From a virus, in the IMG/VR virus record IMGVR_UViG_3300025929_000042, positions 1 through 29,116 of that record: DNA of 29,116 nt. One strand, written 5' to 3'. Shown piece by piece: positions 1 to 29,116 of the stretch (the stretch's first letter is position 1; each line of letters starts with the position of its first letter). The position numbers were made by a program, and so were the translations under genes. The notes below the pieces were generated by a model. That model searched no databases, was not told where the DNA came from, and saw only the letters and a program-made list of their open reading frames with translations.

Positions 1-62
1 GCGCCAGTCTCGTGACGCCGACCCGGCTGAGGCTTAAGCATCCCCGGCCCTACACCGAATAG

Positions 63-88
63 CGAGACCCATTCACATTCGGGTCTCG
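63..88 (-). terminator. Second hairpin of a tandem terminator
   Basis: Two 8-base arms (63-70 and 81-88, CGAGACCC/GGGTCTCG) pair perfectly around a 10-base loop. It lies just beyond a stronger hairpin that follows the stop of the small zinc-protein gene, so on the minus strand the two stand in tandem. There is no T-run, which is common for actinobacterial terminators. The role is inferred from position and symmetry only. Confidence 0.5.
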
Positions 89-98
89 ACCACAAGCG

Positions 99-141
99 GG
101 CGTGGCCCCGAGGTCGAAGGCGCGCACCTCGGGGCCACGCC
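99..141 (-). terminator. Strong terminator hairpin after the zinc-protein gene
   Basis: Arms of 16 bases (99-114 and 126-141) are perfectly complementary around an 11-base loop. The stem directly abuts the TAG stop at 142-144 of the minus-strand gene. A stem this long and GC-rich, placed at a gene end, is most simply an intrinsic terminator without a U-tract. A bidirectional function is possible, because nothing is coded to its left in the window. Confidence 0.75.
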
Positions 142-390
142 CTACACTCCCCCGCTGCCGCCGCCACCGGCCTTCCCCGGCATCGACTGCCGGTTCGGGT
201 GACCGCCACCCACATGTTCCGGCTCGTACCGGACCGAGGTGATGTCGTGGCGGGAGCATTCGACGCATTCCAGCGTCTTGTGGCCGCCGTGGCTGCGCCA
301 GGCCGGCGGGCAGATGCATGGTGACCAGCCCTGGACCACGTTGCCCGGCTTCAGCGGGTGGCCGTATGGGCAGGTCAGGAACTCCTCCAT
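142..390 (-). CDS. Small putative zinc-binding protein (82 aa)
   Basis: This is a small protein of unknown function. Its cysteines and histidines are spaced like a metal-binding fold: Cys7 and His11, a Cys25-x-Cys27 pair, then Cys42-x2-Cys45-x2-His48. A Gly/Ser-rich tail ends the chain. The ATG at 388-390 puts the first cysteine near the N-terminus. A GTG three codons upstream is an alternative, and neither has a clear Shine-Dalgarno sequence. The gene stands alone: a terminator hairpin at 555-596 separates it from the lysis genes, two hairpins follow it, and a GAAC-N4-GTTC palindrome lies 14 bases ahead. It therefore looks like an independently controlled accessory gene. Zinc binding is inferred from the residues; no activity can be named. 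Confidence 0.7.
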   Translation of the reverse strand: MEEFLTCPYGHPLKPGNVVQGWSPCICPPAWRSHGGHKTLECVECSRHDITSVRYEPEHVGGGHPNRQSMPGKAGGGGSGGV

Positions 391-403
391 GCGCGCCACG
401 ATA

Positions 404-415
404 GAACACGTGTTC
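404..415. promoter_or_regulatory. LexA-like (SOS box) palindrome
   Basis: The 12-base sequence GAACACGTGTTC is a perfect palindrome and fits GAAC-N4-GTTC, the core of the LexA box of actinobacteria and Firmicutes. It sits 14 bases upstream of the ATG of the small zinc-protein gene, where a bound repressor would block transcription. A related motif with a 3-base spacer (GAAC-CGC-GTTC) lies at 506-516. The flanks do not extend the symmetry, and the core could also serve another regulator that recognises CACGTG, so LexA control is a hypothesis. Confidence 0.4.
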
Positions 416-554
416 CAAGGCGGCGAGGGTGCGTGCCAGCAGAAACAGGGGCGAGAGAGCATCCATGGCTGCCACTGTGGTGGCCTGCCAACGCCGACCA
501 CGGTGGAACCGCGTTCTGTGGATAACGAAGCGGCGGACGCAGACATGACAAGGA

Positions 555-596
555 CGCCCCGCTCCCCTGCCGCCGAAGCGGAGGGAGAGCGGGGCG
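555..596 (-). terminator. Terminator with UUCG tetraloop after the lysis genes
   Basis: Ten-base arms (555-564 and 587-596, CGCCCCGCTC/GAGCGGGGCG) continue with one bulge into a CCCT/AGGG segment and an apical stem that, on the minus strand, reads CCGC-TTCG-GCGG. A C(UUCG)G loop is an exceptionally stable tetraloop. The hairpin lies 24 bases past the stop of the holin-like gene and is followed on the minus strand by a modestly T-rich stretch. This makes it the likely end of the late transcript. Confidence 0.75.
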
Positions 597-620
597 ACTC
601 ACATCCCAGCCAGGGACGGT

Positions 621-992
621 CTACTTGCTGTACACGGTCACCTTCGGGACCCGCGTCCCATCCCGCGCCACCGGCGCCGTCACCTTCCCGTGCAGCCACG
701 CCGCCAGCACCGCCGTCAGCAGAGCACCCGCCACCGCGATCTGATGCTGGCTGACGTCCAGCCCGAACGACACACCGAGCTGAAGGACCGCGCCGAGGAG
801 GCCACCAGCGGCGGCGACGATCTGGTCGTGCGACACCGTCAGCGCCAGCAGCAGACCCATCGCAGCGGTCGCAGCAGCGTTGATCCACGACTGCTGCTGC
901 TCAGTGAGGTTGACACCCCACGCGACGAGGAACTGCACGAGGACGGCGACGATCGTCAGCCAGACCGACGGGTCCCTTCCGAAGATCTTCAC
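621..992 (-). CDS. Putative holin (123 aa, multispanning)
   Basis: The protein is small and largely hydrophobic, with about four membrane segments (roughly residues 11-27, 37-52, 56-76 and 82-98) and a short hydrophilic, basic tail. That fits a phage holin, which forms the membrane lesion that lets lysins act. The GTG start at 990-992 follows a GGGAGGT Shine-Dalgarno sequence about 7 bases upstream; upstream in-frame residues lack such a site. It is the last gene before the UUCG-loop terminator and lies downstream of the lysin-like genes, as expected in a lysis cassette. Holins share little sequence, so the call rests on size, topology and position. Another small membrane protein of unknown role is the alternative. 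Confidence 0.7.
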   Translation of the reverse strand: MKIFGRDPSVWLTIVAVLVQFLVAWGVNLTEQQQSWINAAATAAMGLLLALTVSHDQIVAAAGGLLGAVLQLGVSFGLDVSQHQIAVAGALLTAVLAAWLHGKVTAPVARDGTRVPKVTVYSK

Positions 993-1064
993 TTGGCATA
1001 CCTCCCGGCATGCTGAAGGGCCCACCGGCGGCAGGCCACGTTAATGGAGGACGGGAGCGGCCAG

Positions 1065-1946
1065 TCAGTTCTTGCCGCTGTACTTGGTGATGAGCCCGCG
1101 GAGCTCATCGAGGAGTTGCCCGAGACATCCGCTCGGCGGCGTGGGGGGCGGTTCCGGAGCCGGGCCGGGCTGGAACGGGTTCGCCTCACCAGTCAGGGAA
1201 GTGAACTCCTCGCCCATCCCCGCCAGGTCCACACCCGCCGGGTCCAGCCTCGTCGCGGAATCGACCCACTCCGTGGAGATCGGCGTCCACGCCTCCTCCA
1301 CGTACCGGTTCCAGAATGCCTGCGTCATCGTCTGCACGCGGCCCCACGTCACCACGTGCAGGTACTCGGAGTCGTAGCCGACCAGCGCGACACAGTGACC
1401 ACCCTCGACCGTGGCGCGGCGTGCCACGTCCCACGGCTCGCCGTTGTTGAACTGGTCCATCGCCGACGACGGGAAGTTGATGCCGATCGACAGCGGCCCG
1501 AACAGAGCGAGCGTGGTCTTCACCTCGGTCATGTCCGCGACGGACACCTCAGCGAACGCGGCGATCCTGTGGCCGGCGATCCCGGTCTTCCGCCAGTACG
1601 ACATCGCATCCTGGATGAGCGTGCCCTGGTCGGTGGGGTTCCGTCCGGGCGGCCCCGCCTTCGGGTCGAACCCGGCGATGTCCGAGTAGGCGGCGATGAC
1701 CGACTCCTCGTCCACGGTCACCAGGTTGTGGCCGCCATAGAACGACAGGGCCTGCTCGCCGTGACCCATCTCGGCTTCGACACAGTCGCCCCAACTGTCG
1801 TTGCCGTACATCGGCCAGTCGGTGATGCCGCTGTACCAGTCGACCGTCACGGGCGGCGGACCGGCGGCCGGAAGGTGGGGACGGAGCATCATCCGCGGCT
1901 TGGTGCGGTCCGGCGCGAGGCGACCGGGCCGGAAGGTGACAGGCAC
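1065..1946 (-). CDS. Papain-like (C1-type) cysteine peptidase-like protein
   Basis: The 293-aa protein has the layout of a papain-like fold. Cys55 is in the motif NDSWGDC, His184 is in EGGHCVALVGYD, and Trp201-Gly202 stands where papain has its Asn-Ser-Trp-Gly. The papain glutamine of the oxyanion hole aligns with Asn49, and the third catalytic Asn is not at the equivalent place (Val199). It is thus a divergent member, of a kind seen in actinophages and actinobacteria. A proline-rich linker (about residues 260-272) precedes a short C-terminal tail. The GTG start is preceded by GGAGG four bases away. Its position among lysin and holin genes suggests a peptide-cleaving role at the cell wall or in virion processing. 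There is no signal peptide. The function is inferred. Confidence 0.7.
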   Translation of the reverse strand: MPVTFRPGRLAPDRTKPRMMLRPHLPAAGPPPVTVDWYSGITDWPMYGNDSWGDCVEAEMGHGEQALSFYGGHNLVTVDEESVIAAYSDIAGFDPKAGPPGRNPTDQGTLIQDAMSYWRKTGIAGHRIAAFAEVSVADMTEVKTTLALFGPLSIGINFPSSAMDQFNNGEPWDVARRATVEGGHCVALVGYDSEYLHVVTWGRVQTMTQAFWNRYVEEAWTPISTEWVDSATRLDPAGVDLAGMGEEFTSLTGEANPFQPGPAPEPPPTPPSGCLGQLLDELRGLITKYSGKN

Positions 1947-1970
1947 TCTGCCTCCAGAGCATGACGAAAG

Positions 1971-1991
1971 CCCCCGGCGCCGAGCCGCGGG
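1971..1991 (-). terminator. Possible weak terminator hairpin
   Basis: On the minus strand CCCGCGGC pairs with GCCGGGGG around a 5-base loop, with one mismatch, and is followed by CTTTCG. It lies 20 bases past the stop of the 76-aa gene and before the papain-like gene. It could attenuate the lysis transcript between the two genes. The support is only the shape. Confidence 0.35.
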
Positions 1992-2011
1992 TGAGAGAGA
2001 AGAAGGTGTGG

Positions 2012-2242
2012 TTAGGCGAGGTCAGCGGCAGCGCACGCCATCTCGGCGGCCTCCGCGAGCAACTCCAACGCCGCGTCCCGCGCAGTGCACGCGGGCAGGT
2101 ACGCCAGCCAGTCCATTGCGACGGCGAGTGCTATCCCCCGCGGCCGGGCATGCGACGACGGCTCCAAAGCATCAGACAGTGGAGCAAATCTGCGCAGGGC
2201 GTCATCGAGCGTGGTGATGGGGTGCCTTCTCGGAGGAAGCAT
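2012..2242 (-). CDS. Hypothetical small phage protein (76 aa)
   Basis: I do not recognise this protein. It is helix-prone and alanine-rich in its second half (roughly residues 40-76), has three cysteines in total or fewer, and shows no membrane segment or signal peptide. It sits 47 bases after the lysin stop, on the same strand as all its neighbours and in the only sensible frame of the stretch. The ATG at 2240-2242 has no convincing Shine-Dalgarno sequence, so expression may depend on coupling to the lysin gene. The true start could also lie slightly downstream. It could be an accessory of the lysis block. Confidence 0.55.
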   Translation of the reverse strand: MLPPRRHPITTLDDALRRFAPLSDALEPSSHARPRGIALAVAMDWLAYLPACTARDAALELLAEAAEMACAAADLA

Positions 2243-2289
2243 CGAGGGGAGATCTCAGGCTACAGTCCGGCCCCGACACTTCCCCGGTC

Positions 2290-3207
2290 TCAGGACGCTA
2301 GCCGCGACTGGATCTCGTCGACGACCTGGGAAGCGAGCTCAGCCGGAAGCGCCGCCACCACAGCAGCAGCGATCGACTCGGGCGTCAGCGCGGCGAGAAG
2401 CCCCTGAACGATCGCGTCCTCATCCACGTCCGGGGCCTGCTGCGACATCGCCGCGAGCATGGTGATGGCCTTCCGGATCTGCTGGTTGGTGTCGGTCAGA
2501 ATCCACGCCGTGCGGACCTTCGGGTTGTTCTTGTCACCGACCGGGTTGTCGACGATCCCGTCGGTCTGCAGCAGCGTCTCAGCGTCCTTCTCGGTAAGCG
2601 GCACGTCGTCCTCCTTCGGGCTGACGCCGACGCGCCACTGCCCATAGTCGCTCTTGACGGCGCGGTCGTAGTCGAGGCCGACGCCGTTGATGGTGTGGTC
2701 GTTGGAGTACTGCTGGATTTGCGCGCGGGAGTCCCATCGGCCGCCGGACCAGGCGTACGTCTGCCACCCGTAGGTGATCTTCCCGGCGTCGAACGCCCGC
2801 TTGATCGGCCCGTATCCGGCGTAGAGGCCGACGCGGTCGCGGCCGAGGACGGACGCGGCGCCGTCCAGGTAGGCGTTGATCTCGTCCTGCTGTGAGGAGT
2901 TGGCGTCCCAGTCGACCGCGAAGTAGATCGGCCGGTCGTCCGGCATCCCGCACGCCTTGGCCTGACTCGCGGCCTCCCGCGCATCTGTCACGCCGGCGGC
3001 CTTACCCTGCAGCGCCCGGGTGGCCGACGACTCCCACACCACCACCAGCCACAGCCCCGCCGCCGACAGCTCCTCGGCCTCGCCGCGGGACAGGTTCTTC
3101 CCTGTCGTGTCGCGCGACAGGTAGCGGCATACGAACGCGGTCCCGACCCGCTTCAGCGCACCTGGGCCGGGTCTCCCCCAGGCGTAGTCCACGCCGAAGA
3201 CGCTCAA
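2290..3207 (-). CDS. Endolysin-like protein, DUF1906 (glycoside hydrolase-like) domain
   Basis: Residues 1 to about 200 match the Rv2525c-type glycoside hydrolase-like domain (DUF1906), a TIM-barrel fold common in actinophage lysins. The chain opens with FGVDYAW, has a WESS motif after the third strand, a FAVDWD motif, a GLYAGYG strand and a final LDYDRA motif. Acidic residues at these strand ends are the expected active-site groups. Residues about 215-305 are helical and charged and may bind the wall or form oligomers. It overlaps the upstream DUF5662 gene by four bases (ATGA), so translation is coupled. Its location before the holin supports a role in peptidoglycan breakdown. No signal peptide is seen, so export would need the holin. 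The exact bond cleaved is not known for this domain. Confidence 0.82.
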   Translation of the reverse strand: MSVFGVDYAWGRPGPGALKRVGTAFVCRYLSRDTTGKNLSRGEAEELSAAGLWLVVVWESSATRALQGKAAGVTDAREAASQAKACGMPDDRPIYFAVDWDANSSQQDEINAYLDGAASVLGRDRVGLYAGYGPIKRAFDAGKITYGWQTYAWSGGRWDSRAQIQQYSNDHTINGVGLDYDRAVKSDYGQWRVGVSPKEDDVPLTEKDAETLLQTDGIVDNPVGDKNNPKVRTAWILTDTNQQIRKAITMLAAMSQQAPDVDEDAIVQGLLAALTPESIAAAVVAALPAELASQVVDEIQSRLAS

Positions 3208-3812
3208 CGGCCCTCCCTGTTTGGCCAGTCGTAAGGCTCGAAGCGCCCGTCAACGTGCGGGCCGAGATGACCCCCGGCCCGGTCGATCGGCACATTGCAG
3301 ACCATTTCCGTGCCGTCCGGGGCCCTGTGCGTCGCACCGCAGCGCTGGTCGTCCAGCCACCCGAAGTGCCGGGCGGTGTTCCACAGGATCGCGTTGAGCT
3401 GATCGGAGATCCCGAACCGTTCCTTCTGGATGTCCAGGCTGCGGACGAGGCTGCCGTCCGCGTGCCGCTCGGTTGCCGCCCGCCAGTCCGCCAGCATCTC
3501 TATCAGGTCGACCAGCGTCATGCCGCCGAGGCCGTCCTCGAAATGCTCCGGGTGGTGCCGGTTCGCGGCGTAGTGGTGGTCCAGCCCGACCTTCATCTCG
3601 GCGAGGTAGCCCTTGTACTCCTCGGAGCCGTAGGTCGAGTCCTGCAGCTTCGGGGTGAACTCGTTGAAGATCTCCAGCTCGGGCGTCTCGGTCTTGCTTC
3701 GGTCGTGGCATAGGGACCGGTCGACCAATTCGCGGATCGTCTGGGCCATCAGCTCGCCCACGCGCAACGAGTGTTTGAGCGTATCGGCAGTGCTGTCGTA
3801 GTCCCCGCTCAT
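3204..3812 (-). CDS. DUF5662 family protein with Cys/His-rich tail
   Basis: The 202-aa protein carries the hallmarks of DUF5662: an N-terminal helix with LCHDRSK, then HHYAANRHHPEHF, GMTLVDLIEMLADWRA and a helical end. The His/Asp pattern resembles a metal-dependent HD-type fold, though no substrate is known. The last 50 residues add a segment with two cysteines and several histidines (from CGATHRAP to HLGPHV) that could bind a metal. The ATG at 3810-3812 follows a strong AGGAGGGG Shine-Dalgarno sequence; in-frame codons further upstream belong to the preceding gene's region. It ends in a four-base overlap with the DUF1906 lysin. Phages often carry this family outside the structural core, so the role is unclear. 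Confidence 0.75.
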   Translation of the reverse strand: MSGDYDSTADTLKHSLRVGELMAQTIRELVDRSLCHDRSKTETPELEIFNEFTPKLQDSTYGSEEYKGYLAEMKVGLDHHYAANRHHPEHFEDGLGGMTLVDLIEMLADWRAATERHADGSLVRSLDIQKERFGISDQLNAILWNTARHFGWLDDQRCGATHRAPDGTEMVCNVPIDRAGGHLGPHVDGRFEPYDWPNREGR

Positions 3813-3820
3813 CGCCCCTC

Positions 3821-4339
3821 CTAGTCCTTTGCGCACACTGCCGCTGGCTGCGGCCCGTCCTGTGTGACGACCGTCGTCGTCACGACGTGATAGCCATCCG
3901 GGCACGCCGGTCCAGCCGGGCCGGACGGTCCCGGATCACCCTTCGGGCCCTGCACGCCAGGCGGCCCCTGCGGGCCCTGAGAGCCGTCCTTGCCGGGCTG
4001 CCCAGCCGCGCCCGCCGCACCGGACGGGCCCGCCTTCCCCGGCGCGCCTGAGGCGCCCGGAGCGCCACTGACGCCCGGACGGCCCGACGCGCCCGGTGCC
4101 CCCGGAGTGCCTGGCGTGCCCGGCGTACCGGGAGACCCCGGTGAACCCGACGGGCCCGGCTCCGGCTTCGGAGACTTCAGCGGCACACCACCGAGCCGCT
4201 CTACCTGCTGCGACAGCATTCGGTTGTCGTGCTGCAACTCCTGGACGCTCGCCACAGCCCACGCCCCCAGCAGCAGGAACGCGCCGACCAGTAGGAACAC
4301 GCCCAGGTTTCGCCGCGCGAACCGCACCCGCTCAGCCAT
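3821..4339 (-). CDS. Membrane-anchored collagen-like protein
   Basis: The protein is built like a type II membrane protein: a basic N-terminus, one membrane segment (about residues 13-31), a short coiled-coil-prone stretch (32-50) and a Pro/Lys linker. An unbroken run of 28 Gly-X-Y triplets (residues 62-145) follows, then a 27-residue C-terminal knob with Cys146 and Cys169. Gly-X-Y runs form collagen triple helices, and the coiled coil could nucleate trimerisation. Collagen-like repeats are common in phage tail fibres, but the membrane anchor points to a cell-surface or envelope role. The ATG overlaps the upstream stop (TGATG); a GTG one codon earlier is an alternative start. It is coupled to the small coiled-coil membrane protein before it and may assemble with it. 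Confidence 0.72.
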
Positions 4340-4650
4340 CACTTGCCGCCCTTGAGCTGCAGCAGGATCCCCACCAGGAACAGCAAGCCCGGAATGACGC
4401 CCGCATAGATCGCCTGCCGCCAGTTCGTGCCCTGCCCCGCGACCTCGGCCTTGACCTCCCGGACGGCCTCCTTGCGGGCCAGCTTCTCCTCGGCGATGTC
4501 CCGCTCGATCTCGGCGAGCCGCCGCTCGATCTCCGTCCGGTCCCGGGTGTACAGATCGACGGATACGACCCGCAGGCCCAGCTCGCGGAGAGTCTGCTCG
4601 ATGCTGCTGAGACGTCGCACGATCTCGGCCGTGGTGTAGTCATCGGCCAC
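4339..4650 (-). CDS. Coiled-coil protein with C-terminal membrane segment
   Basis: This 103-aa protein has a long charged helix with heptad spacing (about residues 8-70) and one hydrophobic segment near the C-terminus (about 80-98) ending in a short basic tail. Small tail-anchored coiled-coil proteins of this build are frequent in actinophage lysis regions, where they are often listed as holins or membrane proteins. The GTG start has a GAGGGGG Shine-Dalgarno sequence four bases away. It is followed by the collagen-like membrane protein with a one-base TGATG overlap. It may be a second holin, an antiholin or a spanin-like scaffold. The sequence does not decide between these. Confidence 0.65.
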
Positions 4651-4698
4651 CGAGCCCCCTCACGCGTCGATCACGCTGGTCACACGCGGCGAAGCCGC

Positions 4699-4887
4699 TC
4701 AGCCTCGGTCCAGATGGAAGACGCCTTCGTCGGCGTCGATCCGGAGAACCTCCCACCGCTCCTCGGCCAGCCCGACCGTCACCTGCAGACCGGGCGCCAG
4801 CGGTGCCGCGCCGCGGTAGTTGCCGATCGGCTCGGTGTGGCCTTCGTGTGACATCAGGGCCGGGTCCCGGTCGATGTCCGCGCTCAT
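4699..4887 (-). CDS. Hypothetical small protein (62 aa)
   Basis: I do not recognise this acidic small protein. Its second half alternates hydrophobic and polar residues like a small beta structure, from the LQVTVGL stretch to the VFHLDRG end. It could be an accessory or chaperone of the spike protein encoded just upstream. The ATG overlaps the stop of the pectate-lyase-like gene by four bases (ATGA), with a GGGGAC Shine-Dalgarno-like sequence inside that gene's end, so the two are probably translated together. It has no membrane segment, cysteine cluster or signal peptide. Confidence 0.6.
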   Translation of the reverse strand: MSADIDRDPALMSHEGHTEPIGNYRGAAPLAPGLQVTVGLAEERWEVLRIDADEGVFHLDRG

Positions 4888-6026
4888 GCCGCGTCCCCCG
4901 CCGACGTGATCGGCGACGTTGAGGCGTCGGAGACGCTGCCGGACACGCCGCTGTAGCGCAGGTCGTTGCCGTACCGCTGGATCCCGGAAACGCCGGACTC
5001 GATCCACAGGCCGTACTTGGCGTTGTTGCCGGACGCCCGCTTCCTCACCGTGTTGTTCGCGAGGCGGACGATGTTGGCGTCCTTGACGTGGATGCCGCCG
5101 TAGGTGTTGTTCGCCGCCTGGCCGGCCCCGATGACGTCGTTGTCCCGCACGTTGATCTGCGTGCAGTCGTCCGAGACCAGGATTCCGTCACGGCCGGAGT
5201 CGAACACCTGGTTGCCGTGCACCTCGACGTAGCGGGACGAGTTCTGGACCGCGATGCCGTACCAGGCTGCGGACATGATCTGGTTGCCCTGGATGATCGC
5301 GCGGTCCCACCAGTACGGGCGGATGGCCGCCCACGTCGGGGCCTGCGCATAGTTGTCGTGCACCCTGATGTTGCGGTGCCACGTCGCCGGGACCGAATGC
5401 GTCCCCACCAGCCGCGGCCACGACTGCATGCCCTTCGTCGCCGACGGGCCCGCCCAGCAGGAGCGGACCTCGATGTCGTCGCAGACCGTCCCGTCGTAGG
5501 GAGCGAAGCCAGTGGTCTCGTCGATCGCCGCGTCGATCTGGACAGCCTCGCTGAAGTTGCGGTCGCCCGGGTCGTAGAACCCGCGGAACTTGCAGTTATC
5601 CAGCAAGACGTCGTTCATTGAGTTCAGCTCAATGGCGTGGTAGCCCGACACGTCCCAGATGGCCAGGTCTCGGATAGTCACGTTCGTCGCGTGGCAGATT
5701 CCCATGGCCGATGCGGCAGCGGGCACCTCGTCGGCGTTCGCGTCCCAGATGCCACCCTCGATGACGATGCTGCCGTTGCCGTTGTAGGCGCCGGGCTGCG
5801 ACTCCGCCTCGTTGGTGATGAGCCCGTCGGTCTGCTTGCGCAGGATCGTCGCGCCGGGTGAGAGCGTCAGCCGCGTGCGGGCGTTGATCCGCAGCAGGCC
5901 CGACACCAGCGCATAGGTCCCTTCGGGGATGTAGACCCACCCGCCGGCGTCCAGTGCCGCCTGGATCGCCGCGCGGTCGTCGGTGACGCCGTCGCCGACA
6001 GCCCCGAAGTCCTTGACGTTGATCAT
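4884..6026 (-). CDS. Pectate-lyase-like beta-helix tail spike
   Basis: The 380-aa protein starts with the signature of the pectate lyase superfamily (Pectate_lyase_3): VKDFGAVGDGVTDDRAAIQ at residues 4-22, then a strand-rich segment with IPEGTY. The rest is a right-handed parallel beta-helix, visible as repeated N-rich turns such as GNQI, GNQV, DNDV and ANNTV at about 22-residue spacing. Phage proteins of this class trimerise as spikes that bind or cleave surface polysaccharide. It lies after the tail-tip genes, as adsorption genes do, and has a GAGGG-rich Shine-Dalgarno sequence ahead of its ATG. Whether it is an enzyme or only a binding protein cannot be told from sequence; catalytic residues differ between families. 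Confidence 0.83.
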   Translation of the reverse strand: MINVKDFGAVGDGVTDDRAAIQAALDAGGWVYIPEGTYALVSGLLRINARTRLTLSPGATILRKQTDGLITNEAESQPGAYNGNGSIVIEGGIWDANADEVPAAASAMGICHATNVTIRDLAIWDVSGYHAIELNSMNDVLLDNCKFRGFYDPGDRNFSEAVQIDAAIDETTGFAPYDGTVCDDIEVRSCWAGPSATKGMQSWPRLVGTHSVPATWHRNIRVHDNYAQAPTWAAIRPYWWDRAIIQGNQIMSAAWYGIAVQNSSRYVEVHGNQVFDSGRDGILVSDDCTQINVRDNDVIGAGQAANNTYGGIHVKDANIVRLANNTVRKRASGNNAKYGLWIESGVSGIQRYGNDLRYSGVSGSVSDASTSPITSAGDAA

Positions 6027-6038
6027 GTGTGCTCCCTC

Positions 6039-6578
6039 TCAGAGGCCGAGGATGCCGAGGCTGCGGTCGTAGAACGTGCCGGTCCCGCCACCGACGCGGT
6101 ACTGCAGCGTGAACACGTTGGAGCCGGCGGTGAGGCCGGTGTAGAGCTCGACGGTGGAGGACCGCAGCGCCTGCCCTGCCGGCAATCCGTCGATGTAAAG
6201 GTCCTTGGTGTTGTCGGCAGAAATCGACGACGCCCCTGTGATCGCGACTGCGGCCGCGCAGATCGTGTTGACCTGCGAGTTCGACATCTGCGCGGAGAAC
6301 CAACCCAGCGCCATCGTGCCGGTCGTCGCGGTGATCCGCGGGCCGACCGTCGCCAGGTCCGTGAAGCTCGTCGAGCTGGTCGTTTGCGGGTTGGAGTTGT
6401 TCGCCTGCGAGATCACCCGCTCCACCAGGCTGTTCGTACCAGCGGTGATCAGGAACCGGCCCGCGACCGTCGCCTTCGCCGGGCCGGTCTCGAACAGGTT
6501 GTCCCGCACGTTGCTGTTGAACTGCGCCGCGGTGTATGCAGCCCCGGCCACGGCGGTCATCGGGCTCGTCCACGCCAT
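6039..6578 (-). CDS. Minor tail / receptor-binding region protein
   Basis: The N-terminus (MAWTSPMTAV, then AAQFNSNVRDNLFETGPAK) is a widespread signature of actinophage virion proteins thought to attach to the tail tip. The remainder is beta-rich and resembles a lectin-like or Ig-like sandwich with no known catalytic residues. At 179 aa it is short for a fibre and may serve as an adaptor for the beta-helix spike encoded next. The gene follows the zinc-ribbon protein with a one-base gap and precedes the spike gene by 12 bases. The assignment as a virion structural protein is reasonably safe; the exact position in the tail is inferred. Confidence 0.7.
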   Translation of the reverse strand: MAWTSPMTAVAGAAYTAAQFNSNVRDNLFETGPAKATVAGRFLITAGTNSLVERVISQANNSNPQTTSSTSFTDLATVGPRITATTGTMALGWFSAQMSNSQVNTICAAAVAITGASSISADNTKDLYIDGLPAGQALRSSTVELYTGLTAGSNVFTLQYRVGGGTGTFYDRSLGILGL

Positions 6579-6579
6579 G

Positions 6580-7056
6580 TCAGGCCACCCCGTGCTCTAC
6601 GTTCTCGGCCAGCAACTCCCGGACCGACTGCCCGGTGGGGACCCCGCAGATCACCGCCTGCGGATGCCCGATGGGCCACCAGTTCCGGTTGCCGGGCAGG
6701 GGCCGCTGGTCGAGCACCTCGGTGATGTCCTCGTAGTTCGGCGGCCAGTAGATCGGGCACCGGTAGCCGCAGTGCGTGCACACGAACGCCTGGTAGCGGG
6801 CACCGCGGGTGCCTGCCACGCCGCGGTGCCGAGGGTCCTTGCCGGTGACGTACTCGGCGTTGCCGCACTTGGCCGGGCAGTCGGCGATCCACTCCCCGTA
6901 GTTCACGCGGGCCTGCGCGAACCCGACCGGCTCGATCACCGTCAGGTGCGTGACCCCGCGGTCGAGGAGCTCGATCGCGGCCTGCCGTGCCAGCATCGCC
7001 ATCCGCGGTTGTTCCCGCCGGATCAGCTCGCCGCGCAAGACCTCAAGGTCCCCCAC
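6580..7056 (-). CDS. Zinc-ribbon-like tail-region protein (158 aa)
   Basis: This protein of unknown function has an N-terminal helical part and a cysteine set resembling a zinc ribbon: Cys60-x3-Cys64, then Cys93-x2-Cys96 and Cys100 in CTHCGYRC. The C-terminal third is rich in Pro and Trp. The GTG start has an AGGAGG Shine-Dalgarno sequence five bases ahead. It lies between the large tail-tip protein and the minor tail protein, so it may be a virion component or an assembly factor. Similar Cys-rich small proteins occur in this slot in actinophages, but I know of no tested function. Zinc binding is inferred from spacing. Confidence 0.6.
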   Translation of the reverse strand: MGDLEVLRGELIRREQPRMAMLARQAAIELLDRGVTHLTVIEPVGFAQARVNYGEWIADCPAKCGNAEYVTGKDPRHRGVAGTRGARYQAFVCTHCGYRCPIYWPPNYEDITEVLDQRPLPGNRNWWPIGHPQAVICGVPTGQSVRELLAENVEHGVA

Positions 7057-7065
7057 ATCAGCCTC

Positions 7066-9444
7066 CTAGCTAGCGAACACGCCTTTGTCGAAGCCCCGGT
7101 TGGCGTCGTTGAAGACGAAGATCGTCTCCGGGTCGTCCAGGCCGGCGGAGGCGAACACACCGTTGTTGAACCCGTGGGCGGCGTCGTCGAAGCGGAACAC
7201 GTTGGTCGCCTGCTTGACCGCCCGTTCCATCCCGAACGTGGTGGTGAGGTTTCCGCCCTCGGTGACCCGGTGCTGGATCTGCTCGATGAAGAAGTCGTGG
7301 TCAAGCCCCGTTACGCCCTCAACGATGTGGACGCGGTCGGACAGGTCCCGGCCGACCTGCTGGACGAGCCGCGCGTTGTTCCGCACCCCGAGGATCGTGA
7401 TCTGCACGGTGGGGAGCCGCTCGGCGCGCGCCGCGATGATCAGGTCGGCGATCGCAGCGGCGTCGTGTACTCCAGCCCACGGCACCTCGATGGTCGAGGA
7501 CGGCGACCGCGCACCGTACTTGGCGATCGACGCCGCATCAGACGCCTCGATCGTGTAGGAGCGGCGCTTGGCGACCGCCCGGCCGCTCACGACCAGCTCC
7601 GAGATCTGCGCGCCCGACGCCCCTGCCGTGAACGTCAGCGTGACCGTCTGCGCGTTGGTCAGCGTCCAGCTCGCCGTGACCGTGCCGACCGCGGTGTAGC
7701 TCGGCGACACCGAGAACAGCACGATCGGGTCATTGGTCTGCGCGACGATCGTGAGGGTCTGGTTCGGGTCGATCTGGTAGACGTCCTGGCTGGACCACAC
7801 TTCTTCGACGTCGGGGCCGGGATTGAGCTCATCGACGGTGAACGACACCTGGTTGACGATGTCGGCCCAGCCGTGGTCGTAGGAGATCTGGGAGAAGGCG
7901 GGTTCGTAGCCGCCGGCGCCGTCGGTGAGGTTGGCCTGCACCGTGGTGGAGGCGGTGTCGAGGAGCCGGTGGTGGCGGTCCCGGAACACGATCTCGCCGT
8001 CGGGGCCTGCGTGGATGATCGCGCCGGGGCCTTCCGAGGACACGAGTTTGGTGAGCATGTCCCAGGCGTCGTCCCCGTTGCACCACCACCAGCGGATGAA
8101 GGTGCCGCCCGGGTCGAGGTCGCGTTTGTCCGCAGGCCAGCCAACGGCGTCCAGGAGGTGCCCGATCGCGGTGCCGGTCCGCAGCCCCTGGTAGAGGATC
8201 GTGGAGACCTTCACGCCCTTGAGGTCGGCGAGGCCGTCCAGGGCGGTCGCGGAGACCGTGGAGTTCATGTGGTCGACGTTGATTTGGTACTGGTCGAGGT
8301 GCCCGCGGAACAGGGTGTAGGTGACGCCGTTGAGGCCGACGGTGGCCCACACTGCGCGGGCGGGGAGGATGTCGCCGGCGAGGGGTGAATCAGCCCGGTC
8401 AGGTGAGTAGTCGCCGCTCAGGTTGCTGATCATCCATGCGGCTTGGCCGGCAGCGGGGGGCGAGAGGGAGCGGGCTTGGTCGCGGCCGTACTGGGCGTTG
8501 AGTCCGCCGGAGGCCAGGACGCGGTCGGTGATGTCGTCGCCGGGGTCGGTGAAGTCGCCGTCGCCCGCCCAGTCGATCGCCAGGCTGTAGGTGGGTTCGC
8601 CGATGACGACGCGGGTGGCGGCCTCGGCGAGGGTCCCGGAGTCGCCGGTGGCAGACGTTGCGGCGATGCTGCGGGTCTCGGTGAGGGTGCCGGCGTCGGT
8701 GGTCGGGACGGTCGCGGTGAGGGTGGAGGTGCCCTCGGTGAGGGTGCCGGAGTCGGTGCCGCTGATGGGGGTGGCGGTGATCGCGGACTTGATTGTGATG
8801 AGGAACCCGGCGCTGTTCTGTGCCGCGGGGCTCATCGTGGGGGTTCGGGTGCCGGTGGCGCCCGCGCTGGTGAGGGCCTGCTGCCCGACTTGGAGGTTGG
8901 AGCAGTTCACACCCGGCACGACGATGGACTGCTGAGTGGTCCCGGTCATCGCCGGGTCGAGTGTGAAGGTCGGGACCGTCGTGGTGTTGTTGTTGCAGGT
9001 CGCGATCGCCAGTAGCAGGCAGCCGGCGTTGACGGCGGTCACGCTCGGCAGGACCAGCGAGGTGGTGCCGGTGTATACCGACACGGGGCCGGCGGCGTCC
9101 AGCGGGCTCGTCAGGTCGGCGCCGGTGATGCGGCCGATGACCAGGATGCAGCGGCCCGCGGCGTTGCCGGTCACGCTGAAGCTGTAGTTGGCGGGCTCGG
9201 ACCCGACGTTGGTGATCGGCTTGACCCAGACACCGATCGACGCGTTGCCGAAGTCGGTTTTGCAAAGCGTCCACCCGGCGGGTGCGCTGAAGGCCGGTGT
9301 GCCGCTGTTGTCGCGGAAGTACGCCAGGGCCCACAGCACGTCGCCGGTGACGGTGTTGGTGGGCCGGGTCGCTGTGAGTGAGGTCGCCGAGGTGTTACTG
9401 GCCGAGGTGATGTTGCCTGTGCCGGTTTGCGCCGCAGCGGTCAT
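7066..9444 (-). CDS. Large tail-tip / baseplate hub-like protein (792 aa)
   Basis: This is the second-largest protein of the tail block and very probably the tail-tip hub. Residues 1-222 form a beta-rich, Thr/Ala-rich, Ig- or lectin-like domain. A linker (about 229-275) holds three degenerate copies of a DSGTLTE motif. Residues about 280-740 resemble the hub core, with a YSLAIDWAGDGDFTD entry, a DYSPDRADSPLAGDI element and a domain with INVDHMNSTVSATALDGLAD. The C-terminus ends with two copies of a FxFxDAxxGFxxGVFAS motif, seen at the end of related tail proteins, possibly for docking. The order tape measure, distal tail protein, hub is the usual siphovirus order. Fusion of an Ig-like domain to the hub is inferred from composition. 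Confidence 0.75.
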   Translation of the reverse strand: MTAAAQTGTGNITSASNTSATSLTATRPTNTVTGDVLWALAYFRDNSGTPAFSAPAGWTLCKTDFGNASIGVWVKPITNVGSEPANYSFSVTGNAAGRCILVIGRITGADLTSPLDAAGPVSVYTGTTSLVLPSVTAVNAGCLLLAIATCNNNTTTVPTFTLDPAMTGTTQQSIVVPGVNCSNLQVGQQALTSAGATGTRTPTMSPAAQNSAGFLITIKSAITATPISGTDSGTLTEGTSTLTATVPTTDAGTLTETRSIAATSATGDSGTLAEAATRVVIGEPTYSLAIDWAGDGDFTDPGDDITDRVLASGGLNAQYGRDQARSLSPPAAGQAAWMISNLSGDYSPDRADSPLAGDILPARAVWATVGLNGVTYTLFRGHLDQYQINVDHMNSTVSATALDGLADLKGVKVSTILYQGLRTGTAIGHLLDAVGWPADKRDLDPGGTFIRWWWCNGDDAWDMLTKLVSSEGPGAIIHAGPDGEIVFRDRHHRLLDTASTTVQANLTDGAGGYEPAFSQISYDHGWADIVNQVSFTVDELNPGPDVEEVWSSQDVYQIDPNQTLTIVAQTNDPIVLFSVSPSYTAVGTVTASWTLTNAQTVTLTFTAGASGAQISELVVSGRAVAKRRSYTIEASDAASIAKYGARSPSSTIEVPWAGVHDAAAIADLIIAARAERLPTVQITILGVRNNARLVQQVGRDLSDRVHIVEGVTGLDHDFFIEQIQHRVTEGGNLTTTFGMERAVKQATNVFRFDDAAHGFNNGVFASAGLDDPETIFVFNDANRGFDKGVFAS

Positions 9445-9448
9445 CGGA

Positions 9449-9946
9449 TCAGACGAGGCTCAGCGTGACGGTGAGCTGCCATGTGCTGCCGGACGCCTTG
9501 GTGCCGAGGCTTTCGGCCTTCCGGTTCAGCATCCGGCCGGCGGCGCTGGCGTTGAAGATGCCCCATTCGTTCCACGCGAAGTTCGCGTCCGAGGACCCGA
9601 ATGTTGCCCGGAAGGTGATCTGCTCGCTGCCGCTGGTGGTGCCGTCGGTGTGGGTTGGGTACGTGGAGTCCATGGCCTTGCGGAGGGTGCTGCCGCCCAG
9701 CAGGTCCGTCTGCGTCTGCGCCGCCGCGGTGGAGCTGTTGCCGACGCCGAGGTAGGCGTTGGCGTTGCTGAACGCCGTAATCGCGGTGCCGATGAGGCGT
9801 TCCCACAGCGCGGACGCGCCACCGTAGGTGAGGGCGTTCCCTTCGATCTCCAGCACCTCGAAGGGGTCGTCGCGGGCGAAGGCCTGGTCGTCGGCGTACT
9901 TGCGGACGATGGTGCGGCACCGCCAGCGGATCACTTCGTGGGCCAC
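9449..9946 (-). CDS. Minor tail protein following the tape measure (165 aa)
   Basis: The protein has a beta-rich core typical of tail-fibre or distal tail modules: LTYGGASALWERL, a NANAYLGVGN turn, a TYPTHTDGTTSG stretch and WNEWGIFN. Such sequences are common in actinophage virion proteins next to the tape measure gene. The GTG at 9944-9946 is placed by a GGGGAG Shine-Dalgarno sequence six bases upstream and lies 16 bases inside the end of the tape measure gene, implying coupled translation. In-frame sequence further upstream is the antisense-like reading of that gene's repeat region and is not coding. The position suggests a tail-tip component, but no specific role can be assigned. Confidence 0.7.
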   Translation of the reverse strand: MAHEVIRWRCRTIVRKYADDQAFARDDPFEVLEIEGNALTYGGASALWERLIGTAITAFSNANAYLGVGNSSTAAAQTQTDLLGGSTLRKAMDSTYPTHTDGTTSGSEQITFRATFGSSDANFAWNEWGIFNASAAGRMLNRKAESLGTKASGSTWQLTVTLSLV

Positions 9947-12900
9947 GGTGCTCTCCCCGCTCTGCTCAGCATGTCCAGGCTCTTGGCGAGCCAGTTCTGC
10001 AGCTCCAGTTGGGAGCCGATGGCGCCGTAGTTTTGGAGGGTCAGCTTCACGACGACGGACTGTGCGGCGTAGGCGCCGTCGCCGCCGACCGTCACGCCGT
10101 AGTGGCCGGGGCCGTAGGCGACCCCGTAGTGGGAGGGGCCGACGGCGACGCTGTACTCCGACGGGCCGTATGCCACCCCTGAATGCGACGGGCCGACGGC
10201 GACGCCAGAGTGCGAAGGGCCAACGGCTACGCCGGAGTGCGAGGGGCCGTACGCGACGCCGGAGTGGGAAGGGCCGTAGGCCACGCCGGACTGTGAAGGC
10301 CCGTACGCCACTCCGGAGTGGGAAGGCCCATAGGCGACGCCGGAGTGCGAGGGGCCGTACGCCACACCAGAGTGAGACGGGCCGACCTTCGTGGTGGTGA
10401 GGAGCCCCTGGTTGATGGCCTCTAGCAGCAGCCCGTGCTGCTTGGCCTCCGGTGCCCGTACCACGAACTCGTCGTGGCTGGCTGCGATGACGTTGCGGTC
10501 GCGGCCCGACTTGCCCTTCACCCACCCGCCGGTCGCGAACCCGGGGATGCCCAGGCCGCCCGGGTCGCCGGCGAGGCCGAGGAGCTTGGCGAGCATCATG
10601 TCGCGGCCGCCCTGCCGCTGGATCGCCCGCTCCCCGAGCCGGCGGTCTTCGAGGGTGATGGCGCCCCCCTGGGCTTTGCGCGGGTAACCCCACCATTCCC
10701 CGCCACGCACGCTGGTTTCCCGGACGACCGCGCCGGTGTGCGGCGCCTCGATGATGCGGCCGTTCCCCGCGTACAGGTAGGTGTGGCCCGGGTGGGGCTG
10801 CCCGACCGCGCCCGGGATCGGTGACCCGATCGTCCGCAGCGCCTGCCGCTGGGTGTAGGTGGTGCGGGTGATATCGATGCCGGCGCCGTGCTTCCACGCC
10901 CACCAGGTCAGCCCCGAACAGTCGAACGCGTTCGGCCCCGTCGCGCCCCACACGTACGGCTTACCGATCTGCGCCCGGGCCGCCGCGACCACCGGGCCGC
11001 CCGAGCCGGCGGCCTTCTTCCACTCGGCGGCCATGGTGTCGCCGATCTTCTTGATGAGCCCGGCGATGCCGTCGTCGATCGGCCGCATCACTGTGGACAC
11101 CTGACCGGACCCGGCGAAGTTCACCGGGCCGCCCGTCGCGAACCCCTGTAGCTGGCCGCGGCGGGCGAGGGCACGCATCCGCAGCATGGCGCCGTGGCCG
11201 CCGACCGCGCGGACTTCCTCGGGCGTCCAGACGTGCTCGTTGACGCGCAGGATCGCCGGCACCGAGTCGTACGCTTCAGTCGACTCCGGGCCGATCGCTG
11301 GGACCGGACCACCCGCAGCCAGGCCGGGGATGCGGCGCGACGGGTCATGCGCCGTCGTCCACAGGCCCTTGGCGTTGACGGTGATGTTGGCCTTGCGGTC
11401 TTTGATCTTGTTCAGCTCTTTCCAGAGCTGGTTCGCCTTGCTGCGGGCGATGCCCATCGCATCCGCAGCCCGCAGGAACGCGGAGCGGGACACGTTCGTC
11501 GCGCCGGTCGCGTTCCCCGTCGCACGCGCCAACGCGTCCACCTGGGCGCGGGCAGCCTGGTTGCGGCCGGCGAGGGCGTACAGCACGGGCAGGGCGGCCT
11601 GCACGCGCGCGTTGTAGCCCTGCTGTGCACCCGCGGCGCCGTCGGTGCGGAGCGCCTGGATGCGGGCCTGGTTCGCTGCGTCGGTGACCCGCTTGATGTA
11701 GGTGGACAGTGCCCCCGAGCCGGTGTTCGTCGCGCCGGTGAGCCGCTGGTAGGCGGCCCACAGTTGCTCGGCGCGGGTCCGGGACCCGAGCATCGCGGTG
11801 GCCTGGGCGATGAACGCAGCCTTCGACACGTTCAGTTGGCTGGTGTTGATGCCCAGCGACGTGGCCAGCGCATCCACCTGCGCTTTCGCCTCACGGTTCC
11901 TGCCGGCGAGCGCGTACAGCAGCGGGAGCTGTTGGATGACAGCGTTGCGGGCGGCGTCCATGTTGTGGGTCCGCTGGAACTCCGCCGTCGCCAGGTCCTT
12001 CACCGAGGACAGCTGCTGGGCGAACGCCTGCCGCAGTTGCAGGCTGGCTTGGGAGTTGCCCTTCAGCGACCCGGACGCTTTCCCGATCTGGTCGGCGAGC
12101 TGCCGGTACCCCTCCCGCATCTGCGTCGTCGCCTGGAACACCGCCAGGCTGGGGTTGAAGGCGCCGTCGAGCGCGGCGGTCAGAGCGGTGACCCGGTCCT
12201 TCATCGCCAGCGCGGAGTTCGCCGCGTTGTCGAGAGCGAGCTTGATCGCCTGGGTCGGGTCTTTCGCGGCCTGGACCGCCGCCTCGTAGTTCTGGATCTT
12301 CGCCGTGGCTTCGGTCGTCAGGTGCCCCGTCTTGTCCAGGCTCTTGGACAGGTCAACGCCGGCGGCGGTCGCGAGGTCGAGCGCCTGGTCGCGGGTAATG
12401 CCGTACTTCTCGCTGAGCAGGTCCGCGCCGTCCTGGACGCGGTTCATCGCCGCGCGTTCCTTGTCGAGCGCGTCCTGGGTTTCCCGCAGGCTCTTGGTCA
12501 GGGCGCCGACCGCTCGGTTCTGCGCGTCCGTCGGGTTTTGCGAGTCCCGCTGCGCCTGCGTCAGCCCTTGCGTGGCCTTGATCAGCTGGTTGTTCAGGAC
12601 GTCGGCCTGCTTCTGCAGTTGACCGATGAACTTCTCGCGGCCGGCCAGGTTGTTGGCAGTGGCACCCGACTCGATCCGCATCGTGTCGATCAACTTGTCG
12701 GTCGCCGACTTGGCGTTCAGCGCCCGGCTCGCGAAGACGAACAGCGCGGCTCCGGCGGCGATGTAGATCGCCGGCCCGGCCGCTGCGACCAAGTTGAGGC
12801 CGCGCTGCGCCAGCGTCATACCCCGCGTCGCCGCCACTCCCTCACGGATCCGGCCCGACAGCCCGGCAACACCGCCGACCAGCCCCGTGATCGGGGCGCG

Positions 12901-13914
12901 GAGGAGGAGGCTGGAGATGACCAGCTGCGACAGCAGCGGTGAGAAGTGCGCGGCTGCGTTCGCGGCGCCGAGCATCCCGCGCGTCGCCGACAGCAGGGTG
13001 GTGCCGAGCGGGAGCATGTCGTTGGCGAGGGTGACCACCGTGGACCCGGCTGACGCGGCCGCGGCACCGAAGTCGTCGAGGGCTTGGGGTGCGTTCGCGC
13101 CGGCCTGGTCGATGAGGCGCTTCATGTCCTGCCCGGCGATGAACCCGCCGATCCGGGCACCGAAGCCCTGCACCGCCACCGAGGAGTTGTCGAGGGCCCG
13201 CGTCAGGTTCGGCATCAGGGACTGGGCGTCGGCGACGACGTTGTTGAACGCCGACAGGGCTTGCGGCTCGTAGGAGGCGGCGAGGTTGTGGTAGTTGTCG
13301 GCGAGCTGGGTGGCCAGCACCGCGGACGCTTTCTGTTGGTCGTCGAGGGTCTCCCACTTCCCCGCGAGGTCGGCGGTGGCGTTGACGACCGGGATGATCG
13401 AGGACGCGGCAACGGCAGCGAACCCCGACAGCGACACCACCGCGGCGGTCGCGGCCGGCGCTATCGCAGTCGCGGCCGCCACCAGCGTGCCGATCCACCC
13501 CGCGGTGGTCGCGCCGCCCTCCGCCCCGGACGCCACCGTGCGCATCAGCGTCCGCCGGAAGTTCTCCTGCGACCGTTGTGATTCGTCGGTGGAGCGGCGG
13601 TTCCGCTGGTTCGACTCGGTGTTCCGGTCGGTTTCCTGCGTCTGCCTGCGCGTCTCATCCGTCGACCGGCGGGTCTGCTGGTTGGACTGCTGCTGGCTTC
13701 GTGTCCGCTCCCGCTCCACCCCCAGCAACTGCGCCATCGCCTGCGCGAGCCGCGCCGCGCCCCGCTCGGACGCTTCGAAGTCGGAGCCGCCCTGCCCGTT
13801 CGCGCGGCGCATCTCATCCGACACGTTGCGGGTCGCGGCCTGTGCGGCGCGCATCGCAGCGATGTAGGCGGTGACGTCCGCCCGCAAAGCAACGGAGACT
13901 GTACGGTCCGCCAT
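9931..13914 (-). CDS. Tape measure protein with NlpC/P60 domain and C-terminal repeats
   Basis: At 1327 aa it is by far the longest protein, with the helical Gln/Ala-rich start, central hydrophobic segments (about residues 140-200 and 330-400) and long helices typical of tape measures, which set tail length. Two homologous modules of about 113 aa (around residues 652-765 and 765-840) share LYALAGRN and AQVDALA. Residues about 975-1080 are an NlpC/P60 peptidase domain: Cys999 in FDCSG, His1044 in GHTYLYAG and His1059 in IEAPH. It could cut wall peptides at injection. Eleven 9-aa repeats (GPSHSGVAY type) occupy 1178-1276. The start has a GAAGGGGGTG Shine-Dalgarno sequence and follows the frameshifted tail chaperone gene by 15 bases. 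Confidence 0.93.
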   Translation of the reverse strand: MADRTVSVALRADVTAYIAAMRAAQAATRNVSDEMRRANGQGGSDFEASERGAARLAQAMAQLLGVERERTRSQQQSNQQTRRSTDETRRQTQETDRNTESNQRNRRSTDESQRSQENFRRTLMRTVASGAEGGATTAGWIGTLVAAATAIAPAATAAVVSLSGFAAVAASSIIPVVNATADLAGKWETLDDQQKASAVLATQLADNYHNLAASYEPQALSAFNNVVADAQSLMPNLTRALDNSSVAVQGFGARIGGFIAGQDMKRLIDQAGANAPQALDDFGAAAASAGSTVVTLANDMLPLGTTLLSATRGMLGAANAAAHFSPLLSQLVISSLLLRAPITGLVGGVAGLSGRIREGVAATRGMTLAQRGLNLVAAAGPAIYIAAGAALFVFASRALNAKSATDKLIDTMRIESGATANNLAGREKFIGQLQKQADVLNNQLIKATQGLTQAQRDSQNPTDAQNRAVGALTKSLRETQDALDKERAAMNRVQDGADLLSEKYGITRDQALDLATAAGVDLSKSLDKTGHLTTEATAKIQNYEAAVQAAKDPTQAIKLALDNAANSALAMKDRVTALTAALDGAFNPSLAVFQATTQMREGYRQLADQIGKASGSLKGNSQASLQLRQAFAQQLSSVKDLATAEFQRTHNMDAARNAVIQQLPLLYALAGRNREAKAQVDALATSLGINTSQLNVSKAAFIAQATAMLGSRTRAEQLWAAYQRLTGATNTGSGALSTYIKRVTDAANQARIQALRTDGAAGAQQGYNARVQAALPVLYALAGRNQAARAQVDALARATGNATGATNVSRSAFLRAADAMGIARSKANQLWKELNKIKDRKANITVNAKGLWTTAHDPSRRIPGLAAGGPVPAIGPESTEAYDSVPAILRVNEHVWTPEEVRAVGGHGAMLRMRALARRGQLQGFATGGPVNFAGSGQVSTVMRPIDDGIAGLIKKIGDTMAAEWKKAAGSGGPVVAAARAQIGKPYVWGATGPNAFDCSGLTWWAWKHGAGIDITRTTYTQRQALRTIGSPIPGAVGQPHPGHTYLYAGNGRIIEAPHTGAVVRETSVRGGEWWGYPRKAQGGAITLEDRRLGERAIQRQGGRDMMLAKLLGLAGDPGGLGIPGFATGGWVKGKSGRDRNVIAASHDEFVVRAPEAKQHGLLLEAINQGLLTTTKVGPSHSGVAYGPSHSGVAYGPSHSGVAYGPSQSGVAYGPSHSGVAYGPSHSGVAVGPSHSGVAVGPSHSGVAYGPSEYSVAVGPSHYGVAYGPGHYGVTVGGDGAYAAQSVVVKLTLQNYGAIGSQLELQNWLAKSLDMLSRAGRAPWPTK
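10087..10383 (-). repeat. Eleven 27-bp tandem repeats in the tape measure gene
   Basis: Eleven in-frame units encode GPSHSGVAY or variants. The first eight are nearly identical in protein but differ at third codon positions, so the DNA is not homogeneous. The last three (toward 10087) have drifted, with Tyr or Glu replacing Ser or His. Silent divergence suggests the peptide is under selection rather than being a recent slippage product. Length variation by recombination between units is still likely. Confidence 0.95.
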
Positions 13915-13929
13915 ACGACGTCACCCCCT

Positions 13930-14831
13930 TCACAATCGGTCGGGTGGGTCCCAGGTGCGCATGACGGTGAACCGCAGGGCGTGCAGGTCCTTGTCCTGCA
14001 CGTACTCGCGTTGCCGCGTGTGGAGCGCCTTGCAGCCGTGGCAGACCCTCGGCGGGTCGACCTTGTAGCCCTGATAGGCCTCGGACGTGAGGGTCTCCGA
14101 GAGAGGCTCTCCGCAGCCCGGGCAGGTGTCGCCCTCCACGTCCAGGAGGCTGATCGCCCAGGCGCGTTCCTCGTCGGTCCACTCGGCTTCGGTCTCGGTG
14201 ACCGCGCGGACCAGCCGGCCGTCCTCGTACTCGTAGGTGATGAACGTGCGCGGCTCCCACCCCAGGAACCGGCGGCGGGAGATCCCCCAGGCGCGGGCGG
14301 CTTCTACTTCGAGGCGGTCCTCGCGAGAATCGCGGACGCGGCGACGGATTTTGGGGCATCGACCGTGATCTTGTTCAGGCCGATCGCGCCGCCGAACAGC
14401 TGCAGCAGCTGCCCGTCGGTGAGGACGTCGGCGAGCTCCCCGGCCTGCGCCTCGGTCATCACCGGGTCGACGCAGCACTTGGCGATCAACGCGACCGGGA
14501 AGCTCCGGGCGTTCGCGCCCATCGCCTCGTCCTCTTTGTTGCCCTCCCGCGGCGGGTGCTCGGCGAGGAGGTCCCGGTACACGTTGCGGGGCAGCCCCCG
14601 CAGCCCGAAGGTGTGGGTGTGCTCGCGCATCTCGGCCTCGAGCGCCTGGATCTCCTCGGCGATCTTCCGTGCCTGCCCGCCGGAGGCCAGCGAGTCCCCG
14701 GCATCGGCCTCACGCGCCTCGTCCAGGTCCGCCTCGAGTGCCTCGTGCCGGCGGACCAGGTCACCGCGCAGGCAGATGGGCACGCCCGTCTCGGGCAGCC
14801 GTGCCCCCGCAATCAGCTGCTCGATGTCCAT
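13930..14831 (-). CDS. Tail assembly chaperone G-T fusion by -1 frameshift (about 300 aa)
   Basis: The zero-frame gene shifts by -1 at CCCAAAA (14349-14355) into a second frame that runs to 13930. The fusion keeps the first 161 residues of the G protein and adds 139 new ones. The added part has a charged helix, then a beta-rich stretch with TFITYEYEDGRLVRAV, then Cys237-x2-Cys240 and Cys264-x2-Cys267 with His271, which looks like a zinc-binding pair. The second frame has no good start of its own. In lambda and many siphoviruses G and GT act together to fold and wrap the tape measure protein, whose gene begins 15 bases downstream. The slip site and the position strongly support this reading. 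The efficiency and the exact shift point are inferred. Confidence 0.85.
14304..14831 (-). CDS. Tail assembly chaperone (G-like, 175 aa)
   Basis: This is the unshifted product: an acidic helical protein with a long charged helix (about residues 22-65), then a PVALIAKCCVDPVMTEAQAGEL segment broken by loops, ending 14 codons after the slip site. It sits between the major tail protein and the tape measure genes, the standard place of the G chaperone. Its ATG overlaps the major tail protein stop by one base (TGATG). Codons further upstream belong to the major tail gene in another frame, so this start is preferred. Both G and GT would be made from one message, in a ratio set by the frameshift. Confidence 0.85.
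   Translation of the reverse strand: MDIEQLIAGARLPETGVPICLRGDLVRRHEALEADLDEAREADAGDSLASGGQARKIAEEIQALEAEMREHTHTFGLRGLPRNVYRDLLAEHPPREGNKEDEAMGANARSFPVALIAKCCVDPVMTEAQAGELADVLTDGQLLQLFGGAIGLNKITVDAPKSVAASAILARTASK
14349..14355 (-). promoter_or_regulatory. Slippery heptamer CCCAAAA for -1 frameshift
   Basis: On the coding strand the sequence reads GC-C-CCA-AAA in the zero frame, an exact X-XXY-YYZ heptamer. Slipping back by one base joins Lys161 to Ile of the -1 frame, which stays open for 139 codons. The zero frame stops 42 bases further on. The GC-rich sequence just downstream could form a stimulating structure; none was calculated. Confidence 0.85.
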
Positions 14832-15313
14832 CAGGCCGCCACCGTCGCTTCGGTGTCGGCCTGGGTGTGGTTGAACAGCTTCTGGTCGACGGTCTGCGGC
14901 TCGTTCAGCTTCGGGGCCTGCCGCATCCGGGCGCCGCACCGCACCGGGTACACCTCGGCCTCGTCGTCAGCCGCCCAGGAGGAGTCATGGGCCTTGTTGC
15001 GGCGGACGCACAGGTAGCCGAGGGTGCCGGGGACGAGGGTGGTGTAGCCGATGTCGTCGACGGTGGCCTGCTGCCGCTTCCAGGTGAGGGTGATCTCGTA
15101 CTTGGTGGTGCCCGCGTCCTCGGTCTCCGAGGTGGAGGCGAGGGCGGTGTTGTCGACGCTGGCCTGGTCGGGCTTGATGTCGAGCCCTTCCTTGGTGATC
15201 ACCGTCTGGAGGTCGGTGCCGCCGTTCAGCTCCGTCGCGGTGGGCAGGGAGACGTTGGCGACGGCGAGGACGAAGGTGACCTTGACGTTGCCGTCGCCGA
15301 GGAGGTCGGCCAT
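14831..15313 (-). CDS. Major tail (tube) protein
   Basis: The 160-aa protein is beta-rich, as tube proteins are, with strands around VKVTFVLAVANVS, a long loop rich in Asp and Thr, TTKYEITLTWKR and TLGYLCVRRN. Its length and its place directly before the G/GT chaperones and after the connectors match the major tail protein of siphoviruses. The ATG has an AAGGAG Shine-Dalgarno sequence seven bases upstream. The protein would polymerise into the tail tube around the tape measure. No Ig-like decoration domain is fused to it. Confidence 0.85.
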   Translation of the reverse strand: MADLLGDGNVKVTFVLAVANVSLPTATELNGGTDLQTVITKEGLDIKPDQASVDNTALASTSETEDAGTTKYEITLTWKRQQATVDDIGYTTLVPGTLGYLCVRRNKAHDSSWAADDEAEVYPVRCGARMRQAPKLNEPQTVDQKLFNHTQADTEATVAA

Positions 15314-15316
15314 GGG

Positions 15317-15538
15317 TTACTCCTTGGGGTCCGTGGCCGCCTTGCTGCGGCTCTTGCTGGGGGTGGGCGGGGTCTCGGTGTCCTTGGCCGCGGGGCTCTC
15401 GGCGGGCTGGGCGGCGTGCTCGGCCTCGTCGTCGGGGATGGGCTCCCAGTCGGGCCACCGCCGCAGCGCCTGCCGGGCGATGTCGTGGGTGACGGTGTGG
15501 TCGTCCTTGCGGCGGCACTTCACGAACTCGATCGCCAT
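15317..15538 (-). CDS. Hypothetical small protein (73 aa)
   Basis: This is a small hydrophilic protein with an ordered first half (MAIEFVKCRR to WEPIPDDEAE) and a disordered, Pro/Lys/Ser-rich second half. Small proteins that end in such a tail often accompany tail-tube genes in actinophages, but I cannot name a role. It lies between a small beta-rich virion protein and the major tail protein. Its ATG follows the upstream stop by one base and has a GAGGATC Shine-Dalgarno sequence within that gene's end. The Lys-rich tail could contact DNA or another virion protein. That is speculation. Confidence 0.6.
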   Translation of the reverse strand: MAIEFVKCRRKDDHTVTHDIARQALRRWPDWEPIPDDEAEHAAQPAESPAAKDTETPPTPSKSRSKAATDPKE

Positions 15539-15539
15539 G

Positions 15540-15869
15540 TCAGATCCTCAGGGCGGCGAAGGTGACGGACGTTGCGCTGGACCAGCCGATGGCGGCGAGG
15601 CCGCCGTCGTCGGGGTCGCCGTAGGCGGCCAGCATCGGGATCGCCTTTTCGGCGCTGGCGGCGACGGTGAAGGTCTTGTCGGGGTTGTCGACGCCGTAGC
15701 CGGTCTGGCCGACACCGGAGATCGTGACGGTCAGGCTGCTGCCGGAGCCGTTCTTGACCAGCAGGAAGACGCCTTCGCCGGGCTTGACCTTGTCGCCTCC
15801 CCCGCTCGCGGTGGCGTAGGTGACGGTGGTTCCGTCTCGGGTGATCCCCGCCGCGGACACAGTCGCCAT
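15540..15869 (-). CDS. Beta-rich virion-type protein (109 aa)
   Basis: The sequence is a small beta-sandwich: alternating strands with FLLVKNGSGSSLTVTISG, a D-rich loop, KTFTVAASAEKAIPML and a final SATSVTFAALRI strand. This pattern is common in small actinophage structural proteins near the head-tail joint. It could be a capsid or tail decoration protein. It has a GAGAGGAG Shine-Dalgarno sequence before its ATG. It sits between the tail terminator and the major tail protein genes. No enzymatic motif is seen. Confidence 0.65.
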   Translation of the reverse strand: MATVSAAGITRDGTTVTYATASGGGDKVKPGEGVFLLVKNGSGSSLTVTISGVGQTGYGVDNPDKTFTVAASAEKAIPMLAAYGDPDDGGLAAIGWSSATSVTFAALRI

Positions 15870-15938
15870 GTGGGTGCTCCTCTCAATGGGCGTGCGGATT
15901 GACCCGCGCGGCGGCGGGACGATGTGGGCTGTTGCTGG

Positions 15939-16370
15939 TCAGGTGGCTTGTGTGATCCAGCCGAGCTGCAGCACCGCGTAGTGCTCCGCCGGGGTCACCG
16001 CGTCGTCCCGCGACACCGGCCGGTCCAGCAGTAGCTGACCGCGGTAGGACGACCGGCCCTCGACGTTGAGCAGCTGGTCGACGAACAGTGCTTTCACCGC
16101 GTCGGCGAGGCGCTCGGCGCCGAGCTGGGTGGCGGCGATGCACGTGGCCTGGCAGGAGTAGCCGAGGTATTCGGTGGGCTCGGCGATGCTGCCGTCCGGG
16201 ACACCGGGGCTGGGGTACAGCACCACGTACGCGCGGAACTGCGAGTAGCCGGGCTCGGCCTGCCAGCCGCCGTCGTCGGGTGCCTGACCGCGGCCGACGA
16301 GGATGTCGGCGCCGTCGAGGGCGGCGACGACGGCGTCGGTGTGCGGGGCCGCAGCAGCGACGGGTGGCAT
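15939..16370 (-). CDS. Tail terminator / head-tail joining protein
   Basis: At 143 aa the protein has the length and secondary structure of a tail terminator: an N-terminal helix over AVVAALDGADILVGRG, a central sheet with FRAYVVLYPSPG, SCQATCIAATQLGAERLADAVK and a final strand with HYAVLQLGWI. It lies right after the HK97 gp10-like gene, the standard slot for the protein that caps the tail tube and meets the neck. Its ATG overlaps the upstream stop (TAATG). Sequence similarity in this family is weak, so the call rests on position, size and the fold pattern. Confidence 0.7.
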   Translation of the reverse strand: MPPVAAAAPHTDAVVAALDGADILVGRGQAPDDGGWQAEPGYSQFRAYVVLYPSPGVPDGSIAEPTEYLGYSCQATCIAATQLGAERLADAVKALFVDQLLNVEGRSSYRGQLLLDRPVSRDDAVTPAEHYAVLQLGWITQAT

Positions 16371-16738
16371 TAGCCGTTCCTCGCCGACGGCCACGGATCG
16401 GTGGCCGCGGTGAACGCGGGCATCGCCGCGGCGACCTGGGCCTCGAACGAGGGGACCATGTAGGGCTGCGGCGCCATTCGCGTCGTACCGAACTCGACCC
16501 ATCCGGAGTAGCCGAGCTCGGAGCCGGCTTCGAATCCGAGGCCGTCGGGGGCGAGGTCTGAATGGATGCTGTTCTTCAGCGCGCCGGTGTCGACCGGGAC
16601 GACCCGCTGTGCTGCCGTGACCGTCCCGTTGCTGGTGCGTTTGACGATGGTCTTGCAGCGGCTCTCCGCCCGCCGGCCCGCGCCGTTGAGGTCGCTGGCG
16701 AGCTTGCTGATCTCCTTGTTGTCGAACCGGATCCTCAC
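16370..16738 (-). CDS. HK97 gp10-like head-tail joining protein
   Basis: The 122-aa protein shows the gp10 pattern: helical start, VPVDTGALKNSIH, then a strand pair with GYSGWVEFGTTRMAPQPYMVPSFEAQ, which is the family's most conserved part. Such proteins are neck or tail-completion proteins. The GTG start overlaps the previous stop as GTGA, which is preferred over longer in-frame extensions that lack a start signal. It belongs to a run of four overlapping connector genes that are clearly co-translated. Confidence 0.82.
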   Translation of the reverse strand: MRIRFDNKEISKLASDLNGAGRRAESRCKTIVKRTSNGTVTAAQRVVPVDTGALKNSIHSDLAPDGLGFEAGSELGYSGWVEFGTTRMAPQPYMVPSFEAQVAAAMPAFTAATDPWPSARNG

Positions 16739-17160
16739 GCGCTCACCCCCTCGATCTCTTCGGTGTAGAGGTCGCGTTGCCACTGCTCGGACGCGTACCG
16801 GACGTCCAGCACCCGGAGGCTGAGGCCCACGAGGCCGGGGTCGACGGCGGTGGTGACGTTCACCGAGTCGCCCACCAGGATCTCCGGGGCGTCGTGGGTG
16901 ATGGCGACGGCGTAGCGGCGCGCAGTGACCTGGTTCTCGCCAGCGAGGAGGAGCCGTTCATCGGTGGTGCGGGGGGTGACGCGGCACAGCCCGGTGTAGA
17001 TCGTGTCGGGCGTGGCGGGCGTGTAGTCGCCGTTCCCGTCGGTGGCGCCGGGCCCGCTGGGTCGGGTGATGGTGCAGGTCGCGGTCATCGTCGCAGTGGC
17101 GGTCGGCCGGTGATGGTCGGACCAGCCGGGCGGGATGACGCGGGTCCCGGGAAGCGGCAT
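16735..17160 (-). CDS. Head closure / connector protein (DUF6093-like)
   Basis: This 141-aa protein has the features of the head-closure proteins found between the adaptor and gp10-like genes. A short tag is followed by TATCTITRPSG, a flexible Gly/Asn loop, GLCRVTPRTTDERL and a beta-rich C-terminal half containing PEILVGDSVNVTT and LRVLDVRYASEQWQRD. The last part resembles the stopper-protein fold. It overlaps both neighbours (TGATG at its start, GTGA at its end). The family name is given with moderate certainty; the neck role follows from position. Confidence 0.7.
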   Translation of the reverse strand: MPLPGTRVIPPGWSDHHRPTATATMTATCTITRPSGPGATDGNGDYTPATPDTIYTGLCRVTPRTTDERLLLAGENQVTARRYAVAITHDAPEILVGDSVNVTTAVDPGLVGLSLRVLDVRYASEQWQRDLYTEEIEGVSA

Positions 17161-17798
17161 CAGCACCACTCCGGTTCAGTGAGCTCGCCGCCGTAGCGGC
17201 GATTGAACGGGTCCCGGAAGTCCACCCCATCGAGGCCGCCGCCGGCTTCGGGGTCATCGTCGTCGGCCTGCTGCCGCAGCATCGCCGCCCGCTTGAGCAG
17301 GGCGTCGGAGACCTTCGCGCCATCGGTGGACAGGTCTTGGCTAGTGATGACCTTTGAGACCATGACCTCACTGGACGCGATGGTCTCCAACGCCAACGCG
17401 GCGGCCTTCTTGACGCCGCTCTCCATGGCCATGAAGTCGGCCAGCTCATCGACCCGGAACAGCCGCGCGACGGGATTGGTGTCAGGGATCAGCAGCCGCA
17501 CGCGCCGCAGGTCGGTGGTGAGCGGCGGCGGCGCCTCCACCACGACGGTAACGTACTGCATCCCAGCGCCGGTACCCGTGACCGTGAACGTCGCGGTGTA
17601 CTCCCCCGCCGTGGACAGGATGGGGCCTGTTCCCTCCCAGGTGGCGCCACCGTCCGCAGTGGCCACGGAGAACGGTGTGGGGGTTCCGGCGGGGTCGGAG
17701 ATGGCCGCGGTCACCGCCGTGGTGCCGTCGTGCGGCGCCACAGCGATCGAGAATGAGGGGGCGTCCCCGGCGTCCACCTCGATGAGCCCGACGGTCAT
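17160..17798 (-). CDS. Head-tail adaptor with N-terminal Ig-like domain
   Basis: The protein (212 aa) appears to be a fusion. Residues 1-92 form an Ig-like beta-sandwich (GDAPSFSIAVAPHDG through TATFTVTG to VVVEAPPP). After a proline linker, residues 95-185 are a helical adaptor of the gp6/gp15 type, with RLLIPDTNP, FRVDELADFMAME and a helix with SDALLKRAAMLRQQAD. Adaptors normally are about 100-120 aa, so the Ig-like part is extra. Ig-like domains on phage particles often bind surfaces weakly. The ATG has an AGGGGG Shine-Dalgarno sequence and follows the small head protein stop by 17 bases. Confidence 0.75.
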   Translation of the reverse strand: MTVGLIEVDAGDAPSFSIAVAPHDGTTAVTAAISDPAGTPTPFSVATADGGATWEGTGPILSTAGEYTATFTVTGTGAGMQYVTVVVEAPPPLTTDLRRVRLLIPDTNPVARLFRVDELADFMAMESGVKKAAALALETIASSEVMVSKVITSQDLSTDGAKVSDALLKRAAMLRQQADDDDPEAGGGLDGVDFRDPFNRRYGGELTEPEWC

Positions 17799-17815
17799 GC
17801 CGCAGCCCCCTTGTC

Positions 17816-18016
17816 TCAGGTCTCCATGAGGCCGGCGGCGCGCAACGCGGCCAGCGCGGCGTTCAGTTTGGTCTTCAGTTCGTTGATGAGGTCGGCTTCG
17901 GTCTGCCCGTAGGTGGCGTCGGCGTCGGCGGTCGCGACGTTGGTGACCGCGGCGGCCTTGGTCGCGTCGGCGAGGACCGGCTTGTCGCCGTAGTAGGCGG
18001 CGCGGGGCGCACTCAC
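17816..18016 (-). CDS. Small head-fibre-like protein (66 aa)
   Basis: The sequence resembles the small proteins that end in a helical repeat near capsid genes (head-fibre-type): a strand with YYGDKPVLADAT, VTNVATADADATYGQTEADL, then a Leu/Ala helix with a NELKTKLNAALAALRAAG pattern that could form a trimeric coiled coil. The GTG start is in a GTGA overlap with the gene before it. It is a candidate capsid decoration or fibre protein. The resemblance is by pattern only. Confidence 0.6.
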   Translation of the reverse strand: MSAPRAAYYGDKPVLADATKAAAVTNVATADADATYGQTEADLINELKTKLNAALAALRAAGLMET

Positions 18017-18324
18017 GTCTGTGTTCCCTTCTTCGACGCCGCCCGGGTTCGCGGCGTGGTCGTCTTCTTCTCCGCTGGCTTGCGGGTCCGCGGCCTCTTT
18101 GTGGGCGTGGCCGGCTCCGACAGCGGCACCGACCCGGCCAGGGTGTCTTGCGTGTCGGGTTCGGTGATCTCGACGTCTCCCCGTGCCGGCTGCCCAGCAC
18201 GCTCCCGCTGGGCGGGCAGCCGGTCACGGATGTCGGCCAGCAGTTCGTTCTGCCGGTCCAGCCGCTCACACACCCCGGCCCAGAACTTGTGGTCGGTGGT
18301 GCGGGGAGTCGGCAGAGCGTCCAT
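18013..18324 (-). CDS. Hypothetical basic-tailed protein (103 aa)
   Basis: The first 45 residues are a helical segment (HKFWAGVCERLDRQNELLAD), and the rest is disordered, rich in Pro, Thr, Lys and Arg, ending in a strongly basic stretch. This could bind DNA or the inner capsid face. It is directly downstream of the major capsid gene with a TGATG overlap and overlaps the next gene as GTGA, so it is part of the same translation unit. I do not recognise the family. Confidence 0.6.
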   Translation of the reverse strand: MDALPTPRTTDHKFWAGVCERLDRQNELLADIRDRLPAQRERAGQPARGDVEITEPDTQDTLAGSVPLSEPATPTKRPRTRKPAEKKTTTPRTRAASKKGTQT

Positions 18325-19475
18325 CAGGAGCCGCTGCCGTTGGATGCGAGGGTCATCTTCTCGTCGACGAACGTGCCGCCGTAGACGTGCTTGACCTTCT
18401 TCTCCGCCGCTTCGGTGTCGAAGGAGAACGGCTCGTCGCCGCCGCCCAGGCGCCGCATGTCCGGGATCTTCTCGTACAGGGCGGGCGCTTCGAAGCCGCG
18501 GAGGCGACCGAACTCCAGTGCGGGTCGGGTGCCGTTCGGGTCGGCGAACACCCACCAGGACGTGTCGGCGTTCGCGGTCGTGGCGACGGAGTCGATCCAG
18601 TAGTTGACGTCGACGCCGAGGTTCGCGGCGACGCCGTTGCCCTTGATGATGCGGACGTTGCCGTTGGCGTCGACGGTGCGGTACTCGGTGGTGTCGATGA
18701 TCTCGTTCGCGACCAGGGCGAGGCCCGTGCCGACGACGAGTCGGACACCCTTCACCACGATCGGGTTGCCGTTGGCGTCCTTCCGCTTCATCAGCTGGGT
18801 AATCGCGGCCTGCAGCGCGTCGCGGGTCAGGGGCGGGTTACCCGTCAGGAGGTTGCCGTTGCCGGAGGTGTAGTGAGTGGCGTTGGGGCCGTTCGCGTCC
18901 GCGATCAGTTCGGTGACGAACGCCTCCTCGGAGTCGCGGACGGAGTCGGCGAGGTCCTGCGGCAGCCGCATGAACGCGTTGAGGTCGTCGTTCAGCATCG
19001 CCTCCCACGACAGCGCGAACCCGGCCTCGTACTTGTCGACCTTGTACTCGTACTCGGCCTCGTCCATCGCGCGGCGCTTGTGCTCGGCGAGCTCGCCGAC
19101 CTTCTCCAGTCGGCCGCGGACGCCGGTGGTGGCGAACCGCTTCACTGGGCGGAAGTCGTTGACGGTCGCGGCGCGGGCGTAGCTCATCCACGTCGGGACG
19201 GTCGCCTCGTACGCGCCGTACAGCTGCCGGTCCAGGGCGTCAGCGAACAGGGACGGGAAGTCGGAGGTGGACATCGCCTCGGTGAAGTGGGAGATGGGGC
19301 GGCGGCCCGCCTGGATCTCCCACATGAACCGCTGCGCTTCCAGCAGGTCCTTCTCCCACTTGGGGTCGCGGTGGCGGGATCCGTGGACCTTGCGGTCTCC
19401 GCCGAACATCGTCTTGATCGCGGTGGACTCGGAGGTGATCCGCTCCACCGACTTCTCGAACAGCATGGTGCTCAT
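18324..19475 (-). CDS. Major capsid protein (Mu gpT-like)
   Basis: The 383-aa protein has the hallmarks of Mu gpT-like major capsid proteins with the HK97 fold: FTEAMSTSDFPSLFADALDR, the central DKYEAGFALSWEAMLNDDL motif, an N-terminal arm, and a C-terminal sheet with VVKGVRLVVGTGLALVANE and WWVFADPNG. It follows the DUF2190 cement gene by 14 bases. The start ATG is preceded by a GAGGAG sequence at a slightly long spacing. It should form the icosahedral shell after removal of the scaffold by the protease encoded upstream. Confidence 0.92.
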   Translation of the reverse strand: MSTMLFEKSVERITSESTAIKTMFGGDRKVHGSRHRDPKWEKDLLEAQRFMWEIQAGRRPISHFTEAMSTSDFPSLFADALDRQLYGAYEATVPTWMSYARAATVNDFRPVKRFATTGVRGRLEKVGELAEHKRRAMDEAEYEYKVDKYEAGFALSWEAMLNDDLNAFMRLPQDLADSVRDSEEAFVTELIADANGPNATHYTSGNGNLLTGNPPLTRDALQAAITQLMKRKDANGNPIVVKGVRLVVGTGLALVANEIIDTTEYRTVDANGNVRIIKGNGVAANLGVDVNYWIDSVATTANADTSWWVFADPNGTRPALEFGRLRGFEAPALYEKIPDMRRLGGGDEPFSFDTEAAEKKVKHVYGGTFVDEKMTLASNGSGS

Positions 19476-19489
19476 TTGGGGCGGTCTCC

Positions 19490-19846
19490 TCAGTACCCGA
19501 TCTTGACCAGGACGGTCTTGCTGGCGCCGGACGCGACGTCCTCGAGGGCGTATCCGAACCGGACTCCGTTGGTCGAGTCCTTGTTGATCTTGTGGGGGGT
19601 GGCGGCGGAGTCGTAGTACACGATGTCCCCGGCGGTGATCGCCGCGTTCGTCGTCGTCTCCCCCTTCACCAGCAGTCGCGCGGTCCCGTTCGTCTTCACG
19701 CTGGTCTTGCCGTCCGCCTGCTCGTCGGTCAGCGCGACGCCGGGCAGCTGCCCGACCAGCACCGGGTCACCCGACACGGGAGTGGTGGGCTGCGTGACGG
19801 CGACGTACAAGTCGTCGCCGTGCTCCTGCACGATGTTCGTGGCCAT
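19490..19846 (-). CDS. Capsid cement / decoration protein (DUF2190)
   Basis: The 118-aa protein fits DUF2190: a beta-rich domain with GDPVLVGQLPGVALTDEQADG and the characteristic AITAGDIVYYDSA and VRFGYALEDV elements near the end. Proteins of this family cover and stabilise phage heads. It sits between the protease-scaffold and major capsid genes, the classic place for decoration proteins. The ATG has only a weakly placed CAGGAG upstream, about 11 bases away. Confidence 0.85.
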   Translation of the reverse strand: MATNIVQEHGDDLYVAVTQPTTPVSGDPVLVGQLPGVALTDEQADGKTSVKTNGTARLLVKGETTTNAAITAGDIVYYDSAATPHKINKDSTNGVRFGYALEDVASGASKTVLVKIGY

Positions 19847-19866
19847 GGTGGGTCAGGCTCCTGTTC

Positions 19867-20382
19867 TCAGAAGGGGCGGCCGGTGGCCGCCAGCCGCGCC
19901 GCGGCCTCGGACATTCCGGACTGCTTGAACGACTCCACGAGCCCCTCCGTGACCGCCGTGCCGGCGGTCTCGGCGGCGTTCTCGGGGCTGGTGGACTCGC
20001 CGAGACCGCGGGGCTTCCCGATCCCCGCCTGCTCGGCGAGCGACGCCAGGTAGGTCTCCTCCGCCTTCACCGCGTCCTCGAGCGCGCCGCGGAACGCGGA
20101 CTCGTCGAGCTTGTGGTCGCCGTTCAGCGGCACCGTCTCCGACGACACCAGCTGGCCGAGGATGCGGCCCTGCGCTGCGGCGGGCAGCTTCGACTCGGCG
20201 AGCAGCTTCGCGGCGATCGGCCGGGCCGACTCGGCCGCGGTGAACCGGGCCAGCTTCAGGTCCGACTCGGTTCGGGCGGCGGCCGCGGCCGCCGCCTCGT
20301 TGCGGGCGGTCTCGGCCTCGGCGAGTGCGGCGTCCCGCTCCTCGGTCAGCTTCCGCGCCTCGGCTTCGGTGAGCTCGGGCAT
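19867..20382 (-). CDS. Scaffold protein from internal in-frame start (171 aa)
   Basis: The ATG at 20380-20382 lies within the protease-scaffold gene, in the same frame. It is preceded by AAGGAGGAGGG (20387-20397) with the GGAGG core eight bases from the ATG. The product would be only the scaffold helix and tail: MPELTEAEARKL, an alanine-rich coiled coil and a flexible end. This mirrors the lambda C/Nu3 arrangement. The Shine-Dalgarno match inside a coding sequence is better than those of many gene starts here, which makes chance less likely but not excluded. Confidence 0.75.
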   Translation of the reverse strand: MPELTEAEARKLTEERDAALAEAETARNEAAAAAAARTESDLKLARFTAAESARPIAAKLLAESKLPAAAQGRILGQLVSSETVPLNGDHKLDESAFRGALEDAVKAEETYLASLAEQAGIGKPRGLGESTSPENAAETAGTAVTEGLVESFKQSGMSEAAARLAATGRPF

Positions 20383-21726
20383 GCTGCCCTCCTCCTTGGT
20401 GGGTGGGTTGTCGGCGGGCAGGCTGCCCGGCGCGTTCTCAGGGCCCGCACCGGGAACCGGCGCGGGTTTGGTGGGACGGCGATTCAGTGCCTCGGTGATG
20501 TCCTCGGCGGTGACGCCAGCGGGCATGTTGATCACGACGGAATGCCCGGAGGCGGCGACAGCCTCACTCGCCTTCACGGCGTGGACCTTGGACGCCTTGC
20601 TCTTGCTGCCGTCATCGGTCTTCGCGGCCTCGGCCATGTCGGTGTCGTCCTCGCCGGGCGGACCTTGCCACAGGTCCCGCTGGTACAGCTGCGGCTCGTC
20701 GGCCTCCACGCGCTTCACGAACGCGTCCAAGGCGTCCCCGATCGCCGACGACAGGTTGATGCGCTCGTCGCGGGTGAGTTTCCCGTTGCCGTACATCCCG
20801 TCGGTCAGCTCGGTGAACGCCAGATGCAGGCGCGATTCCAGCCAGGCGCCGACGTTGCGGGACTCCGCGAGCGGCTGAGCCCGCGCCGACTCGATCAGCT
20901 CCAGCACCTTTCCGCCGCGCGCCGGGGAGGTGACGAAGTCGACGGAGATGCCCTCGGTGAGGGCGGTGACGATCGGCCCTTCGCGGCCGTCGGCCTCCCC
21001 GTACTCCAGGGTCCCGGCGGCGCGGATCGACACGCCGATCTGATCGGCGATCTCGTTGATGACCGGGCCCCACGTGCCGAACAGGTCGGCCTCGGCGACC
21101 AGCTTTCCGTCCTCGTAGCGGGCGTCGGTGACGAGCCGCGCCGCGAGGTCCTTCACGCTGCGCTCTGGGCGCTCAGCCTGTTCAGACACGGTGGGATGGT
21201 CGACGAACATGGGGGTGCCCGCCGGATAGATGCGGGCGCGGGCGGCCTCGGCGAGGGTCTCGGGCGGGTAGTACCGGCCGTTCTTGGACCAGCCCGCGTC
21301 GATCAGCTGGATGCGGCGCCGTCGCCCCTGATTGCCGGTGACGGCACCGGCCTCCTGGACAACCCCGGGCCCTGCCTGCCCGGCCGCCCACTGCGTCAGC
21401 CGGGACGGGTCGAAGCCGCCCTCGGCTTCTTTTACTGCGCCGGTCGCCGACCATCCGGCGGGGATCATGTCGCTCTTCCCGAGCGACTTCGCCCGCCCGA
21501 TGATGTACTTGCGGATCTTGTCGTGGTCCTTGCCGCCGCGTCCGACCGCGCTGATCGCGCGTTGCAGATCCTCAACGTCAGCGATGGGGTAGGACGGCTC
21601 GCCGGCGTCGTTGCGGGTCGCCTGTCCTTTGCCGAGCATGTCGCGGAGCTGGGCCGCGGTGTACTTCGCCTCCCACAGCGCGGCGGCCTCCGCGACGGCG
21701 AGGGACTCATCCAGCAGGTCGGGCAT
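19867..21726 (-). CDS. Head maturation protease fused to scaffold
   Basis: At 619 aa the protein combines two functions. Residues 20-95 resemble a small accessory domain (DUF6582-like, with DHDKIRKYIIGRAKSLGK). About 135-285 is a prohead protease domain, with His177 in FVDHPT, Ser233 in GVSIRAAG and SVDFVTSPARGGKV at 261-274. The rest is disordered, then a long charged helix (about 449-540) typical of scaffolds. The start follows GAGGAG at six bases. The protease would cleave itself and the scaffold during head maturation. An in-frame ATG at codon 449 has its own strong ribosome site, so the scaffold is likely also made alone. The His/Ser assignment follows known prohead protease patterns. 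Confidence 0.85.
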   Translation of the reverse strand: MPDLLDESLAVAEAAALWEAKYTAAQLRDMLGKGQATRNDAGEPSYPIADVEDLQRAISAVGRGGKDHDKIRKYIIGRAKSLGKSDMIPAGWSATGAVKEAEGGFDPSRLTQWAAGQAGPGVVQEAGAVTGNQGRRRRIQLIDAGWSKNGRYYPPETLAEAARARIYPAGTPMFVDHPTVSEQAERPERSVKDLAARLVTDARYEDGKLVAEADLFGTWGPVINEIADQIGVSIRAAGTLEYGEADGREGPIVTALTEGISVDFVTSPARGGKVLELIESARAQPLAESRNVGAWLESRLHLAFTELTDGMYGNGKLTRDERINLSSAIGDALDAFVKRVEADEPQLYQRDLWQGPPGEDDTDMAEAAKTDDGSKSKASKVHAVKASEAVAASGHSVVINMPAGVTAEDITEALNRRPTKPAPVPGAGPENAPGSLPADNPPTKEEGSMPELTEAEARKLTEERDAALAEAETARNEAAAAAAARTESDLKLARFTAAESARPIAAKLLAESKLPAAAQGRILGQLVSSETVPLNGDHKLDESAFRGALEDAVKAEETYLASLAEQAGIGKPRGLGESTSPENAAETAGTAVTEGLVESFKQSGMSEAAARLAATGRPF

Positions 21727-21736
21727 CGGTGTCTCC

Positions 21737-21886
21737 TCAGTGGTGCACGGTGATGTCGAGCGGCCCGGCCAGCGCGAGGAGGATCACCGCGGCGGCGAGC
21801 AGAAGCAGTTGCCATGACCGCTCGGTCACCGCCCACACGGCGACAACGGCGGCCAGGACCAGAGCGACGACAGCGAGCAGCGACAC
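21737..21886 (-). CDS. Small two-span membrane protein (49 aa)
   Basis: The 49-aa product is almost all hydrophobic, with two membrane segments (about residues 2-17 and 24-42) joined by a short TERSW loop and a hydrophilic end. The GTG start at 21884-21886 is preceded by AGGAGG with about nine bases between, which fixes the start and argues for true translation. It lies between the MuF-like and protease genes, an odd place for a membrane protein. It may be a small virion or assembly protein, or a host-membrane effector. Confidence 0.65.
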   Translation of the reverse strand: MSLLAVVALVLAAVVAVWAVTERSWQLLLLAAAVILLALAGPLDITVHH

Positions 21887-21930
21887 GGGAGGCCTCCTCC
21901 TGGGTACGGTCAGTTTTGGCGCGAACCCCG

Positions 21931-22989
21931 CTAACTGGCGCGGGCGAGATCCTTGATAGGCACAACGACGAAGGAGTCCCGCCACCCGGAGGTCTTGCGG
22001 CGCCGAGTCAGGTCACGCCAGGCGATGTCGCCGTTGTTGAGCATCGCCACCCGTTCAGCGCCCATCACCGCGACCTGCTGGGCATGTGGGAGGGCTTTGA
22101 AGAGGGTCTCTCCGTCGGGGATCGCGTCATCGGGTTCGGGGAGGTCGAATCCGAGGTCGGCCCACGACTTGGTCTTGGGGGCGCGTGAACAACGGCATTG
22201 TGGGTGTCCGAGCGGCCCCGGCTCCGACAGCGGATGCTCAGTGCCGTGCATCGCCCAGCACGCGACACAGGCGCGGCCGTCGTCGAGTTTCGCGAGCCAC
22301 ACCCAGCCGTCTAGTACATCGGTGCTGGCGTCATCCACCGCGGCGGCGGCTTCCCGGTAGGCGTCGAGGATCTCCGTCCGAGCGATCACCAGCGCCCGCG
22401 TCAACCCGCCGTTGAACGCGCCTTCGACCCGCTTGACCATCTCGTCCGCGGCCTTGCGGGGGTTGCGTCCGAGACGGACACCGCGGATGAGTTCGCGGCG
22501 CATCGCTCGATCCGCGTCGGCCGGCATGGGCTTGGACAGCGCGGTGATCCGCTGCGCTGAGCGGCGCCCGATCGCAAGGACCGCCTGCCCCTGGAACCGG
22601 GCGCGGCCCAACAGTCGCGCGGCGTCGTGGCTGCCAGGCAACTGCGACGCGATGATCTCCGCCTGGCGGGCTGCTGCTTCCTGCGCCGCTGACCGGGCTG
22701 CGGTCGACGCTTCCGTGGCGGTACGGGCCGCCAGCTGCTCCAGGGTGCGGGCCGCGTTAGCGAGAACAGCGCGGAGCTGCGGGTCGTTTTCGACGCGGTT
22801 CCGCGCAGGCCACTGCCCGTCCGGTGCTGCCCCGATCAGATGGTCCACCGCGGCGGTGAGCCCGGCTACGAGAGATGTCCACGCCGCAGCCCACGCTGCC
22901 GTCAGCACGCGAATCACATCGTCGACGAGGCGACCTGCTGCTGTGACGGCGGCGCGGGCGAGACCGAGCGTCTTCGAAGTGAACGACAT
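21931..22989 (-). CDS. MuF-like minor head protein (SPP1 gp7 type)
   Basis: The 352-aa protein has an alanine-rich helical first half and a conserved region typical of the phage head morphogenesis (MuF) domain: GRNPRKAADEMVKRVEGAF, ARTEILDAYREA, then Cys241-x2-Cys244, His248, His252, His262 and Cys265 in GHPQCRCS. These proteins bind the portal and help in DNA ejection and assembly. It follows the portal gene with a one-base overlap. No toxin-like extra domain is attached. Confidence 0.85.
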   Translation of the reverse strand: MSFTSKTLGLARAAVTAAGRLVDDVIRVLTAAWAAAWTSLVAGLTAAVDHLIGAAPDGQWPARNRVENDPQLRAVLANAARTLEQLAARTATEASTAARSAAQEAAARQAEIIASQLPGSHDAARLLGRARFQGQAVLAIGRRSAQRITALSKPMPADADRAMRRELIRGVRLGRNPRKAADEMVKRVEGAFNGGLTRALVIARTEILDAYREAAAAVDDASTDVLDGWVWLAKLDDGRACVACWAMHGTEHPLSEPGPLGHPQCRCSRAPKTKSWADLGFDLPEPDDAIPDGETLFKALPHAQQVAVMGAERVAMLNNGDIAWRDLTRRRKTSGWRDSFVVVPIKDLARAS

Positions 22990-24641
22990 CAGCGGCCACC
23001 TGGGTTACCGGCACCGGCACCGGAGACCCCCACCAGAGCAGCAGGGTCGGCACCTCGGTTGTAGGCGTCTACCGCCGCTTGGCCGACTCCCCCGCCGTCG
23101 GCCGGAACGTAACGGCCTTCGTCGTCGGTGACTTGCTCGAGGACCTCGTCGACGTCCTTGACACCCAGGGCTTGCAGCAGCAGACGCAGCACCACCAGCG
23201 GCGGCATGTATGTTGTCGCGTCCGCCTTCGTGATCGCATCGACGAGGACACCGAGGTCGACCCGGTCGACGTCCGGCCAGGAGATGTCAACGGTGCCCTG
23301 CGCGCGGCCCCGCAGTGTCAGGACTTCACGGTCAGCGTCGCCGTCGAGGGTCAGCTTCCCGCGCAGGGGGCCCTCCACCGCGCGGACGGCTTCAGCGATG
23401 ACGTAGGTGAGGATGTCGCGGATCTTGTCGGTCCACAGGTTCCGCCGGCCCTGCGCCATCAACTCGGTGGGGGTATCCAGGGTTTCGGCGGTGGCGCGTG
23501 CACCAGTCACGCCGGGGTCGCCGAGCAGCATCGTTACCGGGACGTCCATCGCGGACGCCACCATCGCTGCCAGCGGACGCCCAGACTCCGAATCGATGGT
23601 CGCCCCGGACTTGGGTATGGCGTCGAGCGCCATGTCCGGTGGCAGCATCGCTGTTGCGCCCGCATAGCGGGGTTCCCCGGTGACAGGGTCGATTGACGGG
23701 CCGGCCGACAGTTTCGCTTTCGCGGCTGCCTGCTTGGAGCCCTTGCTTGTCAGTCGCCACGCGAACCTGGACAGCGCCTTGATCAGCGTCGCCCAGTCGG
23801 TGAGGAACTCGGTGTAGGCGCGGCTCCAATCCACTGCCGCGTACACGTCGGGGACACCGAACTTCCAATCGCGGTGACCACCGACCTTGATGTGGACGAT
23901 GGGTGCGTCCCACATCACCTCGGCGAGCGCGACACCCGTCAGGGGGTCTTTCAGCCGGACGGGACGGGTCGCTGGCCGGTACCCGAGAGCCGGGTAGTAG
24001 GCGGTGCGGGTCTCAGCGCGGGCACCCGTCAGAGAGTTCGCAGTGGTCGACCAGACCCTCTTGTAGTACCAGGGTTCGCTGCAGTCGTCAGGGTTCGTGA
24101 CGACATCGGCGATCTCGTCCCACGGGATCGAGCGGACCTGCACACGTCCAGTCCGCGGGTTGGTGAACAACGCCAGGAACACATTCCCGTCCGTCGCCAA
24201 CGAACGTTCGAGTTCCTCGCGGGCCTGCGCACCGGAGAATGTGCGGCGGTTCCCGGGGTCGTCGAGGAACGCCTGGATGACCGCGTTGACGTCCTGCCCG
24301 GAGCCCTTCTTCGCGGCGTCGCGGGCGGAGATCTCCACGCCCTGACCCCACACATACGCGGTCCGCAGGGAGATCGCGCGTTTGATCAGGGAGTTCTTCA
24401 ACGCCATCACACGGCAGATGCCGGTGAGCTGCTTCAGTCCCTCCCGGGTGAACTCCTGCTCCGCCTCAGCCGTGAACCGCTGCCAGCCCGGCTCGTACAG
24501 GCGCGCCTCGAGACCGGCGTAGGACTCGGCAAGCTGCTCCACCATCTGCTCGGCGGCGCGCTGACCCGCGATCGCCTCAGCGAGCTCGGCGCGGCCAGTC
24601 CACCGGTAGAACGACTCCTGCAGCCTGGAGGCCCAACCCAC
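22989..24641 (-). CDS. Portal protein
   Basis: The 550-aa protein has the length and order of a phage portal. A helical N-terminus with RFTAEAEQEFTREG leads to LKNSLIKRAISLRTAYVWGQ, a clip-stem region with FLALFTNPRTGRVQVRSIPW, VVHIKVGG-like strands around residue 265, a SGATIDSESGRPLAAMVASA segment and a helical crown end. The GTG start follows GAGGGGG at six bases. It is placed between the terminase and MuF genes, the standard order, and should form the dodecameric DNA channel at one capsid vertex. Confidence 0.9.
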   Translation of the reverse strand: MGWASRLQESFYRWTGRAELAEAIAGQRAAEQMVEQLAESYAGLEARLYEPGWQRFTAEAEQEFTREGLKQLTGICRVMALKNSLIKRAISLRTAYVWGQGVEISARDAAKKGSGQDVNAVIQAFLDDPGNRRTFSGAQAREELERSLATDGNVFLALFTNPRTGRVQVRSIPWDEIADVVTNPDDCSEPWYYKRVWSTTANSLTGARAETRTAYYPALGYRPATRPVRLKDPLTGVALAEVMWDAPIVHIKVGGHRDWKFGVPDVYAAVDWSRAYTEFLTDWATLIKALSRFAWRLTSKGSKQAAAKAKLSAGPSIDPVTGEPRYAGATAMLPPDMALDAIPKSGATIDSESGRPLAAMVASAMDVPVTMLLGDPGVTGARATAETLDTPTELMAQGRRNLWTDKIRDILTYVIAEAVRAVEGPLRGKLTLDGDADREVLTLRGRAQGTVDISWPDVDRVDLGVLVDAITKADATTYMPPLVVLRLLLQALGVKDVDEVLEQVTDDEGRYVPADGGGVGQAAVDAYNRGADPAALVGVSGAGAGNPGGR

Positions 24642-24654
24642 AGCGCCCCCTCGG

Positions 24655-26106
24655 TCAGTAGTCGCTGATGGTGTAGTCGTCGAGTTCCTCGTCGAGGTCG
24701 CTGGCGTCGAAAATCTCGTCCGGCGGGGGGACGTGCGCCTTCGCGAGCATCACCGCGTCCGCACGGTCAGGTGACGGTAGCCCGCGCTTCCGCATGTCGT
24801 CCTTCGACTCGATCAACACCTGGCCGCGGGCGGTGTACTTGTACTTCACCGTGCCGAGTTGCGCGGCGAGCTCGTCGTCATCAGGGTCGATGTCGATGTC
24901 GCCGTCCTCGAACCGCTGCCGCAGCCCCCACCACCACTCGGCGCGGGCGTTCGCGAAGTGCTCGGAGTCGGCGGCAGCGGCGCCGGACTGCATGTCCACC
25001 ACGTCGTGGCCGGCTTCAAGTAGCTCGTCGACGACGCCAGAGCCGACGCCGACACCATCTACACGGATCTCGTCGACGCCGTGTTCGCGCTTCGCGGCGA
25101 TGACGTGGCCGGTGGTCTCGGTGGTGCGGAGCTTGGCGTGTTCGGCAACAACGCGGACCAGGGCGCCGCGGGCGAGGACAAGGATGGTGGAGTCGGACCC
25201 GAACCGGGCGACGTCCACGCCGAGCACCGAGTGCGGGCCGGGGTCGAGGTGGCGGGCCTGCGCGGCTTCGATCCATCGCGGGGAGATGAGGGTGTCGTCG
25301 CCGATCTCGGGGAACTCCCCGAGGCACTTGGAGATGTACCGGGGCGAGTTCTCCCCCCAGCGGCGCCGCTTGTCTTCCTCCCATTCGCGGGACAGCATGA
25401 GTTCGCGGACGGCGTCGGGGACGTCTTCGCCGGTGAAGTTGGGTGTGTCGAACCCGGAGATACGCAGGACGTTCCAGCCGGAGCCGGGTTTGCAGACGTT
25501 CCCGAACTCGGTGTTCGGGTCGTCGGGGTTCCCGATCGCGAGGATCCGGCAGGTGTCGGTCGTGGTGATCGCCTCGACGGCGGTCCACAGCTGCTCGGGG
25601 ATGCCGCACGCCTCGTCGAGGATCACCAGGACGTACTTGCGGTGGATGCCTTGGAAACCGTGCTGGTCGGTGTCGGCGGGTTTGCGTCCCCACCCGACGA
25701 GGGTGCCGTCGTCGAGTTTCCACTCGTCGGACTGCAGGACGCGGCCGGGTATGGGGTCGCCGTTGGGGTTCTTGGCGGCCTTGCGGATCTCTTCCCAGAG
25801 GATCGCGTGGACCTGCGGGTAGGACGGGGCGGTGGAGACGATGAACGCTTCGCCGGGCGGGTGGACGTCGATCCAGTACGCCGCGAGTTGCGCGGCCAGG
25901 AACGACTTGCCGGCGTTGTGGCACGACTTCACCGCAGTGCGCTTATGCGCCACGATCGACTCGGCGATGTCGCGTTGCTTCGACCACAGGTGCGCGCCGA
26001 GCCGGTCCCTCATCCACCCGACCGGATCCCCCAGGTACGGGTTGATGGGTGGGGGCTCGAACGCGCGGGCGGCGTACTCCCATGCGAGGTCAACCGCAGC
26101 GGTCAC
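24655..26106 (-). CDS. Terminase large subunit
   Basis: The 483-aa protein has an ATPase and a nuclease domain. Walker A is SCHNAGKS with Lys67. Walker B is VLVILDEA with Asp164 and Glu165. The RNase H-like nuclease has Asp298 in GVDVARFGSD, Asp350 in RVDGVG and Asp450 in DRADAV. The protein cuts concatemeric DNA and pumps it into the prohead through the portal. I prefer the GTG at 26104-26106 because GGAGGT lies four bases ahead; an upstream GTG nine codons earlier has no such site. No small subunit gene was recognised next to it. Confidence 0.93.
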   Translation of the reverse strand: MTAAVDLAWEYAARAFEPPPINPYLGDPVGWMRDRLGAHLWSKQRDIAESIVAHKRTAVKSCHNAGKSFLAAQLAAYWIDVHPPGEAFIVSTAPSYPQVHAILWEEIRKAAKNPNGDPIPGRVLQSDEWKLDDGTLVGWGRKPADTDQHGFQGIHRKYVLVILDEACGIPEQLWTAVEAITTTDTCRILAIGNPDDPNTEFGNVCKPGSGWNVLRISGFDTPNFTGEDVPDAVRELMLSREWEEDKRRRWGENSPRYISKCLGEFPEIGDDTLISPRWIEAAQARHLDPGPHSVLGVDVARFGSDSTILVLARGALVRVVAEHAKLRTTETTGHVIAAKREHGVDEIRVDGVGVGSGVVDELLEAGHDVVDMQSGAAAADSEHFANARAEWWWGLRQRFEDGDIDIDPDDDELAAQLGTVKYKYTARGQVLIESKDDMRKRGLPSPDRADAVMLAKAHVPPPDEIFDASDLDEELDDYTISDY

Positions 26107-26189
26107 GGCTACCTCCACACGACCACTGGGCACGTCCGGGTTAGGTCACATGCCGTGTTCGCCGGTATCGCGGGTGCCACCATGCCCGC

Positions 26190-26507
26190 ATGACTGTGAT
26201 GAAACGGCTGTTCATCGTTGGTGCTGTGCTCGCCGTCGCTGGTCTGGTGTGGGGCTTGAAGCCGGTCCACCGTGACGGCGCCGCCTGCGGTACTGCGTTC
26301 ACTGGTGCGCCCGCTGAATCCGCTACCACACGGCAGATCGATGCGATGGTTGCCGACAACGGCGTCTACAACGGGGACGCCGAGGCTGCCTGTGCTGATG
26401 CACGCGGCTCAGGCCGGACTGTGGCGTTCGTCTTGCTCGGCGCTGCTGCCGTAATCATCGTGGGCGGGTGGGTGTTGTCTGGGCAGGCATCGCGGTCTAG
26501 ATCGTGA
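26190..26507 (+). CDS. Plus-strand small membrane protein (105 aa)
   Basis: This is the only plus-strand gene in the structural block. It has an N-terminal membrane segment (about residues 6-23), an extracytoplasmic-looking loop with Cys33 and a second Cys near 68, and a C-terminal segment (about 79-99) followed by a basic tail. The build and the RTVAFVLLGAA ending resemble small actinobacterial membrane proteins rather than phage virion proteins. There is no Shine-Dalgarno sequence; a second ATG lies four codons in. Its stop overlaps the methyltransferase-like gene tail by 11 bases in convergent orientation. It looks like a moron gene. No function can be given. Confidence 0.6.
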   Translation: MTVMKRLFIVGAVLAVAGLVWGLKPVHRDGAACGTAFTGAPAESATTRQIDAMVADNGVYNGDAEAACADARGSGRTVAFVLLGAAAVIIVGGWVLSGQASRSRS

Positions 26508-26982
26508 CGCTCGCTGTGGGGCGTTGCGCCCACGCGTACACGTCGCCGGGTGGGAATGCGTAGTCCACGCCATAGGCGCCGGGGAAAATGTCGGCGAGCG
26601 CCGCGACCAGTTCCATGGGCTGGATGTTGCTGTAGTGCTCACCGGCCGGGATGCGGGTTGTGCCGTTCACCGAGTGGGGTGGGTGCCGGTCGGACGCGCA
26701 CACAACGATCAAAGACCCGCCGGGCTTCAACGCTTCCGCTGCGGCGGCCAGGCAGGTCCGCCACGACGGGGTGTGTTCGAGGACCCCGACGCATAGGGCA
26801 ACGTCGTAGAACCGGTCGGGCGCCCAGGTATCGAGGTTGACGGTAGTCCAGTGCCGGGTGGCGAACAGGTTCCGGGTGAGGCTTTCGGGTCCGCCGATGT
26901 TGATCACGGAGATGTCTTTGCGGTGCAGGAGGCCGTAGGCGCCGCCGATCCGTTCAACGGCGAGGCGGGCTTCAGCGTGCAT
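26497..26982 (-). CDS. Class I SAM-dependent methyltransferase-like protein
   Basis: The 161-aa protein is a compact Rossmann-like fold. A glycine-rich loop follows SVINIGGP (residues 25-32), a strand with TVNLDTW, an acidic strand end at DVALCVGVLEH and a LKPGGSLIVVC strand. The glycine loop differs from the usual G-x-G-x-G, and the protein is short, so cofactor binding should be tested. It has an AGGAGAGG Shine-Dalgarno sequence ahead of its ATG. The target (DNA, RNA, protein or small molecule) cannot be told. It could protect phage DNA or modify the host. Confidence 0.72.
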   Translation of the reverse strand: MHAEARLAVERIGGAYGLLHRKDISVINIGGPESLTRNLFATRHWTTVNLDTWAPDRFYDVALCVGVLEHTPSWRTCLAAAAEALKPGGSLIVVCASDRHPPHSVNGTTRIPAGEHYSNIQPMELVAALADIFPGAYGVDYAFPPGDVYAWAQRPTASVTI

Positions 26983-27013
26983 GGCGCGGCCCTCTCCTGG
27001 CGTGTGTGGGTGG

Positions 27014-27054
27014 GTCCGCCCACCGGGACCCCTCATAGAACCCGGTGGGCGGAC
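27014..27054 (-). terminator. Perfect 14-bp inverted repeat, terminator-like
   Basis: Arms GTCCGCCCACCGGG (27014-27027) and its exact complement (27041-27054) enclose a 13-base loop. It lies 111 bases after the HTH gene and 32 bases before the methyltransferase-like gene start. A terminator of the HTH transcript is the simplest reading. A regulator binding site or part of a packaging site are alternatives, as the hairpin lies on the side of the terminase gene where such a site may be sought. Confidence 0.6.
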
Positions 27055-27165
27055 ACACGATGCGCGGCCGGACGGGGGCGCCGGGCCGCGCGGGGTGGGG
27101 CGCACCAACGGCGGGGTGCGCGGCACACACGGGCGGAGTTGTGAGCACCGAGGCCCGGTGTGCGT

Positions 27166-27435
27166 TCAGGCGGCGGTCTCGTCGACCGCGAAGGGGTACG
27201 CCTCGGGGCGGTCGCACTCAGGTTCGGTGCTGGTTCCGCTGCGGTTGCGGCGCCCGGCCTGGTTGGAGAGTTTGACGGCGGCGACGAGGTCGACGAGGAC
27301 GGCGCCGGTGCGAGGGTGCCGCATCTTGTCGATGCGTCCGTCGGCGGCCCAGTTGCGTATGGTCCGCTTCGGGCGGCCGGCGGCGAGAGCGGCGTCGGCG
27401 ATGGGCCGGAACCGTGCGGGGATGTTCTGGGGCAC
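27166..27435 (-). CDS. Small HTH (MerR/excisionase-like) DNA-binding protein (89 aa)
   Basis: The protein opens with a helix (PARFRPIADAAL), then RPKRTIRNWAADGRIDKMRHPRTGAVLVDL, which is the winged-HTH pattern of MerR/excisionase proteins: turn helix, W-x4-G-x-I, then a wing. The tail is hydrophilic. I choose the GTG at 27433-27435 because GAGGGG lies six bases upstream; another GTG two codons earlier is too close to it. Possible roles are excisionase, small terminase or gene regulator. The protein lies near the terminase, but I cannot decide. Its message begins with a leader hairpin. Confidence 0.72.
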   Translation of the reverse strand: MPQNIPARFRPIADAALAAGRPKRTIRNWAADGRIDKMRHPRTGAVLVDLVAAVKLSNQAGRRNRSGTSTEPECDRPEAYPFAVDETAA

Positions 27436-27451
27436 GGCCACCCCCTCGGCG

Positions 27452-27487
27452 GGAAAGGGAAAGGCTCAGCCGGTGTGGGCTGAGCCT
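27452..27487 (-). terminator. Leader hairpin ahead of the HTH gene
   Basis: Arms AGGCTCAGCC (27462-27471) and GGCTGAGCCT (27478-27487) pair perfectly around a six-base loop, followed on the minus strand by TTCCCTTTCC. It has the shape of an intrinsic terminator. A promoter lies about 45 bases upstream and the HTH gene begins about 17 bases downstream, so it may act as an attenuator, or may close the transcript of the upstream genes. Confidence 0.6.
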
Positions 27488-27532
27488 GGTTGTTGCTGGC
27501 CGTGCGGGTTTCGGACACACGGGTGCAGCGCC

Positions 27533-27562
27533 ATAATGACTTAACGGATTTAGTGGTGTCAA
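27533..27562 (-). promoter_or_regulatory. Minus-strand promoter (TTGACA-N18-CATTAT)
   Basis: TTGACA (27557-27562) matches the -35 consensus exactly, and CATTAT (27533-27538) matches four of six -10 bases, 18 bases apart. The region is unusually AT-rich for this window. Transcription would start near 27525, pass through the leader hairpin and reach the HTH gene and perhaps the methyltransferase-like gene. Confidence 0.6.
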
Positions 27563-27567
27563 CTTGG

Positions 27568-27846
27568 TCAGTCGTTGCCGGTGAGGACGTTGAGGGCTTC
27601 CCGGGTTCGGTCGTCCCAGTCGACGCCGACCTCGTCCCATGCGGGGCCGGAGCCGTTGGTGGCGTCGGCGCGGGTGATGCAGTTCTTCAGTTCCCACCAC
27701 CACAGGTTCCGCTTCTGCGGGGTGAGGTGCGGGGTGAGGGCTTCAACGGCGCGGGTGATGGCGGGGACGGTGGTGTTCTCGTCGAGTTCAGCGCGGGCCA
27801 TCGCCTCGAGCGCGTCCGCGAGGGTGGGGGTTTCGGTGGTGTGCAT
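27568..27846 (-). CDS. Hypothetical protein (92 aa)
   Basis: The protein is helical and acidic, with a Trp-rich central stretch (LWWWELKNCITRADATNG) and a LTPHLTPQKRN segment. I know no function. It lies 14 bases after the DUF6011/SWIM gene, so they form a pair. The ATG has a GAGGA Shine-Dalgarno sequence. It ends six bases before the -35 box of the next promoter. Confidence 0.6.
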   Translation of the reverse strand: MHTTETPTLADALEAMARAELDENTTVPAITRAVEALTPHLTPQKRNLWWWELKNCITRADATNGSGPAWDEVGVDWDDRTREALNVLTGND

Positions 27847-27860
27847 CGCGTCCTCGAGGG

Positions 27861-28223
27861 CTAGGCGGCGAGCATGGCGGCGGCGGCGGAGTGGTAGCAG
27901 GAGTGCTTGCCGCGCAGGCCGGCCGGGCAGTTGCAGGTGTTCGCCGCGGTCAGGTAGCGGTCGGTGCCGTTGCTGGAGACGACCTGGAAGACCCTGCGGC
28001 CGCGGACGGGGACGATCGCCTTGTCGGCGATGAGCTGGCGGGCCTTGTCGACGGTGGTGGTCTTGAAGCCGGCGGCGTGGGCGGCGTCTTCGCGGCGCTT
28101 CTCGCGCCAGCAGCGGTCGCCGTAGCCGCGGGTGATGGAGCGGGGGTTGGTGAGCAGGGCCCGGCACCGGCGGCAGTTCCCCGTCTTGGTGGTGGTCCGC
28201 TTCGCCGTCGCAGCCTTCGTCAT
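27861..28223 (-). CDS. DUF6011 plus SWIM zinc-finger protein (120 aa)
   Basis: Two zinc-binding modules are visible. The first is a DUF6011-type motif with Cys17-x2-Cys20 and Cys38 in CRRC and GYGDRCWRE. The second is a SWIM finger, Cys97-x-Cys99-x9-Cys109-x-His111. The middle has KARQLIADK and a VFQVVSS strand. SWIM fingers bind DNA or proteins. A promoter with its -10 seven bases before the ATG suggests a leaderless message, and no Shine-Dalgarno sequence is present. The protein faces the HTH gene pair across the operator cluster, which points to early control. Confidence 0.75.
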   Translation of the reverse strand: MTKAATAKRTTTKTGNCRRCRALLTNPRSITRGYGDRCWREKRREDAAHAAGFKTTTVDKARQLIADKAIVPVRGRRVFQVVSSNGTDRYLTAANTCNCPAGLRGKHSCYHSAAAAMLAA

Positions 28224-28282
28224 GCCAACTATGTTAGCCAACCGAGTTGGCAATGACAAGTGAGTTGGCTATTGGAGTTGGC
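28224..28282. promoter_or_regulatory. Cluster of five GTTGGC sites between divergent genes
   Basis: Five GTTGGC units occur within 59 bases: reversed at 28224-28229 and 28237-28242, forward at 28246-28251, 28264-28269 and 28277-28282. Four are AGTTGGC. The second and third form the palindrome GCCAAC-CGA-GTTGGC (28237-28251), which fits between the -35 and -10 boxes of the leftward promoter. TTGGCCAA at 28278-28285 adds a further palindrome. This is a strong operator candidate. The plus-strand HTH protein next door is the likeliest binder, which is inference. Confidence 0.65.
28231..28259 (-). promoter_or_regulatory. Leaderless promoter TTGTCA-N17-TAACAT
   Basis: TTGTCA (28254-28259) matches five of six -35 bases and TAACAT (28231-28236) four of six -10 bases, with the ideal 17-base spacer. 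The -10 ends seven bases before the ATG of the DUF6011/SWIM gene, so the transcript would start at the A of the ATG. A palindromic operator fills the spacer. Confidence 0.65.
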
Positions 28283-28304
28283 CAATCCGATGTACCCTCC
28301 CGGT

Positions 28305-28535
28305 ATGGACGAAGAGCACTACGCCAGAGTCGACAAGCTCCGCGACAAACTCAGGAGCGCCGAGGCCCAGGTAGACGAGATCCGCACCGAGTTCCACTCC
28401 GCGATCCGCGACGCCTTCCCCGAGACCCACGGCCAGCCCACCAAGCGCGGCGTACTCGCAGAGGTGTCCCGCCGCTCCGGCTACAGCCGCGAGCACGTCG
28501 CCCAAATCAGAGACGGGAAGGCCACCGTGCAGTGA
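28305..28535 (+). CDS. Small HTH protein with coiled coil (76 aa)
   Basis: The N-terminal half is a charged coiled coil (KLRDKLRSAEAQVDEIRTEF) and the C-terminal half is a helix-turn-helix: KRGVLAEVSRRSGYSREHVA followed by QIRDGK. This looks like a small dimeric DNA-binding protein. It is divergent from the DUF6011/SWIM gene and next to the GTTGGC cluster, so autoregulation and control of the neighbour are likely. The ATG at 28305 lacks a Shine-Dalgarno sequence, so it may be leaderless. It overlaps the next gene as GTGA. Confidence 0.7.
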   Translation: MDEEHYARVDKLRDKLRSAEAQVDEIRTEFHSAIRDAFPETHGQPTKRGVLAEVSRRSGYSREHVAQIRDGKATVQ

Positions 28536-28849
28536 GCACCCCTCACATCCCCCCGTCGCCAAGGCGGAGAACTCAACCTCGCGAGTACCGAGCGGCGCTG
28601 ATCGCTGCGCTCACCGCCCGGGCAGAGCAGGAGCTCGGCATCGAGGATGACCTCACCGAGAAGCTCGGCACCATCCGAACGAACGCCGCCGGCTTCGACG
28701 CATTCAGTGCGGGCTACCAGATCGCCTGGTGGCTGGTGAAGTACGCCGCTGAGGAGTTGGGACGCCCGGAGCTGGAGATCATTCGGGAGTTGGCGCTGGA
28801 CTCGGCCGCGGGCACGGATCAGGAGCAACGCGAGGCCGACGGCGAGTGA
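28532..28849 (+). CDS. Hypothetical helical protein (105 aa)
   Basis: A basic start (PSPRRRTQPREYR) leads to a helical, acidic body with a FSAGYQIAWWLVKYAAEELG segment and a hydrophilic tail. No family is recognised. It is coupled to the HTH gene by a GTGA overlap, with GGGAAGG about ten bases ahead. It may be a partner or effector of the regulator. Confidence 0.6.
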   Translation: MSTPHIPPSPRRRTQPREYRAALIAALTARAEQELGIEDDLTEKLGTIRTNAAGFDAFSAGYQIAWWLVKYAAEELGRPELEIIRELALDSAAGTDQEQREADGE

Positions 28850-28869
28850 TCTGACGCCTCACGCTGCTG

Positions 28870-28962
28870 TCAGGTCAGAGTGACGGCGTAGTGCTGGGCG
28901 ATCGTCTCAACTGTCCGGCACGGCCAGTCCGGCTGCTCCGCCTCGTACTTGGCGCACTTCAC
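28870..28962 (-). CDS. Very short protein (30 aa)
   Basis: The GTG start overlaps the stop of the upstream gene as GTGA, and AGGAAG lies four bases before it. The product has Cys3 and Cys16 and a CRTVETIAQHYA end. That end resembles the C-terminus of longer actinobacterial and phage proteins (DUF6221-like), so this may be a remnant or a miniature form. It is convergent with the plus-strand gene that ends 20 bases away. Confidence 0.5.
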   Translation of the reverse strand: MKCAKYEAEQPDWPCRTVETIAQHYAVTLT

Positions 28963-29116
28963 GAGGCTTCCTGGTTGTCGAGTTCTTCGAGGAGGGCGAC
29001 CCAGGCGCCGCGGGGCCAGGTCGCGTCGCACACCGGGATCGGCCACGGCTCCCCCTCCACCGCCGGCCCCGCAATCCACCGGGCACCGACCCGGCGGCCC
29101 TCCGCGTCACGCACAC
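28959..29116 (-). CDS. Partial hypothetical protein (C-terminal 51 residues or more)
   Basis: The frame is open from the right window edge to a TGA at 28959-28961. The reading has protein-like composition, with ARWIAGPAVEGEPWPIP, a WPRGAWVALLEEL stretch and an acidic end. GTG codons at 29112-29114 could be a start, but the open frame runs to the edge, so it is probably truncated. I recognise no family. It is coupled to the 30-aa gene. Confidence 0.55.
   Translation of the reverse strand, partial: VRDAEGRRVGARWIAGPAVEGEPWPIPVCDATWPRGAWVALLEELDNQEAS

What the first reader, a model, noticed from the sequence alone, without database searches (positions are those of the whole stretch)
28224..28304. 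Leaderless promoter with a palindromic operator inside its spacer and five GTTGGC sites
The leftward promoter TTGTCA-N17-TAACAT ends seven bases before an ATG, so the message would have no leader. The 15-base palindrome GCCAAC-CGA-GTTGGC fills the spacer, and three more units extend toward the divergent HTH gene. This looks like a compact genetic switch with an adjacent regulator.
Basis: partly seen in the sequence, partly recalled or inferred. Interest (0 to 1): 0.6.

Follow-up and report, generated by a model that had tools for sequence, protein, structure and literature searches.

The report
Self-regulating divergent promoter of phage regulator
Between two back-to-back genes of an actinobacterial phage lies a row of overlapping DNA-binding sites that very probably belongs to the small regulator encoded next door, and the same layout recurs in related plasmids, viruses and bacterial genomes, marking a little-noticed family of self-controlled regulators.

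Summary
The window has a leftward promoter TTGTCA-N17-TAACAT seven bases before an ATG, a perfect 15-bp palindrome in its spacer, and five GTTGGC sites within 59 bp; simulated windows reach at most three. One detail is off: two sites, not three, lie toward the HTH gene; the fifth lies between the -10 box and the left ATG.

Relatives found by similarity of the 76-aa protein show that the array travels with that protein while the gene across the divide changes. Most carry 15-bp operators (GYSAAC-N3-GTTSRC) repeated at a 13-bp pitch: 23 such pairs in the first 12 loci, against 0.06 in shuffles. A -10 box ends 6-7 nt before the start codon in 31 of 32 regulator genes, against 2 of 48 control ORFs, so the regulator gene also looks leaderless. 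AlphaFold2 gives a long helix plus HTH (pLDDT 92).

Best reading: the 76-aa protein binds the array as dimers, occludes both divergent leaderless promoters and controls itself. Binding, repression and start sites are not shown experimentally. New variant of a known kind: a conserved operator grammar of a small, apparently undescribed regulator family (PHROG 686-like) on actinobacterial mobile elements.

The parts
27861..28223 (-). Left gene: 120-aa DUF6011 / SWIM-like zinc protein, ATG 28223-28221, leaderless by spacing
   Evidence: Pfam DUF6011 2.2e-8, SWIM weak 0.031; relatives L002 72% and L131 about 50% identical
28231..28236 (-). Leftward -10 box TAACAT, 7 nt before the ATG
   Evidence: sequence; scan; L131 has TAAGCT at the same 7 nt
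28254..28259 (-). Leftward -35 box TTGTCA, 17-bp spacer
   Evidence: conserved TTGTCA in L003, TTGCCA in L131, TTGACA in most other loci
28224..28238 (.). Operator O1 GCCAAC-TAT-GTTAGC (11/12), covers leftward -10 box
28237..28251 (.). Operator O2 GCCAAC-CGA-GTTGGC (12/12), in the leftward spacer
28255..28269 (.). Operator O3 GACAAG-TGA-GTTGGC (10/12), covers leftward -35 box
   Evidence: same in L003
28268..28282 (.). Operator O4 GCTATT-GGA-GTTGGC (9/12), 13 bp from O3
28281..28295 (.). Weak operator-like O5 GCCAAT-CCG-ATGTAC (8/12), runs into the rightward -10 box; below the 9/12 threshold
   Evidence: L003 has GTAAAC-CCG-GTGTAC (9/12) at the same place
28293..28298 (+). Rightward -10 box TACCCT, 6 nt before the regulator ATG; no clear -35 box
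   Evidence: TACGCT-6-ATG in L003, TACCCT-6-GTG in L131
28305..28535 (+). 76-aa regulator: long helix plus C-terminal HTH, leaderless by spacing
   Evidence: PHROG 686 5.9e-7; AlphaFold2 pLDDT 92
28532..28849 (+). 105-aa ORF of unknown function overlapping the regulator stop, probably same message
   Evidence: ORF list; no Pfam or PHROG match

Best explanation
The 76-aa protein encoded at 28305 is the ligand of the array. It dimerises through its long N-terminal helix and places two HTH units in the two halves of GCCAAC-N3-GTTGGC. Dimers load side by side on overlapping palindromes at a 13-bp pitch (O1/O2 over the leftward promoter, O3/O4 and weak O5 toward its own). This occludes the -35, spacer and -10 of the leftward promoter and the region of its own -10 box, so the protein represses the DUF6011 gene and itself. 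Both messages start at or within a base or two of their start codons (leaderless), which lets operators lie right up to the ATG. Shown: the array, its conservation with the protein, the spacing rule, the -10-to-start distance, a confident monomer model. Inferred: dimerisation, binding, repression, start sites.
For: Operator kept with the regulator while the left gene changes: L003 and L131; DUF6011 relative L002 lies by different repeats. 13-bp pairs 23 versus shuffle 0.06 in 12 loci, 7 versus 0.04 and 7 versus 0.03 in later loci, 0 in 48 control upstreams. Held-out plasmid loci L181-L184 fit in whole or part. NANNNT 6-7 nt before start in 31 of 32 regulators versus 2 of 48 controls. Helix plus HTH model, pLDDT 92. 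Leaderless mRNAs common in the hosts' phylum (PMC4895711; PMC4633059).
Against: No binding or expression data. The operator pattern was written after reading the first loci; single-locus palindromes are often not significant. Two of six held-out loci fit only weakly or not at all (L185, L186). No known regulator fold matched confidently. Occlusion is inferred from position; activation of one promoter is not excluded.
Confidence: 0.68

Rival explanations
1. The 76-aa protein binds the array but does not simply repress both sides: at low level it activates its own weak promoter, which has no good -35 box, while repressing the leftward one, as RcoLS20 does on plasmid pLS20 and CI does on lambda.
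For: No clear -35 box at the rightward promoter; operators lie just upstream of its -10 box; precedent in pLS20 (PMC4207663).
Against: 26 of 31 relatives have TGn before the -10 box, which can replace a -35 box, and operator-like sites often reach into the -10 region at about -20.
Confidence: 0.18
2. The array is read by another protein (a separate phage repressor outside the window or a host regulator), and the 76-aa protein does something else.
For: The record is a 29-kb fragment and no canonical repressor gene is seen in it; the array has never been tested.
Against: Arrays of the same build lie upstream of the relatives of this protein in many genera and with many neighbours, with half-site letters that differ between members; a host factor would not track one small protein so closely.
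Confidence: 0.1
3. The repeats are a partition-like or architectural site bound by the small protein, with the promoter overlap secondary.
For: Arrays of short repeats bound by small HTH proteins occur in partition and excision systems (general knowledge).
Against: Sites are locked to two promoters and to the start codon in the family; no partition ATPase or integrase was recognised next to the array in the window.
Confidence: 0.04

Closest known systems
PHROG 686 'HTH DNA binding protein' (phage protein family)
   Same: Sequence match of the 76-aa protein (5.9e-7) and of 9 of 11 members; small proteins of similar predicted fold in mycobacteriophages
   Different: The PHROG 686 member matched in phage Stinger lies inside an operon without such an array; no operator or function is given for the family
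Lambda OR region (divergent PRM/PR with leaderless cI; general knowledge)
   Same: Several operators between two divergent promoters, the regulator read from a leaderless message, operators overlapping promoter boxes
   Different: One small regulator instead of CI and Cro; 15-bp sites overlapping at a 13-bp pitch; unrelated protein as far as the searches reach
RcoLS20 switch of plasmid pLS20 (PMC4207663)
   Same: Overlapping divergent promoters controlled by the adjacent regulator through multiple sites
   Different: RcoLS20 is tetrameric and loops two operators; here one short array and a 76-aa protein, looping not indicated
Leaderless genes of actinobacteria (PMC4895711, PMC4633059)
   Same: TANNNT -10 box just before ATG/GTG; about 21-25% of transcripts
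   Different: Here nearly every member of one regulator family shows the signature, combined with an operator array

Membership tests
PHROG 686 HTH DNA binding protein | profile match over most of the protein | tested here: met
   5.9e-7, residues 4-73 of 76, profile 11-73 of 76; 9 of 11 members
Autoregulated divergent operator region | repeated palindromic sites overlapping both promoters, conserved with the adjacent regulator | tested here: met
Autoregulated divergent operator region | the adjacent regulator binds the sites and changes transcription | not testable with these tools
   needs gel shift, footprint and reporter assays
Leaderless gene | -10 box ending 6-8 nt before the start codon | tested here: met
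   window left gene 7 nt, regulator 6 nt; 31 of 32 relatives at 6-7 nt
Leaderless gene | mRNA 5' end at the start codon | not testable with these tools
   needs start-site mapping
Lambda-type CI/Cro switch | two antagonistic repressors sharing the operators | tested here: inconclusive
   left gene is DUF6011/SWIM-like, not a repressor by profile; its function is unknown and the record is a fragment
Described HTH families in Pfam or NCBIfam (Xre/Cro and others) | match to a curated HTH model | tested here: not met
   no HTH model matched the window protein or most members at E 0.1; fold matches weak and mixed

The most novel reading that the evidence does not exclude
An undescribed family of very small coiled-coil/HTH regulators controls neighbouring genes on phages, plasmids and chromosomal elements across actinobacteria through one portable cassette: overlapping 15-bp operators at a 13-bp pitch between two promoters, with a leaderless regulator gene. 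Dimers would load around the helix as a short cooperative filament. Half-site letters drift between members (GTTGGC, GTTCGC, GTAGGC, GTTTCGC), giving a natural set of separate regulator-operator pairs and immunity groups.
Probability: 0.4. Interest if true: 0.65.

Novelty: new variant of a known kind. Interest (0 to 1): 0.5.

Why it matters
If right, proteins of 65-77 residues with an operator code that can be read from sequence control genes on many actinobacterial mobile elements. Targets and compatibility groups could then be predicted, and separate regulator-operator pairs picked as genetic parts for actinobacteria. The family-wide leaderless start also helps gene calling: one relative (L185) is unannotated and another (L184) has a doubtful annotated start.

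Tried and rejected
A 14-base pattern from the promoter (TTGTCATTGCCAAC) hit 120 mostly unrelated viral stretches; only the L003 relative was informative. A 22-base operator pattern found only L003's record and one chance coding match, L124. The first genome scan with two near-identical proteins found nothing. Nucleotide search of the phage collection found nothing. A tempting recognition code (Gln in the HTH with GTTGGC, Lys with GTTCGC) held in the first loci, but L181 and L183 both have Arg there, with GTTCGC and GTTGGC respectively, so it was dropped. Palindrome score alone is not significant in most single loci; the family-wide spacing is. No solved structure stood out. Paper searches for the motif GTTCGCGAAC, for 'RRQRL motif' and for DUF6011 found no paper; the library lacks most subscription journals, so absence there is weak evidence of novelty.

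Full report
What is there. Around 28220-28310 two genes point away from each other: a 120-aa DUF6011/SWIM-like gene to the left (ATG 28223, Pfam 2.2e-8) and a 76-aa gene to the right (ATG 28305). The leftward promoter TTGTCA-N17-TAACAT ends 7 nt before its ATG, and the perfect 15-bp palindrome GCCAAC-CGA-GTTGGC (28237-28251) fills 15 of the 17 spacer bases. Five GTTGGC lie in 59 bp, where 300 simulations of the window never exceeded three.

Relatives. The 76-aa protein has one viral relative at 65% identity (L003), nine loci in genome contigs (L131-L139: Amycolatopsis MAG, Streptosporangium, Nonomuraea, Nocardia, Streptomyces), relatives on Streptomyces, Nocardia and Rhodococcus plasmids and more distant ones in sampled actinobacterial genomes (11 of 344, 13 of 251, 5 of 249 and 5 of 251 genomes at E 0.001, source genomes included). 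The family is sparse, as expected of mobile elements. The window protein matches PHROG 686 (5.9e-7; 9 of 11 members) and no curated HTH model.

The array belongs to the regulator. L003 keeps the palindrome, the following AATGACAA and the next GTTGGC, but has another left gene. L131 keeps five GTTGGC, a DUF6011 partner and exactly the same AGTTGGC between its -10 box and ATG. L002 carries a closer DUF6011 relative (72%) beside a strongly diverged regulator-like ORF and quite different repeats (TCAGTGTCGAC/GTCGACACTGA). On Streptomyces plasmid L130 the gene across the divide is an RRQRL zinc-binding protein, on Nocardia plasmids a DNA cytosine methyltransferase. The operator stays with the regulator while the neighbour changes.

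Spacing rule. Scoring GYSAAC-N3-GTTSRC (12 scored positions), the window has sites at centres -74, -61, -43 and -30 (11, 12, 10 and 9 of 12) and a weak one at -17 (8 of 12); steps 13, 18, 13, 13. Across the first 12 loci there are 50 sites of 9/12 or better (shuffles 5.2, maximum 12) and 23 pairs exactly 13 bp apart (shuffles 0.06, maximum 1). Loci fetched later give 7 and 7 such pairs against 0.04 and 0.03, and 48 control upstreams in the same loci give none. The pattern was written after reading these loci, so a fairer test used six loci fetched afterwards with the pattern fixed: L181, L183 and L184 fit, L182 largely fits, L185 has one perfect GTTGGC palindrome, L186 has none. Palindromes with a 3-bp centre are also enriched as such (46 against 17.5).

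Leaderless starts. A box NANNNT ends 6 or 7 nt before the chosen start codon in 31 of 32 regulators and almost never at other distances, against 2 of 48 control ORFs (Fisher 1e-18). In 26 of 31 the box is preceded by TGn, an extended -10; the window, L003 and L131 lack TGn but have a box that begins with TA. Some start codons were picked by eye and relatives are not independent, so the P value is only indicative. In S. coelicolor the -10 motif is TANNNT and about 21% of mRNAs are leaderless (PMC4895711); [quoted passage not shown]

Protein. AlphaFold2 with 11 sequences gives helix 3-36, a short helix, then an HTH (50-58, 62-69), mean pLDDT 92, pTM 0.71. No confident PDB match was found; BFVD neighbours include 63-69 aa mycobacteriophage DNA-binding proteins at probability 0.98-1.00 but E 0.05-0.3. 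The dimer is inferred from the palindromes and the long helix, not modelled.

Mechanism. In the window, O3 covers the leftward -35 box, O2 the spacer and O1 the -10 box, while O4 and weak O5 run toward and into the regulator's own -10 box. In other loci a near-consensus leftward promoter (TTGACA-17/18-TAnnnT) has its -35 box in an operator arm. Occlusion of both promoters by the regulator is the simplest reading; activation of the rightward promoter at low level, as with RcoLS20 (PMC4207663), is the main rival. Neighbouring sites that share a GC at 13 bp would put dimers on different faces of the helix, as in a short spiral; this last step is conjecture.

Limits. Nothing here shows binding, repression or start sites. 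'Switch' is justified only in the loose sense of a regulated divergent promoter pair. The parts are of known kinds; what seems new is the family-wide combination, and the literature search was limited to open papers.

Noticed in passing
27533-27562 and 27462-27487: A second leftward promoter-like site, TTGACA-N18-CATTAT, followed by a 10-bp terminator-like hairpin (AGGCTCAGCC...GGCTGAGCCT) before the HTH_17/excisionase-like gene 27166-27441; could be an attenuated leader.
   Followed up: no
27014-27054: Perfect 14-bp inverted repeat GTCCGCCCACCGGG / CCCGGTGGGCGGAC near the 5' end of the methyltransferase-like ORF, upstream of the terminase gene.
   Followed up: no
9931-13914 (-), C-terminal part: The tape-measure-like protein ends in many near-identical 'GVAYGPSHS' repeats.
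   Followed up: no
3821-4342 (-): Collagen-like Gly-X-Y repeats in a 173-aa ORF among the tail-side genes.
   Followed up: no
L185 about 1090-1374: Rhodococcus plasmid pR09L01 has an unannotated regulator relative with a perfect GCCAACGGAGTTGGC and TAAGCT-7 nt-ATG upstream.
   Followed up: partly
L002 241-364: A DUF6011 relative sits across from a diverged regulator-like ORF; two GTCGAC centres there are also 13 bp apart, with different letters.
   Followed up: partly
L181, L183, L184, L134: On Nocardia plasmids or contigs the gene across the array is a DNA (cytosine) methyltransferase.
   Followed up: no
L160, L161, L162, L170: Distant relatives have TGCC/GGCA-type repeats upstream instead of GTTGGC, with the same -10-to-start spacing.
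   Followed up: no
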